Source: Bacillota bacterium (GTDB lineage Bacteria; Bacillota; DTU025; MWDF01). Taken from it: a stretch of 64,000 nt of DNA. This document shows positions 1 through 64,000 of the stretch, piece by piece. The stretch lies in assembly GCA_029565935.1 (NCBI GenBank), contig JAKQNF010000002.1, forward strand, positions 1-64,000, given 5' to 3'. Position 1 is the first letter of the stretch; each line of letters starts with the position of its first letter. A program made the translations under genes and the position numbers. A model generated the notes under the pieces. That model did no database searches. It was not told the DNA's origin and saw only the letters and a list, made by a program, of their open reading frames with translations.

Positions 1-5
1 CATTT

Positions 6-121
6 TCCGGTGGCAATGGCGGAGGGGCCACACCTGTTCCCATTCCGAACACAGTAGTTAAGCCCTCCAGCGCCGATGGTACTCGGCTGGCAACGGCCCG
101 GGAGAGTAGGTCGCCGCCGGA
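6..121 (+). rRNA. rrf: 5S ribosomal RNA
   Basis: The segment has the 5S core around CCGAACACAGTAGTTAAGC and a 9-bp terminal helix formed by TCCGGTGGC (6-14) with GCCGCCGGA (113-121). The length of about 116 nt is typical. It is the last gene of an rRNA operon whose 16S/23S part lies before the window, and it is followed at once by an intrinsic terminator. The ends are set from the helix and may be off by a few bases. Confidence 0.97.
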
Positions 122-130
122 TCCTTTGAT

Positions 131-164
131 GACACCCTGCCCTTTTAGGCAGGGTGTCGTTTTA
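131..164 (+). terminator. Intrinsic terminator of the rRNA operon
   Basis: GACACCCTGCC (131-141) pairs perfectly with GGCAGGGTGTC (148-158) across a six-base loop and is followed by GTTTTAT. It closes the rRNA transcript before addB. Confidence 0.95.
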
Positions 165-279
165 TATTCATGACATTCTAGATGAACTCAAGGATAATTC
201 CTTTCTGATATACTTATCTTAGCCTTCTATCTGGACCGACCCACCAGGAAACCCTATTAAAAAGAATATGGAGGTAATC

Positions 280-3225
280 ATGCCGGACTCTGCCATAGAT
301 ATCCTTTATCAGCAGATAAAAGAATTAAAGGAAGGCTGTATAGTTCTCTGCAGAAGCGCAAGGGCTGCAAACTTAGTCAAGCTTCAATTGATGAATCTAA
401 ACGAGGGCAGGGGGCTTCTTGGAGCGGAGGTGCTTAGCCTTAATTCCTATGTAACTAGAATGGCTAAGGCGATAGGAATTGAAGGGCAGATAATCGGCTC
501 TTTAGGTAGGGAGATGATCCTGAGCGAGATTCTGGCTGAAGAAAAGTCGGTTGATTCAGAAATCATTTCAGCGGATATTCCCCTCTCGGATTACGTATCC
601 GGCTTCAACCAAGCGATCTCCGACATGAAGAAGGCTGGAATCTCAGCTAAGTACTTTGCCAGCAAAGCATGCCAAGAGAATGAGATGCAGCTTCTGGCTA
701 AAGCATATGAAAGATATGATAAGAGGCTGAAAGAAGCAGAAGCCATAGACATCACCGAACTCATGAAGAAAGTCTCTACAATGGCAGGGCAAAACAATTC
801 AAGTCTATCTGGTGGGGCAAGTTTGATCGCCTTTATACCTGACATCGAACCAGAGGTTGTGAAATTCCTGGAGTCGTTCGGAGCAGATGTGTTCAAGGAT
901 TTCAGCGACGATCCGCCACACTACCCGATTTCGAACGGGATAATCAAGTTATCAGCAAGACAAGGGGAGAGGCTTTCTCGCGAAGTTGCCAGGCTTATAA
1001 AGAGAAGACACGTAGATAATAGAATAGGATATGAGAAAATATGCATTTGTGTGCCGTCATCGGGGACGCATAGCTTAACGGTAGCGGCGGGTCTTGATTG
1101 GGCAGGCATACCCACCAGCGAACCCATATGGGGTGCGCTATCAGATCACCCGGTAGGGTCCTCACTACTAAACTTCATGGAGCTTGTGTCTCTCTCTGAT
1201 AATAAGATAGATGCGTTCAAGTATTGCGCCGCTCCATACTGGGGAATCGACCTAGATGCAGTGTCGAACCTTAGAAGCTTCCAGAAAGTCAAAGGTACTC
1301 TTATGGAGTTAAACAAATGGGCAAAAGCCGGCAGCATTGTTGGCGACTCTTCCACTCTGGACAACACAACCCTGGATGATTGTCTGGAGAAATTCAATAA
1401 ATGGGCCAATCAGATATATTCTTGGGTACAAAGGCATAAGAAGTCGAATACATGGGGATCCCATTGCCATAACCTTCGTGAGTTCATTGAAAATTATTAT
1501 GGAGAGCTCTTTTCTAAGAGCTTAGACCCTGCTTCAATGGCTACGGGATTTAAGGCGATCGAAGGCCTCTACGAGATAATCAACAAAATAGAAGAGGCCA
1601 ATCTACTTATGAAGGATCGGAAAAGTAAAGTCGATTGGAACACGTTCTCATATTCGGTAAGCGAAGCAATAAGGAAAACGAGGATCATGAAGAAAGCCGC
1701 CTCGATATTAGGTGTGGCGATAGCCGAACCGAAAGATATTAAAGGGCTATCATTCGATATCCTCGTGCTATATGAAGCGACGGAAACTAATTTCCCTTCC
1801 ATTAAGAGGCCCAAGTGGTTGTTGAGCGACGAAGATCTGATCAGAATCGCTGGATCAGGCAAGGATTATGACGAAGACCATAGGATCGCGCTTGAAAGGG
1901 CGGACCTAGATGCTGCTATAGCTTCATGCAAAGGTGAGCTTGTGCTTGCTGTTCCATCCATAGGAAAAGACGAGAGAAAAATAAATGCGAGCGTATGGGT
2001 CACCGATATAGTAGATGCACAAATAAGAGCCGGTGGAAGATACGAGTTCTTTGATCGTCTTAGGAAATTACCTGCTTCCGCCAGGATTGATGACTGCGTC
2101 ACTGAAGCAGAGCTAAGTCTATTTAAATCTGATTATGCGTATTATGAGGAAAAGAAGCCATTTGGTTTCGAGGCCCTGAAGAAAAGGAATCTAGATGAAG
2201 CAGGAGCGCGCCTGAAGCAGGTAACGAAAAAGGTGCTGGATGAAAACTATATATGGTCTCCTTCCAAGCTCAATGGCTTTCTGAATTGCTCCTTGAGTGC
2301 AGTGACCAGCATTCTTCTTAATATGGGCGAGGACGAAGAATATGAGGAACTAACCTCAGGTAAAGCCAAGGGGAACTTAGTGCATAATGCACTAAAATCA
2401 GCGATTGACGTGTTGAAGGATATGCGTATCGAAGGAAAGGCAACGAAGCAGCAAGCAGGCGAAAAAGCAATCAAAGAAATGGATCGGAAGCTGTCGTATT
2501 CCGAATCATATAAGTACGCAGATGTAAGCGAGGAGATATGGAAGCTGATCATTGCAGGTATTAGGCCAGCGCTTGAGACCTTCGTAATGGGTGAAGTTGA
2601 TTATGTGTTCAACGACGAAATCGGCATCCTTCCTTGTCATACGGAGATAACGCTTCCACTTGAGGATGCACAAAATACCGTCATGATAGACGGTATGGAT
2701 ATACGCTGCAAGGCTAGAATCGACAGGATAGACATGGTGGGCGAGAACTTATGCGCGATATACGATTATAAGACAGCTACTCCCGCCCTAGCTAAGAAAG
2801 ACGTACAAATTGAGTTCTATGCGATATTGTGCAGGAAACTGCTTCGTTACAAACCGATTGCTTCCGTTTATATAAAGATCGAGCAGAACGATGATTTAGA
2901 ACAGACTAGAAGGAAAATACAGAGGGGCTTCCTTGTAGTAGAATACGCAGAAAGGCTGATATATGAGAAAAAAACAATTACAAAAAAGCCTAATGTAAGC
3001 GTGACCGGGCTTCTTAAGTTTAAGGAACAGGATTATGATAACTTGCTTTCCCAGTACGAGAAGAAGATCGGAAATGTGATTAGGGACATCAATGAGGGAA
3101 AATTCCTTGAAGGAATAAATCCGGATGAACGTAGATGCAAATACTGCCAAAGAAGCAGCTTCTGCTGGGCGTTAAGAGCATACTTACAGGCAGAAGAAGC
3201 TGAAAGTGCAGGTGAGTTGGGATAA
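280..3225 (+). CDS. addB: AddB: ATP-dependent helicase/nuclease subunit B with Fe-S nuclease domain
   Basis: This is the AddB subunit of the AddAB double-strand-break resection complex, 981 aa. The N-terminal part is a degenerate UvrD-like fold: where a Walker A loop would be, the sequence is CRSARAANL, so ATP binding by this subunit is doubtful. The C-terminal RecB-type nuclease is intact, with GNLVHNALK (His about 702), Asp about 815 in the IDRID strand, and YDYKT (Asp 829, Lys 831). Cys 670 together with Cys 953, 956 and 962 (C-x2-C-x5-C) matches the 4Fe-4S staple of AddB nucleases. An in-frame ATG at 268 is rejected because the SD GGAGGT (270-275) lies inside that extension and is spaced for the ATG at 280. 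The stop overlaps the addA start by one base (TAATG). Confidence 0.9.
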   Translation: MPDSAIDILYQQIKELKEGCIVLCRSARAANLVKLQLMNLNEGRGLLGAEVLSLNSYVTRMAKAIGIEGQIIGSLGREMILSEILAEEKSVDSEIISADIPLSDYVSGFNQAISDMKKAGISAKYFASKACQENEMQLLAKAYERYDKRLKEAEAIDITELMKKVSTMAGQNNSSLSGGASLIAFIPDIEPEVVKFLESFGADVFKDFSDDPPHYPISNGIIKLSARQGERLSREVARLIKRRHVDNRIGYEKICICVPSSGTHSLTVAAGLDWAGIPTSEPIWGALSDHPVGSSLLNFMELVSLSDNKIDAFKYCAAPYWGIDLDAVSNLRSFQKVKGTLMELNKWAKAGSIVGDSSTLDNTTLDDCLEKFNKWANQIYSWVQRHKKSNTWGSHCHNLREFIENYYGELFSKSLDPASMATGFKAIEGLYEIINKIEEANLLMKDRKSKVDWNTFSYSVSEAIRKTRIMKKAASILGVAIAEPKDIKGLSFDILVLYEATETNFPSIKRPKWLLSDEDLIRIAGSGKDYDEDHRIALERADLDAAIASCKGELVLAVPSIGKDERKINASVWVTDIVDAQIRAGGRYEFFDRLRKLPASARIDDCVTEAELSLFKSDYAYYEEKKPFGFEALKKRNLDEAGARLKQVTKKVLDENYIWSPSKLNGFLNCSLSAVTSILLNMGEDEEYEELTSGKAKGNLVHNALKSAIDVLKDMRIEGKATKQQAGEKAIKEMDRKLSYSESYKYADVSEEIWKLIIAGIRPALETFVMGEVDYVFNDEIGILPCHTEITLPLEDAQNTVMIDGMDIRCKARIDRIDMVGENLCAIYDYKTATPALAKKDVQIEFYAILCRKLLRYKPIASVYIKIEQNDDLEQTRRKIQRGFLVVEYAERLIYEKKTITKKPNVSVTGLLKFKEQDYDNLLSQYEKKIGNVIRDINEGKFLEGINPDERRCKYCQRSSFCWALRAYLQAEEAESAGELG

Positions 3226-6200
3226 TGATTAAAGAAACAGCAAGTCAGAGAAGTGCATCAGAAAACATAGAAAGATCAATGGTAGTGACTGCAGGCGCAG
3301 GATCAGGCAAGACGATGGTTCTCGTCAATAGATATATCAAGCTGATTACTACTCCCTGTCCTGATGGTTCGCAAAGAGGAATTGATGAGGTCGTAGCCAT
3401 TACCTTTACTGAAAAAGCAGCCGCGGAGATGCGAGAAAAGGTAGAGAAGGAGATAAGGTTAGGTAGATGCGAAGCAGATGAGGTAAAACGTAAGGAACTA
3501 CTGGAAAGGCTACCACAGGCAAGGATATCCACCATAGATTCACTATGTGCGAATCTGGTTAGAAGATTCCCTATACTTGCTGGAGTTATCCCGGATTATG
3601 GCATAATATCCCAAGGCGATTCCATGTTGATGATGCAAAGATGTGTCAAGAAGGCCTTGGAAGAAACCTCGGCTTTGCTCAGCGATAAGGAGAAATGCCA
3701 GCTTGAAAACTGCATAGCTTCATACAAGTACGGGCTCCAAGAATTCATTTCAGAACTAACGTCGGTGACCAGCATCTCAGCTACTAGAGGAGCATTCGAC
3801 CTGGTAAAAGAGGTAAAGGTCAAGGAAATCGGCATAGACGGTATTTTGACTGCTATCAGAAATGACGCATATAAGATATATAAAAACAAGCTATATAATA
3901 TGAAAATGCTGGATTTTGCTGGCATAGAGGCAGCTGCATTGAGACTCTTAAGACAAAACGCTGGTGATGTTGTACGGAAAGGGATCAAAAACCTGCTTGT
4001 GGACGAATACCAGGATACTAACGAAATCCAGGACGAGATAATCAGATTGCTGGTACACCGTGATGGTGAATGCTGCAAGAAGATAATGGAGTCTGGAAAG
4101 TTGTTCATTGTCGGGGACAATAACCAGTCGATCTATTCGTTCAGAGGAGCGAACCCACGAATATTCGAGAATTGGATCGAAGTAGCAAAAGATATGGAAG
4201 GCCATTATGTGAACCTTGAGACGAATTTTAGGTCAGAGCCGAGTTTGATTAACACATATAACGGCATATTCAGAGAACTAATAGGGGATAAATACCGCGA
4301 TGTCCTGCCGGATCCAGATAAAGAAGCAGCTGAAGGGGACATTAGGACCACCATTATTCGTGCAGGTTATAACGGCAGCAAGAATAGCTATATAGAAACC
4401 GCGAACACGATACTGAGGTTCGTGAATGAACGAACGAAGCTCAAGGATGGCAGGATTGCCGGTTTTGGTGACATCGCTTTGCTTGTAAGAGCGAATAGGG
4501 ATGTAAGGAAGTATACAGAGGTTTTTGATAGAAGCAAGATACCGTACGTATTAGTTAGATCAGAAAATCTTTTTGCCTCAGATTGTGCACTTTTCCTTGC
4601 GGACTTTATTGGTTTTATTCTAAATAGGAACGATAGTATTTTGGCATATTCCCTTCTGGCGTCGGCGGCAGTTGGTGTGACCGAGGCTAGCATAGTCTAT
4701 CTGAAGAGGAAGTATGGTTACCTGGACCTTGCTATATCATCAGACCCAAGCATAGACGATGAAGATGCCGGATACTTCAAAGAAAATGAAGCCGATAGAA
4801 TTAGAGGATTGGCTCTCATGATAGATTACGCAAGGGAAATGATTCAGAATAAGCCCTCAGCTGAGATATTGGATAACCTTGTTAATAAGCTCAATCTGGA
4901 AGATTATATACTGTTCGGATTTGGCAGGCAAGGATTAGCAGATTTCAGGAAGATTAAGGAATTAGCTTCAGATAGTGCAAATGAATTAGGCAGCCTATCC
5001 GCTTTAAGGGAGTTCATTATGGCGAACTCCGAAATGAAAGTCGAAGTAAGTGAACCTGATATCTTAGACGATAACGAGAACGCAGTCAAGGTGATGACTG
5101 TACATGCTGCAAAGGGCCTTGAGTTTCCAATTGTGATATTCGGTAAAGCAAACGTGAACCTTAGGAGACCGGAAAGTTCAAGAATAAAAGTCGATAACGA
5201 AGATTGGGGGCTCATTTATAATTCATCCGATAAAAATGGGAATGATGAGGACAAGTACTCCAAAATGGATAGGGAAGAGCTCATAAGGGTAGCTTACGTT
5301 GCTCTTACTAGGGCCAAGGAATACCTCGTTCTATCAGATAGGCGCAGGGTAATAAAATGCAAAGAAGACGGTAAATGGCTGTACTGCTTGCTTGAAGCAA
5401 TGGATGAGGAAAAGGCAGGGGATACCAGGCTGTTTAGGTGGCTTGATGTGAATGAGGAAACTGAACTTGCTTCGTTCATCGATGATTCAGAAGAAGCCAG
5501 GATGCCACTTGAAGTAACCCAGGATAAATTGATGCTGCTTCACGAATCAGATCGGCTACTGCGTTTTTCACCGAGCTCATTGATGTGCTATAAAAGCTGC
5601 CCCAAGGATTTCCTGAGCTATTATTGGTACAGGCTGCCAAGAGAGCAAGCTGAGGCCAAGGATTCAATAAAGTCAAAAGGAAGAGCAGGTTACTCTGGAC
5701 AGGATCTTGGTATTCTAGTGCACTCAATAGTCAGCATGACCGAGGAGCCCGATAACCTTGAGGCCCTTACCGATAGCCAGTCAGCGCTGTTATTTACCGA
5801 TTTAGAAGATAGCAGGGCCCTAAAGACAAAGGCCGTGGAGCTTTCGAAAAGGTATCTCGAATCAATGAAGCAAGGACATCCATGCAGAATCAGCAAGGAA
5901 GTACCGTTTTCGATGAATGTTGGTGGATATCTGCTTGAAGGTTTCATAGATAGGCTCGAGGAGCATCAAGACGGTTCTATTAAGATAATCGACATCAAGA
6001 CTAACAAAACGAGTCTAGACAATATAGGCCTGCTTACGGAAAAATATAAATTGCAGCTAAACCTATACAGATTTGCGGCTAGCAGGATACTCGGTAATGA
6101 TAGAATAACCAGCAGTATAGCATTCCTTGACGTTGAAGGGTTCGATTGCGCACCGATAGAGAACGTCGTGGTGAGGGAAATGGAAACAATCCCCCTTGAA

Positions 6201-6413
6201 TTGATAGAGAGGGACCTGATTGAAACGATGGATAAGGCATCTGAGCTACCTTCTAAAGTAGAGCGACTTGATGACAGTTGCCATGGATGTAGGTATCAAG
6301 AAGAGGGTAGATGCATGCACACCATGAAGGATGTGGAAATCGAGTTCGCAGACGAAAAATCCATGCTAGAGAACCTCGAAGATCGCTTAGATCGTGAGGA
6401 AGAGGTGGAGTAA
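3225..6413 (+). CDS. addA: AddA-like UvrD-family helicase/nuclease
   Basis: This is the motor subunit of AddAB, 1062 aa. The helicase motifs are all present: Walker A AGAGSGKT (about 23-30), VDEYQDTN (motif II), GDNNQSIYSFRGA (III), ETNFRSEP (IV), VMTVHAAKGLEFP (V) and VAYVALTRAKEYL (VI). A C-terminal RecB nuclease follows, with LGILVHSIV, EGFIDRLEE and IIDIKTNKT. Unusually, it also has Cys 792 in a SCPKDF context and Cys 1019, 1022 and 1030 (C-x2-C-x7-C) at the end, the pattern of an Fe-S nuclease domain. That pattern is normally a feature of AddB rather than AddA. Translation is probably coupled to addB through the TAATG junction. An AdnA/AdnB-like or Fe-S RecB-type enzyme is the alternative name. 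Confidence 0.88.
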   Translation: MIKETASQRSASENIERSMVVTAGAGSGKTMVLVNRYIKLITTPCPDGSQRGIDEVVAITFTEKAAAEMREKVEKEIRLGRCEADEVKRKELLERLPQARISTIDSLCANLVRRFPILAGVIPDYGIISQGDSMLMMQRCVKKALEETSALLSDKEKCQLENCIASYKYGLQEFISELTSVTSISATRGAFDLVKEVKVKEIGIDGILTAIRNDAYKIYKNKLYNMKMLDFAGIEAAALRLLRQNAGDVVRKGIKNLLVDEYQDTNEIQDEIIRLLVHRDGECCKKIMESGKLFIVGDNNQSIYSFRGANPRIFENWIEVAKDMEGHYVNLETNFRSEPSLINTYNGIFRELIGDKYRDVLPDPDKEAAEGDIRTTIIRAGYNGSKNSYIETANTILRFVNERTKLKDGRIAGFGDIALLVRANRDVRKYTEVFDRSKIPYVLVRSENLFASDCALFLADFIGFILNRNDSILAYSLLASAAVGVTEASIVYLKRKYGYLDLAISSDPSIDDEDAGYFKENEADRIRGLALMIDYAREMIQNKPSAEILDNLVNKLNLEDYILFGFGRQGLADFRKIKELASDSANELGSLSALREFIMANSEMKVEVSEPDILDDNENAVKVMTVHAAKGLEFPIVIFGKANVNLRRPESSRIKVDNEDWGLIYNSSDKNGNDEDKYSKMDREELIRVAYVALTRAKEYLVLSDRRRVIKCKEDGKWLYCLLEAMDEEKAGDTRLFRWLDVNEETELASFIDDSEEARMPLEVTQDKLMLLHESDRLLRFSPSSLMCYKSCPKDFLSYYWYRLPREQAEAKDSIKSKGRAGYSGQDLGILVHSIVSMTEEPDNLEALTDSQSALLFTDLEDSRALKTKAVELSKRYLESMKQGHPCRISKEVPFSMNVGGYLLEGFIDRLEEHQDGSIKIIDIKTNKTSLDNIGLLTEKYKLQLNLYRFAASRILGNDRITSSIAFLDVEGFDCAPIENVVVREMETIPLELIERDLIETMDKASELPSKVERLDDSCHGCRYQEEGRCMHTMKDVEIEFADEKSMLENLEDRLDREEEVE

Positions 6414-6473
6414 GACCAAGAAATCCATCGCGTACAATTAGTAAGCACTACTGGTAGTCGATTATTCTGATAC

Positions 6474-6511
6474 AAAACGGATCCCTTGGTGATATCGCAA
6501 GGGATCCGTTT
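6474..6511. terminator. Bidirectional terminator between addA and the DUF362 gene
   Basis: A perfect 13-bp stem, AAACGGATCCCTT (6475-6487) with AAGGGATCCGTTT (6499-6511), sits between two convergent genes. Short T runs flank it on both strands (GTTTCT on plus; CCGTTTTGTA on minus). Confidence 0.85.
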
Positions 6512-6557
6512 CTACTATCTACATGGTTCCAAAGGGCTAGCGATAATTGGAAAGAGA

Positions 6558-7739
6558 CTATCTCCAGTCATTTTCTATCCGCTTATGCCTGATTTCCCTG
6601 GCCTGAGAAAAACCAAGAAGAAGTCTGGAGAATATGGGCGCTTTCAACCTGAGCGTATTATAAGGACAATGTTCCTGGCAGCAGTAGCATTTGATGCACT
6701 TGGAGTGATCAATCCTGATTCTGCCCTTTACCATCCTTATTGCATGAGCAGGACATCCCTTTATGCATTTGCCGCACTTCCGGCACAATCTATGCTTCAC
6801 TACAGGCTTCACGCTGCCAATCGACCTCATGAACCTAGTCTTTGCGAACCTGGAAGTAATCCCCCTCCAGCTCGTCGGGGTCGCGAAATCCGAAATCCTG
6901 ACTTCTTCAATGGCAGGACCCACAATGGTTATCTTTGACAGGTCGGTATTCCCGATTCCTCTCCTTGCGGCAACGGCGGTAGTCGCTATCGTAGAAGGGT
7001 CGATGCCAATGACTGAGCTTGCTACCACATCGAGAGCTACGCCGTCGTCTGAAGCAAGGATCAGGCCCACTTCCCTAGGAGAGCCATTGGTGGGACCATC
7101 ACCTTCCATGGCCAGAACGGCGTCCATTATGTTCAACGTGGGCTTGGCAGTTGTATAAAGATCCAGAAGGCCCTGCGCAAAAAGATCTGCCGAGGGGAAG
7201 CGGATGTGGGTGTGCACTTTCGAGACACCGCTCACAATTCCGAACATGTTCTTTACCGCACCGGTGAACATCATAAAACCGTGGGTCTTCATCTTGCAGA
7301 GGTTGATGATCTTGTCTGCCTCATGAACTGCCCGAACTATCCTGACCTTCTTGCTAAGCCCTCCGTTCGGGACAGCAACGTCCATCTCGCGGTAGAAGTC
7401 TGCCTGTTTAACGCCATACTCATTCATGATTGCCATATAACCCGAGGTTTCGAGCGCAGCTTCTGGTGTCTCTATCCCTGGACTGTCGCCGACGTATATA
7501 TCTGCGCCTACCTCAACGAGCAACTCTATTAGCGCCCTTAACAACTCAGGATGGGGCACCACTGCTTTGTCCGGCTTGCTTCCCCTTATCAGGTTGGGTT
7601 TGATAAGGACCTTGTCCTTGGGGGCAATATATACGGACAGGCCTCCGAAGGGTTCGAGTGATTTTACGAGCGCTTCCTTGACTGCATCTTTATCGTAATC
7701 TTTACACCTGATTATTGAGACTGTCGAGTTTATCGGCAT
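6558..7739 (-). CDS. DUF362 domain protein with C-terminal 2x[4Fe-4S] ferredoxin
   Basis: This 393-aa protein has an N-terminal DUF362 domain (motifs VLIKPNLIRG, VGDSPG, NLCKMKTHGFMMFTGAVKN and MEGDGPTNG). It ends in a ferredoxin module with two clusters: CRKCGKCIKGCP and CIKCYCCQEHCP. DUF362 proteins are widespread in anaerobes and archaea, and no reaction is firmly assigned to the family. The ferredoxin suggests electron transfer to an unknown substrate, and no membrane segment is visible. The gene converges on addA and lies downstream of groESL, but a hairpin at 7778-7817 separates it from that operon, so it may have its own promoter. A GGGGTG SD lies just upstream of the ATG. Confidence 0.85.
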   Translation of the reverse strand: MPINSTVSIIRCKDYDKDAVKEALVKSLEPFGGLSVYIAPKDKVLIKPNLIRGSKPDKAVVPHPELLRALIELLVEVGADIYVGDSPGIETPEAALETSGYMAIMNEYGVKQADFYREMDVAVPNGGLSKKVRIVRAVHEADKIINLCKMKTHGFMMFTGAVKNMFGIVSGVSKVHTHIRFPSADLFAQGLLDLYTTAKPTLNIMDAVLAMEGDGPTNGSPREVGLILASDDGVALDVVASSVIGIDPSTIATTAVAARRGIGNTDLSKITIVGPAIEEVRISDFATPTSWRGITSRFAKTRFMRSIGSVKPVVKHRLCRKCGKCIKGCPAHAIRMVKGRIRIDHSKCIKCYCCQEHCPYNTLRLKAPIFSRLLLGFSQAREIRHKRIENDWR

Positions 7740-7777
7740 CTGTGCACCCCTGCTGTAAATAATCCCAAAACGTCAAT

Positions 7778-7817
7778 AAATGTACCGGGATCCGTTTACA
7801 CGGACCCCGGTACATTT
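7778..7817 (-). terminator. Terminator of the groESL operon
   Basis: AAATGTACCGGG (7778-7789) pairs perfectly with CCCGGTACATTT (7806-7817). On the minus strand the stem ends in ATTTATTG, a weak T tract, about 20 nt after the groL stop. Confidence 0.75.
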
Positions 7818-7836
7818 TACTACATATTTCCCCTTA

Positions 7837-9474
<1,638 letters not shown>

Positions 9475-9501
9475 CTACCTCCTCATAAATCTCTGTCTGG
9501 A

Positions 9502-9780
9502 TTACTTTATGGCTAGGATGTCGCTCTCGCGGAGGATGAGGTATTCCTGGCCATCGATCTTGACCTCAGTCCCGCCGTACTTGGAATAAATCACTTTATC
9601 GCCGACCTTGACTTCGATTGCGATCCTCTTTCCTTCCTCGATGCGACCAGGACCGACTGCCACTACCTCGCCCCACTGTGGGCGCTCCTTAGCTGTGTCC
9701 GGAAGGAAAATGCCGCCCGCGGTCTTCTCCTCTTCCACGCTCGGCTTGACTATCACCCTGTCACCTAGGGGTTTGAGCAT
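9502..9780 (-). CDS. groS: Co-chaperonin GroES
   Basis: This is the 92-aa lid of the GroEL cage. The N-terminus [13 protein letters not shown], the mobile-loop region [17 protein letters not shown] and the C-terminal [11 protein letters not shown] are canonical. AAGGAGG precedes the ATG by eight bases. It is the first gene of groESL, directly behind a consensus promoter and a CIRCE operator, and repression by HrcA with release on heat or protein stress is expected. The hrcA gene is not in this window. Confidence 0.98.
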
Positions 9781-9826
9781 TTACATGACCTCCTTTTATA
9801 TGCTTGTTGGATTCTTGGCTACATCA

Positions 9827-9853
9827 TTAGCACTCGGCATTACCGAGTGCTAA
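9827..9853 (-). promoter_or_regulatory. CIRCE operator (HrcA binding site)
   Basis: TTAGCACTC-N9-GAGTGCTAA is an exact match to the CIRCE consensus. It lies just downstream of the groES -10 box, so it covers the transcription start and the 5' end of the message. Confidence 0.97.
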
Positions 9854-9857
9854 TAAA

Positions 9858-9886
9858 AATATAATGCGTAGCAGAATCGGTGTCAA
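9858..9886 (-). promoter_or_regulatory. Sigma-A promoter of groESL
   Basis: On the minus strand, TTGACA (9881-9886) and TATATT (9858-9863) are separated by 17 nt, directly upstream of CIRCE. Confidence 0.93.
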
Positions 9887-9908
9887 TACATCTTCAAGCA
9901 GGAAGGCA

Positions 9909-9914
9909 TATAAT
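9909..9914 (+). promoter_or_regulatory. Possible -10 box of the divergent secreted-protein gene
   Basis: A TATAAT hexamer lies 46 bp before the plus-strand start at 9960. No convincing -35 box is seen at 16-18 bp, so this is only a candidate. Confidence 0.35.
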
Positions 9915-9959
9915 CTAGTAGAATCCTTATATTACTGGTGTATTTCAAGGAGGCAGAAC

Positions 9960-11159
9960 ATGGTGCGCAGGAACGTATTGGTAGCGGTCTTGACTTCGAT
10001 TTTACTTCTGGCCCTGTCGGCAGCTGCGATGGCGGCGACTGACAAGGAAGTGCTGCTCTCCTATATGGAGAAAAGGCTGGGCTACAGCCTGGAGTACGTC
10101 ACGGACATGTATGTTGACGAGAATCTCATAGGCACGTCCCAGACGAAATCCAAGGGCACGAAGATGTACATGGTTTCCGTAAATCAGGGCATCAGCTCCT
10201 ATTTCATAAGCGACGGCGAGTACATCTACATGTGGACATCATTGACCAACATAGGCAAGAAATCCAGGATCGAAGACTACCAAAACTCGAGCGAGCTGTT
10301 CAAGGACGACATTACAAAGAACGAAGTGACCGTTAGAATCCTTGGACGGGAGAACGTGAACGGATTCGACTGTGTAAAAGTCGAGATAGTCGTCGAGGGT
10401 GAATCACAATACCACTGGATCAGCGAGGAATACGGGATATCGGTGAGGATAGTCATGGATAACGAAAGCATGGATGCCACCCAGAAAGTAAGGATGGATG
10501 TCACCCAGATAGTAAGGAAGGATATCCCTGACTCGACTTTCCTACCACCCTCGTATATTGACTTCAGCGGTAACGCGATGTTCGGGCTCGGTCAAATGAT
10601 GGAACAGGCCGTAAAGAATATCGCTGACGAACTAGAAGAGGTAAGGCCCGTGACCAAGGAGGAATTCCTCGGCCTGATAGCAAAGCGCGGTAGCGTACCG
10701 GCCACGTACACCGAAAGGTATGATAACGTGCTGAAGACCAAGGTCACTGTGAGCGTCAAGGGCGGATTCGAGCACAGGATGCTAGACGCCGCCGTTAAGC
10801 TCTACCTTCTTTATGACGGGAAGGATTTCTACGCATGGAACTCGATGATAAAGACGGTCAATAAGGTGAAGGCCACGGATGCGGCCGTTAAGCTGCTATC
10901 ACCATATGATCCCACCATAATGTACGCGAAGGACTTCGCGATATACGAATATCTTGGCAGGGACGAGATAATGGGCGAGAGGTGCTGCGGGGCGCTGGTG
11001 CTCTACGGGGTGAAGACATATGAGATATGGGTATCGGAGCGCCTGGGGATACTGATGAGGATGATAGTCGACGACGTGGACATGACAGTCACAAGCATCA
11101 TAGAGAACGATGTCAAGGATTTGACGTTCCAGCTTCCCAGCGGGTACAAGGTCAAATAA
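9960..11159 (+). CDS. Secreted protein with two LolA-like repeats
   Basis: This 399-aa protein has a clear signal peptide (VRR, then a hydrophobic stretch at about 5-22, with likely cleavage AMA|AT after residue 25) and no lipobox. The mature part looks like a tandem duplication. Each half carries a stretch of the type LGR(E/D)...G...C, followed by (W)(I/V)SE.(Y/L)GI..R(I/M)(I/V).D, and a Phe-x-Pro near its end (STFLPPSYI and LTFQLPSGYK). This resembles LolA/LppX-type beta half-barrels seen in outer-membrane-lipoprotein-sorting-like proteins of Gram-positives. Function is unknown; binding of a lipid or lipoprotein at the cell surface is a guess. The upstream in-frame ATG (9864) is rejected because AAGGAGG sits just before 9960. 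The gene is divergent from groESL. Confidence 0.7.
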   Translation: MVRRNVLVAVLTSILLLALSAAAMAATDKEVLLSYMEKRLGYSLEYVTDMYVDENLIGTSQTKSKGTKMYMVSVNQGISSYFISDGEYIYMWTSLTNIGKKSRIEDYQNSSELFKDDITKNEVTVRILGRENVNGFDCVKVEIVVEGESQYHWISEEYGISVRIVMDNESMDATQKVRMDVTQIVRKDIPDSTFLPPSYIDFSGNAMFGLGQMMEQAVKNIADELEEVRPVTKEEFLGLIAKRGSVPATYTERYDNVLKTKVTVSVKGGFEHRMLDAAVKLYLLYDGKDFYAWNSMIKTVNKVKATDAAVKLLSPYDPTIMYAKDFAIYEYLGRDEIMGERCCGALVLYGVKTYEIWVSERLGILMRMIVDDVDMTVTSIIENDVKDLTFQLPSGYKVK

Positions 11160-11238
11160 GTTGCGGTTCTTCTGCTGGATGGGAGGATTCTGTTTACGGC
11201 GCTCGCGCTAAGCGTTAGGATACATCCGGGGTGGTTGA

Positions 11239-11637
11239 ATGAGGATAGTCACTGCCGCTGCGATAATCGAGAAGGGCAGCCTGCTGATCGCGAGAAGGGG
11301 CTGCACATCGGATCATGAAGGACTCTGGGAGCTGCCAGGAGGCAAGGTGGAGAAGGGGGAGACCCCGGAGGAGTGCCTTGTAAGGGAGCTATACGAGGAG
11401 CTCGGCGTGGAAGTCGATATATCCGGGGAGTTCGCAAGGAGCGATATTCCCGGCAAGGTAGAGCCAATGGAGCTTTTGGCTTTCGACGCGAGGATAATCA
11501 AGGGCAGGCCTAAAGCTAGCGTACATACTGAGCTGCGCTGGGTCGGTCCCGATGAATTGGGAGAATATGCCTTCTGCCCTGCCGACGTACCTATCGTCAC
11601 CAAGCTGAAGGCGAGGATGGAGGAAGGTATGGCATGA
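11239..11637 (+). CDS. Nudix hydrolase, MutT-like
   Basis: This is a 132-aa single Nudix domain. The Nudix box fits G-x5-E-x7-REU-xEE-xGU exactly (about residues 35-57: GKVEKGE, then REL, then EELGV). Small proteins of this type commonly hydrolyse 8-oxo-dGTP or other nucleoside triphosphates; the substrate cannot be read from the sequence. An SD-like GGGGTGG precedes the ATG. The stop overlaps the pyk start (ATGA), so it is translationally coupled to pyruvate kinase. Confidence 0.9.
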   Translation: MRIVTAAAIIEKGSLLIARRGCTSDHEGLWELPGGKVEKGETPEECLVRELYEELGVEVDISGEFARSDIPGKVEPMELLAFDARIIKGRPKASVHTELRWVGPDELGEYAFCPADVPIVTKLKARMEEGMA

Positions 11638-13106
11638 GCGCAAACGATGCCATCGTATCCATCGTGGGAGGAAGGATAGGCAAGAAAACCAAGATAGTGT
11701 GCACCCTTGGACCTGCTACTGATTATGACAATATACTAAAGGGCATGATGCTCGAGGGTATGGACGTCGCAAGGTTGAATTTCTCGCATGGCACTCATGA
11801 GGAACACTTAAAAAGGGTGTTGTCCGTAAAAAGATTGAGGTCCGAGCTCGGCCTTCCCATAGCCCTGCTACTGGACACGAAGGGACCAGAGATAAGGATA
11901 GGCACTTTTTCGGCTGGCAAAGTAACACTTGAGGAGAACAGGGCCTTCACGTTCACGACCGAGGATATCGAAGGGACGCAGGACACAGTCTCCATATCTT
12001 ACAAGGACTTGCCTGCGAAGGTGAGGAAGGGCGATAGGATACTGGGCGACGATGGAATGCTCGAATTCGAGGTCGAGATCATCGAAGGACCCAGGATAGA
12101 GTGCCGAGTCATCAACGCTGGGGAATTTTCGAACAGGAAGAGCCTCAACGTGCCCGGCGTCATCTTGGACATGCCGTACGTTTCGGACAAGGACAAGGCA
12201 GACATAGAGTTCGCAGCGACGCAAGGCTTCGATTTCATAGCGGCTTCATTCACCAGAGACGCGAAGGACATCCTGGACATCAGGGCCTTGCTGCACAAGC
12301 TGGGAGACGACAGGATCAAGATAATCGCAAAGATAGAGAACACACAAGGTATAGATAACATCGACGATATAATAGCTGTGGCCGACGGCATAATGATTGC
12401 AAGAGGCGACATGGGAGTAGAGATAGACCTAGTTGAGCTGCCCAGGCTGCAGAAGATGCTCATCAAGAAGACCTATATGGCCGGCAAACACTCGATAACG
12501 GCCACGCAGATGCTCGAATCAATGGTTAAGAACCCGAGGCCCACCAGGGCCGAGACTACTGACGTTGCCAATGCCGTCTATGATGGGACTAGCGCAGTCA
12601 TGCTGTCCGGTGAGACCTCCGTTGGCAAGCATCCGGTGGAGAGCGTGAGGATGATGAGGCTCATAGCCGAGCGTACGGAGAAGGACATCAACTACAAACA
12701 AAGATTCCAGCAATCGGAACCCAAGAAGGACAAGAGCATATCGGATGCGATTGCGCATGCTGCATGCACTACGGCCCATGACCTTGACGCCGCGGCCATT
12801 GTAGCGGTCACTTCAAGCGGTTCGACGGCAAGGCAGCTTTCGAAATACAGGCCGGCCTGTCCCATAATTGCCGTCACTGATGAGGACGTGACGTTACGCC
12901 AGCTTTCCTTGGCATGGGGCGTCATCCCGGTAACCGGAGAGAGGAAGAAGACAACGGACGAGATGTTCAAGCAGGCCGAAAGGAAATCCCTTGAGACAAA
13001 GCTGGTGGAAAAAGGGCAGACGATCGTCCTTACCGGGGGTGTGAGGGTGGGAATTCCGGGCAGCACCGATACCATCAGAGTTAAAAGGACATCCCTTGAG
13101 GACTAA
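11634..13106 (+). CDS. pyk: Pyruvate kinase
   Basis: This enzyme converts phosphoenolpyruvate and ADP to pyruvate and ATP at the end of glycolysis (490 aa). The signature around the catalytic site (IIAKIENTQGIDNIDDI and MIARGDMGVEI) is intact, as are KIVCTLGPAT and the substrate-binding LDTKGPEIRIG. It lacks the C-terminal PEP-utiliser-like extension found in Bacillus enzymes, so it is the short form. Its ATGA overlap with the Nudix gene indicates co-transcription. The same window also carries ppdK, which can run the reverse step. Confidence 0.97.
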   Translation: MSANDAIVSIVGGRIGKKTKIVCTLGPATDYDNILKGMMLEGMDVARLNFSHGTHEEHLKRVLSVKRLRSELGLPIALLLDTKGPEIRIGTFSAGKVTLEENRAFTFTTEDIEGTQDTVSISYKDLPAKVRKGDRILGDDGMLEFEVEIIEGPRIECRVINAGEFSNRKSLNVPGVILDMPYVSDKDKADIEFAATQGFDFIAASFTRDAKDILDIRALLHKLGDDRIKIIAKIENTQGIDNIDDIIAVADGIMIARGDMGVEIDLVELPRLQKMLIKKTYMAGKHSITATQMLESMVKNPRPTRAETTDVANAVYDGTSAVMLSGETSVGKHPVESVRMMRLIAERTEKDINYKQRFQQSEPKKDKSISDAIAHAACTTAHDLDAAAIVAVTSSGSTARQLSKYRPACPIIAVTDEDVTLRQLSLAWGVIPVTGERKKTTDEMFKQAERKSLETKLVEKGQTIVLTGGVRVGIPGSTDTIRVKRTSLED

Positions 13107-13130
13107 CGGTAAATCGGTCGGTCTGCGTTA

Positions 13131-13139
13131 TGCTAGAAT
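13131..13139 (+). promoter_or_regulatory. Possible extended -10 promoter of yebC
   Basis: TG-C-TAGAAT (13131-13139) fits an extended -10 box in the 83-bp gap after pyk. No -35 consensus is visible. Confidence 0.35.
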
Positions 13140-13189
13140 GTTATTCAGAAGATAGAAGGCCTTAGTTGTACGATACGGAGGTAAAGCTC

Positions 13190-13951
13190 ATGTCAGGACA
13201 TTCTAAATGGGCGAACATCAAACACAAGAAGGAGAAGACTGACGCCGCTCGCGGCGCTGCCTTCACGAAGGCGGCCAAGGAGATAATGGTCGCTGCAAGG
13301 CAAGGCGGCGGGGATCCGAACTCCAACTTCAAGCTTCGCATGGCAATAACGGCCGCAAAGGCCGTCAACATGCCGAATGACTCGATAAACAAGGCGATCA
13401 AGAGGGTCGTCGGAGGGGACGACGAGGTGATATACGAGGAGATCGCCTATGAAGGATATGGTCCCAGCGGTACTGCGATAATCGTTGAGTGCATGACCGA
13501 AAACAGGAACCGTACGGCCGCCGACATAAGGTATTTGTTCTCGAGGAGCGGCGGTAATATGGGAGAGCTGGGTTCGGTTGCATGGATGTTCGACAAGCGC
13601 GGTGTGATCTCCATTGACAAGCAATCGTTCAAAGGCGGCGAGGAAAGGCTTATGGAGCTGGCCCTGGACGCAGGGGCGATAGACATAGCCACTGACGATC
13701 CCGAAGTGTTCGAGGTGATAACGGAGCCTACCGAGCTTGACATCGTCAGGAAGGCGCTGGAAGCTCACGGCGTGGAATTTTCCGAGGTAAGGGTGAAGAT
13801 GCTCCCGAAGACGGTCGTAAGCCTAGACCTGGAAGGTGCCCAAAAGGCACTAAGGCTGATCGACAACCTCGAGGAACACGACGATGTGCAGAGGGTATTC
13901 TCGAACTTGGACATACCCGATGACGTTATGCAGCAGCTGGAGGAGATGTAG
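13190..13951 (+). CDS. yebC: YebC/TACO1 family protein
   Basis: This 253-aa protein begins with the family signature MSGHSKWANIKHKKEKTD and carries GYGPSGTAIIVE, RNRTAADIR and GNMGELGSVAWMF. Family members were described as transcription regulators and more recently as translation factors easing ribosome stalling at proline-rich stretches; which role applies here cannot be read. The start at 13190 is chosen over 13166 because GGAGGT (13175-13180) lies inside the longer ORF. It is placed directly before ruvC, as in many bacteria. Confidence 0.95.
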   Translation: MSGHSKWANIKHKKEKTDAARGAAFTKAAKEIMVAARQGGGDPNSNFKLRMAITAAKAVNMPNDSINKAIKRVVGGDDEVIYEEIAYEGYGPSGTAIIVECMTENRNRTAADIRYLFSRSGGNMGELGSVAWMFDKRGVISIDKQSFKGGEERLMELALDAGAIDIATDDPEVFEVITEPTELDIVRKALEAHGVEFSEVRVKMLPKTVVSLDLEGAQKALRLIDNLEEHDDVQRVFSNLDIPDDVMQQLEEM

Positions 13952-14461
13952 TTGTCCAGGATCGTTCTGGGTATAGATCCTGGGACCGCATCCACGGGCT
14001 ACGGCGCGGTCATAGAGGAATCCGGAAGGTTGAGATATCTTTCAGGAGGGGTAATCAAGACTCCATCCGACATGCCCATGCCAGACAGGCTGCTCTCTAT
14101 ACATAAGCAGCTGGAACAGGTAATAGTGGAAACGAAACCTGAAATAGCCGCGATAGAGACGATATATTTCAACTCAAACCAGAAGAGCGCGGTACAAGTC
14201 GCCCAGGCTCGCGGCGTCGCCGTGATGACCTGCAGGCTTTTAGGAGTGGGAGTGACCGAGCTCACTCCTTTGCAGGTTAAGATGGCCCTCTGTAACGCGG
14301 GCAGGGCCGATAAAGAGCAGGTGGAGCACATGGTTAGATTGCTGCTCAACCTGAACGAGGTACCAAAGGCGCACCATACTTCTGACGCGCTCGCCATGGC
14401 CATAACCCTAATCCACACTAACACGGACCTCAAGCGCAGCATAATGGGGGTGAGTAGGTGA
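13952..14461 (+). CDS. ruvC: Holliday junction endonuclease RuvC
   Basis: RuvC cuts Holliday junctions late in recombination (169 aa). The RNase H-like fold is marked by LGIDPGTASTGYG (catalytic Asp 9), AIETIYFNSNQKSA (catalytic Glu) and HHTSDALAMAI (C-terminal Asp). It uses a TTG start placed directly after the yebC stop, with a GGAGGA SD inside the end of yebC. It overlaps ruvA by four bases (GTGA). Confidence 0.96.
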   Translation: MSRIVLGIDPGTASTGYGAVIEESGRLRYLSGGVIKTPSDMPMPDRLLSIHKQLEQVIVETKPEIAAIETIYFNSNQKSAVQVAQARGVAVMTCRLLGVGVTELTPLQVKMALCNAGRADKEQVEHMVRLLLNLNEVPKAHHTSDALAMAITLIHTNTDLKRSIMGVSR

Positions 14462-15063
14462 TCTCCCATCTTAAGGGCGTCATAGAGGAGATAGGAGCCG
14501 ATCATCTGGTCGTCGATATCCAGGGGATCGGCTTCAAGGTGTACATGCCCTCGCGCGACATATCAGAGGCCGGAAGGGCGGGCGAAGAGACTCACCTATA
14601 TACGGAGATGGTTGTAAGGGAGGACTTCATAGGCCTCTACGGTTTCTCCAGCCAGTTCGGAAGGCACATGTTCAACCTGCTCTGCACCGTAAACGGGATA
14701 GGGCCGAAGATCGCGATGTCCGTGCTGTCGGCTTCCGCACCCGAGAAAGTCGCTTTTGCGATAGCCGTAGGCGATGCGAAAGGGATAATAGCCCCCGGCG
14801 TCGGCAAGAAACTGGCTGACAGGATCGTACTTGAACTAAAGAACAAGGTCGGCCCCGCGGGCGAAGTTCCGGAAGGTTACGACGGGACGGAAGTTGAGCA
14901 GGAGGTAAGCTTGTCAGACGATGCCATGAAGGCCTTGATATCGCTAGGATATACAAGGCTGGAGGCGGAGAACGCCGTGCGCAAAGCGCTCAAGGAGGAA
15001 CCTGCTGCGGACTTGAGCAGGGTGATAAAGATGGCTTTAGGGACGTTCGCGGGCAAACGCTAA
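14458..15063 (+). CDS. ruvA: Holliday junction DNA helicase subunit RuvA
   Basis: RuvA (201 aa) binds the four-way junction and recruits the RuvB motor. The N-terminal OB-fold (MISHLKGVIEEIG), the two helix-hairpin-helix motifs (NLLCTVNGIGPKIAMSVLSA and IAPGVGKKLADRIVLELK) and the C-terminal domain III (DAMKALISLGYTRLEAENAV) are all present. The GTG start overlaps the ruvC stop. ruvB follows after 21 bp. Confidence 0.96.
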   Translation: MISHLKGVIEEIGADHLVVDIQGIGFKVYMPSRDISEAGRAGEETHLYTEMVVREDFIGLYGFSSQFGRHMFNLLCTVNGIGPKIAMSVLSASAPEKVAFAIAVGDAKGIIAPGVGKKLADRIVLELKNKVGPAGEVPEGYDGTEVEQEVSLSDDAMKALISLGYTRLEAENAVRKALKEEPAADLSRVIKMALGTFAGKR

Positions 15064-15084
15064 AGCAATTATGGAGGTAATCCG

Positions 15085-16119
15085 GTGCTGGAAAACCGCA
15101 TGGTCGACGACAATATAGGTGCCAACGAGGCTTCTCAGGAATTTTCGCTAAGGCCCAAGAGGCTTAACGAGTTCATAGGCCAAGACAGGGTGAAAGAAGC
15201 TCTAGGCATAAGCATCAAAGCCGCCCTTACTAGGGGGGAGGCTCTTGACCATGCGATCTTGTGCGGTCCGCCTGGCCTGGGCAAGACGACACTTTCGATA
15301 ATAATCGCCAATGAGATGGGCACGAGCCTGAAGATAACCTCGGGCCCAGCCATAGAACGGGCGGGGGACCTTGCCGCCATCCTTACCAATATAGGTCCCG
15401 GCGAGGTGCTGTTCATAGACGAGATCCACAGGCTGAACAGGGCTGTCGAGGAGATACTCTACCCTGCTATGGAGGACTTCGCCCTGGATATAGTCATCGG
15501 GAAAGGACCTTCCGCAAGGTCGATAAGGATAGACCTTCCAAGATTCACGCTCATCGGAGCGACGACAAGGCAGGGTATGCTGTCAGGCCCCCTAAGGGAC
15601 AGGTTCGGGATGGTTTACAGGCTCGAATACTATGATCCCGAGGAGCTGAAGACTATCGTTGTGAAATCCGCAGAGCTGATGGGAGTCCCCATCACAGAGA
15701 GCGGCGCTTTTGAGATAGCCCGCCGTTCCAGAGGGACGCCAAGGATAGCGAACAGGCTTCTGAGAAGGGTAAGGGACTTCGCTGAAGTAAAGGGAACGGG
15801 TAGCATCGACAGGCAGGTCGCAGGCGAGGCCCTGCTGATGATGGAAGTCGACGAAAAGGGCCTGGACCGGCTAGATCACAGACTTCTCGATACGATAATA
15901 ACCAAATACTCCGGTGGGCCCGTTGGGATAGACACAATATCTGCGGCTCTGAACGAGGAAAGAGAAACGCTGGAGGACGTCTACGAGCCTTATCTTATCC
16001 AGATAGGCTTCATAGACAGGACGCCTAGGGGCAGGGTCGCAACAAGGATCGCGTTCGAGCATATGGGAAGGCAATATATGGAAAGACCTGGCGAAGAAGG
16101 GCAGGAGAAGCTAATATGA
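15085..16119 (+). CDS. ruvB: Holliday junction branch migration ATPase RuvB
   Basis: RuvB is the AAA+ motor of RuvAB branch migration (344 aa). Walker [10 protein letters not shown], Walker [10 protein letters not shown], sensor 1 LIGATTR and the arginine-finger segment GPLRDRFG are present, and the C-terminal winged-helix part (TPRGRVAT) is complete. The GTG at 15085 is chosen over the ATG at 15100 because GGAGGT (15073-15078) is six bases before it. The gene overlaps queH (ATGA). Confidence 0.97.
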
Positions 16120-16673
16120 AGGGCAGCATCCTCCTGCATGCCTGCTGTGCGCCTTGTTCTACGGCGTTCGTGGAAAAGCTGTCCTCCATCGGCGAAGAGC
16201 CGTATCTTTACTTTTTCAACCCGAACATACACCCATACATGGAATTCAACTCGAGGCTAGAATCATTCCGTGCGTTCATGTCGGCATCTGGCCATGACGG
16301 CGAGGTGGATCCAGGTTATGGCCTGACATCCTTCATCGGTGGCATGAAGGACATGGAAAGGCCGGGTAGATGCAGATATTGTTATCGTACGAGGCTTTGT
16401 TCCGCAGCCTCCAGGGCTGCCGCTATCGGTCTCGGCAGATTTACGACTACGCTGACGATAAGCCCCTACCAGGACCATGGATTGATAATCGAAGAAGGCA
16501 TGAAAGCAGCCGAGGAGAACGGCGTCGAGTTCGTCTACTTCGACTTGAGGTCCGAATACCGAAGAAGCAGGCATATGGCCAGGGAAGCGGGCTATTATAT
16601 GCAGAAGTACTGCGGCTGCGTCTTCTCCGAAGCCGAGAGGTTCGATCCGTCGAAGGGCGGAAGGCTGAAATGA
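16116..16673 (+). CDS. queH: Epoxyqueuosine reductase QueH
   Basis: This 185-aa DUF208 protein carries out the last step of queuosine formation in tRNA, reducing epoxyqueuosine. The sequence shows the family cysteines: ACCAPCS (Cys 10, 11, 14), [10 protein letters not shown] and the late KYCGCVFSE. It also has [11 protein letters not shown] and the [17 protein letters not shown] helix. In many Firmicutes queA and tgt follow ruvB; here only queH sits in that place. It is coupled to ruvB and recO by ATGA overlaps. Confidence 0.92.
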
Positions 16674-17437
16674 ATATGTACAAGACCAGGGGGATAATCC
16701 TCAGGTCTAGGAAGCAGGCGGAGGCGGACCGCATAATAACGGTCATATCGCCGGAGATGGGCATATTCGACGCCAAGATAAGAGGGGCGCTCAAGCCGAA
16801 GAGCAAACTCGGACCTGCCTGCCAGCATTTCGCCACGGTGGACTTGACACTGGCTTCCGGGAGGGTGCTCGATACCGTGACCGAGACATCGCTTGTAAGG
16901 CCCTCTACTCCTTTGGAGGAGGATATCACGTCACTGGCTTATGCGAGCTTGGCTTGCGAGATAACGCTCAAGATGTCGGCCGAAAGGCAGCCGGACCTGA
17001 GGGCGTACACATTGCTGGACGGTCTTATAGGTGCTTTGGAAGCAGGTGTGTCTCCGCCGTTGGCAGCATCGGCCTTCATGCTCAAAAGGCTATACATAGA
17101 CGGGATAATGCCGCAGATGGCCGCGTGCTCCTCATGTTCGGCAAAGGAGGCCCTGCATTGGTTCTCGGCTGAGACGGGAGGGGTGCTGTGCGCTCCTTGC
17201 GCTTCGTCCGAACCCGGGGCGGTTAGGTTCGAACCTGAATCAAGACAGCTAGCAATAACGTTGTACAGGTCGACATGGGAGCAGATAGCGGGACTAAGGG
17301 CCGATCGCGGTTGCCTTTCCGACCTGGAGGCGGCCTTGGTATCGTTCATATGCTACAGGGGCGACATCAGGTTGAAAAGTCTGGAGACATTGGGATTGCT
17401 CAGGGAGTATCCTGGCGACGGGGAGGGATGCGCGTGA
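16670..17437 (+). CDS. recO: DNA repair protein RecO
   Basis: RecO loads RecA onto SSB-coated single strands together with RecR (255 aa). The N-terminal OB fold (TRGIILRSRKQAEADRIITV) and the C-terminal four-cysteine zinc finger (CSSC...CAPC) are clear. The open frame extends far upstream, but that part overlaps queH. The chosen ATG overlaps the queH stop by ATGA, and a second in-frame ATG lies six bases later. recO upstream of glyQS is the usual Firmicutes order. Confidence 0.92.
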   Translation: MNMYKTRGIILRSRKQAEADRIITVISPEMGIFDAKIRGALKPKSKLGPACQHFATVDLTLASGRVLDTVTETSLVRPSTPLEEDITSLAYASLACEITLKMSAERQPDLRAYTLLDGLIGALEAGVSPPLAASAFMLKRLYIDGIMPQMAACSSCSAKEALHWFSAETGGVLCAPCASSEPGAVRFEPESRQLAITLYRSTWEQIAGLRADRGCLSDLEAALVSFICYRGDIRLKSLETLGLLREYPGDGEGCA

Positions 17438-18225
17438 GGATCGTTAAATTTAGCCTTCCTGACGGCATAAGGTGGGGCATTCTCGAAGATGACTCCATAA
17501 GGGCAGTACAAGGCCAGGTCTACTCGGGACTGGATGTGACCGACGAGACGTTTGGCCTCGATGAAGTCAAGCTACTTGCACCCGCACATGAATGCTGCGG
17601 GAAAGTGATTGCTTTGGGGCAGAATTACTCACGGCATCTTGATGAGCTCAATGCAAGAGGATGGGGCCTTAGGGAAAGTGACGAGCCGGTAGTCTTCATG
17701 GTAGCAAGATCCGCCCTTTGCGGACATGAAGATGAGATCAGGATAGCAAGACCGGAGGACTCGACCCACTATGAAGCTGAGCTCGTGATCGTGATCGGCA
17801 AGAGGGCGGTCGACGTTCCGGTCGAGAGTGCCGCCGGGTACATACTTGGTTATACATGCGGCAACGATGTGTCGGACAGGGTCCTTCAACAGAAGGACGG
17901 GCAGTGGACCCGGTCCAAGTCGTTTTCGACCTATAAGCCGATGGGGCCGTGGATAGAGACGAGAAGGCCAAACGACGATGCGCAGATCGTCCTGAGGATG
18001 AACGGCGAGCTGAAGCAGAAGGCTCTGCTCTCAGATATGGTGTTTGGGCCTGAGAAGATCGTTAGCTTCCTTTCGAAGAACATGGGCTTAGACCCCGGCG
18101 ATCTTATATTCACCGGAACTCCCGCGGGAGTAGGCCCGATTGCGCCGGGTGACGTGGTCGAGGTCGAGATAGATGGAATAGGGACGCTTAGGAACACGGT
18201 CGCGTTGGGCGGATGCAACCGTTGA
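17434..18225 (+). CDS. Fumarylacetoacetate hydrolase family protein
   Basis: This 263-aa protein has the FAH-family C-terminal domain: VIALGQNYSRHLDE, HYEAELVIVIGKRA (metal-binding Glu residues), TCGNDVSDR and LIFTGTPAGVGPIAPGDVVE. Members cleave or decarboxylate 2,4-diketo acids or isomerise hydroxyhepta-diene-dioates, and several act as oxaloacetate decarboxylases. The substrate is not deducible. The GTG at 17434 is preferred over the ATG at 17428: the SD GGGAGGG ends at 17427, leaving no room for the ATG but seven bases for the GTG, which also overlaps the recO stop (GTGA). Confidence 0.87.
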   Translation: MRIVKFSLPDGIRWGILEDDSIRAVQGQVYSGLDVTDETFGLDEVKLLAPAHECCGKVIALGQNYSRHLDELNARGWGLRESDEPVVFMVARSALCGHEDEIRIARPEDSTHYEAELVIVIGKRAVDVPVESAAGYILGYTCGNDVSDRVLQQKDGQWTRSKSFSTYKPMGPWIETRRPNDDAQIVLRMNGELKQKALLSDMVFGPEKIVSFLSKNMGLDPGDLIFTGTPAGVGPIAPGDVVEVEIDGIGTLRNTVALGGCNR

Positions 18226-18249
18226 CAGGCCGCCCATGTTAAAATAATC
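18222..18249 (+). promoter_or_regulatory. Probable promoter of the glycine T-box transcript
   Basis: A consensus -35 TTGACA (18222-18227) overlaps the stop codon of the preceding gene. An A/T-rich -10 region (AAAATAATCT, 18241-18250) follows, but its exact hexamer is imperfect. Confidence 0.55.
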
Positions 18250-18254
18250 TATCA

Positions 18255-18460
18255 TTAGTGTATATACCTCTATGAAGGGATTGAACCGGCAAGTATGCAT
18301 CAGAGAGCCCGCATCGGTGGGAACGGGCGTGTACGAACCGGTGTGGCACCTGGAGAGGATCTAACAAAAGAGGGCGCATGTGGCTGAGCACTGCGCCAAT
18401 CAGGGTGGAACCGCGGAAGTAATGCCTTCCGTCCCTGAGGGGGCGGAAGGCTTCATATTA
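18255..18460 (+). promoter_or_regulatory. T-box leader, glycine-specific
   Basis: The leader has the stem I features GAGAGCCC and GGTGGGAACGGGC. A specifier codon GGC (Gly) sits at 18345-18347 followed by A, and the T-box sequence AGGGTGGAACCGCG is at 18402-18415. A competing hairpin GCCTTCCGTCCC (18424-18435) with GGGGCGGAAGGC (18440-18451) follows. Uncharged tRNA-Gly should pair with the specifier and the T-box bulge (TGGA) and switch downstream expression on. The T tract after the hairpin (TTCATATTAT) is poor. It precedes spoIIM-like, glyQ and glyS. Confidence 0.93.
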
Positions 18461-18485
18461 TCGCCGGGGTGGAGGAGGTGGCAAG

Positions 18486-19106
18486 ATGGCGGGAAACGGA
18501 AGGAGACTGACGCAGATAGCGGCCTCTGCGCTGCATTCTACGTTGAGGTACTTGCTTTTCATGGTCATCCTGTCCTCAACAGCTGCCATACTCGGTTATA
18601 CCAGATCGACTGGAGACTTCGGCAGCATCGGGGTGATGGTAAGAGGTGTCGAGGACCTGGCGGTGAGCATTAAGCCAATGCCCCTGATAGGCCAGGTAGC
18701 TGCTGTATTCCTCCACAACATGAGGGTGATCGTGATACTCCTTGGAGTATCCTGGTTCCCCGTACTTCCCGTTATAGCGGTCACGATAATGAACTCGATC
18801 ATGATCGGCGCGATGATAAAAGCGACGGCTTCGGCGACCGGCATAGCTCCGATCACAGTTGCTGTAGGGCTTCTCCCGCACGGCATATTCGAGCTAGGAG
18901 CGTTCTTTATAGGCGCGGCGGCATGCCTTAGGATAGGGATGCTGATGCCTCTTTGGGTTGGTAAGAAGGTCGACGGACCGTATATCAAGAGGGCCGCGAC
19001 AGACGCGATAGTCCTGTTCTTCGCCTTCGTGGTGCCCTTGATGCTAATAGCATCGCTGATAGAAGTGACATTCTCCTCCTGGTTGGCCGAGGTGCTGGCC
19101 AGATAG
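18486..19106 (+). CDS. SpoIIM/DUF95 family integral membrane protein
   Basis: This 206-aa protein has about five hydrophobic segments and the diagnostic motif LLPHGIFELGAFFIG (about 136-150) of the SpoIIM/DUF95 family. In sporulating Firmicutes SpoIIM works with SpoIID and SpoIIP during engulfment, but DUF95 members also occur in non-sporulating organisms and archaea. It is the first gene behind the glycine T-box and is followed after 21 bp by glyQ, so its expression should follow tRNA-Gly charging. A GGAGGAGG SD lies eight bases before the ATG. Confidence 0.88.
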   Translation: MAGNGRRLTQIAASALHSTLRYLLFMVILSSTAAILGYTRSTGDFGSIGVMVRGVEDLAVSIKPMPLIGQVAAVFLHNMRVIVILLGVSWFPVLPVIAVTIMNSIMIGAMIKATASATGIAPITVAVGLLPHGIFELGAFFIGAAACLRIGMLMPLWVGKKVDGPYIKRAATDAIVLFFAFVVPLMLIASLIEVTFSSWLAEVLAR

Positions 19107-19127
19107 GCATAGACTGGAGGAATTTGA

Positions 19128-20006
19128 TTGAACCTGCAAGAGTTGATATTTAAGTTGGAAAGCTACTGGGCCATGAACGGCTGCCTTATAATGCAACCGT
19201 ACGTCCTGGAGGTGGGCGCGGGCACAATGAGCCCCCAGACATTCCTGAGGGCACTAGGTCCGGAGCCATGGAAGGCTGCCTACGTACAGCCGTCCAGGAG
19301 ACCTGCGGACGGCAGGTACGGTGAGAATCCGAACAGGCTGTTCCAGCACCACCAGTACCAGGTGATACTTAAGCCCAGCCCGGATGATGTACAGCAACTA
19401 TACCTTGCGAGCCTGGCGGCCATAGGATTCGATCCGTCAGAGCACGACATAAGGTTCGTCGAGGATAACTGGGAAGCTCCCACGCTCGGGGCCTGGGGCA
19501 CCGGCTGGGAAGTATGGCTGGACGGCATGGAGATCACCCAGTTCACGTACTTCCAGCAGGTCGGAGGATTCGAGACGAAACCGGTCCCTGCCGAGATAAC
19601 CTACGGGCTGGAGAGGATAGCGATGTATGTCCAGGGTGTGGACAACGTATACGATCTGGAATGGGCTCACGGCGTGAGCTACGGAGAGATATATAAAGTA
19701 GCGGAGACAGAGTATTCGAAATACGCGTTCGAGGAGGCCGACGTGGACCATCTGAAGGCCGATTTCGACGCTAATGAAAGCCAAGCGGCCAGGTTGTTGA
19801 AGGCAGGACTAATACAGCCAGGTTACGACCATGTTCTGAAATGCTCGCACAGCTTCAACCTGATGGACGCCAGAGGTGCCTTCAGCGCATCGCAGCGCGC
19901 AGCTTATATGGCCAAGGTGCGAGGGCTTGCGAGGCTGGCCGCTACGACGTGGCTTAAGAAGCGCGAAAATCTGGGATATCCGCTCCTTGGAACGGAGGGA
20001 AGATAG
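19128..20006 (+). CDS. glyQ: Glycine--tRNA ligase alpha subunit
   Basis: This is the catalytic class II subunit of the alpha2beta2 glycyl-tRNA synthetase (292 aa). Family motifs are clear: [48 protein letters not shown] and the C-terminal [13 protein letters not shown]. It has a TTG start with GGAGGAATT upstream. It abuts glyS directly with no gap and is controlled by the glycine T-box. Confidence 0.98.
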
Positions 20007-22124
20007 ATGACTGCGATTAACAGAAGAGACCTTCTGTTCGAGCTCGGCATAGAAGAGATACCCGCAAGGTTTGCAGCCAAGGCGGCATCGGACATGGAGG
20101 CACTCGGTAGGAGATACCTCGAGGATGCAAGGCTAAGGTTCGATACCGTCACGGTATTCGTCACACCCCGAAGGTTGGCCCTTTACGTCGAAGGTCTTGG
20201 AGAATTCCAAGGGTCGCTTGACAGGAAGGTCAAAGGACCTTCGCTAAGGGTCGCGTACGATCCTTCGGGGAAGCCGACCAAGGCTGCCCTCGGTTTCGCA
20301 AAGTCACAGGGCATAGTGGTGGATAACCTTTTGAAGGTATCGGACAACGGCGGGGACTATGTATATGCGGATGTCCACGAGGAAGGCAAACGCATAGATT
20401 CCGTAGTTCCCGGGATATGCGAAAACATAATAAGGTCGATGACATTCCCGAAGAATATGAGATGGGGAAATAGCGATTTCAGATTCGTTAGGCCAATAAG
20501 ATGGATAGCTCTGCTTTGGGGCGATGAAGTCATGGGCTTTACGTTCGAGGGTATCGAAGCGGGATCAAGAAGCTTTGGGCACAGGACTCTGGGCCCAAGC
20601 GGTCCGATAGGGCTGCAGGCTGCGGAGACGTACAAGGATGCCATGCGGAGCGCAGGCGTGATCGTAGACCAGCGGGAAAGGGCCGAGATGATATCCGAGC
20701 TTGTTAAGGCTGCAGCGCAAGCCGCAGGCGGAGAGGCCGATATGGATCCGGGTCTTCTCGAAGAGGTGAATTATATCGTAGAGATGCCGACCGCCTTTGT
20801 TGGCCGGTTCGACGAGCAATACTTAATGCTGCCAGAAATCTGCGTTACTACGCCGATGATGGGCCATCAGCGATATTTCCCCGTAAGGCGTGGAGGAAAG
20901 CTCATAAACAGCTTCGTAGCGGTCCGGAACGGAGGTAAGCAAGGCATTGAAAATGTAAGGTGCGGCAATGAGAGGGTACTTGCTGCGAGATTGGCTGACG
21001 CCAAGTTCTTCTTCGAGGAGGATATGGCCACTAAGCTGGCCGCAAGATTGGATTCTCTCGACGGCGTCACCTTTGCCGAGGGCCTGGGTAGCATGAAGGA
21101 CAAGACTCTAAGGATAGCGGGCCTTTCATCAAGGATACTCTCTACCGGAGACAGAAGCGGCATGCCAGGGGAGAACGAGCCCTCGATGCTAAGAGAAGCG
21201 GCATTGCTATCGAAGTGTGACCTAGCTACGAACATGGTTAAGGAATTCACCGAGCTTGAAGGGGAGATTGGATCAATCTACGCCGTGATAGAAGGCAAGG
21301 ACAAGACCGTCGCTTCTGCCATCGCGGAACATTACCTGCCGAAGTATACGGGCGGGCCCCTTCCCATTACTAGGATAGGAGCTTGTCTTGCCATGGCGGA
21401 CAAGGCGGACAGCCTTGCGGGTTACTTCGGGCTGGGCAAGGTGCCCACCGGATCCACAGACCCGTTCGCCCTAAGAAGGAGCGCCCTGGGTTTGATGGCT
21501 ATACATGAGCAGAAGAATCCTGGGATGGACCTCGATGAGATGCTAAAGGAAGCCGTCGATGGGATATGGCCGGAAGCAGCGCCTAGGCCGAAGGAAGATA
21601 TTTTGAAAGACCTGGGTGATTTCATGGAAGGCAGGCTCAAGGGACAGCTTATAGACGAGGGCCACAGGTATGACCTTGTGGAAGCGGCGATGGTGCTAGG
21701 CTATGGCAGGCCTTCTTCGGTGAGGGTAGCCCTCGGTGCTCTCGAGAAGGACTTGGGTGAAGGGTGGATGGAAGAGATGGCCACAGCCTTCATAAGGGTC
21801 AGGAACATTGCCAAAGACGCTGCCGATGCGAGTTACGAAGAAGGTATGCTGGTCGAAGAGGCAGAGAAGGCACTGTCTGACGGGTACTCTAAGGCAAAGG
21901 ACGAGATAGGAAGAATCCTAGTAGCCGATCCCAGTGTCGATGGGTACGCGAAGGCCATGAACCGTTTCGCCGGGCTGAAACCAGCCATAGACAGGTTCTT
22001 CGACGAGGTAATGGTGATGTGCGAAGACGAAGCGCTAAGGAGAAACAGACTGGGTCTGGTTAAGTCGATCGAGACGACGGCCTTGAGAATGGCAGATTTC
22101 TCGAAAATCACAACGCTGCAATAG
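20007..22124 (+). CDS. glyS: Glycine--tRNA ligase beta subunit
   Basis: This is the tRNA-binding beta subunit, 705 aa. It starts with LLFELGIEEIPARF and carries FPKNMRWGNSDFRFVRPIR, MGHQRYFPV and the HD-like and anticodon-binding region at the C-terminus (DPFALRRSALGLM, RLGLVKSIE). The ATG follows the glyQ stop immediately. In Clostridia and Bacillus the next genes are usually the CcpN-type regulator and the PPDK regulatory protein; here they are absent and a reversed dam gene follows. Confidence 0.98.
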   Translation: MTAINRRDLLFELGIEEIPARFAAKAASDMEALGRRYLEDARLRFDTVTVFVTPRRLALYVEGLGEFQGSLDRKVKGPSLRVAYDPSGKPTKAALGFAKSQGIVVDNLLKVSDNGGDYVYADVHEEGKRIDSVVPGICENIIRSMTFPKNMRWGNSDFRFVRPIRWIALLWGDEVMGFTFEGIEAGSRSFGHRTLGPSGPIGLQAAETYKDAMRSAGVIVDQRERAEMISELVKAAAQAAGGEADMDPGLLEEVNYIVEMPTAFVGRFDEQYLMLPEICVTTPMMGHQRYFPVRRGGKLINSFVAVRNGGKQGIENVRCGNERVLAARLADAKFFFEEDMATKLAARLDSLDGVTFAEGLGSMKDKTLRIAGLSSRILSTGDRSGMPGENEPSMLREAALLSKCDLATNMVKEFTELEGEIGSIYAVIEGKDKTVASAIAEHYLPKYTGGPLPITRIGACLAMADKADSLAGYFGLGKVPTGSTDPFALRRSALGLMAIHEQKNPGMDLDEMLKEAVDGIWPEAAPRPKEDILKDLGDFMEGRLKGQLIDEGHRYDLVEAAMVLGYGRPSSVRVALGALEKDLGEGWMEEMATAFIRVRNIAKDAADASYEEGMLVEEAEKALSDGYSKAKDEIGRILVADPSVDGYAKAMNRFAGLKPAIDRFFDEVMVMCEDEALRRNRLGLVKSIETTALRMADFSKITTLQ

Positions 22125-22153
22125 AGGCAGACGAGGAGCTTTTACTACGAAGG

Positions 22154-23134
22154 TCAATAGTTCCTCATCAACAGGTAATCTACGCTTTGGTCGTTCCTTC
22201 CCCTTACTGAGTATGAGTATCTGGAAGGGACGACCTTTATGTTCAGGTCCAAAGGCTTGTACAGACCTTCTATGAAAGAAGTCCTGGCTATCGCCAGTAA
22301 AAACCTGTATTTGGCTCCTGCAAGGGTGTCGCGCAGCGCCGCGTGCTCATCCGAACCGAAGCTATTGCCTGAGTAGCCCGAAAACCTACTGTCATAAGGG
22401 GGGTCGAGGAAGACGAAGCTGGATTTCGATCCGTCCAAAGAATGTAGAAGTTCCCTGAAATCGTGGGAAGTCATCAAGGAGTTCCTAAAGAAACCCGAAA
22501 ATCCGACCTTCCTGATGCGCCCGACCTTGGATGCAAGGTCCTTGCTGTCATAGGAGAAGCCCCCATATGGTATGTTGAAGTCATCCTTCGAGTTATACCT
22601 GAACATGGAACCGAAGCACAGTTCCCTTACTAAGAAGAACAGGGCGCTCTCATAGCTTCCTTCGGCTTTGCGTCTCCTCGCCGAATTGTACTCGTCCCTC
22701 ACCATATAGTAAAAGGACGATTTCATCGCGGTAGATAGCCTCTTGGATCTATGCACGTTCCGTGATAAGTAGCCACTGAAAGCACCATAGTCGAAGATGG
22801 GACATTCGAATTCATGAGCAGCGTTTTTAAAAGCAGCTTCGATCCCATAAATGCCGCATGTGATCCTTGAGGACGGTCCTCCAAGATTCTCGAAAAGCCC
22901 GGCGGCCGCATCCAATATTGAAAGGAAAGCGCCGTCCTGTGCCTGAACCATGCGGTAGAAAGATATCAACTCAGAAGAGATATCGTTGAGAGAGGACACG
23001 GCAGGCTCTACCGCGAAGAAGAGCGCGCCGCCTCCTACGAACGGTTCGCAGTAATGATCGTGCGGCGGGACGAGAGGGAGGATCTCACGAAGCAGCCTTG
23101 TCTTCCCCCCGGGCCACTTTATCAAAGGCTTCAA
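22154..23134 (-). CDS. dam: Solitary DNA adenine N6-methyltransferase (Dam/D12 class)
   Basis: This is a 326-aa Dam-like alpha-class methyltransferase. The N-terminus PLIKWPGGKTRLL and YCEPFVGGGALFF form the S-adenosylmethionine site (motifs X and I), and FVFLDPPYDSRFSGY holds the catalytic DPPY motif. The family usually methylates GATC, but the target is an inference. No restriction endonuclease is beside it, so it is an orphan enzyme. It starts with TTG, with an AGGAGG-type SD (ACCTCC at 23142-23147 on plus) seven bases upstream. It is the only reversed gene between glyS and ppdK and displaces genes normally found there, which suggests insertion. Confidence 0.9.
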   Translation of the reverse strand: MKPLIKWPGGKTRLLREILPLVPPHDHYCEPFVGGGALFFAVEPAVSSLNDISSELISFYRMVQAQDGAFLSILDAAAGLFENLGGPSSRITCGIYGIEAAFKNAAHEFECPIFDYGAFSGYLSRNVHRSKRLSTAMKSSFYYMVRDEYNSARRRKAEGSYESALFFLVRELCFGSMFRYNSKDDFNIPYGGFSYDSKDLASKVGRIRKVGFSGFFRNSLMTSHDFRELLHSLDGSKSSFVFLDPPYDSRFSGYSGNSFGSDEHAALRDTLAGAKYRFLLAIARTSFIEGLYKPLDLNIKVVPSRYSYSVRGRNDQSVDYLLMRNY

Positions 23135-23256
23135 AAGCGATACCTCCGTGTTGGGTCTTAGATGCGATAATGTATTGAAGCTTTATTTATTATAACCTAA
23201 CTTCAAGTATCGAGCCGGATGAAGATTGGTTTACACAAAAACATTACAATCTAGTG

Positions 23257-23262
23257 TATAAT
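23257..23262 (+). promoter_or_regulatory. -10 box of the ppdK promoter
   Basis: A perfect TATAAT. A TTTACA (23230-23235) lies 21 bp upstream, too far for an ordinary -35 box, so initiation may depend on an activator. Confidence 0.6.
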
Positions 23263-23264
23263 TT

Positions 23265-23280
23265 ATAAGGTTAACCTTAT
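23265..23280. promoter_or_regulatory. Palindromic operator-like site before ppdK
   Basis: ATAAGGTTAACCTTAT is a perfect 16-bp palindrome two bases downstream of the TATAAT box. It therefore covers the expected transcription start, a typical repressor position. The cognate regulator is unknown. Confidence 0.6.
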
Positions 23281-23322
23281 ATGCGGGAATTCATCACAAT
23301 CATATAGATGGGAGGGCATTTC

Positions 23323-25956
23323 ATGGAAAAGATGGTTTATTTCTTCGGTGCGGGCATGACCGAAGGCTCAGAAGAGATGAAGAACCAACTCGGCGGCAAA
23401 GGCTGCAACCTCGCAGGGATGGCGAAGCTGGGGCTACCGGTGCCACCGGGCTTTACGATTACGACCGATACCTGCAACGCGTTCTATACCGCGGGGTCCA
23501 AATGGCCGGAAGGGCTGAAGGGCCAGGTACAGGAGAACTTGAAGAAGCTCGAAGAGGTAACTGGCAAGAAGCTGGGATCTAAGGAGAATCCGCTTCTTGT
23601 AAGCGTAAGATCCGGCGCCAGGGCGTCGATGCCGGGAATGATGGATACGATCCTTAACCTCGGGCTTACCAGCGACACGGTCAAGGCGATGGTTAAGCTG
23701 ACTTCGAACCCTAGGTTCGCTTATGACAGCTATCGTCGGTTCATCGAGATGTACGCGGACGTCGTGATGGGTGTAGACCGCCAGAACTTCGAGCACGCGA
23801 TGGACGAGCTTAAGCATAAGAAGGGTGTCAAGCTTGATACGGAGCTGGACGCCGCCGACATGGAGACCCTGACGGGCGAGTATAAGGCCATCTACAAGAA
23901 GCACCTCGGCGTTGAGTTCCCGGAGGATCCGTGGGTACAGCTTGAAGGGGCGATCAATGCCGTCTTCAAGTCATGGAACAACCAGAGGGCCATCACTTAT
24001 AGGAAGCTCAACGCGATCCCCGACGAATGGGGTACCGCCGTTAACGTTCAGTCGATGGTCTTCGGCAACACAGGCGAAGAATCCGGCACAGGCGTCGCCT
24101 TCACAAGGAACCCTTCCACGGGGGAGAACAAGTTCTACGGCGAGTACCTGATGAACGCCCAGGGCGAGGACGTGGTCGCCGGCATCCGTACCCCGCATCC
24201 GATAGCAGACCTGGAGCGCGACATGCATGACGTGTACACCCAGCTAGTAGGCATATACAAGAAGCTTGAGAACCATTACAGAGATATGCAGGACATAGAG
24301 TTCACGATCGAGAACCGGAAGCTCTACATGCTACAGACCCGCTCCGGCAAGCGCACGGGTGCAGCAGCGGTCAGGATAGCCGTAGAGATGGTGAAGGAAG
24401 GGCTCATCGACGAGAAGACTGCGATACTAAGGGTAGCGCCTTCGGCGTTGGATCAGCTCCTCCACCCGATGATAGATCCCAAGGCAAAGGTGGACGCGGT
24501 AGCCAAGGGACTTCCCGCATCACCCGGAGCTGCTGTAGGACAGGTCGTCTTCAACGCTGAGGAGGCAGTCGAATGGCAGGAGAAGGGCAATAAGGTAATA
24601 CTCGTAAGGACGGAGACATCCCCGGAGGACATCTCCGGAATGCATGCTGCCCAGGGCATCCTGACATCAAGGGGCGGCATGACCTCACACGCCGCCGTCG
24701 TCGCGCGCGGTATGGGCAAATGCTGCGTGGCGGGCTGCGGTGACGTAATCGTCGACGAGAAGAAGAAGATTTTCCATGTTAACGGGCACGTGGTCAAAGA
24801 GGGAGACTGGATCACGATAAACGGTAGCACCGGCGAGCTGGTACTCGGTCAGGTGAAGCTCGTTTCGCCCGAGCTATCTGGTTACTTCGGCGAACTCATG
24901 ACGATGGCCGACAAGTTCAGGGCCCTAAAGGTAAGGACAAACGCGGATACTCCTAAGGATGCCGCACAGGCTAGGATTTTCGGCGCGGAAGGCATCGGAC
25001 TTACGAGGACCGAGCACATGTTCTTTGCGGAAGACCGCATCAAGGCCGTCCGCGAGATGATACTTGCGGAAAACGTAGAGGACAGGAAGATCGCTCTTAA
25101 TAAAGTCCAACCTTTCCAGAAGGCGGACTTCATTGGCATATTCGAGGCCATGAAGGGACTACCCGTAACGGTAAGGCTTCTCGACCCGCCTCTCCATGAA
25201 TTCTTACCGCAGCTTGATATGCATAAACAGATCGAAGAGATTGCTAGTGAGCTGGGAGTTCCCAAAGAGAAGATCGTAGACAGGATAATGTCGCTGCACG
25301 AGTTGAACCCGATGCTCGGATTCCGTGGATGCAGGATCGGCATCGTCTACCCTGAGATATTCGACATGCAGATTACGGCAATATTCGAAGCCGCATGCGA
25401 GCTGAAGAAGAAGGGCATCGACGTTATTCCTGAAGTCATGTTCCCGTTGGTGGGCACAACTGCAGAGATGAAGATGCTTAAGGACTCTGCCGTGAAGATC
25501 GCCGACAGCATCATCGCGAAGTATGGGGTCAAGCTTGAATACATGATGGGTACGATGATAGAGATACCTAGAGCCGCGGTCACAGCTGACGAAATAGCCA
25601 AGGACGCGGAGTTCTTCAGCTTCGGCACCAATGACCTTACGCAGATGGGATTCGGTTACAGCAGGGACGACGCTGGTAAGTTCTTGCCCATCTACGTGAA
25701 CAAGAAAGTGCTCAAGGCAGATCCGTTCCAGACGATAGACGTAGAGGGAATCGGCAAGTTGGTCGACATGGGCGTCAAGCTCGGAAGGAAGACCAAGCAC
25801 AACCTGAAGTGCGGTGTATGTGGAGAGCACGGCGGAGATCCGGACTCAATCGAGTTCTTCCACAGCGTGGGGCTCAATTATGTGTCCTGCTCGCCGTTCA
25901 GAGTGCCGATCGCACGCCTTGCAGCTGCACAGGCTAACATCAAAAACCCTAGGTAG
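23323..25956 (+). CDS. ppdK: Pyruvate, phosphate dikinase
   Basis: This enzyme interconverts pyruvate, ATP and phosphate with PEP, AMP and pyrophosphate (877 aa). The nucleotide-binding N-terminus (LGGKGCNLAGMAKLGLPVPPG, SVRSGARASMPGMMDT) and the swivelling phospho-His domain (GGMTSHAAVVARGMGK) are complete. The PEP/pyruvate barrel is also intact (LDPPLHEFLP, FFSFGTNDLTQM, CGEHGGDP). The regulatory Thr next to the catalytic His is present. The upstream ATG at 23308 contains the SD GGGAGGG, so 23323 is the start. Regulation by the palindrome at 23265-23280 is likely. No PDRP-type regulatory protein gene is adjacent. It ends in a strong hairpin. Confidence 0.97.
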   Translation: MEKMVYFFGAGMTEGSEEMKNQLGGKGCNLAGMAKLGLPVPPGFTITTDTCNAFYTAGSKWPEGLKGQVQENLKKLEEVTGKKLGSKENPLLVSVRSGARASMPGMMDTILNLGLTSDTVKAMVKLTSNPRFAYDSYRRFIEMYADVVMGVDRQNFEHAMDELKHKKGVKLDTELDAADMETLTGEYKAIYKKHLGVEFPEDPWVQLEGAINAVFKSWNNQRAITYRKLNAIPDEWGTAVNVQSMVFGNTGEESGTGVAFTRNPSTGENKFYGEYLMNAQGEDVVAGIRTPHPIADLERDMHDVYTQLVGIYKKLENHYRDMQDIEFTIENRKLYMLQTRSGKRTGAAAVRIAVEMVKEGLIDEKTAILRVAPSALDQLLHPMIDPKAKVDAVAKGLPASPGAAVGQVVFNAEEAVEWQEKGNKVILVRTETSPEDISGMHAAQGILTSRGGMTSHAAVVARGMGKCCVAGCGDVIVDEKKKIFHVNGHVVKEGDWITINGSTGELVLGQVKLVSPELSGYFGELMTMADKFRALKVRTNADTPKDAAQARIFGAEGIGLTRTEHMFFAEDRIKAVREMILAENVEDRKIALNKVQPFQKADFIGIFEAMKGLPVTVRLLDPPLHEFLPQLDMHKQIEEIASELGVPKEKIVDRIMSLHELNPMLGFRGCRIGIVYPEIFDMQITAIFEAACELKKKGIDVIPEVMFPLVGTTAEMKMLKDSAVKIADSIIAKYGVKLEYMMGTMIEIPRAAVTADEIAKDAEFFSFGTNDLTQMGFGYSRDDAGKFLPIYVNKKVLKADPFQTIDVEGIGKLVDMGVKLGRKTKHNLKCGVCGEHGGDPDSIEFFHSVGLNYVSCSPFRVPIARLAAAQANIKNPR

Positions 25957-25986
25957 CATCAGAGGAAGTTCCTCTTAGGGTTGCTG

Positions 25987-26016
25987 GGGGGCAGGATACT
26001 GCCCCCTGGTTTATTT
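25987..26016 (+). terminator. Terminator after ppdK
   Basis: GGGGGCAG (25987-25994) pairs with CTGCCCCC (25999-26006) over a GATA loop and is followed by TGGTTTATTTAT. Confidence 0.88.
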
Positions 26017-26090
26017 ATGCTTACTGCCCTCTCAGGAAGGAAAGGGGACCTATAGGGGAGAAATCTTCATCTGAAGCGGAGGTGCGTCTA

Positions 26091-27122
26091 ATGGATTGTC
26101 GTAAAGCGATCGAACAGAGGGAGCGGAAATCGCTTTCGCAGTTCGCATCATTCTCTGATGAGAGCAAGGGCAGGCAACATCCTGAGGAAGAAGACGATAT
26201 CAGGACATGCTACCAAAGGGATAGGGATAGGATAATCCATTGCAAGGCATTCAGAAGGCTAAAGCACAAGACGCAGGTATTCTACTCACCGGAGGGGGAC
26301 CATTACAGGACGAGGTTGACGCATACACTAGAGGTCTCCCAGATAGCCAGGACCATGGCGTCTGCTCTGGCCCTCAATGAGAACCTTACTGAGGCGATAG
26401 CCTTGGGGCACGACCTGGGGCATACCCCTTTCGGTCATGCGGGCGAAGCCGCCCTCGACATGGTCGTACCCGGCGGATTTCTCCATAACGTACAGAGCAT
26501 AAGGGTCGTGGAGCATGTCGAAAGGCGAGAGGGCAAGGAACAGCCGGGCCTCAACCTGACATGGGAGGTCAAAGACGGAATAAAGGCTCATAGCTGGGGC
26601 TGGCCGGAAAAGGCCTATACATTGGAAGGTCAGCTGGTGATGTTCGCGGATAAGATAGCATACATAAACCATGACTTCGATGACGCCGTACGTGCAGGCA
26701 TTATCGGTGAATCGGACGTTCCTAGGGAAGTAAAAGTGCTTCTAGGGCAGGACAGAAGAGAAAGGCTCGATTTCCTGGTAAAGGATATAATCAGGGAGAG
26801 CGCGGGTAAAGGGTTCATTGACCAGAGCAAGGATGCTGAGTTCGGTTTGAACGCCATGAGGGACTTCATGTTCGACAGGGTCTACAACAACAGTCCCGCG
26901 AAAGAGGAGAACGACAGGTGCAGGCGCTTGGTGATACAGCTATATCTGTTCTATACGAGTTTTCCGGAGACATTGAAAAAAGATTCAAACTATAGTTTCG
27001 AATTGGAAGACAAGAAGGCCGTTAACGAATCGGCCGTGGACTATGTGGCCGGAATGACCGACAGGTATGCCGTGAAGGTGTTCTCAAACCTGTACATACC
27101 GAAACCGTGGCAGATCTACTGA
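26091..27122 (+). CDS. dgt: Deoxyguanosinetriphosphate triphosphohydrolase-like protein
   Basis: This 343-aa HD-domain nucleotide hydrolase shows YRTRLTHTLEVSQIAR, GHDLGHTPFGHAGE (metal-binding HD) and YINHDFDDAVRAG. Dgt-type enzymes release tripolyphosphate from dGTP and related dNTPs, and many bacterial homologues are allosterically regulated. The start at 26091 follows GCGGAGG by seven to eight bases, while the GTG at 26082 overlaps that SD. A dgt-dnaG-rpoD order is common in Clostridia. dnaG follows after 19 bp. Confidence 0.93.
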   Translation: MDCRKAIEQRERKSLSQFASFSDESKGRQHPEEEDDIRTCYQRDRDRIIHCKAFRRLKHKTQVFYSPEGDHYRTRLTHTLEVSQIARTMASALALNENLTEAIALGHDLGHTPFGHAGEAALDMVVPGGFLHNVQSIRVVEHVERREGKEQPGLNLTWEVKDGIKAHSWGWPEKAYTLEGQLVMFADKIAYINHDFDDAVRAGIIGESDVPREVKVLLGQDRRERLDFLVKDIIRESAGKGFIDQSKDAEFGLNAMRDFMFDRVYNNSPAKEENDRCRRLVIQLYLFYTSFPETLKKDSNYSFELEDKKAVNESAVDYVAGMTDRYAVKVFSNLYIPKPWQIY

Positions 27123-27141
27123 CGAGGAGGGCGACATCCGG

Positions 27142-28971
27142 TTGGCGGGGGGTATCCCAGACGAGCTGATAGAGAAGATCAGACAGGGCAACGACATAGT
27201 TGGCCTGATATCCGAGTATATAAGCTTGAAGCAGAACGGCTCCAGGTTTGTAGGTTTGTGCCCTTTCCACAACGAGAAGACACCCTCGTTCTCCGTCAGC
27301 AAGGATAAGCAGCTATATTATTGCTTCGGCTGCCATGCGTCGGGGAATGTTTTCAGCTTCGTGATGAACATGGACGGGCTCAACTTTATTGAAGCAGCAA
27401 GGAAGCTCGGGTCGAGGATAGGGATCGATATCTCCGAATATGTTGAATCCGAAGCTGAAAGATCGCGCAGGATGACTCGTGAGAGGATCATGGAAGCCTG
27501 TGAGACTGCCGGGAAATACTATTCGTGGATGCTTACCGACTCGAGAATTGGATCTAAATGCAGGGATTATGTAAGGGCGAGGGGTATAGACGATGAGGCT
27601 GTAAAGGCCTTCAACCTGGGATATGCACCTGACAGCGCATCGATGGACAGCCTGACGTCATATCTGGCAAAGAAGGGTTTCGAGGATGAGGTTCTGCTAG
27701 AATCAGGACTTTCGCTCAAGAAGAAGTACGGCAAGGGACTGTATGACGCTTTTAGGGACCGGCTCATATTCCCGATAACGAACCAGTATGGAAGAGTAGT
27801 GGCGTTCGGAGGAAGGGTTATTGCCGCAGGGGATGGTAGGCCCAAATACGTGAACAGCAAAGAAGGACCTGCATATTCCAAGCGGGCCAACCTGTATAAC
27901 CTCCATGCGGCGTCTAGCCATGCCAGAGCGACCGGTAGGATGGTCCTTTGCGAAGGATATCTGGATGTGATTGCTTACTGGAGGGCGGGGATCAAAGAAG
28001 TTGTAGCCTCTCTTGGCACTGCGCTGACCAATGAGCAATCGAAGCTAATAGCGAGGTTCTGCACACAGGTGCTTCTAAGCTACGATGCAGACAAGGCAGG
28101 GTCCGCAGCGACCGCAAAAGGAGTGACACTTCTTGAAGGAGCAGGCCTTGAGGTGAAGGTAGTAACGCTTCCTGAAGGAGAGGATCCGGATAGCCTTCTT
28201 AAGAAGATGGGACCAGAGAGCCTCATGACTGCGGCGGACGGAGCAAAGAGCTACCTCAGGTATCAGGTTGATAGGGCGATTGAAGGTACGAACCTGAAGA
28301 ACGCCGATTCAAAGCTCGCAACGGTTAAAAAGCTAGTGAAGATAATTGGGAGCTGTACGGATGCTGTCACCAGGAACGAACTAGTAAGGGAAGTGTCCGG
28401 AAGGTTAGCTGTATCACCCGACGCGCTGATGCAGGATGTTTCGAGGACCAGCTCGCGCCTTATGAAAACAAGAGGCGAGGTCGGAACTGCTTCGGAGGAC
28501 AGAGATACGGAGACTAGGGCATCATTGATGGAAGAGAGCGGGTTCTCTTATGCTATAGCCGAGACCGAACGGGCAATCCTGAAATTATGTGCCTATGATC
28601 CAAGGTCCATAAAGTTGGTTTCGGAGAATTTGACTGAAGGATTTGAAGCTAAAGGTAGCGAAGAGTTATATAAAGCGATGTATTCCCTTTGGGAGGACGG
28701 TAAGGCCATAGACCAAGGAATACTTCCGCTCCTTGAAGGAAAGAACAAGGAACTAGCCGCAAGGCTGCTAATGGACAAGGATAGACCGTTCCAGAAGATG
28801 GACGAGGCTATCAAGGCCCTAAGATCGATCAGAATCAGGAGACGACTAAGGGAGATCGATATCGGAATAAGGAAAGCCGAATCCGAGGGCAGGATAGAAG
28901 ATATAGTCGAGCTACAGGTCGAACAGAAGAAGCTCAGGGAAATATTGGGAAGTAGGACGGCATTGTACTGA
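27142..28971 (+). CDS. dnaG: DNA primase DnaG
   Basis: This is replication primase, 609 aa. The N-terminal CHC2 zinc finger ([27 protein letters not shown]), the RNA polymerase core with the TOPRIM motif ([27 protein letters not shown]) and a helicase-binding C-terminal region are in the expected order. The TTG start has a GAGGAGGG SD about ten bases upstream. The stop overlaps the rpoD start by one base (TGATG), the classical macromolecular-synthesis operon. Confidence 0.97.
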
Positions 28972-30143
28972 TGGCAGGCAAGAGGACGAAAACCGAGAAC
29001 ATGGTCGGAAAAAACGAGATCCCGACGAAGGAAAACACGCTCGATCCGAAGATCGAGAAGTTGATTGCACTTGGCAAAAAACAGGGGAGTATAACTTACA
29101 AAGACGTTCAAGATTCGTTGGCGAACGAAGAGATGTCGGCTGAGCAAATCGAGGAGATGTACGACACACTTGCCGAATATGGAGTGGAGGTCGAACCGGA
29201 GGATTATGCTGCCGATAACATCATAACTGACGAAGAGGCCGAACCAGACGTCGAAGCGGTTGAACCTGTTGAAGAAGAAGAGCTGGAGATAGCAATCATA
29301 CCGCCTGAAGGCGCCATTATTGACGATCCGGTACGTATGTATCTCAAGGAGATAGGCAGGGTATCGCTTCTAACCGGCGCCGAAGAGGTTGAATTCGCAA
29401 AGAGGATTGAAAATTGCGACGAGGATGCCAAGAGGAGGCTCACCGAAGCCAACCTCAGGCTGGTCGTTTCGATAGCCAAGAGGTATGTGGGGAGGGGTAT
29501 GCTTTTCCTTGACTTGATTCAAGAGGGCAACCTCGGCCTTTTGAAGGCAGTAGAGAAGTTCGACTATAGGAAAGGCTATAAATTCTCGACTTATGCCACA
29601 TGGTGGATCAGGCAGGCAATCACAAGGGCGATCGCTGACCAAGCCAGGACGATTAGGATACCGGTCCACATGGTGGAGACGATAAACAAACTGATCAGGA
29701 TACAAAGGCAGCTGTTGCAGGAACTTGGCCGTGAACCTTCTGCCGCTGAGATCGCCAAGGAGATGGGACTGACCGCGGAGAGGGTAAGGGAGATAACCAA
29801 GATAGCACAAGAGCCGGTGTCGCTGGAGACTCCCATAGGAGAAGAGGAGGACTCACATCTTGGAGATTTCATAGAAGACCAAGATGCACCTGCACCGCCG
29901 GACGTCGCCTCTTTCACATTGCTTAGAGAGCAGCTGGGCGAGGTATTGGACTCTTTATCCTCAAGAGAGAGGGACGTGCTAAGGCTCAGATTTGGGCTGG
30001 AAGACGGCAGAGCGCGTACTTTAGAAGAAGTAGGACAAGTATTCGGAGTCACCAGGGAAAGGATCCGTCAGATTGAAGCCAAGGCGTTAAGGAAGCTAAG
30101 ACAACCTAGCCGCTCTAAGAAGCTGAGGGACTATCTGGATTAA
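28971..30143 (+). CDS. rpoD: Primary sigma factor (RpoD/SigA)
   Basis: This is the housekeeping sigma-70 factor, 390 aa. Region 1.1 is followed by an acidic linker rich in Glu (about 70-110), then region 1.2 ([14 protein letters not shown]), region 2 ([32 protein letters not shown]), region 3 and region 4.2 ([19 protein letters not shown]). The regions that read -10 and -35 boxes are standard, in keeping with the TTGACA/TATAAT promoters found here. A tRNA-Asn gene follows. Confidence 0.98.
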
Positions 30144-30146
30144 CAC

Positions 30147-30176
30147 TTGACTATGGGTTCTAATATGTAGTATTTA
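30147..30176 (+). promoter_or_regulatory. Probable promoter of tRNA-Asn
   Basis: TTGACT (30147-30152) is followed after 18 bp by TATTTA (30171-30176), placing the start about 10-15 nt before the tRNA. Confidence 0.5.
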
Positions 30177-30191
30177 TATTAATGTACCCAT

Positions 30192-30266
30192 TCCTCGATA
30201 GCTCAGCGGTAGAGCAACCGGCTGTTAACCGGTGGGTCGCAGGTTCGAATCCTGCTCGGGGAGCCA
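30192..30266 (+). tRNA. tRNA-Asn (GUU)
   Basis: A full cloverleaf of 75 nt including encoded CCA. The acceptor stem is TCCTCGA (30192-30198) with TCGGGGA (30256-30262), including a T-G pair. The anticodon GTT is at 30224-30226 in the loop CTGTTAA, and the T arm contains GGTTCGAAT. Confidence 0.97.
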
Positions 30267-30302
30267 GCGATAAATCCGCATTTAAGCGGTTAATATTTCC
30301 AG

Positions 30303-30333
30303 GACCCCGCGCCAAGACGCGGGGTCTTTTATT
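30303..30333 (+). terminator. Terminator after tRNA-Asn
   Basis: GACCCCGCG (30303-30311) pairs perfectly with CGCGGGGTC (30318-30326) and is followed by TTTTATTTT. Confidence 0.95.
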
Positions 30334-30393
30334 TTCAGGTGGTACCTTGCTGTCTATTGCATAGCTATGCAGGTATCAAAGAATGTTTGGGGG

Positions 30394-30422
30394 TTGACTG
30401 GCCAGCCGATAACGGTTATAAA
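30394..30422 (+). promoter_or_regulatory. Sigma-A promoter of the MATE exporter
   Basis: TTGACT (30394-30399), 17-bp spacer, TATAAA (30417-30422). The predicted start near 30429 lies inside the long open frame and so supports a MATE start codon downstream of it. Confidence 0.8.
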
Positions 30423-30515
30423 GAATTCTGCGTACCCGGCACCAAATTCATTGAAGATATTTCGGACAACGATGAACTATTGGCTCGGACCATTACGTTA
30501 ATGTGGGGACCTTTC

Positions 30516-31880
30516 ATGCTTAAAGATATGACAGAGGGAAGCGAAACGAGGCATATACTGGCCTTTACGATGCCTTTATTCATAGGCAATGTGTTCCAGC
30601 AGGCATACAACATGGTAGATGCCGTTATTGTTGGACGGTATATAGGACAGAACGCGCTAGCTGCGGTAGGCACGTCATTTCCTGTCTTGTACTTGATGAT
30701 CTCCTTCGTACTTGGTCTGACAGTAGGTGCTTCAGTGATAATATCGCAGCTTTTTGGCGCAAAGGATTACAGAAACTTGAAAAGAGCGATATCAACTTTC
30801 ATCTTCGTTTTGCTTGCCACCGCAGTAGGCATATCGCTAATCGGACTAATAGCTACCAGACCACTTCTTGCTTTGCTAAGAACTCCGGAGGAGATAATCC
30901 AAGACGCCGCGTCATATATGATGGTTACTTTCGCCGGAACAATCTTCCTGTTCGGTTATAACGCTATATCAGGTGTTCTCAGAGGCCTAGGAGATTCAAG
31001 AACACCTTTGTACTTTCTCATACTGTCCTCGATATTGAACATATACCTCGATATACTATTTGTTAAGAGTTTTGGCATGGGAGTAGCAGGAGCTGCATAC
31101 GCAACGATGATTTCGCAAGCGTTGTCGATGATCTTCTGTGCCGTCTATGCATATACAAAGATAGAGCTTTTCCATTTCTCGTTAAGGGACTGGGTCTTCG
31201 ACAAGGAGATCTTCAAGAACGCCATCAAGTTGGGCATACCGGCTTCTATCCAACAGATGCTCATGTCAATGGGCATGATGGTAATGCAAGGTTTCGTAAA
31301 TTCCTTCGGGTCGGTCACCATGGCCGCGTTTACAGCGGCGGGCAGAGTAGATTCAATTGCCGTGCTTCCTATCCAAAGCTATGGGATGGCACTGTCTACA
31401 TTCACTGCACAAAACGTAGGCGCGAACCGCTTCGATAGGGTAAAGAAGGCGTATAGGGCCACTCTTGTCATGGTCCTACTAACCTGTCTGGTAGCTGCGA
31501 TGATAATGACTTATTTAGGAAACGGCATAATCTCGATGTTCATAAAAGGCGGAGACCAAGAGGTGATAAGGCAGGGCGCCCAATACCTCGCAATTATTTC
31601 GGTTTTCTATGTATTCGCCGGCATTATGTTCGTGACCACCGGTATGCTCAGGGGAGCCGGAGACATGATACCATCCTCGGCTTCTACATTAGTATCATTG
31701 GTAGTTAGGGTTATAACTGCATATATCCTAAGTATGTTTACCCCGCTAGGATACCTCGGCATCTGGTGGGCAATCCCAGTGGGTTGGGTCTTCGGTTTGG
31801 CTGTAGCTTTGTTCAGATACAAGCAGGGTGGCTGGAAGAGCAAAGCGGTAGTCGCCAATGCTTACGGAGCAGGACGTTAA
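30516..31880 (+). CDS. MATE family multidrug/Na+ antiporter
   Basis: This 454-aa protein has about twelve membrane helices in two similar halves. The N-half signature TMPLFIGNVFQQAYNMVDAV and AALAAVGTSFPV-type segments (here NALAAVGTSFPV), and the C-half GIPASIQQMLMSMGMMVMQG, are typical of NorM/DinF-like exporters. Such proteins expel cationic drugs or metabolites using Na+ or H+; the substrate is unknown. The frame is open from 30339, but the promoter at 30394-30422 excludes that start. The ATG at 30516 has GGGGA about five bases upstream; an ATG at 30501 is an alternative. Confidence 0.88.
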   Translation: MLKDMTEGSETRHILAFTMPLFIGNVFQQAYNMVDAVIVGRYIGQNALAAVGTSFPVLYLMISFVLGLTVGASVIISQLFGAKDYRNLKRAISTFIFVLLATAVGISLIGLIATRPLLALLRTPEEIIQDAASYMMVTFAGTIFLFGYNAISGVLRGLGDSRTPLYFLILSSILNIYLDILFVKSFGMGVAGAAYATMISQALSMIFCAVYAYTKIELFHFSLRDWVFDKEIFKNAIKLGIPASIQQMLMSMGMMVMQGFVNSFGSVTMAAFTAAGRVDSIAVLPIQSYGMALSTFTAQNVGANRFDRVKKAYRATLVMVLLTCLVAAMIMTYLGNGIISMFIKGGDQEVIRQGAQYLAIISVFYVFAGIMFVTTGMLRGAGDMIPSSASTLVSLVVRVITAYILSMFTPLGYLGIWWAIPVGWVFGLAVALFRYKQGGWKSKAVVANAYGAGR

Positions 31881-31914
31881 TGCACACAAAGATGGTAAAG
31901 GAATTTTCTTAGAA

Positions 31915-33438
31915 TCAATGTGAACACTCTACGACACCGTTATCATCTTCGCAGCATGCTAGGGCTGCGCGAACACTTCTTTTCCATCCGGAGTAGAGCT
32001 TATCGGAAACATCGACGGGCATATTAGGAGTGTAAGTCCTATCGAGGTTCCAGATAGCCCTCAAGTCCACGATGCTTCCCCAATGCCCTATACCTAAACC
32101 TGCAAGGAAAGCCGCACCCAATGCGGTGGTCTCCTGGAAGCATGGCCTGATTACCTCGACTCCGCTTACGTCGGCTAAAAAGCCCATAAGGAAGTCGTTC
32201 TGGACCATCCCTCCATCAACCTTGATCTTATTTGGGGATATCCCGCAATCTAGCTTCATCGCCTCAAGCACGTCCCTGGTCTGATAGGCGATGGATTCTA
32301 ATGTCGCTCTTGTTATGTGGGCACGCGTCGTGCCTCTCGTAATCCCGGTCAATGTACCTCTTGCGGATTGATTCCAATAAGGAGTACCCAATCCGACGAA
32401 TGCAGGCACAAAGTAGACACCTTCATTATCTTCAAGGCTTGTTGCCAAAGCCTCGGTTTCTTCAAAGGAGCCAACTATACCGATGCCGTCTTTAATCCAC
32501 TGCACTGCGCTTCCTGCAACGAAAACAGAACCTTCCAAGGCGTAGGAGGTCTTGCCGTCTATGGACCAAGCTATGGTGGTCAATAGACCGTTTTTGGACG
32601 TAAATGGAGTATCGCCCGTATTCATAAGCATGAAACATCCGGTCCCGAAAGTGTTCTTTACCTCCCCGGGCGTAAAGCAAAGTTGTCCAAAAAGGGCTGA
32701 TTGCTGATCTCCTGCAGTACCGGCTATCGGTATTCTATGGCCAAGAAAAGCCTCAGGAGCTGTATAGGAAGATATTCCGCAGCTATCGACTACACTTGGT
32801 AATATAGTGCTGTCGATACCTAAGATATCGCATAACTCTTGGTCCCAGCATCTATTGTGGATATTGTAAAGTAACGTCCTGCTGGCGTTGCTAATGTCAG
32901 TAATGTGATCGTTTCCACCGCTCATCTTGTAGATAAGCCACGAATCCACAGTGCCGAACCGAAGTCTGCCTTTTCGCATCAGGTCCGATGCTCCCGGTAC
33001 GTTCCTTAGGATCCAGCTTATCTTCGAACCTGAGAAATAGGCGTCGGCTAGAAGCCCGGTCTTCCTCTTGACGGTTCCCTCCAAGCCATTCTTGCGGATT
33101 TCCTCGCATATGGGGGCACTTTGCCTTGATTGCCACACTATAGCATTATAGATTGGTTTGCCTGTGGTTTCGTCCCATAATATCGTCGTCTCTCTCTGGT
33201 TCGTAATACCTATAGCATGGATGTCATGGGGCGTCAGCCCTGCTTTGCGTATTGCATCGACTGACACCTCTACTACTGACGACCATATCTCTTCCGGATC
33301 GTGCTCAACCCACCCAGGTCGTGGGAATTGTTGGCTTAGCTGCCTTTGAGACGATGCGACCTGCTTAGCGTCCTTATCGAATACTATCGCCCTGGATGAC
33401 GTTGTCCCTTGATCCACGGCCAATAGATAACAAGCCAC
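31915..33438 (-). CDS. glpK: Glycerol kinase
   Basis: GlpK phosphorylates glycerol to sn-glycerol 3-phosphate (507 aa). The FGGY fold is evident from LLAVDQGTTSSRAIVFD, GWVEHDPEEIW, ITNQRETTI, AGDQQSALFGQ and KVDGGMVQNDFLM. The GTG start overlaps an out-of-frame ATG (sequence ATGTG). AGGAGG eight bases upstream fits the GTG, and the ATG frame does not encode the kinase. It lies 12 bp after an alpha/beta hydrolase gene in the same transcript, with no glpF or glpD nearby. Confidence 0.97.
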   Translation of the reverse strand: MACYLLAVDQGTTSSRAIVFDKDAKQVASSQRQLSQQFPRPGWVEHDPEEIWSSVVEVSVDAIRKAGLTPHDIHAIGITNQRETTILWDETTGKPIYNAIVWQSRQSAPICEEIRKNGLEGTVKRKTGLLADAYFSGSKISWILRNVPGASDLMRKGRLRFGTVDSWLIYKMSGGNDHITDISNASRTLLYNIHNRCWDQELCDILGIDSTILPSVVDSCGISSYTAPEAFLGHRIPIAGTAGDQQSALFGQLCFTPGEVKNTFGTGCFMLMNTGDTPFTSKNGLLTTIAWSIDGKTSYALEGSVFVAGSAVQWIKDGIGIVGSFEETEALATSLEDNEGVYFVPAFVGLGTPYWNQSARGTLTGITRGTTRAHITRATLESIAYQTRDVLEAMKLDCGISPNKIKVDGGMVQNDFLMGFLADVSGVEVIRPCFQETTALGAAFLAGLGIGHWGSIVDLRAIWNLDRTYTPNMPVDVSDKLYSGWKRSVRAALACCEDDNGVVECSH

Positions 33439-33450
33439 ATTAATCGCCTC

Positions 33451-34278
33451 CTATCGAGCGTTGTTCCGGATAAAGACCTCTATGCCGTCCATGAGCTGCC
33501 TGAAGCACGAAGGTTCGTTATGAAGCTCGTGGTATCCTGGTAGCTCGAGATACGTAACGTTTCCGTCCCCCCGGGATGCTAGCTTTCTGCTAGCCTCGAC
33601 TTTTACTATCCCATCCTCTTTTCCATGTGCCAGGAACAGCGGCGCACTCGGTTGTGTTCTGCTGGATAATAGCAGTCTACCGTATTCTATCCCATCTACT
33701 CCCGTGTTCGCTGAGACCCTGTCGTGAACGAGGGGATCTTCTCTATATGACTTCACTACGTCCTTGTCCGTAGATATTAAGTCGGCTATCAAGCCTGATG
33801 GCATGGTAAATGATGGGAGGAGCCAGCTCAATGCCTTCGCTAGTAGGAAAAGTAGGGGAGAGGGAGGATTGACGAGTTCAACCCAGGGTGAGGTCACAAT
33901 GTACCCGGCTTCCTTGCCATGAAAGAACATCCTCTTGGAAAGAACTATACCCCCTCCCATGCTGTGGCCATAGATGAAAAGAGGATGGCTTCCAAGAGTC
34001 TTATTTGCCATCTCCGCAACTGCGTCGATATCCGAGATGACTGCTTCGTAAGAGACTATGTGGCCTCTCTTGCCAGCGCTGCTTCCATGACCCCTAAGAT
34101 CAAACGAGAACACTGCCGATCCTGCCCTGTTTAGTTCCTCAGCGACATGTCCATACCTGAGCGCATGTTCTCCTATGCCGTGGACGATTATTATGATGCT
34201 ATTAAAAGAATCGGGTATCCATGAATAACATGACAATATGAAACCGTTTTCCCTAGATAAGAAGTACCTATTTACCAT
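33451..34278 (-). CDS. Alpha/beta hydrolase, monoacylglycerol lipase-like
   Basis: This 275-aa hydrolase belongs to the serine-aminopeptidase S33/monoglyceride-lipase type. It shows IIVHGIGEHALRY (oxyanion hole), FDLRGHGSSAGKRG, the nucleophile elbow YGHSMGGG (Ser about 106), AHGKEDGIV (catalytic Asp) and PGYHELHNE (catalytic His). No signal peptide is seen, so it is cytoplasmic. Its position directly before glpK suggests that it frees glycerol from monoacylglycerols for phosphorylation; that link is inference. GGAGGT lies eight bases before the ATG. Confidence 0.87.
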   Translation of the reverse strand: MVNRYFLSRENGFILSCYSWIPDSFNSIIIIVHGIGEHALRYGHVAEELNRAGSAVFSFDLRGHGSSAGKRGHIVSYEAVISDIDAVAEMANKTLGSHPLFIYGHSMGGGIVLSKRMFFHGKEAGYIVTSPWVELVNPPSPLLFLLAKALSWLLPSFTMPSGLIADLISTDKDVVKSYREDPLVHDRVSANTGVDGIEYGRLLLSSRTQPSAPLFLAHGKEDGIVKVEASRKLASRGDGNVTYLELPGYHELHNEPSCFRQLMDGIEVFIRNNAR

Positions 34279-34307
34279 CAGTACATACCTCCGGGGGCTT
34301 TCTAGGT

Positions 34308-34337
34308 ATTATCCCAGAGGTTGGCCTTCTTGTTCAA
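34308..34337 (-). promoter_or_regulatory. Sigma-A promoter of the lipase-glpK operon
   Basis: On the minus strand, TTGAAC (34332-34337) and GATAAT (34308-34313) are separated by 18 bp, about 30 bp before the start codon. Confidence 0.75.
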
Positions 34338-34381
34338 TAAAAAAGAGCCGCCTGCAATAAAGATGAAAGGGCGGCTCCTTT
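34338..34381 (-). terminator. Terminator of the small secreted-protein gene
   Basis: GAGCCGCC (34345-34352) pairs with GGCGGCTC (34370-34377). On the minus strand the stem is followed by TTTTTTATTG, a good T tract. It adjoins the next promoter. Confidence 0.88.
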
Positions 34382-34398
34382 TGTATGAAATGGTCGGG

Positions 34399-34755
34399 CT
34401 ACCAGAGGATATGGATAGGATCTACGGTCACTAAACGATCGCCTATAACGACATCGATGAAATTATGCTCCGCTTGGATTCCTAGCCTTGCGGCCCAATC
34501 AAGCGCCGCTTCAACCAAAGAGGCGGTCTTGTCGAGAAGTTTTTCGATGATTGCGTCCAAACTGGCGTAATCACCAGCAGCAACAGCTTCATCTGCTTTT
34601 GTCTGCGCATTTTCGATTTCCCTGTAGATATGAAGGTTCACGTTTTCAAGATGGTTCGCTTCCTCGGCAGTCAAGGTCGCTGCAAAGGCAGGAACTGCTA
34701 CGGATGCTATTATCAGAATGGCCGTAAACAGAGCGATCGCGTTAAGCTTTCTCAT
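34399..34755 (-). CDS. Small secreted protein of unknown function under c-di-GMP riboswitch control
   Basis: This is a 118-aa precursor. The signal peptide is clear: RK, hydrophobic about 5-20, and likely cleavage AFA|AT after residue 25. The mature part of about 93 aa is predicted mainly helical and acidic (TAEEANHLENVNLHIYREIE, then EKLLDKTASLVEAALDWAAR), ends in DPIHILW, and has no cysteine or second membrane segment. I do not recognise the family. The start at 34755 follows AGGAGGTCAC; the in-frame ATG at 34773 includes that SD. A cyclic-di-GMP-I riboswitch and terminator precede it, so synthesis should track the second messenger. An adhesion, matrix or envelope role is a guess from that control. 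Confidence 0.75.
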   Translation of the reverse strand: MRKLNAIALFTAILIIASVAVPAFAATLTAEEANHLENVNLHIYREIENAQTKADEAVAAGDYASLDAIIEKLLDKTASLVEAALDWAARLGIQAEHNFIDVVIGDRLVTVDPIHILW

Positions 34756-34805
34756 GTGACCTCCTACTTTCAAGGTCTGCCCCTACCTCCCACCGGTTAA
34801 GAAGA

Positions 34806-34837
34806 GGACGGCATATGCCTTTCGGTATATGCCGTCC
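34806..34837 (-). terminator. Riboswitch expression-platform hairpin
   Basis: A 14-bp hairpin with one mismatch (GGACGGCATAT arms, tetraloop GAAA on the minus strand) lies 30 nt after the riboswitch aptamer and 50 nt before the start codon. It ends in TCTTCTTAA, so it is a plausible but not strong intrinsic terminator. Confidence 0.7.
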
Positions 34838-34867
34838 AGTCCCCGGAAAGGAACAGAAAGTCCTTCT

Positions 34868-34950
34868 TTCGGCAACTGGCAGCCATAGGCTTGCGCCCTT
34901 AGGCCCTTAGCTTTGCGTCGCTGGCTTTCGCCAGTTTTGCTATTATCGGT
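34868..34950 (-). promoter_or_regulatory. Cyclic-di-GMP-I (GEMM-I) riboswitch
   Basis: Read on the minus strand, the aptamer shows AGCAAAAC, a stem CTGGC-GAAA-GCCAG and the conserved core GACGCAAAGC. It then shows CCTAAG (34898-34903) and TATGG (34883-34887), the two halves of an 11-nt GAAA-tetraloop receptor, and it closes with GCCAGTTGCCG. This order matches the class I c-di-GMP aptamer. A cGAMP-preferring GEMM-Ib variant cannot be excluded by eye. An open frame running through it (34783-35031) is not a gene. Confidence 0.9.
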
Positions 34951-35002
34951 GAAGGTAAGAAAGCCCAACCTATATATTTCTGCGCATACGCGCATTAACT
35001 TC

Positions 35003-35031
35003 AGTATATATACATGCAGGCCAAGTTTCAA
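35003..35031 (-). promoter_or_regulatory. Sigma-A promoter of the riboswitch transcript
   Basis: On the minus strand, TTGAAA (35026-35031), 17-bp spacer, TATACT (35003-35008). It starts 12 bp after the stop of the HD-GYP gene, so the riboswitch transcript can be made independently of that gene. Confidence 0.82.
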
Positions 35032-35043
35032 TATGCGTATATG

Positions 35044-36324
35044 CTAACTATTTCGCATCAATTTGTTCTCTTCCTGCAGTATCTCGCCTAGCGTTTCTAC
35101 TATATCCCCATCATATTGCGCCGAAAGCGACCTTAATTCATCCATCGCCTCATCATGCGACATGGCTTTCCTGTACGCCCGGTCCGAGGTCATGGCATCG
35201 AAAGCGTCCGCTACAGCTACGATCTTCGCTTCGAGCATTATCTCGTCGCCCTTCAACCCCTTGGGGTATCCTGAGCCGTCTAATCTCTCATGGTGCTGTT
35301 CGACTATGTTGGTGAGGTCTTCTTCGAACTTCGAGCTGAGCATCTTGACGCTATCACTAGGGTGGTGCTTTATGTACTCAAACTCCAGCTCACTCAACCT
35401 GCCGGCTTTGTTTAGTATTTCATCCGGTATGTTGACCTTTCCTATGTCATGGAAAAGTGAAGCGACCGCAAGAGTCAGAAGCATATCATTCGGCAAGCCC
35501 ATACGCGAGGCTATCTTCAGGGAATATTGTTCAACTCTTATGCTGTGGTTATGTGTATAGACGTCCTTCTCTTCATACTGCCTCAGAAGCTTGTTTAAGT
35601 CAGCCATGAAGTCCAGCAGGTAGTCAAATATGGGCTTAGAAGCAATGTATATCGCCTTAGCCCCATCATCTGCGCTAAAAGAAATCGTCCTGTCGAGGTC
35701 ATAGACATAGAAGCTATCGCCAGGATCTAATCGGTGGACGTCGGCTTCGTCTTTGAGATAGAAGGAGCCGTTTACGATGTAGAAGAATTCCAATAAATCT
35801 GGCACATCCCCGGGTGTGACGCATCCGGGCCTGTCTCCGAATATCTCCTGCATCATAATGTCCAGGCCGCCGCCGCTCGCCAGAAGGCTCAAGGCGTTGT
35901 TATCCTGTGATACCCTGCTTATGCAGCCCTGGCCCATTATGTAAAGGCCGCCGCCGACAGATTTCCTATAGGGCTTTTCGTCCATCCCTATGTTCATCTG
36001 CTTTGTTATTGAGATATTGCTAGCTATGAAGATGTAAGTATCGGTTTTCGTCGCTACAAGGACTGGTTTCCTCAAGTTATGGGTGTAGAAATATTCCCCT
36101 TTGGCTAGCTGTACTTTAAAGCCGCCCGATTCAACCTCTACTTCACCCTCTAGTATGAAGAAGAACTCTAGCAGGTCCTCAAAAATTGTCGGTTTAAGCT
36201 GTATACGTTCATCAATCTGAAGGTGCAGGACGGAAATCCTTACGTTGGCCCTATTGACTAGGACCCTTTCTTGAGACGCGGCATCAATCTCTCTATTCGA
36301 TTTGTTGATGAACAATCTTTGCAT
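35044..36324 (-). CDS. Tandem-cupin HD-GYP protein, predicted c-di-GMP phosphodiesterase
   Basis: This 426-aa soluble protein has two cupin-like beta-barrels followed by an HD-GYP domain. The two cupins are related: LLEFFFILEG (51-60) and LLEFFYIVNG (177-186), each followed by a Gly-Asp/Glu turn (AKGEYFY and DPGDSFYVY). HD-GYP motifs are complete: HDIGK (292-296), HHERLDGSGYPKGL (344-357) and VADAFDAMTSDRAYR (371-385). HD-GYP enzymes hydrolyse c-di-GMP to pGpG/GMP. The cupins probably sense a small ligand or a metal, but they lack the classical His-rich metal signature, so the ligand is open. There is no membrane segment. GGAGGT precedes the ATG. It sits just upstream of a c-di-GMP-I riboswitch. 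Confidence 0.88.
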   Translation of the reverse strand: MQRLFINKSNREIDAASQERVLVNRANVRISVLHLQIDERIQLKPTIFEDLLEFFFILEGEVEVESGGFKVQLAKGEYFYTHNLRKPVLVATKTDTYIFIASNISITKQMNIGMDEKPYRKSVGGGLYIMGQGCISRVSQDNNALSLLASGGGLDIMMQEIFGDRPGCVTPGDVPDLLEFFYIVNGSFYLKDEADVHRLDPGDSFYVYDLDRTISFSADDGAKAIYIASKPIFDYLLDFMADLNKLLRQYEEKDVYTHNHSIRVEQYSLKIASRMGLPNDMLLTLAVASLFHDIGKVNIPDEILNKAGRLSELEFEYIKHHPSDSVKMLSSKFEEDLTNIVEQHHERLDGSGYPKGLKGDEIMLEAKIVAVADAFDAMTSDRAYRKAMSHDEAMDELRSLSAQYDGDIVETLGEILQEENKLMRNS

Positions 36325-36872
36325 TTCCTACCTCCGAAGGACGGGATGCTTCGATGCGTGATAGGAGCTAATAACGAATAAAGATTCGGATTAGCATGTG
36401 TCGTGTCGAACCTTCCAAAATCTGGCTATCGGTAATCCTTGCTGACAATGACTACGCATGAAAGTCGCCTAAATACGGATAATCTTACGATAAAAGGAGC
36501 AGGAAGGCATATTAACCATCGACGATTGTGCTACGAACGATGACTCCGATTACCTTCGAAAATTTACCATAGTCGAAGTTTCGAGATCCAGGCCTTACCA
36601 AGCAAATAGAGCATATCCTATTCCCTTTACTTCCTACCGGAGGGCAATGCCGCTCCCTGTACAGCGTATTCCTTCATATTATTAAACAATAACAAAGCTA
36701 CGATATCAAGTTTGCTTTGATTATTAGGAATGCCAATCATTATGCCAAGACAGAAGTCCCAAAGAGAAAGCGGCATCATGTGGGATGATGCTTTGATTCT
36801 TCGAAATATGAATGATTTGATTTGATCGCTCGATTTGAAGTAGAATTAATAATGCAATAAGGCATTTTCCCT
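36325..36872. other. Intergenic region without a convincing gene
   Basis: About 550 bp between the HD-GYP gene (minus) and the CAU tRNA promoter (plus). It is A/T-rich compared with its neighbours and has stops in all frames. It should contain the HD-GYP promoter, though no good -35/-10 pair was found on the minus strand. The only coding-like trace is a 31-codon frame at 36731-36826. Confidence 0.6.
36731..36826 (+). pseudogene. Possible remnant of a REP-associated (Y1-type) transposase N-terminus
   Basis: A 31-codon frame contains MPRQKSQRESGI, which resembles the conserved opening of IS200-like/RAYT transposases (of the form MPRQ-x-R-x-K-S-E-S-G-I-Y-H). After that it diverges and stops. 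There is no good SD. This may be coincidence. Confidence 0.2.
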
Positions 36873-36902
36873 TTGACTAGGCTATGGTGAAGCATTTATA
36901 AT
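36873..36902 (+). promoter_or_regulatory. Promoter of the CAU tRNA
   Basis: TTGACT (36873-36878), 18-bp spacer, TATAAT (36897-36902). The expected start (about 36909) is at the first base of the mature tRNA. Confidence 0.88.
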
Positions 36903-36909
36903 CTGTCTT

Positions 36910-36984
<75 letters not shown>

Positions 36985-36997
36985 ATATTGAAGGACG

Positions 36998-37025
36998 CGG
37001 CAACGTTAAGACGTTGCCGTTTTCT
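36998..37025 (+). terminator. Terminator after the CAU tRNA
   Basis: CGGCAACGT (36998-37006) pairs with ACGTTGCCG (37011-37019) over a TAAG loop and is followed by TTTTCTC. Confidence 0.93.
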
Positions 37026-37124
37026 CATTATCCAGCAAAGAAGGATTTATCTTGAGAAGATAGAATTTTAACATGGTAAGGCTGTAACTTTGTGGTGCAC
37101 AATTCGTTCGGAAGGTGGAAGTAT

Positions 37125-37310
37125 ATGAAAAGGACCCGTTGCGACACCTGCGGAAGGTTCATACCCAAGGAACGTTTGGAGGCCATGCCCGGCACTCACA
37201 GGTGCATTGATTGTGCAAGGAAGTTGGGCACTGATGTCCAGGGCAAGAAGGCGGACATAAGTATGGATCCCGAAACGTACAAGGACCTTTTAGGCGCTAC
37301 AAGAAGCTGA
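37125..37310 (+). CDS. DksA/TraR-type C4 zinc-finger miniprotein
   Basis: This 61-aa protein consists of little more than the DksA/TraR zinc finger: Cys 6, 9, 27 and 30 in C-x2-C-x17-C-x2-C spacing, with the family core GRFIPKERLEAMPGTHRC. The coiled-coil part with which DksA enters the RNA polymerase secondary channel is missing, so any polymerase role would differ from DksA. The ATG at 37125 has GGAAGGTGG before it; the in-frame start at 37092 has no SD. It lies between a tRNA and rnpB. Function unknown. Confidence 0.82.
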   Translation: MKRTRCDTCGRFIPKERLEAMPGTHRCIDCARKLGTDVQGKKADISMDPETYKDLLGATRS

Positions 37311-37324
37311 TATATTTAATAATT

Positions 37325-37653
37325 GCAAGCAATCCGGATGGCCGCAGGATAAAACCTGAGGAAAGTCCGAGCTCCAAAGGGCAGGGTGCCGGGTAACGCC
37401 CGGTGAGGGTGACCTTAAGGAAAGTGCAACAGAAAACAAACCGCCGTAAAAGGTAAGGATGAAAAGGTGCGGTAAGAGCGCACCAGCGCATAGGCGACTA
37501 TGCGGCTTGGCAAACCCCACCCGGAGAAAGATCGAATAGGAGGGGAACAAGGTGGCCCGCCTTTCCCTCGGGTCGATCGATAGAGCGTCATGGCGACATG
37601 GCGTCGAGATGGATGGCCATCCACGACAGAACTCGGCTTACAGGATTGCTTGC
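37325..37653 (+). ncRNA. rnpB: RNase P RNA, bacterial class A
   Basis: This is the catalytic RNA that matures tRNA 5' ends. The conserved blocks are in order: GAGGAAAGTCCGAGCTCC near the 5' end, then ACAGAAAACAAACCGCC, GGTAAGGATGAAAAGGTGCGGTAAGAG (the P10-P12 area), and the 3' block ACAGAACTCGGCTTACAGG. The terminal helix P1 is GCAAGCAATCC (37325-37335) with GGATTGCTTGC (37643-37653). The helix is followed by ATTTTTA. Open frames crossing this region are spurious. Confidence 0.96.
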
Positions 37654-37687
37654 ATTTTTAAATTACTATGCGAAAGGAGGCATGCCA

Positions 37688-37849
37688 ATGAAGAGATGGG
37701 TTTGCGATGTATGCGGTTATGTCTATGACCCTATAAAAGGAGATCCCGGCCAGGGAGTCAAACCAGGTACACCTTTCGAAGCCCTTCCTGAGGACTGGGT
37801 ATGTCCGGAATGTGGAGTAGGCAAGGACAGCTTTAGCCCTGAGGATTAG
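37688..37849 (+). CDS. Rubredoxin
   Basis: This is a 53-aa electron carrier with a single iron held by four cysteines: [10 protein letters not shown] near the N-terminus and [11 protein letters not shown] near the C-terminus, with the conserved [15 protein letters not shown] between them. Length and motifs are canonical. The ATG at 37688 is seven bases after AAGGAGG; the ATG at 37682 is too close. In anaerobes it feeds electrons to rubrerythrin or superoxide reductase, and rubrerythrin is the next gene. Confidence 0.96.
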
Positions 37850-37886
37850 TCGCTATATAGGTACGGATCGATTGGAGGGATGGAGA

Positions 37887-38423
37887 ATGGGGAAGTTTGA
37901 AGATAGTAGGACATATCAGAACCTTTTAACCGCTTTCGCAGGAGAGAGCCAGGCTAGGAACAAGTACACATACTGGGCATCTGTCGCGAAGAAAGAAGGA
38001 TACGAGCAGATCATGGGGTACTTCACCGAAACTGCGGACAACGAAATGGAACATGCTAAGAGGTTCGCAAAGTTCCTAGGACTGATATGCTCTACATCAG
38101 ATAATCTTAAGCACGCGGCAGAAGGAGAGCATTTCGAGCATACCAAGCTGTATCCAGAATTCGAGAAGATCGCCAAGGAAGAAGGATATGAGGAGATAGC
38201 CACCGTTTTCAAGGAGATCAGTGAAGTTGAAGAGGCGCATGAGAAGCGTTACTTGAAGCTTCTGAAGAACGTTGAGGACGGCGCTGTCTTCAAGAAGGGC
38301 AAGGAAGTCTTCTGGAAGTGCCGCAACTGCGGATACATACACTTCGGGGCATCTGCGCCCGAGAAGTGCCCGGCTTGTGCGCATCCTCAGTCATACTACG
38401 AATTGCTCTGCGAGAATTATTGA
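37887..38423 (+). CDS. rbr: Rubrerythrin
   Basis: This non-haem di-iron peroxidase reduces H2O2 in anaerobes (178 aa). A four-helix domain carries ExxH-type ligands (AFAGESQARNKY, DNEMEHAKRF, EEIATVFKEI, EVEEAHEKRY). A C-terminal rubredoxin-like domain follows (CRNCGYIHFG, CPACAHPQSYYE). The ATG at 37887 follows GGAGGG by seven bases. With the rubredoxin upstream and a rubredoxin-like protein downstream it forms an oxidative-stress cluster. Confidence 0.96.
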   Translation: MGKFEDSRTYQNLLTAFAGESQARNKYTYWASVAKKEGYEQIMGYFTETADNEMEHAKRFAKFLGLICSTSDNLKHAAEGEHFEHTKLYPEFEKIAKEEGYEEIATVFKEISEVEEAHEKRYLKLLKNVEDGAVFKKGKEVFWKCRNCGYIHFGASAPEKCPACAHPQSYYELLCENY

Positions 38424-38441
38424 TTGACCGGGGTGATAAGG

Positions 38442-38771
38442 ATGTATCGTTGCGGTGTATGCGGGTATATTTGGGAGGGCGATGAGCCCCCGGAGCGCTG
38501 CCCAAAGTGCGGAGCGCCCAAAGACCAGTTCACGAAGCTCACAGATGACGAGGCCAAGCTGATCGAAAGGGCGAGATACACCAACGACCTACACATGAAG
38601 CTCATCGGGCTGATGGAAAAAGCCATAGACATAGCGGAGATGGGCATAGAGGACGATCTTGACCCGCCGTGCGTGGCGCTGTTTAAGAACGCAAAGAAGC
38701 AGTGCGAGATAATATCTATGAGCAGCAGGACCGAGATCCGTGCCCATGTGATGAAGGGAAAGTGGCAATAA
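38442..38771 (+). CDS. Rubredoxin-like domain protein
   Basis: This 109-aa protein has an N-terminal rubredoxin-like iron site (YRCGVCGYIWEGDEPPERCP...CGAP), of the short type found at the C-terminus of rubrerythrins, then a helical domain of about 75 aa with no motif I recognise. It probably receives or passes electrons in the rubrerythrin system. The start at 38442 is chosen as the first ATG, with GGGGTG upstream. A GC hairpin follows the stop. Confidence 0.8.
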   Translation: MYRCGVCGYIWEGDEPPERCPKCGAPKDQFTKLTDDEAKLIERARYTNDLHMKLIGLMEKAIDIAEMGIEDDLDPPCVALFKNAKKQCEIISMSSRTEIRAHVMKGKWQ

Positions 38772-38783
38772 ACGTCCATGGTG

Positions 38784-38808
38784 GAGGGCAGCCCCGGTGG
38801 CTGCCCTC
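38784..38808 (+). terminator. GC-rich hairpin after the rubrerythrin cluster
   Basis: GAGGGCAGCC (38784-38793) pairs with GGCTGCCCTC (38799-38808). The tail TCTATTG is T-poor, so it may be a weak terminator or an mRNA-stabilising stem. The thiN SD follows directly. Confidence 0.6.
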
Positions 38809-38826
38809 TCTATTGAGGTGATCGCT

Positions 38827-39501
38827 GTGTCCACTGACGAAAAGATGGGTTGCATCGTTTTCGCCGGCTGCGAGGATGACTTATCTTTCCCCGATGAAGA
38901 GATAAAGAGGAGATCGGATACCGTCATATGCGCGGACCGGGGCCTAAGATTCTGCCATAAGGCAGGCATGAAGGCCGATATCGCGGTAGGTGACTTCGAC
39001 TCTGTAACAGAAGAGGAGCTGGAACGCGCAAGGACCGAAGGCACGAGGATATTCGAATATCCGTCAGAGAAGGAGGAAACCGACCTGGATCTGGCCTTGA
39101 AGCTGGCCTTCAGGCTCGGTTCAAGAAGGTGCTTTCTATACGGGGCCCTCGGTGGCAGGATAGATCATGGCCTGGCCAACATATTGCTTATGAGAAGGTA
39201 TGCCTCCATGGGGATGCAGATAACAATGATCGGGAAGATGAACACGATTGAGATGATGACGCATGATTTCCCTTGTCATATCTCTGGCAGGGAAGGATGC
39301 ACGATCTCCATAATACCTTTGAGCGACACGGTCATCGGCATCAAGACGAACGGTATGAAATTCGAGCTTCACGGCGAGGACTTGAGCTGCGGCAGCAGCA
39401 GGGGCGTTTCTAACCAGGTGATGTACAAGCTGGCGCAGGTATCCTGTGACTCTGGCGAGGCTGCGGTCGTGATAAACGAAAAAGACGCTCATCTTGACTA
39501 A
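38827..39501 (+). CDS. thiN: Thiamine pyrophosphokinase
   Basis: This 224-aa enzyme pyrophosphorylates thiamine to its active cofactor. The motifs are CADRGLRFC, AVGDFDSVTEEE, EKEETDLDLAL and GALGGRIDHGLANI, then a beta-rich C-terminal part (TISIIPLSDTVIG). The GTG at 38827 follows TTGAGGTGATC; the open frame starts ten codons earlier without an SD. The -35 box of the ileS T-box promoter overlaps its stop codon. Confidence 0.93.
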   Translation: MSTDEKMGCIVFAGCEDDLSFPDEEIKRRSDTVICADRGLRFCHKAGMKADIAVGDFDSVTEEELERARTEGTRIFEYPSEKEETDLDLALKLAFRLGSRRCFLYGALGGRIDHGLANILLMRRYASMGMQITMIGKMNTIEMMTHDFPCHISGREGCTISIIPLSDTVIGIKTNGMKFELHGEDLSCGSSRGVSNQVMYKLAQVSCDSGEAAVVINEKDAHLD

Positions 39502-39522
39502 AAGCCTCGTATGTAGTTTAAT
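39494..39522 (+). promoter_or_regulatory. Sigma-A promoter of the ileS T-box transcript
   Basis: TTGACT (39494-39499), 17-bp spacer, TTTAAT (39517-39522). The -35 box ends at the first base of the thiN stop codon. Confidence 0.8.
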
Positions 39523-39529
39523 AAATCAT

Positions 39530-39775
39530 CGAAATGCGTCGAAGGGGAAGAGTAGTGCCCGATTGCCAGAAAGAGAGCGGGGGTAGGTGTGAACCCGTGT
39601 GGCATAGAGCGTGAAAATCACCCCGGAGCAGCAGGCTGAATGCAGGAGTAAGCCGAGCCGGAAGATCCTCCGTTAAAGGGATGGGGCATCATCAGTGCCT
39701 TTGAGAGGGCCGCCATGCGGCCAAATTGGGTGGTACCGCGGGTAATCCCGTCCCATGTAGGACGGGTTTTTTCAT
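39530..39775 (+). promoter_or_regulatory. T-box leader, isoleucine-specific
   Basis: A long T-box leader has the stem I elements AGAGAGCGGGGG and GTGTGAACCC. The specifier ATC (Ile) is at 39617-39619 in GTGAAAATCACC. The T-box sequence GGGTGGTACCGCGG is at 39728-39741, and the terminator CCCGTCC (39747-39753) with GGACGGG (39760-39766) is followed by TTTTTT. Uncharged tRNA-Ile should favour antitermination and ileS expression. Confidence 0.96.
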
Positions 39776-39793
39776 TTGTTGGAGGTAATTACG

Positions 39794-42700
39794 ATGTTCA
39801 GGAAGATCGGCTCAGAAGTGAACTTCCCGGCGATGGACCGACAGGTTCTCGAATTCTGGAAAGATAATGGCATCTTTGAGAAGAGCCTTGAAAGAAGGAA
39901 AGAAAGTCCGAAGTTCGTGTTCTACGAAGGCCCGCCCACCGCCAACGGAAGGCCGCACCCAGGACACATCCTGACACGTGCCATAAAGGACGTGATCCTC
40001 AGGTACAAGACCATGGAAGGATACCTTGTGAACAGGAAAGGCGGCTGGGACACCCACGGCTTGCCCGTGGAGCTGGAAGTTGAGAAACAGCTCGGCATAA
40101 GCGGTAAGCCTGAGATCGAAAACTACGGGGTGGAGAAGTTCATAAGCCGCTGCAAGGAAAGTGTGTGGAAGTACCTCAAGGAATGGACGGAGATAACCGA
40201 GAGGATCGGCTTCTGGCTGGACACCGAGAACGCATACGTGACATATCACGATGACTACATAGAGTCAGAGTGGTGGGCGATCAAGACGATATTCGACAAG
40301 GGCCTCATCTATAAAGGCCACAAGGTGGTACCGTACTGCCCTAGGTGCGGGACTGCACTTTCCAGCCATGAGGTGGCTCAAGGCTATAAGGATGTTACCG
40401 ACACTTCCATATACGTGAAGATGAAGAAGAAGGGTGATGGGGAGACCTACTTCCTAGTATGGACGACAACACCGTGGACACTACCGTCAAACGTCGCTCT
40501 TGCCGTTAAGGAAGATGCGGAGTACTCCTATGTGAAGCTTGACGGACAGACGTTGATCCTGGCCAGTGAACTGGTCGATAAAATGGGATTGGACGTCAAC
40601 TCGGTCACAAAGAGGGTATCTGGCAGGGATCTTCTGGGATCGGAGTATGAACCGCTGTACAACTTCGTTGAGAACGATAAAAAATCGTACTTCGTCGTCA
40701 AGGGTGATTTCGTAACGCTTACTGACGGAACTGGCATAGTCCATATAGCGCCTGCATTCGGAGAGGACGACAGCAGGGTTGGCAAGGAGAACGATTTGCC
40801 GGTAATCCAGGTCGTGGACCTGCAGGGGCGGTTCGACGAGAACGTCAAACCATGGCAAGGGGTGTTCGTAAAAGAAGCTGACCCCAGGATAATTGAGGAG
40901 CTATCTTCCCGCGGCTTGCTCTTCAAGCAGGAGGAGTACCTTCATAGCTATCCTTTCTGCTGGAGATGCGATACCCCTCTGCTTTATTACGCACGCTCAT
41001 CATGGTTCATAGCCATGTCGAAGCTGAAGGAGAACCTAGTTAAGAACAACAGGAAGATAAACTGGTTCCCTGAGCACATAAAGGAGGGAAGATTCGGCAA
41101 CTTCCTTGAGAACGTAATTGATTGGGCGGTATCGAGGGAGAGATATTGGGGCACTCCGTTGCCGATATGGGTGTGCGAGGATTGTGGCCATCAGTTCGCG
41201 ATCGGGAGCAAGGCGGAACTTAAGGATAGGGCGGTCGAAGAATTCGACCTGCCAGAGCTTCATAGGCCGTACATCGATGCAGTCAGGCTCAAATGCCCTG
41301 CTTGCGGAGGCATATCTAGACGCACTCCTGAGGTCATGGATTGCTGGTTTGACTCTGGATCGATGCCATTTGCGCAGTGGCACTATCCTTTTGAGAACGT
41401 AGAGGTGTTCGAGGACGGGTTCCCGGCAGATTTCATAACGGAGGCGATCGATCAGACTAGGGGTTGGTTCTATACCCTGGTCGCGATATCGACGCTACTG
41501 TTCGACAGAGAACCGTTCAAGAACTGCCTCGTTATGGGACTGGTCCTCGATGAGCAGGGTCTAAAGATGTCCAAGAGCAAGGGCAACGTTGTGGATACAT
41601 GGGGAATACTGGACAGACAGGGTGCCGATGCGATGAGGTGGTATCTGTACACGACCAATCCTCCATGGAACCCAACAAGATTCTACGAAGACGGGATAAC
41701 AGACGCTGTCAGGAAATACCTTGGAACCCTGTGGAATGTGTACTCATTCTTCGTGCTCTATGCGAATATCGACGACTATGACCCAAGGCAGCACCAGGTA
41801 CCGATTGAAAGAAGGTCTGAGATAGACAGGTGGATAATCTCCAGATTGAACCATGCCGCCGGGAAGATAAAGGATGATCTTAGCGAATTCGACATAACTG
41901 ACGCAGGGCGCACCCTGGAAGCTTTCGTAGACGACCTTTCCAATTGGTACGTGAGGAGGTCCAGAAGGCGCTATTGGGGATCGGAGTGGACCGAAGACAA
42001 AGAAGCCGCATTCCTTACCCTTTACGAAGTGCTTGTAGAATTGTCCAAGCTGACAGCCCCGTTCACTCCGTTCGTGGCCGAAGAGATGTACAGTAACCTG
42101 GTCCTTTCATTGGAAGGTATCGACGCGCTCGAAAGTGTGCATCTATGTGATTATCCGAAGAGGGACGAAGACCTTGTGGATCTGGAACTAGAAAGGAAGA
42201 TGGACCTGGCCGAGCAAGTCGTCTACATGGGCAGGCTGGCCAGGAATACGGTGAACATCAAGAATAGGCAACCTCTTGCGAAGATAGTGGTAGAAGTAAA
42301 GGATTTGCAGGAGGAAGAGGACTTACGCTACCTGTCGTCTCTGGTGGAAGAGGAACTTAACGTAAAGGGGATGGAGTTCCAGCATGACCTCAGCGGTTAT
42401 GCGTCATATAGGCTTAAGCCCAGGTTCGATTTGCTCGGCAAGCGACTCGGTTCTAAGATGAAGGCCGTCCAAAACGCCCTTTCGTCAGACGACGGCACTC
42501 TTGCGGCACGAGTACTTGAAGGCAGGACGATAACCATAGACCTAGGCGCTGACTCAGTCGCGCTGGAGCCGGGTGAGTTGGTCGTTGAGACCATCCAAGT
42601 AGAAGGATGGTGCGTCGTTAACCAGAAAGGCCGGAAAGTTGCCCTGTATACTGAAGTGACGGACGAGCTTAGGCTCGAGGGCTTCCTAAGGGAGCTACTG

Positions 42701-42931
42701 AACAAGATACAGAATTCGAGGAAAGAGGCCGGATTCCAGATAGAAGACAGGATAAGGACTGGCTTGGAAGGTGGTGAAATGACTAAAGCCGCCCTTGGCA
42801 AGTTCGGGGCCTATATCAAATCGGAGACACTCTCTGATGAGCTTATGACAGGTACTTTCGATGCCGAATACTCAAAAGAGTGGGAAGTGAACGATGAAAC
42901 AGTCAAAGTCTCTATCTCTAGGGTACGCTGA
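39794..42931 (+). CDS. ileS: Isoleucine--tRNA ligase, type 2 (eukaryote-like)
   Basis: This class I synthetase has 1045 aa. The active-site signature is HPGH (55-58) in the context GPPTANGRPHPGHILTRAIK. KMSKSKGN is present, the editing domain CP1 contains VWTTTPWTLPSN and HIAPAFGEDD, and zinc-type cysteine pairs are also present (CPRCG, CEDCG, CPACG). The context GRPH...LTRAIKD and GWDTHGLPVELEVEK is that of IleRS2, the clade that includes mupirocin-resistant enzymes, rather than the IleRS1 of Bacillus. The ATG at 39794 is seven bases after GGAGGT. It is controlled by the isoleucine T-box. Confidence 0.95.
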   Translation: MFRKIGSEVNFPAMDRQVLEFWKDNGIFEKSLERRKESPKFVFYEGPPTANGRPHPGHILTRAIKDVILRYKTMEGYLVNRKGGWDTHGLPVELEVEKQLGISGKPEIENYGVEKFISRCKESVWKYLKEWTEITERIGFWLDTENAYVTYHDDYIESEWWAIKTIFDKGLIYKGHKVVPYCPRCGTALSSHEVAQGYKDVTDTSIYVKMKKKGDGETYFLVWTTTPWTLPSNVALAVKEDAEYSYVKLDGQTLILASELVDKMGLDVNSVTKRVSGRDLLGSEYEPLYNFVENDKKSYFVVKGDFVTLTDGTGIVHIAPAFGEDDSRVGKENDLPVIQVVDLQGRFDENVKPWQGVFVKEADPRIIEELSSRGLLFKQEEYLHSYPFCWRCDTPLLYYARSSWFIAMSKLKENLVKNNRKINWFPEHIKEGRFGNFLENVIDWAVSRERYWGTPLPIWVCEDCGHQFAIGSKAELKDRAVEEFDLPELHRPYIDAVRLKCPACGGISRRTPEVMDCWFDSGSMPFAQWHYPFENVEVFEDGFPADFITEAIDQTRGWFYTLVAISTLLFDREPFKNCLVMGLVLDEQGLKMSKSKGNVVDTWGILDRQGADAMRWYLYTTNPPWNPTRFYEDGITDAVRKYLGTLWNVYSFFVLYANIDDYDPRQHQVPIERRSEIDRWIISRLNHAAGKIKDDLSEFDITDAGRTLEAFVDDLSNWYVRRSRRRYWGSEWTEDKEAAFLTLYEVLVELSKLTAPFTPFVAEEMYSNLVLSLEGIDALESVHLCDYPKRDEDLVDLELERKMDLAEQVVYMGRLARNTVNIKNRQPLAKIVVEVKDLQEEEDLRYLSSLVEEELNVKGMEFQHDLSGYASYRLKPRFDLLGKRLGSKMKAVQNALSSDDGTLAARVLEGRTITIDLGADSVALEPGELVVETIQVEGWCVVNQKGRKVALYTEVTDELRLEGFLRELLNKIQNSRKEAGFQIEDRIRTGLEGGEMTKAALGKFGAYIKSETLSDELMTGTFDAEYSKEWEVNDETVKVSISRVR

Positions 42932-43772
42932 CCTACATACGCACAGTTTCCATTCTGACGGCAGGGATGCTCCTGCCCAGATAGTGCAGAGGGCCAAAGA
43001 TTCCGGCCTGGCAGGGCTGGCGTTAACGGACCATGACACCTATGAAGGCATAGAGGAAGCCGGATCCAAGGCCGAACAGCTAGGACTTCGTTTCATCCCC
43101 GGAGTGGAGCTGAGCACCGTGTGCGAAGAAAGAGAAGTACACGTCTTAGGATACTTCCCGGATGGTCCGAGCAGAGAATTTCTGGAAATGATAGAGCGTA
43201 TGTCGGTAAAGCGTGTTGGACGCATGAAGAGGATGATAGAGAAGCTTAACCAACTAGGTTGCCCAATAGAAGAACAAGAAGTATTCTCCAGGACAGAAGG
43301 GGAGATAGTGGGAAGGGCCCATCTTTTCAGGGCGATAAGGGATACATTCTCAGGGGAATTCGATGAAAGGGCGGATAAGTGGCTCAACATCGGAGGAGAG
43401 GCATTCGAGCCTACTTCCGACATGACACCGTCAGAGGCGATAGAGTGGATAAGGAACTCCGGCGGGGCCGCGGTGCTCGCACATCCTGGGACATCAGGCA
43501 TCGATCATCTGATACAAGGCCTCATAGAGCATGGGCTCATGGGAATTGAGGCGGTCTATCCGAAGCACGGAAGCATGCAAGTCAGAAGATACAAGAAGCT
43601 TGCGGTAGACAACGGCTTGATAATTACGGGCGGATCCGATTGGCATGGGATATTCCCCGGATCATCCGTATTCCATTCAGGGTCGTTGGGTGCGGGCAAG
43701 GTACCCGTAGAAACGATAGACATGCTGATAGATGCGGTCAAGGATCTGCGCAATAAAAAGGAAGGGCTCTAG
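42894..43772 (+). CDS. PHP-domain phosphoesterase (RNase AM/YciV-like)
   Basis: This 292-aa protein carries the PHP metal centre: DLHTHSFHSDG, LTDHDTYEG, PGVELSTV, VLAHPGTSG and GGSDWHG. Homologues of this length (YciV/TrpH) are 5'-3' exonucleases on short RNA or DNA, or 3',5'-nucleotide bisphosphate phosphatases. The exact substrate is not fixed by sequence. The ATG lies 38 bp inside the end of ileS, and no later in-frame start before the first metal motif is available. Its stop codon lies within the following terminator hairpin. Confidence 0.87.
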   Translation: MKQSKSLSLGYADLHTHSFHSDGRDAPAQIVQRAKDSGLAGLALTDHDTYEGIEEAGSKAEQLGLRFIPGVELSTVCEEREVHVLGYFPDGPSREFLEMIERMSVKRVGRMKRMIEKLNQLGCPIEEQEVFSRTEGEIVGRAHLFRAIRDTFSGEFDERADKWLNIGGEAFEPTSDMTPSEAIEWIRNSGGAAVLAHPGTSGIDHLIQGLIEHGLMGIEAVYPKHGSMQVRRYKKLAVDNGLIITGGSDWHGIFPGSSVFHSGSLGAGKVPVETIDMLIDAVKDLRNKKEGL

Positions 43773-43789
43773 AGCCCTTCCTGATTTTA
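43759..43789. terminator. Bidirectional terminator between the PHP gene and rpmB
   Basis: AGGAAGGGCTCTAGAGCCCTTCCT is a perfect 24-bp palindrome (43759-43782), with GATTTT after it on plus and TTTTTATTG after it on minus. It contains the stop of the PHP gene. Confidence 0.9.
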
Positions 43790-43804
43790 AAGGATGTTAA
43801 CCGA

Positions 43805-43996
43805 CTATACGGCCCGTACGACCTTGCCGGACTTAAGGCAGTTGGTGCATACCCTGATGCGCTTCGTGGATCCGTTGACTACCGCCTTTACGTTCTGGAG
43901 GTTGGGGAGCCATCTACGCTTGGTGTGCCTCATGGAATTGCTTACTTTATGGCCCGATACGGGGCCTTTATTGCATATCTCGCATACCTTCGACAT
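43805..43996 (-). CDS. rpmB: 50S ribosomal protein L28
   Basis: This is a 63-aa ribosomal protein of the zinc-binding (C+) type, with CEICNKGP at the N-terminus and CTNCLKSG at the C-terminus. SMRHTKRRWLPNLQ is the family core. The start at 43996 follows AAGGAG; the longer frame to 44032 has no SD. It is divergent from the asp23-fakA genes, the usual Firmicutes arrangement. Confidence 0.97.
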   Translation of the reverse strand: MSKVCEICNKGPVSGHKVSNSMRHTKRRWLPNLQNVKAVVNGSTKRIRVCTNCLKSGKVVRAV

Positions 43997-44242
43997 TATT
44001 ATTCTCCTTCCGGCAGCAGGCCTAAAGTTCAATTACTATAATAATATAGCACCGGTTTCCATACGTTTCAAGTATCGTATACGGACGGATACTTAATGGC
44101 ATGATAGATAGCCCGATTATAACTGCTATGCTTTGATGGTAAAAGTAATGATTGAATGATTGAATGCTTATAGGTAGAATTATTTAGTAATGCTTAAGGC
44201 ATTAGCGCTATTTGGCGCATTCGATGATTTGGAGGATTGCCG

Positions 44243-44617
44243 ATGGCAAGGGAGCTAAGTACTGAACTTGGCCAGATTACGATATCTGACGATGTCATAG
44301 CAGCAATAGCTGGCATGGCTGCGCATGAGAGCTATGGCCTCGTGGGAATGGCGTCGCGGACGTTTACTGACGGAATAGCCGAGCTGCTTGGTCTTGAGAA
44401 CATCAGCAAGGGCGTTGAGGTCAAGATTGACGGAGAACACGTCAGGATCAACCTTTTCGTAATAGTGGAGTACGGAACAAGAGTGACCGAGGTAGCCAAA
44501 AACGTGATAGACAAGGTCAAATACGTAGTAGAAGCCATGACAGGCCTTAACGTTTCCGAAGTCAAGATAACCGTCCAGGGAGTCCGTGTGGGCAATGGCG
44601 GAAAGGAAAAACGCTGA
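44243..44617 (+). CDS. Asp23/Gls24 family envelope stress protein
   Basis: This 124-aa YloU-like protein has the family pattern GQITISDDVIAAIAGMAAHE, then VEVKIDGEHVRINLFVIVEYG and VKITVQGV. Members are membrane-associated envelope-stress proteins of unclear mechanism, and the gene is usually next to fakA. The ATG at 44243 is seven bases after GGAGG. It overlaps fakA by one base (TGATG). Confidence 0.92.
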   Translation: MARELSTELGQITISDDVIAAIAGMAAHESYGLVGMASRTFTDGIAELLGLENISKGVEVKIDGEHVRINLFVIVEYGTRVTEVAKNVIDKVKYVVEAMTGLNVSEVKITVQGVRVGNGGKEKR

Positions 44618-46341
44618 TGGCAGTAACAACTAAGTTGCCTGCATCAAAGCCTCTCGACGGGAAAACGCTGACCAAGGCGTTCAAGGACGCTGCCGCGTAT
44701 CTGGGCGGTCAGAAAGCCGTAATCGACGCTTTGAATGTATTTCCAGTCCCCGATGGAGACACCGGTACCAACATGTACCTCACGATGAGCTCTGCGGTCA
44801 AGGAGATGGAAAAGTACCCGGCGGAAAAAGTCGGGGAAGTAGCTAACAGCATAGCCTTAGGATGCCTTATGGGTGCCAGGGGCAATTCCGGGGTAATATT
44901 CTCCCAACTGATGAGAGGATACGCCAAGAGGCTGCAGGGAAGGAAGAATGCAAACGCGGGCGATGTAGCCGAGGCGATAATGGAAGCTTCGAATATGGCA
45001 TACAAGGCCGTGATCAAGCCGGTGGAAGGGACCATCCTTACAGTTTCAAGGATAGCCGGAAGGGAAGCCATAGATGCGTTCAAATCAGGTTCCGACGTGA
45101 TTGAGGTTTACAGGGCGGCGCTTGAAGGCGCCAAAGGGGCACTTGAGAAGACTCCGGACTTGTTGCCGGTCCTTAAGGAAGCCGGAGTGGTCGACGCAGG
45201 GGGCAAGGGATATGTGATATTCCTTGAGGGAGTCTTGGCTTCTCTAGAGGGAAAGGCTCACGAGCTGGAAACTACCGAGATAAAGCCAGAGGTAGCAGCA
45301 ACTATCATCGAAGAAAAGAAAGAAGCTGTGCAACTGGAATTCAGGTATTGCACCGAGTTCATCATAAAAGGCACCGGACTTGAAGACGAGAAGATAAAGA
45401 AGGACATAGAGGCGCTCGGGGACTGCATGCTCGTAGTTGGTGTTCCTGAGACGATGAAGATACATATCCATTCCAACAATCCGGGCAAAGTACTCGAGAA
45501 GGCCGTAAAATACGGCGTCCTACACGAAATCCACATTAACAACATGGAAGACCAGCATGAAGAGTTCGCGATGCCGGAGTTTGCGAATGGGGAGAAAGCA
45601 GAATCTGGCGGTAAGGTGTCCGACGGCAAGGAAACTGAAGCAGAGGTAAAAGGTCCTATCGCTGTGAAAAAGCCGTCAGGAGCTAAAACATTATCGACCA
45701 TAGCGGTATCCGCAGGGGAAGGACTCAGCGAGATATTCGAAAGCTTGGGCGTAGACAGGTGCGTGACCGGCGGACAGACGTTGAATCCTTCCATACAGGA
45801 GATCGTCGACGCAATCGAATCCACAGGATCGAGAGAGGTAATCATCCTTCCGAACAACAAGAACGTCATACTCACCGCAAGACAAGCAGCAGACGTTGTA
45901 AAGTCAAAAGTCTACGTAATACCGTCGAAGACGATGCAACAAGGCATAGCTGCGATGATGGGCTTCAACGGCGATATGAGCGCAAAGGACAATGTCGAAA
46001 GGATGAACAAGGGGCTTACGAGCGTAGTGAGCGGTGAGATAACATACGCGGTAAGGGATACGAAGATCAACGGGCTCGATATCAAGCAGAACGACTATAT
46101 CGGCATAATCGACGGACAGCTCCTAACGAAAGGACAGGACTTGAAGGAAGTAACGATCAGCACCGTGGAGAAGATGATTAAACCCGAGAGTGAGATTGTT
46201 ACCGTATTCTTCGGTGATGACGTGGATGAATCCAAGGCTGACGAAATCGCTGAGGTCATCACGGAGAAGTACAATAACCTGTCAGTAGAGCTACATTCCG
46301 GAGGACAGCCGGTATATTATTATTTGATCTCGGTAGAGTAA
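44617..46341 (+). CDS. fakA: Fatty acid kinase catalytic subunit FakA (DAK2/YloV)
   Basis: This 574-aa protein has an N-terminal DhaL-type kinase domain (DALNVFPVPDGDTGTNMYLT with the ADP/Mg-binding Asp residues, GARGNSGVIFSQ), a middle region (FRYCTEFIIKG) and a C-terminal DegV-like part (VSAGEGLSEIFESLGVDR). FakA phosphorylates fatty acids bound to FakB (DegV) proteins, making acyl-phosphate for PlsY. Two degV genes follow directly and plsX lies downstream in the same window. It is coupled to the asp23-like gene. Confidence 0.93.
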   Translation: MAVTTKLPASKPLDGKTLTKAFKDAAAYLGGQKAVIDALNVFPVPDGDTGTNMYLTMSSAVKEMEKYPAEKVGEVANSIALGCLMGARGNSGVIFSQLMRGYAKRLQGRKNANAGDVAEAIMEASNMAYKAVIKPVEGTILTVSRIAGREAIDAFKSGSDVIEVYRAALEGAKGALEKTPDLLPVLKEAGVVDAGGKGYVIFLEGVLASLEGKAHELETTEIKPEVAATIIEEKKEAVQLEFRYCTEFIIKGTGLEDEKIKKDIEALGDCMLVVGVPETMKIHIHSNNPGKVLEKAVKYGVLHEIHINNMEDQHEEFAMPEFANGEKAESGGKVSDGKETEAEVKGPIAVKKPSGAKTLSTIAVSAGEGLSEIFESLGVDRCVTGGQTLNPSIQEIVDAIESTGSREVIILPNNKNVILTARQAADVVKSKVYVIPSKTMQQGIAAMMGFNGDMSAKDNVERMNKGLTSVVSGEITYAVRDTKINGLDIKQNDYIGIIDGQLLTKGQDLKEVTISTVEKMIKPESEIVTVFFGDDVDESKADEIAEVITEKYNNLSVELHSGGQPVYYYLISVE

Positions 46342-46354
46342 TGAACGGAGGTGA

Positions 46355-46372
46355 GCCGCCCGCCAGGGCGGC
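46355..46372 (+). promoter_or_regulatory. GC hairpin between SD and start codon of the first degV gene
   Basis: GCCGCCC (46355-46361) pairs with GGGCGGC (46366-46372). The only good SD (GGAGGTGA, 46347-46354) is directly upstream, and the ATG is six bases downstream (46379). Folding would bring the SD to ideal distance. With the tail CTTTATAT it could instead be a weak terminator after fakA. Confidence 0.6.
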
Positions 46373-46378
46373 CTTTAT

Positions 46379-47236
46379 ATGGGCGAGAAGATAGCTTTGG
46401 TCACTGATTCACTAAGTGATCTGATACCTGAGATCGTGGAGAAGTATAAAGTAACCGTAGTACCGATAAGTATCCATTTCGGCAGCGAATCGTTCAAGGA
46501 CAGGGTGGATATAACGGACGAGGAGTTCTTCGAAAGGCTCAAGACATCGGATGTAATGCCGAAGACATCGCAGCCGACACCGAACGATTTCGAGAAAGTG
46601 TATAAGGAGCTGCTAGAGGAGAACGACCACGTCATATCCCTCCATATATCCAATAAGCTGAGCGGGACGGTTCAGTCGGCCTTTATGGCAAGGCAGGACT
46701 TTCCTGAAGAGCAGCAGGGAAGGATTCATGTAATAGATACGCTGACCGGGGCGATGGGTGAAGGTCTGATAGTGAACGCGGCCGGTGAGTCCATAGAGAA
46801 GGGGTCCATGGTGGATGAGGTCCTATCCCGGATCAAGAGGGCCATAGATACCTCTGGTATAATATGGATTCCAGGCTCATTGAAATACCTGCAGAAGAAC
46901 GGCAGGATAGGCGGAGCAAGCGCTCTCATAGGCAGCATATTGAACATCAAGCCCTTGATTGGCTGCAAGGAGAGCGTCTATACGGTGGAGAAAATCAGGG
47001 GCCTGAAGAACGCCGTGCCCAAATTCATAGATTACATGAAGAAGAAGATAAGCCCGGCCACTAAGATAGTGGCATGCATAATAAACAACAACATGCCCAA
47101 AGAAGCAGCCGAGCTAGAAAGGGCAGTCAAGGACAATTTCAACGTCACAAAGATGTTCCATTCAGGCATGGGAGCCGGAATAGGAAGCCATATAGGTCCT
47201 GACAGCTTCGGAGTAGCCTGGTATGCAGCTGAGTGA
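46379..47236 (+). CDS. DegV family fatty-acid-binding protein (FakB-like), copy 1
   Basis: This 285-aa DegV protein contains IALVTDSLSDLIPE, SQPTPNDFEKVY, ISNKLSGTVQSAFMA and WIPGSLKYLQKNGRIGGA. These form the fatty-acid tunnel and the Ser/Thr-rich carboxylate-binding site of FakB proteins. It would present fatty acids to FakA. The start is unusual: the SD is 24 nt upstream and a 7-bp GC hairpin fills the gap. It is followed by a paralogue. Confidence 0.92.
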   Translation: MGEKIALVTDSLSDLIPEIVEKYKVTVVPISIHFGSESFKDRVDITDEEFFERLKTSDVMPKTSQPTPNDFEKVYKELLEENDHVISLHISNKLSGTVQSAFMARQDFPEEQQGRIHVIDTLTGAMGEGLIVNAAGESIEKGSMVDEVLSRIKRAIDTSGIIWIPGSLKYLQKNGRIGGASALIGSILNIKPLIGCKESVYTVEKIRGLKNAVPKFIDYMKKKISPATKIVACIINNNMPKEAAELERAVKDNFNVTKMFHSGMGAGIGSHIGPDSFGVAWYAAE

Positions 47237-47249
47237 AGGAGGATGCCCT

Positions 47250-48101
47250 ATGAGGATTGGTTTGGTTACTGATTCCTTAAGCGACCTCACCAAAGAGTTG
47301 TACGAAAGATACAGCATAAGGATGGTTCCTCTAAATATCCTTTTCGGTGATGAGAACTACAAGGACGTAGTTGACCTAAGCCCCATGAAATTCTACGAAA
47401 TGCAAGCCGAATCGGATGTACTTCCGAGGACAAACCAGCCGATACCGCTGGACTTCGAGAACGCCTACAAGAAGATGTTATCCGATTACGACTATATTTT
47501 CTCGCTTCATGTATCCAACGAGCTGAGTGGCACAATACAATCTGCCGAGATGGCAGCAAGGCAGATAAACGAGGATGTGTCGAAGAAGGTCATAGAGGTC
47601 ATCGACACAAACCAGGTCTGTTTCGGACAGGCCATGGTAGTACTCGCCGCAGCTAGAGCTATAGAAGCCGGAGCGGGAGTTGACAAGGTTCGGCAGGAGA
47701 TCAATAAAGCCATATCAGGTGTCAATACCATATTCGTTCCTGATTCATTGGAGTATCTTAGGAAGAACGGAAGGATTGGAGCCGCCAGCGCCCTTCTGGG
47801 CGGTATACTTAACATAAAGCCCATGCTAGAGATCAAAGGTAAAGTAGTACCTGTTGAGAAACTACGCGGAAGCAAGAACGTAATTCCCGGGATGCTCAAC
47901 ACGATGAAGTCGAGGACCGCTCCCGGATCGAAGGTATACGTATGTGTTTATGACGCACTCATGCAGGATAAAGCGGATGAGCTGGAAAGGCTCATCAAGG
48001 AAGAGTACAACGTAGTAGAGATGTTCAGAGCGACTGTCGGACCGGCTGTGGGATGCCATTGCGGACCTCACACCGTTGCTGTTAGTTGGCATAAGGCATA
48101 G
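47250..48101 (+). CDS. DegV family fatty-acid-binding protein (FakB-like), copy 2
   Basis: This 283-aa paralogue of the preceding gene has the same motifs (IGLVTDSLSDLTKEL, TNQPIPLDFENAY, VSNELSGTIQSAEMA, FVPDSLEYLRKNGRIGAA). It differs from copy 1 in tunnel-lining positions. In species with two FakBs one prefers saturated and the other unsaturated chains, and a similar split is likely here. The ATG at 47250 is six bases after AAGGAGG; the frame start at 47223 overlaps copy 1. Confidence 0.92.
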   Translation: MRIGLVTDSLSDLTKELYERYSIRMVPLNILFGDENYKDVVDLSPMKFYEMQAESDVLPRTNQPIPLDFENAYKKMLSDYDYIFSLHVSNELSGTIQSAEMAARQINEDVSKKVIEVIDTNQVCFGQAMVVLAAARAIEAGAGVDKVRQEINKAISGVNTIFVPDSLEYLRKNGRIGAASALLGGILNIKPMLEIKGKVVPVEKLRGSKNVIPGMLNTMKSRTAPGSKVYVCVYDALMQDKADELERLIKEEYNVVEMFRATVGPAVGCHCGPHTVAVSWHKA

Positions 48102-48112
48102 GAGAAGGTCCT

Positions 48113-48670
48113 TTGAGGATTACCGGCGGCGACTTATGCGGCAGGATGCTCAAGACCCCAAAAGGCCTTAGCACAAGGCCTACTCAAGACAGGGTGAGGG
48201 AAAGCTTATTCGCGGTGCTGGGGGAAAGACTAAAAGATTCTAATACGCTGGACCTTTTCGCCGGCAGTGGCTCGCTTGGCTTCGAGGCAATCTCCAGGGG
48301 TTCAAGAATGTGTACCTTTGTCGAGAAATCAAGGCAGGTCGCGTCCGTGATTGAACAGAACGCTAAGGATCTGGGAGTTGCCGAAAATACGCGTATCATC
48401 ATCGAGGACGCTTCGTCAGGAAGAATGGGATGGAAGAACGGTGGTCCCTACGACATAGTATTGATGGACCCGCCTTATGCTTCTGGTGTTTACGAAAGGA
48501 TGATGCCGGTCTTATGCGAAGCCGGTGTCCTTAACCCCCTCGCAGTGGTTGTAGTCGAAAGGGACAGATCAACGGAGCTGATGGACGACTACGGTTGCCT
48601 CAAGAGGAGGAGAACGAATAAGTACGGTGCGACATTTATCGATTTCTACCAGTACTTGACGGAGGGATAG
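48113..48670 (+). CDS. rsmD: 16S rRNA (guanine966-N2)-methyltransferase RsmD
   Basis: This 185-aa S-adenosylmethionine-dependent enzyme methylates G966 of 16S rRNA. It begins MRITGGDLCGRML (typical RITGG), then RPTQDRVRESLF, motif I LDLFAGSGSLGFEA and the catalytic MDPPYASG. It has a TTG start with GGAGAAGG upstream. It is directly followed by coaD, the normal pairing; recG, which often stands before rsmD, is absent. Confidence 0.96.
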   Translation: MRITGGDLCGRMLKTPKGLSTRPTQDRVRESLFAVLGERLKDSNTLDLFAGSGSLGFEAISRGSRMCTFVEKSRQVASVIEQNAKDLGVAENTRIIIEDASSGRMGWKNGGPYDIVLMDPPYASGVYERMMPVLCEAGVLNPLAVVVVERDRSTELMDDYGCLKRRRTNKYGATFIDFYQYLTEG

Positions 48671-48671
48671 G

Positions 48672-49142
48672 ATGAATGTAGCTATATTCCCCGGATCCTT
48701 CGACCCCCCGACGAATGGTCATATGGACATAATCGAAAGGGCAGCTAAAATCTATGATAGACTTATAGTTGCCGTGCTTAGGAACACAGCCAAGAATTAC
48801 ATGTTCAATGACCAACAGAGAGTTGAGATGCTCGAAAAGGCATGCGAAGGTATCGACAACGTCGAAGTCGCAAGCTTCGAGGGTCTACTTGTGGATTTCG
48901 CCAGAAAGAGAGGGTCGAGGATAATCCTAAGAGGTCTTAGGGCTGTAACGGATTTCGAGTATGAGTTTATTATGGCCTTGATGAACAAGAAACTCGCTCC
49001 CGAGATAGAGACGGTATTCATCGTCACATCGGCCGAGAACCAGTTCATAAGCTCCAGTTCGATAAAGGAGATAGCCCATTTCGGAGGGCCGGTTGAGGAC
49101 ATGGTGCCGAAACCGGTGGCATCGATCCTAAGAAAGAGGTAA
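48672..49142 (+). CDS. coaD: Phosphopantetheine adenylyltransferase
   Basis: CoaD makes dephospho-CoA from phosphopantetheine and ATP (156 aa). It has FPGSFDPPTNGHMDII with the nucleotidyltransferase TxGH motif, ILRGLRAVTDFEYE and the C-terminal ENQFISSSSIKEIAHFGG. It lies two bases after rsmD and overlaps the next gene by one base. Confidence 0.98.
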   Translation: MNVAIFPGSFDPPTNGHMDIIERAAKIYDRLIVAVLRNTAKNYMFNDQQRVEMLEKACEGIDNVEVASFEGLLVDFARKRGSRIILRGLRAVTDFEYEFIMALMNKKLAPEIETVFIVTSAENQFISSSSIKEIAHFGGPVEDMVPKPVASILRKR

Positions 49143-49687
49143 TGGAAATGGTAAGATCCGGCTTCAGCGCCAATATCCCCACTGCGACGGTAGAGGAATA
49201 TCTGGACAGGCTAGAAGAGATAGTGGAATGTGCGCCAACGATGCCATTCACCGGTAAGTGCGTCCTTGACAGGAAGGAATTATCAGGGCTGATCTCGGCG
49301 ATGAGGGATGTACTGCATGCAGAAAGTCCGTCATCCACATCAAGACTTCACCAACAGATGAGGACAGACGCTTTCCAGCCGGTCGGCGCTGCACAAAGAA
49401 GACATACTACAGCACGGGAAGAGATGCATGAAGAACCGTTTGAGGAAGTCTCTTCGGTCAAAGAGATTATCGTACCTCAGGAAGTCACTGACCAGCTGGC
49501 TGATGCAAGGACAGAGGCTGAGCGGATAGTGGAAGAGGCGAAACAAGAGGCCCAACGTATAAGGTCGGGCGCGGACGAATATGCAGAGAACGCGCTGGCA
49601 AGCGTGGAGCAGAATGCCCTTGGAGCCGCGAGGGCGGCAAGGAAGGGACTTGAAGTGCTGCAAAGAAGGCGCAGTTCAGGAAATTAG
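49142..49687 (+). CDS. Conserved coiled-coil protein of unknown function
   Basis: This 181-aa protein has a folded N-terminal part (about 1-65, VEEYLDRLEEIVECAP), a low-complexity middle, and a C-terminal coiled coil (about 110-175) rich in Glu/Ala/Arg. The coiled coil contains TEAERIVEEAKQEAQRIRSG, of the type seen in ATP-synthase stalk or DivIVA-like proteins. Genes annotated as ATPase-like coiled-coil proteins often follow coaD in Clostridia. There are no membrane segments. The start overlaps the coaD stop (TAATG). Function unknown. Confidence 0.75.
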   Translation: MEMVRSGFSANIPTATVEEYLDRLEEIVECAPTMPFTGKCVLDRKELSGLISAMRDVLHAESPSSTSRLHQQMRTDAFQPVGAAQRRHTTAREEMHEEPFEEVSSVKEIIVPQEVTDQLADARTEAERIVEEAKQEAQRIRSGADEYAENALASVEQNALGAARAARKGLEVLQRRRSSGN

Positions 49688-49715
49688 ATATATAACCATT
49701 TAGGGGGTATCCGCG

Positions 49716-50921
49716 ATGAAGATCCTAGTAGTCAATTGTGGTAGCTCGTCAGTCAAGTACCAGCTCTTCGACATGACGGATGAATCTGTGCTGGCAAAAG
49801 GGATAGTCGAGAGAGTCGGTAGCGAAGAGGCCTTCATAAAGCATCAGCCGACCGGCAAGGCAAAGATGCAGACGAAGGTTGAGGCGAGGAACCATGAGGA
49901 GGCATTGAGGGCCGTCTTCGACAGCCTGCTGGATTCAGACCATGGCGTCATAAAAGATATCGGCGAGATATCTGCCGTCGGCCACAGGGTGGTGCATGCA
50001 GGAGAGAAGTTCTCCGGCTCGGTACCGATCACGAAAGAGGTGATCGATGCCCTTATCGAGTGCCAGGACCTCGCCCCTTTGCACAATCCTCCGAACATCA
50101 TGGGAATAAGAGCATGCCAAACGTTGATGCCAGATGTTCCGATGGTGGGAGTCTTCGATACGGCGTTCCATCAGACGATGCCCAAAGAGGCCTATCTGTA
50201 CGGACTTCCGTACGAGTTGTACGAAAGGCACAGGATAAGGCGTTATGGCTTCCACGGCACCTCACATAGGTACGTAAGCGCAAGAGCTGCGGAGATGCTG
50301 AAAAAACCATATGAGAAGACATCCGTCATTACGTGCCATCTAGGGAACGGATCTTCGATCGCAGCTATCAAGAACGGAAAGAGCATAGACACTACGATGG
50401 GCCTGACCCCTTTGGAGGGCCTCGTGATGGGTACCAGGGTGGGTGATCTGGATCCTGGTATAGTTCTAGTCCTGTGCGAGAAGTTGGGGCTCAGCGTACA
50501 GGAAGTGGTCAACGGTTATCTGAACAAGAAGTCAGGAGTCTTCGGATTATCCAACTACCTGTCCAACGACTTCAGGGACTTGGAGGAGGCTGCCTCGAAA
50601 GGGAACGAGTATGCAAAGCTGGCGCTTGATGTCTTTGCGTATAGGATAGTCAAGTACATAGGCGCCTATGCGGTAGCCATGGGCGAGCTCGATGCCATAG
50701 TCTTCACAGGAGGCATCGGAGAGAACAGCTTCGAGATGAGGAAGAGGGTTTGCGACAGGCTGACTTTCCTTGGAATAAAGATTAACGATGCCGCAAACAT
50801 GATAAAGGGCAAGGAAGTTGACCTGACTACCCCGGAAAGCAGGATAAAGGTACTTGCCATCCCAACCAACGAGGAGCTCGTCATAGCAAGGGATACGAAG
50901 GAGATAGTGACAAGGGGTTGA
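49716..50921 (+). CDS. ackA: Acetate kinase
   Basis: AckA converts acetyl phosphate and ADP to acetate and ATP (401 aa), the energy-yielding last step of acetate fermentation. VNCGSSSVKYQLFD, VFDTAFHQTMP, YGFHGTSHRY, CHLGNGSS, MGLTPLEGLVMGTR and FTGGIGENS are all present. No pta gene is adjacent. The following glycosylase gene overlaps it by one base (TGATG). Confidence 0.98.
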   Translation: MKILVVNCGSSSVKYQLFDMTDESVLAKGIVERVGSEEAFIKHQPTGKAKMQTKVEARNHEEALRAVFDSLLDSDHGVIKDIGEISAVGHRVVHAGEKFSGSVPITKEVIDALIECQDLAPLHNPPNIMGIRACQTLMPDVPMVGVFDTAFHQTMPKEAYLYGLPYELYERHRIRRYGFHGTSHRYVSARAAEMLKKPYEKTSVITCHLGNGSSIAAIKNGKSIDTTMGLTPLEGLVMGTRVGDLDPGIVLVLCEKLGLSVQEVVNGYLNKKSGVFGLSNYLSNDFRDLEEAASKGNEYAKLALDVFAYRIVKYIGAYAVAMGELDAIVFTGGIGENSFEMRKRVCDRLTFLGIKINDAANMIKGKEVDLTTPESRIKVLAIPTNEELVIARDTKEIVTRG

Positions 50922-51511
50922 TGGCGCCCGTAGAAAGGTCGTTCTTCTCTAGATACGATACTGTGCAGTTGGCACAGAAGCTGATAGGCATGAGGCTTGT
51001 CAACGTTACCGATGGGGGCATTACCTCCGGGAGGATAGTAGAGACGGAGGCGTATCTAAAAGACGACCCTGCGTGTCATGCGAGCAGAGGAAAGACATTG
51101 AGGAACTCCAGCATGTTCCTTGAAGCAGGACGGGCGTACGTATATTTTATCTATGGTATGTACTACTGCTTCAACGTAGTATCGGGTGAGGAAGGGATAG
51201 GAGAGGCTGTGCTTGTAAGGGCCCTGGAACCGGAAATGGGCATTCCGCTCATGAAGAGCAGAAGGGGAACCGAAGACGAGAGCAACCTTACGAACGGGCC
51301 CGGAAAGATCTGTATGGCTCTGGGGATAGACAGATCGCTCGATAAACACGCACTATGGGAAGAACCTCTATATATAGAGGAGTGCGACAACGGGGTAAAG
51401 CTCGATATTGCATGTTCCCCTAGGATAGGGGTGAGGGATGGGAAAGAAGCGAAATTACGCTTCTACCTCAAATCTAATGGGCACGTTTCGAGAAGGTCTG
51501 TAAACGAATAA
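50921..51511 (+). CDS. 3-methyladenine DNA glycosylase (AAG/MPG family)
   Basis: This 196-aa base-excision enzyme is of the AAG type. LIGMRLVNV, RIVETEAYLKDDPACHA (catalytic Glu), YVYFIYGMYYCFNVV and LTNGPGKICMALGID match the family. It removes alkylated purines and hypoxanthine. A TTG at 50918 is possible, but the ATG is preferred, coupled to the ackA stop. It precedes the main lipid/ribosome operon promoter. Confidence 0.92.
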   Translation: MAPVERSFFSRYDTVQLAQKLIGMRLVNVTDGGITSGRIVETEAYLKDDPACHASRGKTLRNSSMFLEAGRAYVYFIYGMYYCFNVVSGEEGIGEAVLVRALEPEMGIPLMKSRRGTEDESNLTNGPGKICMALGIDRSLDKHALWEEPLYIEECDNGVKLDIACSPRIGVRDGKEAKLRFYLKSNGHVSRRSVNE

Positions 51512-51513
51512 CC

Positions 51514-51543
51514 TTGACAGAGAAAAATCCACGCATATATACT
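51514..51543 (+). promoter_or_regulatory. Sigma-A promoter of the DUF177-rpmF-plsX operon
   Basis: TTGACA (51514-51519), 18-bp spacer, TATACT (51538-51543), starting two bases after the glycosylase stop. It probably drives the long operon that runs to the end of the window. Confidence 0.88.
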
Positions 51544-51569
51544 ATGCTTTGTGTTGGAGGTGGGCAGGG

Positions 51570-52052
51570 ATGAGGGCATTCACGATCGATATCGAAAGGA
51601 TCATGTCCGAAACAGGCGCCTCATTGGATGTCGACCTCGAGTGGACAGGAGAAGGCATTGAGCTCGACAGGCCCGGTACTTCTATCGCCGGTGACATAGG
51701 CTACAAGGGCACGATAAGCAACGTCGGCGGGGCATATGCGGTAACGGGCGACATCGCGACCAGCATCGAGGCACATTGCGACAGGTGCTTGGGAACGTAT
51801 CGTCTGGATGTGAAGATACCGATTACGAGAGTCTTCGTAGGGACGGAAGAAGGGCCGGGCGGTTTCGACAGGGACGATGTCGAAAGGCTGGAAGGTCACG
51901 TAATCGACCTGGCACCTCATATAAGAGAAGAGCTCATACTGAGCCTTCCGATAAGGCTTCTTTGCAGCGAAGGATGTAAGGGCATATGTCCGCAGTGCGG
52001 AAATGATTTGAACAAAGGGGAGTGCACTTGCGGAAATCGCATTGATGCATAG
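51570..52052 (+). CDS. DUF177 (YceD) family protein
   Basis: This 160-aa protein has the YceD pattern: AHCDRCLGTYRLDVKIPI in the middle, HIREELILSLPIRLLC, and a C-terminal cysteine-rich end (CSEGCKGICPQCGNDLN, then GECTCG). The family is linked to 23S rRNA accumulation and is almost always next to rpmF. The ATG at 51570 follows GGAGGTGGG. Confidence 0.93.
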   Translation: MRAFTIDIERIMSETGASLDVDLEWTGEGIELDRPGTSIAGDIGYKGTISNVGGAYAVTGDIATSIEAHCDRCLGTYRLDVKIPITRVFVGTEEGPGGFDRDDVERLEGHVIDLAPHIREELILSLPIRLLCSEGCKGICPQCGNDLNKGECTCGNRIDA

Positions 52053-52084
52053 GAAAATACCCCTTCCGATTAGGAGGAATATCG

Positions 52085-52270
52085 ATGGCAAACCCAAAGC
52101 AGAGATTCGGAAAGTCACGCACGCGTAAACGCCGCGCCAACTGGAAGGCCGAGGCGCCTACCCTTGTAGAGTGCCCCAAGTGCAAAGCCATGAAGCTCCC
52201 CCATTCAGTATGCGGAGAATGTGGCTTCTACGATGGTCGCGAAGTGATCGCGGTATCGGAGAAAGAGTGA
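52085..52270 (+). CDS. rpmF: 50S ribosomal protein L32
   Basis: This 61-aa protein begins MANPKQRFGKSRTRKRRANW and carries a four-cysteine zinc ribbon (CPKCKAMKLPHSVCGECG), so it is the zinc-dependent form. GATTAGGAGG precedes the ATG. FapR, which often stands between rpmF and plsX in Bacillus, is missing. Confidence 0.97.
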   Translation: MANPKQRFGKSRTRKRRANWKAEAPTLVECPKCKAMKLPHSVCGECGFYDGREVIAVSEKE

Positions 52271-52331
52271 TTTAGTGGGGCGGATGCCATAATGTTGGGA
52301 TCCGCTCCGCGATAGTAGCGAGGTGATGCCC

Positions 52332-53333
52332 ATGGCCAGGATTCTAGCTGATCTGATGGGCTCGGACAAAGGCCTCAATACAGTGTTGGAAGGCGCCCTT
52401 CGCGCAAGCACGGAGGGCATAGAAGTCGTGCTTGTAGGCGATCGTGAAAGGATACTCGCGGCGAACCCGGAAGCAGAGAGGCTCCAGATAGTGCATGCAT
52501 CCCAGGAAATCACCATGTCTGACGACCCGATGACGGCCATCAGACAGAAGAGGGATTCATCCATGGTCGTAGGCTCTAAGTTCGTATCGGAAGGCGGGGC
52601 CGATGCTCTTGTCTCTACTGGCAACACGGGTGCTTTGCTGGCCGCGACAACATTGATAATCGGAAGGGCAGAAGGCTACTCAAGGCCAGCGCTCGGCGTC
52701 GTACTCCCGGGGATCGCCGGACCGAGCATGCTCATCGACGCGGGGGCGAACCCTGACTGCGATGCCCGGAACTTGATGGAATTCGGCATAATGGGATCGG
52801 CCTACATGAAGAACGTCCTGGGTATAGAAGAACCGAAGGTGGCCCTCCTGAACAACGGCACGGAGGAGAAGAAGGGCCGTGAGTACATCAGGAACGCATA
52901 CATGATGCTGAAGAACACACAACTTAATTTCATAGGGAATATCGAAGGAAGGGACATAATGACCACCGCATCGCATGTCATGGTATGTGACGGCTTCACA
53001 GGAAACGTTACCTTGAAGGTAATCGAGGGGATGGGTAGCGTATTCTCCAAGATGGTGAAAGAAGCGGCCATGACGGACTTGAAATCCAAGATCGGCGGCC
53101 TCATGATGAAATCCGCCCTGAAGAAGCTCTCCAACAAGTTGGACTACTCGCATTACGGAGGCGCCCCCTTCCTCGGACTTAGAAGACTCGTCATCAAAGG
53201 TCATGGCAGCAGTAACTCGTTCGCATTCTACAACGCCATCAAGGTGGCCTCGAAGGCGATTGAGGCAAAGGTTGCGGATAAGATCGCGGATTCGTATCCG
53301 AAGACTGCACAAGTGGAGCAATCGGAGGTGTAG
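52332..53333 (+). CDS. plsX: Phosphate acyltransferase PlsX
   Basis: PlsX makes acyl-phosphate from acyl-ACP for phospholipid synthesis (333 aa). VSTGNTGALLAA, DAGANPDCDARNL, LLNNGTEEKKG, GNIEGRDIM and CDGFTGNVTLK match the family. The N-terminal MGSDKGLNTVLEGA departs from the usual MGGDxxP. The ATG at 52332 fits the SD GCGAGGTG (52318-52325). The next gene, acpP, supplies the donor carrier. Confidence 0.95.
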   Translation: MARILADLMGSDKGLNTVLEGALRASTEGIEVVLVGDRERILAANPEAERLQIVHASQEITMSDDPMTAIRQKRDSSMVVGSKFVSEGGADALVSTGNTGALLAATTLIIGRAEGYSRPALGVVLPGIAGPSMLIDAGANPDCDARNLMEFGIMGSAYMKNVLGIEEPKVALLNNGTEEKKGREYIRNAYMMLKNTQLNFIGNIEGRDIMTTASHVMVCDGFTGNVTLKVIEGMGSVFSKMVKEAAMTDLKSKIGGLMMKSALKKLSNKLDYSHYGGAPFLGLRRLVIKGHGSSNSFAFYNAIKVASKAIEAKVADKIADSYPKTAQVEQSEV

Positions 53334-53336
53334 ATG

Positions 53337-53582
53337 ATGACAGAACAAGAAATTTTCGAACAGGTGAAGAAGATCATAGTGGATAAGTTGTCTGTCAAAC
53401 CCGAGAAAGTGACCATGGAATCGAAGTTCGTGGACGACCTCGGTGCCGATTCCCTGTACTTGAACGAGATAGTGTACGAGATAGAGGATAAATTCAAAAT
53501 CACCGTACCGGATGAGGCATTTGACGAGATGCAGAGCGTAGGCCAGGCAATAAGATATGTCATGAAGGTGACGAAGAAGTAG
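53337..53582 (+). CDS. acpP: Acyl carrier protein
   Basis: This 81-aa acidic helical carrier has the phosphopantetheine Ser at about 39 in DDLGADSL. The residues after DSL are YLNEIVYEIE rather than the usual D-x-VELVM, so the recognition helix II is divergent although Ser and the acidic Glu remain. ATG codons at 53334 and 53337 are both possible; the second fits GGAGG (53324-53328) better. It lies between plsX and rnc, as in most Firmicutes. Confidence 0.95.
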   Translation: MTEQEIFEQVKKIIVDKLSVKPEKVTMESKFVDDLGADSLYLNEIVYEIEDKFKITVPDEAFDEMQSVGQAIRYVMKVTKK

Positions 53583-53591
53583 TGAGGTAAG

Positions 53592-54299
53592 ATGTCCCCA
53601 TCACATATCCTAGTAGAATCCCTGGAGAAGTCGTCAGGGTATCGTTTTTCGGACAAATCCCTTGCAGAAAGGGCGATTACACACACTTCCTACGCGTATC
53701 AGAAAGGCCTCGGAAGACAGGCGAGCAACGAAAGGCTTGAATACTTGGGCGATGCCTTGCTTAAGGCCTATATAGCAAGGCATCTTTATTTATCGTACCC
53801 AGAAGACGAAGAAGGCGCCTTATCCACGAAGTCGTCGAACGCCCTTTCCGGAGCATCTCTAGCCAAGGCAGCGAGACAGATGGGGCTCAATTTGATAATG
53901 AGGATGTCCGCACAGGAAGAAGCCTCCGGGGGCAGGCATAAGCCCAGGAATCTCGCCGGGTGCTTTGAGGCCCTGGTGGCGGCAATCTATTTGGACGGCG
54001 GTAACGGGCCGATGGACGACTTTCTAGAAAGAGTGCTCCTACCTGCCGTAACGGGGGCTCTTGAGTCATCCCAGCGGGATCCTAAATCGACTCTGCAGGA
54101 GATGCTCCAGGGCAATGGGAGGGGGCTGCCTGAATACGTAGTGGAAGGGCGCACCGGCCCCGACCACAACCCTATTTTTTATGTCTTGGTGACAGAAGCC
54201 GGAAAAGAGCTGGGAAGAGGCAGCGGCCCGAACATCAAGGAGGCCGAGCAGAAGGCCGCATCTGATGCCATATCGCGCGAATACGCCCAGAAGACATGA
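53592..54299 (+). CDS. rnc: Ribonuclease III
   Basis: RNase III is the double-strand RNA endonuclease of rRNA maturation (235 aa). The signature NERLEYLGDALL has Glu 50 and Asp 54, and the C-terminal dsRBD (STLQEMLQGNGRGLPEY, KEAEQKAASDAI) is complete. In the second metal motif, usually LADxFEA, this protein has NLAGCFEA. Gly 123 replaces the metal-binding Asp, while Glu 126 is kept. Activity may be altered. Confidence 0.94.
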   Translation: MSPSHILVESLEKSSGYRFSDKSLAERAITHTSYAYQKGLGRQASNERLEYLGDALLKAYIARHLYLSYPEDEEGALSTKSSNALSGASLAKAARQMGLNLIMRMSAQEEASGGRHKPRNLAGCFEALVAAIYLDGGNGPMDDFLERVLLPAVTGALESSQRDPKSTLQEMLQGNGRGLPEYVVEGRTGPDHNPIFYVLVTEAGKELGRGSGPNIKEAEQKAASDAISREYAQKT

Positions 54300-54327
54300 T
54301 TGTTCCGAGGGGTTCGGAGGTAGGTAA

Positions 54328-57300
54328 TTGCAGCTAAACAAGCTATATATAAATGGATTCAAGACTTTCGCCGGAAAGTTCGAGTTCGACTTCAAGGAGG
54401 GTATAACGGCGATAGTCGGACCTAACGGATCCGGCAAGAGCAATTTGTCGGATGCAATAAGGTGGGCCTTGGGTGAGCAGAGCATAAGGCTCCTCAGAGG
54501 GTCAACCTTGGCAGACGTTATTTTCGCCGGCACCAGCAGCAGGAAGCAGTCCGGCATGGCAGAGGTAACCGTGGTAATCGACAATGGCGACAGGGCCATA
54601 CCATTGGAGTACGACGAAGTCTCGGTTACCAGGCGGGTCTTCAGGAACGGCGAGAGCCAGTTCCTTATCAACGGCATCGAGTGCCGCCTAAGGGACATTA
54701 ACGATATGTTCGCGGGCACAGGACTGGGCAAGGAGACATACGCGGTCATCGAGCAGGGCAAAGTGGACGCGATAATATCTTCTCAGCCCAACGACAGGCG
54801 CGGTATATTCGATGAAGCTTCTGGCATCATGAGGTACAAGAACCGAAAGAAGGATGCCGAAAGGAAGCTGGTCGACGTAGACGAGCGCACCGGCAGGGCT
54901 TCTGACATCATAGACGAGCTGGCCGCGAAAGAACCGATACTCGAAGAGCAGTCCGCCGCTGCCCAGCGGTATAAAGCAGCGTCATCCGAGCTTGCCTCCC
55001 TGGAGTTCAAACTCATCTGCTCTGAAGTCACCGAATGTAGTTCCCGCTTGTCTGCGTCCGAGAAGGAACTTGACCTGAAGGTGCAGGCGAGAGAAAGGGC
55101 GGAGACTGATCTTTCTGCAATGGAGACCGAGTACGAAACCGTAAGGATGAAAGCGGCGGATTCTGCGATAGGATATGACTCGGCCTACATGAGATCCCAA
55201 GCCGCATCAAAATCGGCCATGAAGCACGAGCTGTCGATAAAGGACAATGAAGCTGAGCTCATGCGGGACAGGATGTCACTGGAGAGAACCTCGTCCGACC
55301 GCGATGACACATGCAAGCGCCTGTCATCCATGAGGGACTCGCTTAAGGATTTATATTCAAAGAAGGATTCGGCAAGAGAGCGAATCGACGCCAAGAACGC
55401 TAAGATCGGCTCATTGTCGATAAAGATCGGCGATGTCAGGAACGAGCTTCAGTCCATCGAGAAGTCTATGGAGAAATTCAAGACGGACCACTTCACGCTC
55501 GTATCCGAAGTGGCGTCCATACGGACTTCGTTAGGCTCCATAAACGAAAGGCGGGAAGCGTCGGACGCAAGGAAGGCCAGGCTCGGTGCGATGCTCGCTG
55601 CCAAGCGTCAGTACATCACCGAGGCTTGCACGGACCTTGAGGAGGAGAAGTCGAAGCTAAGGAAGATCGTTAAGGAAGCATCAGAGACGCTTGGAATGAT
55701 CGAGGCGGCTAGGAAGGCGTTAGGCATGTTCAGGGCCGAGGAAGATTCGCTGACATCTTCCAAAGATGCACTGAGCTCGGAGCTTACGAAATCGAGGGCC
55801 GTCTTGGCAGGGCTAGAGAGCCTTGAGCAGGATTATGAGGGATATTCACCTGCTGTGAAGGCAGTACTGGGTGAATCGAAGAAGGGATCACTCAAAGGGA
55901 TCTTGTGTACGGTCGGAGAGGCGCTGAACGTACCCAAGGGTATGGAGACAGCGATAGAGGCCGCGCTGGGTGGTCAGATCAACGACATAATCTGCAGGAC
56001 GGCAGACGATGCATCTAAATGCGTCGAGTATTTGAAATCGAACAGGGCCGGCAGGGCGACTTTCCTACCGATCGATATCATAAAATCTTTCAAGCAGGGT
56101 ATCGACGCAAGGCTCGCAGGTTTCGATGGTTTCCTGGGCATGGCGTCTGAACTCGTAACATTCGACAAAGTATTCGAACCAGCCGTGGGATATCTACTCG
56201 GGGCCACAGCGGTTTTCAAGGACCTGGAAACCGCCGTTAAGGCGCAGCGTATGGGAATAAGGGTCAAGTCCTCCACATTGGACGGCGAGACGCTCACCTC
56301 AGGAGGGGCAATTACCGGTGGCGCCAGGCGTTCCCAGCAAGAGTCGGTGATTACGAGGAGGAACAGGATATCGGCACTGAAGCATGAGACAGACCGGCTT
56401 TTTGCCAGCCTGCAGGAAAAGAACGTCGAAATAGATGATCTGAGGAAAAAGGCCCAGGTACTTATAGATGAATTGTCCACCATGGAGAAGTCCGCATCGG
56501 AGACTGAAGCAAGAAGAAAGGACATAGAAACCGCCATATCAAGGATGGAGTCCGAAGTAGGCTCAGCCCACTCGCAGGAAATACTGCTTAATGGCGAGCT
56601 GGAGGACATCGAGTCTGACGAGCTCAGATGGGCGGACGATATCGCTAAGCTTGAAAAAGAGCTAATAAGGGCAGAACAGGCTGCGGAATCGCACGGGGAC
56701 CTGAGTGTCAGCGAAAAGAGCCAGAAGGGCGAGAAAGAGGCCGAACTAGCATCCCTCATGGAAGGCTTAACATCCCATCAAATCGAAAAGGCCACGTACG
56801 AAGCCGAGCTCAAGGCACTTGATGCGGAGATTGCCCCTATGAAGGCGTCAATTTCGCGTTCTGAAGAAGAACTGGCAAGACTCCACCAACGGATCGATGA
56901 GCTAGGAAGCAGCATAATCTCACTTTCATCGCTCATAGAAGACGAAAGGCGCCTGTGCGAAGGCTTCCAGCAGGAAGCTTCCTTAGCTACTAAGGAGCTG
57001 GAAGAATGCAGACAGAGGAGGGGCGAGCTGGAAAGCGGACTGGCTTCTCTTGAATCCGACATTAAGCAAAAGAGAAGGAGACTTGCACAAGCCCAGGATG
57101 CGGAAAACAGGCTATCGCTTGAATCGGCCAGGTTCTTGGGGGAATTCGAGGCCCTCACGGCTAGACTGAAGAAAGAACATGGAATTACGTTCGATGACAT
57201 TCCCAGCGAAGAAGGTGCGGCGTTTGACAAGGAAGCGACAAGCGTCCGCATCGAGGAGCTGAAGGCGGCCATCGAAAGCCTTGGGGATGTTAACCTTACT

Positions 57301-57900
57301 GCCGCAGAGGAGCTAGACAATCTAAAATCCAGGCTATCTTTCATGAGAGGCCAGATAGAGGACCTCGACAGGGCCCGCGCCTCCCTTGCCCAGGTGATCA
57401 AAGAGGCCGAGAGGACGGCACGAAAACAGTTCATAGAGATGTTCGCTCAGATTAGGGAAAACTTCAAGGAGCTCTTTGCGCAGCTCTTCGAAGGCGGCCA
57501 GGCGGACATCGTTCTCGTCGACGAGGAAGAACCCTTAGAAAGCGGTATAGAGATCATATGCAGACCGCCTGGTAAGAAGCTCTCGCAGCTGTCCCTTCTG
57601 TCTGGAGGGGAGAAAGCCTTGGCGGCTATTGCGCTGATATTCTCATTCCTCAAGTCAAGGCCGGCGCCGTTTTGCATACTGGACGAGATAGACGCAGCCC
57701 TGGACGAAGCCAACCTGCAGAGGTTCAAGGAGCTGGTTTCCGATTATTCTAAGAGAAGCCAGATGATAATCATAACTCATAGAAGAAGAACCATGGAATC
57801 CGCCGGGCGCGTCTACGGGGTGACCATGGAGGAACAGGGCGTCTCAAAATCAGTATGCGTCGATACTTCACAGCTGACATTCCAGGAGGGCATGGTCTGA
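54328..57900 (+). CDS. smc: Chromosome segregation protein SMC
   Basis: This 1190-aa condensin ATPase is complete: N-terminal head with Walker A GPNGSGKSN, long coiled coil, central hinge (about 510-680, with GILCTVGEALNVPKG and LTSGGAITGGARR), second coiled coil, and C-terminal head with signature LSGGEKALAAIAL and Walker B FCILDEIDAALDEAN. It has a TTG start with GGAGGT upstream. It overlaps ftsY by one base. Confidence 0.98.
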   Translation: MQLNKLYINGFKTFAGKFEFDFKEGITAIVGPNGSGKSNLSDAIRWALGEQSIRLLRGSTLADVIFAGTSSRKQSGMAEVTVVIDNGDRAIPLEYDEVSVTRRVFRNGESQFLINGIECRLRDINDMFAGTGLGKETYAVIEQGKVDAIISSQPNDRRGIFDEASGIMRYKNRKKDAERKLVDVDERTGRASDIIDELAAKEPILEEQSAAAQRYKAASSELASLEFKLICSEVTECSSRLSASEKELDLKVQARERAETDLSAMETEYETVRMKAADSAIGYDSAYMRSQAASKSAMKHELSIKDNEAELMRDRMSLERTSSDRDDTCKRLSSMRDSLKDLYSKKDSARERIDAKNAKIGSLSIKIGDVRNELQSIEKSMEKFKTDHFTLVSEVASIRTSLGSINERREASDARKARLGAMLAAKRQYITEACTDLEEEKSKLRKIVKEASETLGMIEAARKALGMFRAEEDSLTSSKDALSSELTKSRAVLAGLESLEQDYEGYSPAVKAVLGESKKGSLKGILCTVGEALNVPKGMETAIEAALGGQINDIICRTADDASKCVEYLKSNRAGRATFLPIDIIKSFKQGIDARLAGFDGFLGMASELVTFDKVFEPAVGYLLGATAVFKDLETAVKAQRMGIRVKSSTLDGETLTSGGAITGGARRSQQESVITRRNRISALKHETDRLFASLQEKNVEIDDLRKKAQVLIDELSTMEKSASETEARRKDIETAISRMESEVGSAHSQEILLNGELEDIESDELRWADDIAKLEKELIRAEQAAESHGDLSVSEKSQKGEKEAELASLMEGLTSHQIEKATYEAELKALDAEIAPMKASISRSEEELARLHQRIDELGSSIISLSSLIEDERRLCEGFQQEASLATKELEECRQRRGELESGLASLESDIKQKRRRLAQAQDAENRLSLESARFLGEFEALTARLKKEHGITFDDIPSEEGAAFDKEATSVRIEELKAAIESLGDVNLTAAEELDNLKSRLSFMRGQIEDLDRARASLAQVIKEAERTARKQFIEMFAQIRENFKELFAQLFEGGQADIVLVDEEEPLESGIEIICRPPGKKLSQLSLLSGGEKALAAIALIFSFLKSRPAPFCILDEIDAALDEANLQRFKELVSDYSKRSQMIIITHRRRTMESAGRVYGVTMEEQGVSKSVCVDTSQLTFQEGMV

Positions 57901-58835
57901 TGGGCATATTGGGTCTGATAGGCAAGGGGCTGACAAAGACGAAGGAGGCTCTGTCGAAGAAGCTCGGTGAGCTGTTCGGCGGGCGCGATTATATTTGCGC
58001 GGAGGACTTGGACGAGCTAGAGGCGATGTTGCTGCAAGCTGACCTAGGACAAAGCACCGTTGAGAAGATACTTTCGGAGCTTAAATCCCGCATGGAAGCA
58101 GATGGCAAGGCCGACAGGAAGGTTCTAGAGGGGATAATCAGCGGGATAATAGGGGAGATATTATCGGCGTCTAGCAAAACGGAGATCCAAATCCATAAAC
58201 CGCACGTCATAGTACTTCTTGGCGTCAATGGCACCGGAAAGACAACTTCCGCGGGAAAGATGGCGTATTCGCTGTCCAGGCAGGGTAAAAAGGTAGTGCT
58301 GGCAGCTGCAGACACTTTCAGGGCAGCGGCAATAGAGCAACTGGAAGTATGGGCTGAAAGAGCTGGCGCCGAGCTGGTAAAGCACAAGCAAGGCTCCGAT
58401 CCTTCAGCGGTCGCCTTCGATGCCGCGAAAGCCGCGATCAACAGAGACGCAGACTATCTGATAGTGGATACTGCCGGAAGGCTGCACACCAAGAGCAACT
58501 TGATGGAAGAGCTTAAAAAAGTTGGTAAGGTAATCGGAGGACAGGTCGAATCCGCGCCTCACGAGACATTACTGGTAATAGACGCGACCACAGGGCAGAA
58601 CGGCCTGGTACAGGCGAGGGAATTCAACAAGGCCATTCCCCTGACGGGCATAATACTCACCAAGCTGGACGGTACGGCAAAAGGCGGGATAGTAGTCGCC
58701 GTCTCTGAGGAGCTGGGAATACCTGTTAAGTACGTAGGTGTGGGAGAATCGGCCGAGGATTTGAGGCCGTTCGATGCCAAGGAGTTCGTAGAAGGGCTTT
58801 TCAAGGTAGGAGAAGTTGACAATGCGGTGTCCTGA
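57900..58835 (+). CDS. ftsY: Signal recognition particle receptor FtsY
   Basis: FtsY is the membrane-bound SRP receptor GTPase (311 aa). A short N-terminal amphipathic helix (ILGLIGKGLTKTKEALSKK) replaces the long acidic A domain. The NG domain is complete (GVNGTGKTTSAGKMAY, DTFRAAAIEQL, DTAGRLHTKSNLM, TKLDGTAKGG). The start at 57900 overlaps the smc stop (TGATG) and follows AGGAGGGC; a longer frame from 57855 has no SD. Confidence 0.97.
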   Translation: MGILGLIGKGLTKTKEALSKKLGELFGGRDYICAEDLDELEAMLLQADLGQSTVEKILSELKSRMEADGKADRKVLEGIISGIIGEILSASSKTEIQIHKPHVIVLLGVNGTGKTTSAGKMAYSLSRQGKKVVLAAADTFRAAAIEQLEVWAERAGAELVKHKQGSDPSAVAFDAAKAAINRDADYLIVDTAGRLHTKSNLMEELKKVGKVIGGQVESAPHETLLVIDATTGQNGLVQAREFNKAIPLTGIILTKLDGTAKGGIVVAVSEELGIPVKYVGVGESAEDLRPFDAKEFVEGLFKVGEVDNAVS

Positions 58836-58885
58836 CGATTATAATCCCAATGTCAAGGAAATGGCTTGACAGCATGGAGGCCGGG

Positions 58886-59233
58886 ATGCTCGATAAAGTT
58901 GAGAGGATCGCAAGGCTGCTTGACCTCTACAAAGGCATAATATCCGAGAAACAGGGGAACATGTGCTCCAGGTACTTCCTCGATAACCTGAGCCTTTCCG
59001 AGATTGCTGAAAACGAGGGTATAAGCAGGCAAGCAGTGCATGACGGCATAGAAAGGGGCATTGAGTCCCTGGAGGCCGCCGACACATCCTTGAGGCTGAT
59101 AGAAAGATCAGACAGGCTGTCCAAGATAGCCGAGAAGATCAATGTACTGGTGGCATCATTGCCGGAGGGAACTCGCGAAGCCGAGGAGCTTTCGAGGCTC
59201 GCCGCGGCGATAGGGAATATCTTCGAAGACTAG
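58886..59233 (+). CDS. ylxM: YlxM/p13 family putative helix-turn-helix protein
   Basis: This 115-aa protein has a sigma-70 region 4-like helix-turn-helix (LDLYKGIISEKQ, YFLDNLSLSEIAENEGISRQ, VHDGIERG). YlxM lies between ftsY and ffh in many Gram-positives and has been linked to the SRP pathway, possibly modulating Ffh GTPase activity. The start at 58886 has GGAGG nine bases upstream; the ATG at 58850 lacks an SD. Confidence 0.9.
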   Translation: MLDKVERIARLLDLYKGIISEKQGNMCSRYFLDNLSLSEIAENEGISRQAVHDGIERGIESLEAADTSLRLIERSDRLSKIAEKINVLVASLPEGTREAEELSRLAAAIGNIFED

Positions 59234-59248
59234 ACCGGGGGTTTGACG

Positions 59249-60580
59249 ATGGCTTTCGAAGGTCTGAGCGAAAAGCTGCAATCGATCATGCAGAAGCTGA
59301 AGGGGCACGGGAAGCTCTCCGAGAAGGAGATCGACTCAGCCCTTAAAGAAGTGAGAATCGCCTTGTTGGAGGCGGACGTCAACTTCAAAGTGGTCAAGTC
59401 TTTCATAGAAAAAGTCAGAGAGCGCGCCCTGGGTTCAGAGGTAATGCAGAGCCTTACACCGGCGCAGCAGGTCATAAAGATCGTACATTCAGAGCTCATA
59501 GAGCTTATGGGCAGCACTGCAAGCAGGCTTGAGCTTGGTCAGGAGCCGCCCATTGTGATAATGATGGTCGGCCTGCAAGGCTCAGGCAAGACCACGACCT
59601 CTGCAAAGTTGGCTAATCTACTAAAGAAGGCCAACAACAAGCGGCCCATGCTCGTCGCTTGCGACACTAGAAGACCAGCCGCGGTAAAACAGCTGGAGAC
59701 ACTGGGCACTCAGATTGGCGTGCCTGTGCATCATGTAGAAGGGGCCAGCCCTGAACAGATAGCGAAATCCGCCGTGGAAGGCGCGCTCAAGTCCGGCAGG
59801 GACCTGGTAATACTTGACACCGCAGGAAGGCTACACATAGATGAGGAGCTCATGCAGGAGCTCGAAAGGATAAAGATCCTGACGGACCCTGATGAGATCC
59901 TTCTTGTCGTAGACGCGATGACAGGGCAGGATGCGGTGAACGTCGCCAAGGCCTTCCAGGAAAGGCTAGACATAACGGGAGTCATATTAACGAAGCTTGA
60001 CGGGGACGCAAGAGGCGGTGCCGCCCTTTCGGTAAGGGCCGTGACGGGAAAGCCGATTAAGTTCGCAGGCACCGGAGAGAAGCTTGACGGAATCGAAGTA
60101 TTCCACCCGGACAGGATGGCGTCACGGATACTCGGAATGGGCGATATACTTACGGTCATTGAGAAGGCCCAGGAGTCATTCGACGTCGAGCAGGCCAAGA
60201 AGATCGAAGCCAAGCTGAGGAAGCAGGAATTCTCGCTGGAGGACTTCCTCGTGCAGCTCAAGGAGATCAAGAAGATGGGCCCACTGGGCGACATGCTGTC
60301 GATGATACCGGGATTGTCGTCGAACAGGAAGCTCAAGGACCTTAAAGTCGACGAGAAGCAGATGTCCAGGGTAGAGGCCATAATATATTCCATGACACCA
60401 GGGGAAAGGCGCAGGCCCGACACCATAGATTCATCAAGGAAGAAAAGGATCGCGGCTGGGAGCGGCACGAAGGTACAGGACGTTAACGCATTGCTGAAAC
60501 AATACGAAGAGACGAAGAAGCTACTTAAGGCATTCGGCGGAGGAAAGAGACAAAAGATGAGGATGCCTGGGATATTCTAG
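59249..60580 (+). CDS. ffh: Signal recognition particle protein Ffh
   Basis: Ffh is the SRP54 GTPase that delivers nascent membrane proteins to FtsY (443 aa). The NG domain (GLQGSGKTTTSAKLA, CDTRRPAAVKQLE, DTAGRLHIDEELM, TKLDGDARGGAA) is followed by a methionine-rich M domain ending KRQKMRMPGIF, which binds signal peptides and SRP RNA. The ATG at 59249 follows GGGGG. The SRP RNA gene was not seen here. Confidence 0.98.
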   Translation: MAFEGLSEKLQSIMQKLKGHGKLSEKEIDSALKEVRIALLEADVNFKVVKSFIEKVRERALGSEVMQSLTPAQQVIKIVHSELIELMGSTASRLELGQEPPIVIMMVGLQGSGKTTTSAKLANLLKKANNKRPMLVACDTRRPAAVKQLETLGTQIGVPVHHVEGASPEQIAKSAVEGALKSGRDLVILDTAGRLHIDEELMQELERIKILTDPDEILLVVDAMTGQDAVNVAKAFQERLDITGVILTKLDGDARGGAALSVRAVTGKPIKFAGTGEKLDGIEVFHPDRMASRILGMGDILTVIEKAQESFDVEQAKKIEAKLRKQEFSLEDFLVQLKEIKKMGPLGDMLSMIPGLSSNRKLKDLKVDEKQMSRVEAIIYSMTPGERRRPDTIDSSRKKRIAAGSGTKVQDVNALLKQYEETKKLLKAFGGGKRQKMRMPGIF

Positions 60581-60604
60581 AAGAAACCGAGGAGGATGCA
60601 GAAA

Positions 60605-60847
60605 ATGGCAGTCAAGATCAGATTGACTAGGACAGGAAGCAACAAACAGGCCAGTTACAGGGTAGTCGTATCGGATTCGAGGTCCCCTAGAGACGGAAGC
60701 TTCATCGAGATAATAGGCCACTACAATCCCAGGATGCACCCTGCTGAGATAGTCATCGACGCAGAGAAGGCGAAGGCATGGATCGCAAAGGGCGCACAGC
60801 CAACCGATTCAGTCCGCATGCTGATGAAATCAGCCGGAATAGAATAA
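60605..60847 (+). CDS. rpsP: 30S ribosomal protein S16
   Basis: This 80-aa protein begins [19 protein letters not shown] and contains [26 protein letters not shown] lies nine bases before the ATG at 60605; the open frame begins three codons earlier. It is first of the rpsP-khpA-rimM-trmD-rplS set. Confidence 0.98.
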
Positions 60848-60860
60848 GGGCTGAGGGATC

Positions 60861-61124
60861 ATGATGGCTTCCAGGAAACGCTCAAGGCTTAAGGACGTAG
60901 TCGAATACACGGTCAGGAGCTTGGTAAGAGAACCTGAAGAGGTCTTTGTGAAAGAGATCTGGAACCGTGATGACGACCTTGTGCTCAAGATTACGACGGC
61001 CCAGCCTGACATGGGAAAGGTCATCGGGAAGCAGGGGCGCATAGCAAAGGCCGTAAGGGCCATAGCAAAGGCCCAGGCCGTAAAGGAAGACGTTAAGGTC
61101 ACTGTCGACATAGTCGAGAGGTGA
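60861..61124 (+). CDS. khpA: KH-domain RNA-binding protein KhpA (YlqC)
   Basis: This 87-aa single type-II KH domain has the RNA-binding loop GKVIGKQGRIAKAVR (GxxG = GKQG). KhpA pairs with KhpB (Jag) in RNA binding and cell-envelope control in Gram-positives. ATG codons at 60861 and 60864 are alternatives. It lies between rpsP and rimM, as usual. Confidence 0.95.
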   Translation: MMASRKRSRLKDVVEYTVRSLVREPEEVFVKEIWNRDDDLVLKITTAQPDMGKVIGKQGRIAKAVRAIAKAQAVKEDVKVTVDIVER

Positions 61125-61131
61125 TGCTTGA

Positions 61132-61638
61132 TTGCTGATTCCTGTAGGGGTAATAAGGTCTGCGCACGGACTCCGTGGATATTTCAGAATAGAGGCCTAC
61201 TCGGGCTCTTCGAGGACCATCAGGGCGCAGGAAAAGCTCATGGTGGGAGCCACCGAAGCTAAGGCAGTGCCTTACAAGGTGGAAGACATCAAAGAACCCA
61301 GGAAGGGCGTGGTCCTTCTCAAGCTGGCCGGTGTCGAGAATCCTGATGATGTCGAGGCCCTCAAGGATTTCACGCTGTCAGTAGATGAGAAGGACTTGCC
61401 TGAACTACTTGAAGGAAGCTTCTATGATTACATGCTGGTAGGCTGCGAAGTACGTCTTTTTGACCAAAGTCTTCTTGGCATCGTCGAACGTGTGGACAAA
61501 TTCCCCGCAAACGACGTAATAGTAGCAAGAGGACAGGACGGTAGAGAGATCCTGATACCCGCGATTAAGGATATCGTAAGGGAAGTTGACATCAAGGCCC
61601 GCAAGATAGTTGTGGAAGACAGGAAAGGTCTCAGATAA
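61132..61638 (+). CDS. rimM: Ribosome maturation factor RimM
   Basis: RimM (168 aa) helps assemble the 30S head and binds S19. LIPVGVIRSAHGLRGYFRIE and KGVVLLKLAGVENPDDVEAL form the N-domain; YYDYMLVG-type PRC-barrel residues (here FYDYMLVGCEV) and LIPAIKDIVREVD form the C-domain. It has a TTG start with GAGAGGTGATG upstream, seven bases after khpA. Confidence 0.96.
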   Translation: MLIPVGVIRSAHGLRGYFRIEAYSGSSRTIRAQEKLMVGATEAKAVPYKVEDIKEPRKGVVLLKLAGVENPDDVEALKDFTLSVDEKDLPELLEGSFYDYMLVGCEVRLFDQSLLGIVERVDKFPANDVIVARGQDGREILIPAIKDIVREVDIKARKIVVEDRKGLR

Positions 61639-61644
61639 GCGCCG

Positions 61645-62427
61645 ATGATTAGGTTCGACATACTTACCCTCTTCCCCGGCATGTTCGATGGTTTCAAAGA
61701 GGAGAGCATCCTAGGAAGAGCGCATGAAGAAGGACTCATATCGATCGTGGTGACCAATATCAGGGACTTCGCCTCCGGCAGGCACAAGGTTACGGACGAT
61801 TATTCGTTCGGCGGCGGGTGCGGTATGGTCATGATGGCCGAGCCTGTCATGCGTGCTCTTGAAAACGTCAAGACATCCTTAGGGCCGGGGACCAGAGGCC
61901 GTGTAGTATTGATGTCACCGCAAGGGAAGAGGTTCTGCCAAGAAGATGCGATCAGGCTCGCATCTTACGATCAAGTGGCGCTCATCTGCGGACATTACGA
62001 GGGAGTGGATGAGAGGATATCATCCTTCGTGGACGAAGAGCTTTCCATAGGGGATTTCGTCCTGACCGGCGGAGAAGTAGCAGCAATGGCGGTCGTAGAC
62101 GCTACTTCAAGGATGATTCCCGGTGTATTGGGACACGAGGATAGCGCCGGGTCTGATTCGTTCTTCGAAGGGCTGCTGGACTACCCTCATTTTACCAGGC
62201 CCAGGGTTTGGAGGGGGCTGGCCGTCCCTGAAGTGCTCCTGTCAGGTGACCATGAGGCTATCAGGCTATACAGGCGGGCCCAGTCACTCAAAAGGACGGC
62301 CGCAAGGCGCCCTGACCTGCTCGAGGGGCTGAAGCTGAGCGAGGAGGATGAAAGGTTGCTGTACGACCTGCCCAAGAAGAAGAGGCGCGACCGCAGGAAA
62401 AAATCCATCGAAAAGGACGACTATTGA
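61645..62427 (+). CDS. trmD: tRNA (guanine37-N1)-methyltransferase TrmD
   Basis: This 260-aa SPOUT-class enzyme makes m1G37, which prevents frameshifting. FDILTLFPGMFDGF, DDYSFGGGCGMVM, LICGHYEGVDERI, SIGDFVLTGGE and the knot-region GVLGHEDSAGSDSF are canonical. The C-terminus ends in a Lys/Arg-rich tail (KKKRRDRRKKS). It starts seven bases after rimM. Confidence 0.97.
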   Translation: MIRFDILTLFPGMFDGFKEESILGRAHEEGLISIVVTNIRDFASGRHKVTDDYSFGGGCGMVMMAEPVMRALENVKTSLGPGTRGRVVLMSPQGKRFCQEDAIRLASYDQVALICGHYEGVDERISSFVDEELSIGDFVLTGGEVAAMAVVDATSRMIPGVLGHEDSAGSDSFFEGLLDYPHFTRPRVWRGLAVPEVLLSGDHEAIRLYRRAQSLKRTAARRPDLLEGLKLSEEDERLLYDLPKKKRRDRRKKSIEKDDY

Positions 62428-62519
62428 TTTAGTGGCAAGTATAATGGTATATTTCTTATGTTAATACGGACGGTCCTCTGAGCAATGCCCTCACGAACGT
62501 CTATGATGCGAGGTGCGAC

Positions 62520-62870
62520 ATGAATCTTATCCAGGAGATCGAAAGACTTCAGCTCAAGACGGATATCCCGAGCTTCCGCCCCGGAGATACGGTCAAGGTC
62601 TATGCCAAGATCATCGAGGGCAGCCGCGAAAGGATACAGGTCTTCGAAGGCATTGTGATCGCAAGGGCCGGTGGAGGCATCGGAGAGACTTTTACGGTTC
62701 GCAAGCTTTCTTCGGGAATTGGCGTAGAAAGAGTATTCCCGCTGCATTCGCCCAACGTCGACAAGATCGAAGTAGTCAAGCAGGGTGCAGTCCGCAGGGC
62801 GAAACTGTTCTACTTGCGTGGCAGGCTGGGCAAGGCGGCGACGAGGGTTCGCGAGCGCAGGCGCTCTTAG
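62520..62870 (+). CDS. rplS: 50S ribosomal protein L19
   Basis: This 116-aa protein has [33 protein letters not shown] and [17 protein letters not shown]. It is separated from trmD by 92 bp, in which a TATAAT (62440-62445) without a good -35 may mark an internal promoter. A strong terminator follows. Confidence 0.98.
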
Positions 62871-62898
62871 TTCTGCCTACATCCGTAATGATATCGTC

Positions 62899-62928
62899 AA
62901 AAGCCGCCCTTTAGGTGCGGCTTTTTCG
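62899..62928 (+). terminator. Terminator after rplS
   Basis: AAAGCCGC (62900-62907) pairs with GCGGCTTT (62917-62924), followed by TTCGATTT within the run CTTTTTCG. Some read-through to rbgA is likely, as no clear promoter follows. Confidence 0.85.
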
Positions 62929-62943
62929 ATTTAGGAGGAACAG

Positions 62944-63759
62944 ATGGCCCATTCATGGTATCCAGGGCACATGGCTAAGACCGTCAAGGAGATCAAGCCA
63001 CTGCTCAAGATAATCGACGTAGTGATAGAACTAGTGGATGCAAGAGCGCCCATGTCTTCCTCCAATCCGCTGCTTGGGGAGATATCGTCAAGGAAACCAT
63101 CCATAGTGCTGCTAAACAAGGCCGATCTGGCTGACCAGCACAGAACGGAGCTATGGCTGAGGAACATAAGAGGGTCGGGAAGGAAGGCATTCGCCACGAA
63201 TGCCGAGGACGGTACAGGGATAAGCAACGCGATGAGGGCCATCAGCGCCGTAGAGGGCAATGCCAGGACGAGGCCCAGGGCATTGATCGTCGGCATGCCT
63301 AACGTTGGCAAGTCGTCATTGATCAACAGGCTGGCCAAGAAAGCCAGCGCGAAGACGGGCGACAAGCCCGGGATAACCCGCAGCAAGCAATGGATAGACA
63401 TCGGCAATGCAGAGCTATTGGACACGCCGGGCATTATGCCCCTCAGGGTGGATGATCCTCTGGTATGGTTCAAGCTCTGCGCCCTGGGCATAATCGGGGA
63501 CGACCTTTTCGAAAAGGAAAAAGTCGCCAGGGACCTGCTTGAACAACTATCAATGGAATACCCAGGATTCATTGCGGAAAGATACAGTGTGACCGAATCG
63601 CTCCAGCATGAGGGGCAGCATGCGGTGCTGGAAGAGATCGCCTTGAAAAAAGGCTGCATAATGAGAGGCGGGATTCCAGACCTGGAAAAGGCTTCATTGA
63701 TGGTGATCAAGGACTTCAGGAGCGGAAGGATCGGGAGGATAAGCCTTGAGAGCGTCTGA
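62944..63759 (+). CDS. rbgA: Ribosome biogenesis GTPase RbgA (YlqF)
   Basis: RbgA is a circularly permuted GTPase needed for late 50S assembly (271 aa). The G motifs appear in permuted order: G4 LLNKADLA, then G5-like TNAEDG, then G1 GMPNVGKSSLINRL, G2 PGITRS and G3 DTPGIM. The N-terminal WYPGHMAKT is diagnostic. AGGAGGA precedes the ATG. It is followed by rnhB, the standard order. Confidence 0.97.
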   Translation: MAHSWYPGHMAKTVKEIKPLLKIIDVVIELVDARAPMSSSNPLLGEISSRKPSIVLLNKADLADQHRTELWLRNIRGSGRKAFATNAEDGTGISNAMRAISAVEGNARTRPRALIVGMPNVGKSSLINRLAKKASAKTGDKPGITRSKQWIDIGNAELLDTPGIMPLRVDDPLVWFKLCALGIIGDDLFEKEKVARDLLEQLSMEYPGFIAERYSVTESLQHEGQHAVLEEIALKKGCIMRGGIPDLEKASLMVIKDFRSGRIGRISLESV

Positions 63760-64000
63760 GATGGCATCAATCGGCAGGAAGCTTTACGAGTATGATGCAT
63801 GCCTTAGGTCAAGTTCGGGGCAGGGCGTGCTGGTGGGCGTAGATGAAGCAGGCCGCGGACCGATAGCCGGACCGGTCTTCGCCGCCGCGGTATGTTTCGA
63901 TTCTGATTTAGTCCTGGATTGCATATATGATTCCAAGGCCCTACGCAAGAAGGCGAGGGAACATGCTTACGGGCTGATCGTATCGGAAGCCGCAAGTTTC
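63746..64000 (+). CDS. rnhB: Ribonuclease HII, 5' part (runs off the window)
   Basis: The first 85 codons carry the RNase HII signature GVDEAGRGPIAGPVFAAAV, with the catalytic DE pair, and the later DSKALRKKARE. RNase HII nicks at ribonucleotides in DNA. The TTG at 63746 is chosen because GGGAGG lies seven bases before it, giving a 14-bp overlap with rbgA. The in-frame ATG at 63761 lacks an SD and is the alternative. The gene continues beyond 64000. Confidence 0.93.
   Translation, partial: MRASEMASIGRKLYEYDACLRSSSGQGVLVGVDEAGRGPIAGPVFAAAVCFDSDLVLDCIYDSKALRKKAREHAYGLIVSEAASF

Follow-up and report, generated by a model that had tools for sequence, protein, structure and literature searches.

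What does it mean that a predicted c-di-GMP-degrading enzyme is encoded directly upstream of a c-di-GMP riboswitch and a secreted protein, all on one strand? This question is raised by a locus on contig JAKQNF010000002.1 of a Bacillota bacterium (assembly GCA_029565935.1), of which a stretch of 64,000 nucleotides, called the window below, was analysed. An earlier note, made from the letters of the window alone, had described a tandem-cupin HD-GYP gene, a promoter with aptamer and hairpin, and a 118-aa secreted protein gene as a compact signalling module.

The locus in the window and in its genus

The three elements lie in a row on the minus strand as described (Table 1), and the same trio is present in the sister genome G001 (MWDF01000005.1, Firmicutes bacterium ADurb.Bin153). 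None of its parts was found in a third genome of the window's genus, which is 77% complete. Two further elements of the window look ordinary, a class A RNase P RNA (37326-37656) and a T-box leader (39530-39758) just before an isoleucyl-tRNA-synthetase-like gene.

Table 1. Elements of the locus, in window positions and in order of transcription.
Element	Position	Strand	Basis
Tandem-cupin HD-GYP gene, 426 aa	35044..36324	-	Pfam, alignment of relatives, solved structures
Putative promoter of the riboswitch-secreted gene unit, sigma-A-type TTGAAA-N17-TATACT	35003..35031	-	Consensus match and conservation
GEMM-I aptamer (RF01051)	34868..34951	-	Rfam, 74.9 bits; 98% identity in the sister genome
Long hairpin, 11-bp stem and GAAA-capped inner stem (34837-34806), imperfect U-rich tail (34805-34799)	34799..34837	-	Folding in both genomes
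Secreted protein gene, 118 aa	34399..34755	-	ATG at 34755, stop ending at 34399; signal peptide; alignments of 23 members and 28 pairs

The identity of the RNA as GEMM-I, proposed in the earlier note, was confirmed by a covariance score more than twice the gathering score of 35 (E = 7e-13, model positions 1-87 of 87), and it is the single RF01051 copy in the 1.8-Mb genome. GEMM-I aptamers of the c-di-GMP type carry a G at a core position where the cGAMP-type variant carries an A. This G is present in the window, directly before CAAA in the aptamer core, and favours c-di-GMP as the ligand. Between the window and the sister genome the aptamer is far better conserved than the flanking genes, which are 81-83% identical.

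The putative promoter starts 13 nt past the HD-GYP stop codon, and both its hexamers and their spacing are identical in the sister genome. Since matches to the consensus occur at chance level (3 found vs 4.6 expected in shuffles), a lone match is no better than chance, and support for the independent sigma-A promoter claimed earlier comes from conservation and position instead.

The secreted protein belongs to a wider family

The 118-aa protein has a predicted Sec-type signal peptide with an AFA/A site, followed by helices and a beta-like segment at the C-terminus. Its codons are under purifying selection relative to the sister genome (dN/dS 0.16). Searches with the single sequence returned the sister genome only and suggested an orphan restricted to the genus, but this was overturned by a profile built from two sequences (see below). 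The earlier note had called the protein unassigned, which holds in so far as no consistent Pfam or NCBIfam match was obtained among 23 members; it is, however, not an isolated orphan, as relatives occur in at least eight Bacillota families. It therefore is a member of a recognisable, apparently unnamed family.

Members of this family are 90-235 aa long and end in a conserved (V/I)DP motif. In the alignments of 23 members and of 28 pairs, conservation is highest at the C-terminus while the middle is variable; D112-P113 and N40 are invariant in the 28 pairs. An AlphaFold model showed two long helices and a C-terminal hairpin at low confidence (pLDDT 61), and a fold search of the PDB with this model gave nothing significant. 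Sequence matches of the family profile in the PDB were coiled coils and helical bundles, with a designed bundle first (1e-6), and were judged to reflect composition, not homology.

The secreted protein gene is paired with a cupin-HD-GYP gene

The first profile was built from the two small proteins of the window's genus alone, contained no HD-GYP information and was run on 399 Bacillota genomes. At E < 1e-3 it detected 8 genomes, six of them outside the genus (E 2e-4 to 1e-6). All 8 fall within the 12 genomes that were identified separately, with the cupin part of the HD-GYP protein as query, and all six non-genus genomes are among the ten non-genus genomes with that cupin part. The small gene and the cupin-HD-GYP gene adjoin on one strand in these genomes; in G393 the pair is located at the ends of two contigs. 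A profile of ten members, run on 400 genomes of one class, detected 15 loci at E ≤ 1.5e-9, spread over 14 new genomes, and all 15 directly adjoin a cupin-HD-GYP gene on the same strand. Four weak matches (L210-L213, E near 1e-4) were not next to an HD-GYP gene and were put down to chance.

Searching plasmids with the HD-GYP query added a cultured example, Peptoclostridium acidaminophilum DSM 3953 (EAL2_RS11105 and EAL2_RS11110). Matches on Rossellomorea and Acetoanaerobium plasmids were HD-GYPs of other architecture and were discarded, and in Pontibacillus a cupin-HD-GYP gene was present but no small gene was seen. Direct tblastn of plasmids with the small protein found no relative.

Overall, the two genes are neighbours in all 28 of the pairs that were examined, with one pair interrupted by contig ends, and the co-occurrence of secreted protein and HD-GYP that the earlier note had proposed is thus borne out. 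The secreted gene comes first in 25 pairs, and the HD-GYP gene in 3 (window, sister genome and Peptoclostridium). As some of these pairs come from related species and do not represent independent events, the number of families is the safer measure: the pair occurs, with differing flanking genes, in at least eight Bacillota families (f1, f51, f127, f90, f81, f88, f25 and f192), plus Peptoclostridium. A literature search for HD-GYP proteins with cupins retrieved no description of the pair in open-licence papers. The pairing and the secreted family hence appear undescribed in the open literature searched, as the earlier note had suspected of the combination, although the types of component are known or recognisable.

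Some loci depart from the simple pair. In genome G261, a gene for a 92-aa secreted protein with the related C-terminal motif ...TVDP (L185:5930-6205) is flanked on either side by a cupin-HD-GYP gene; this arrangement is probably a divergent version of the pair. G611 has two copies of the pair (L207, L214), and one of its secreted proteins is extended to ~235 aa by a coiled coil. In f25 genomes (L204, L206) a GGDEF gene lies directly upstream, so that the order is cyclase, secreted protein, phosphodiesterase; judged from sequence, this gene is another link to c-di-GMP.

The cupin-HD-GYP protein

In an alignment with nine relatives, the protein of the window is divided into an extra cupin (residues 1-120), a cupin common to all relatives (121-240) and the HD-GYP domain (246-417). 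Pfam matches agree with this layout: HD_5 was detected at E = 8e-41 and Cupin_2 at E = 5e-9 in two stretches, and Cupin_3 matches as well. One cupin is a duplicate of the other (blastp E = 4e-7, 25% identity); the domain is single in the relatives and duplicated in the window's genus. Throughout 28 sequences the classical cupin HxH...E motif is incomplete, with the Glu (E179) conserved and no HxH.

The complete HD-GYP signature that had been read from the sequence is indeed there: the ligands of HD, H, HH and D and the Lys of HDxGK (H292, D293, K296, H321, H344, H345, D373) are present together with the GYP motif, and the metal-site residues and GYP are intact in all 28 paired HD-GYPs. These residues are shared with the solved HD-GYPs 4mcw, 5z7c and 3tm8, from which the protein differs by its N-terminal cupins (two here, one in relatives). 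The Glu in the first helix of 4mcw is replaced by Tyr256, and 5z7c has a Tyr in this column too. By sequence, 5z7c (V-cGAP3), a 3'3'-cGAMP-specific phosphodiesterase, is also the best solved relative. An AlphaFold model of the HD-GYP protein, built from two sequences, was too poor for use (pLDDT 34).

Domain searches of the window's genome gave four matches to GGDEF, of which one contains an in-frame TGA, and four to HD-GYP, including the one in the window; c-di-GMP signalling is therefore expected in this organism. The four GGDEF and the three other HD-GYP domains are predicted to feed the same c-di-GMP pool. This limits the earlier note's reading that the HD-GYP of the locus sets the level seen by the RNA, just as the absence of a conserved HxH limits its reading of the cupins as ligand sensors. 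The GGDEF match with the in-frame TGA (G000:C29:49701-50162) is possibly a pseudogene or an assembly error.

The riboswitch is an addition in two genera

Outside the window's genus, GEMM-I was found at the pair in five genomes of g133, which belongs to another family. There it lies 128-132 nt ahead of the start of the small gene, and the order is aptamer, small gene, cupin-HD-GYP gene. No GEMM-I was present in the flanks read of most pairs (f127, f90, f81, f88, f25, f192 and Peptoclostridium); control of the secreted gene by c-di-GMP is therefore, as far as sequence can tell, not general. Because the pair occurs in many genomes with no GEMM-I nearby, the conserved core is best described as the two-gene pair, and the riboswitch as a lineage-specific addition in two genera. 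The idea of a signalling trio is modified by this: phosphodiesterase, aptamer and secreted gene do recur together in g133, as one apparent operon, but the conserved unit is the pair.

One g133 genome, G162, has lost the aptamer (L183, upstream of 6616, minus strand), while the flanks of the leader and the hairpin are kept. Its small gene is degraded and the DP motif is gone. Such a combined loss suggests mutual dependence of the parts.

In a sample of 74 GEMM-I sites, the gene immediately downstream frequently encoded an HD-GYP protein (about 11 loci), and genes of secreted proteins were common in this position. The window copy, full-length and with the c-di-GMP-type core, resembles many class I c-di-GMP riboswitches in preceding a secreted-protein gene. 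An HD-GYP gene that ends just upstream of GEMM-I on the same strand was, however, seen in the window's genus only, where the aptamer sits between the phosphodiesterase gene and the putatively regulated gene.

Predicted folding of the leaders

The long hairpin of the window, with its U-rich tail, is a possible terminator. Its 5' arm can pair instead with the 3' strand of the aptamer, at -18.1 kcal/mol in the window and -15.9 kcal/mol in the sister genome, and this alternative pairing was matched by 16 and 84 of 2000 shuffles, respectively. Ligand binding would favour the hairpin in the window's genus, and if the hairpin terminates transcription, the secreted gene would be turned OFF. The folds thus give a hint of ligand-OFF polarity. 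When the predicted accessibility of the ribosome site was compared between leaders with the aptamer included and left out, no clear switch emerged. The tandem c-di-GMP-I riboswitch of the Bacillus thuringiensis cspABCED operon, likewise a GEMM-I upstream of genes in a Bacillota, has been reported to be ON, as the ligand removes a terminator (PMC4759541).

The g133 leaders (L094, L182, L184, L190, L192) measure ~130 nt from aptamer to start codon and have a strongly conserved hairpin with no U tail. In their predicted folds the hairpin arm did not pair strongly with the 3' strand of the aptamer. A long-range GACGUC...GACGUC pairing covers the ribosome-binding site in four of the five folds, which suggests translational control in g133.

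A proposed c-di-GMP-coupled unit and its alternatives

Our preferred reading, to which we give about an even chance, is that the locus is a c-di-GMP-coupled unit of a secreted helical protein and a c-di-GMP-lowering enzyme, and as such a variant of the conserved pair. The core unit would consist of a small, helix-rich, Sec-secreted protein with a (V/I)DP end beside a soluble cupin-HD-GYP phosphodiesterase. An intracellular cue might act through the cupin domain to tune c-di-GMP hydrolysis, and the secreted protein might be what the same pathway delivers to the cell surface or the surroundings, so that the cell would carry an exported product and a c-di-GMP-lowering enzyme as a set; the evidence for the surface role is the predicted signal peptide. 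The riboswitch of the window's genus, together with its putative promoter, precedes the secreted gene only, and this product would be gated by c-di-GMP while the phosphodiesterase is transcribed separately. As the head of the operon in g133, the riboswitch should gate both the secreted gene and the phosphodiesterase, with feedback on c-di-GMP. Of all this, the pairing, its spread, the aptamer and the two regulatory layouts are seen in the sequences, and enzyme activity, ligand binding, secretion, surface role and polarity are predictions.

An unlikely alternative, and the most novel one, is that the two proteins are signal and receptor: the secreted protein, or its C-terminal fragment, would enter the cell or have its signal transduced, would be sensed by the cupin and would directly change c-di-GMP hydrolysis. 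Rap-Phr systems, pairs of a TPR regulator as receptor and a secreted propeptide, offer a parallel, as there too a soluble regulator adjoins the gene of a small secreted protein. The strict adjacency in many families and in both gene orders would suit such a scheme, as would the conserved C-terminus behind a variable middle, and the cupin is duplicated only in the lineage with the altered layout. Yet the pair differs from Rap-Phr in its cupin-HD-GYP regulator and longer secreted protein; proteins of 90-235 aa with helices and a hairpin are unlike a propeptide. Across the 28 pairs, moreover, the mirror-tree correlation of the small protein with the cupin (0.83) was no higher than with the HD domain (0.84), and the scheme is based on adjacency and predicted signal peptides. 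If it were true, cells across Bacillota could influence c-di-GMP in one another by this route, and the riboswitch would close the loop in two lineages.

We regard it as similarly improbable that 3'3'-cGAMP is the substrate of the HD-GYP, or that the enzyme is no longer active, and that the secreted gene acquired its c-di-GMP riboswitch without any connection to the enzyme. V-cGAP3 as the best solved match, the Tyr in place of the first-helix Glu and the lack of GEMM-I at most pairs would all fit this; the metal-site residues and GYP are nevertheless intact in 28 proteins, the aptamer core carries the c-di-GMP-type G, and the g133 aptamer heads an operon that contains the enzyme. Slightly less probable still is that the genes are neighbours with no functional link, kept together by operon economy or transfer, and that the riboswitch controls a secreted protein in the ordinary way known from many Bacillota. 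It is true that GEMM-I commonly precedes genes of secreted or surface proteins and HD-GYP genes, and that related genomes inflate the pair count. Against this, the pair is found in at least eight families, in both orders and with different flanks, and every strong match of the small-protein profile adjoins the same unusual cupin-HD-GYP architecture.

For an unannotated group of secreted proteins, a predicted c-di-GMP phosphodiesterase is thereby identified as the constant partner in at least eight families of Bacillota. Two circuit designs are found for one gene pair, in which the riboswitch heads either the secreted gene by itself or the secreted gene together with the phosphodiesterase gene, and G162, with its aptamer gone and its secreted gene decayed, is a natural test of the mutual dependence of the parts. 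The small protein and its partner can be tested in the cultured P. acidaminophilum.
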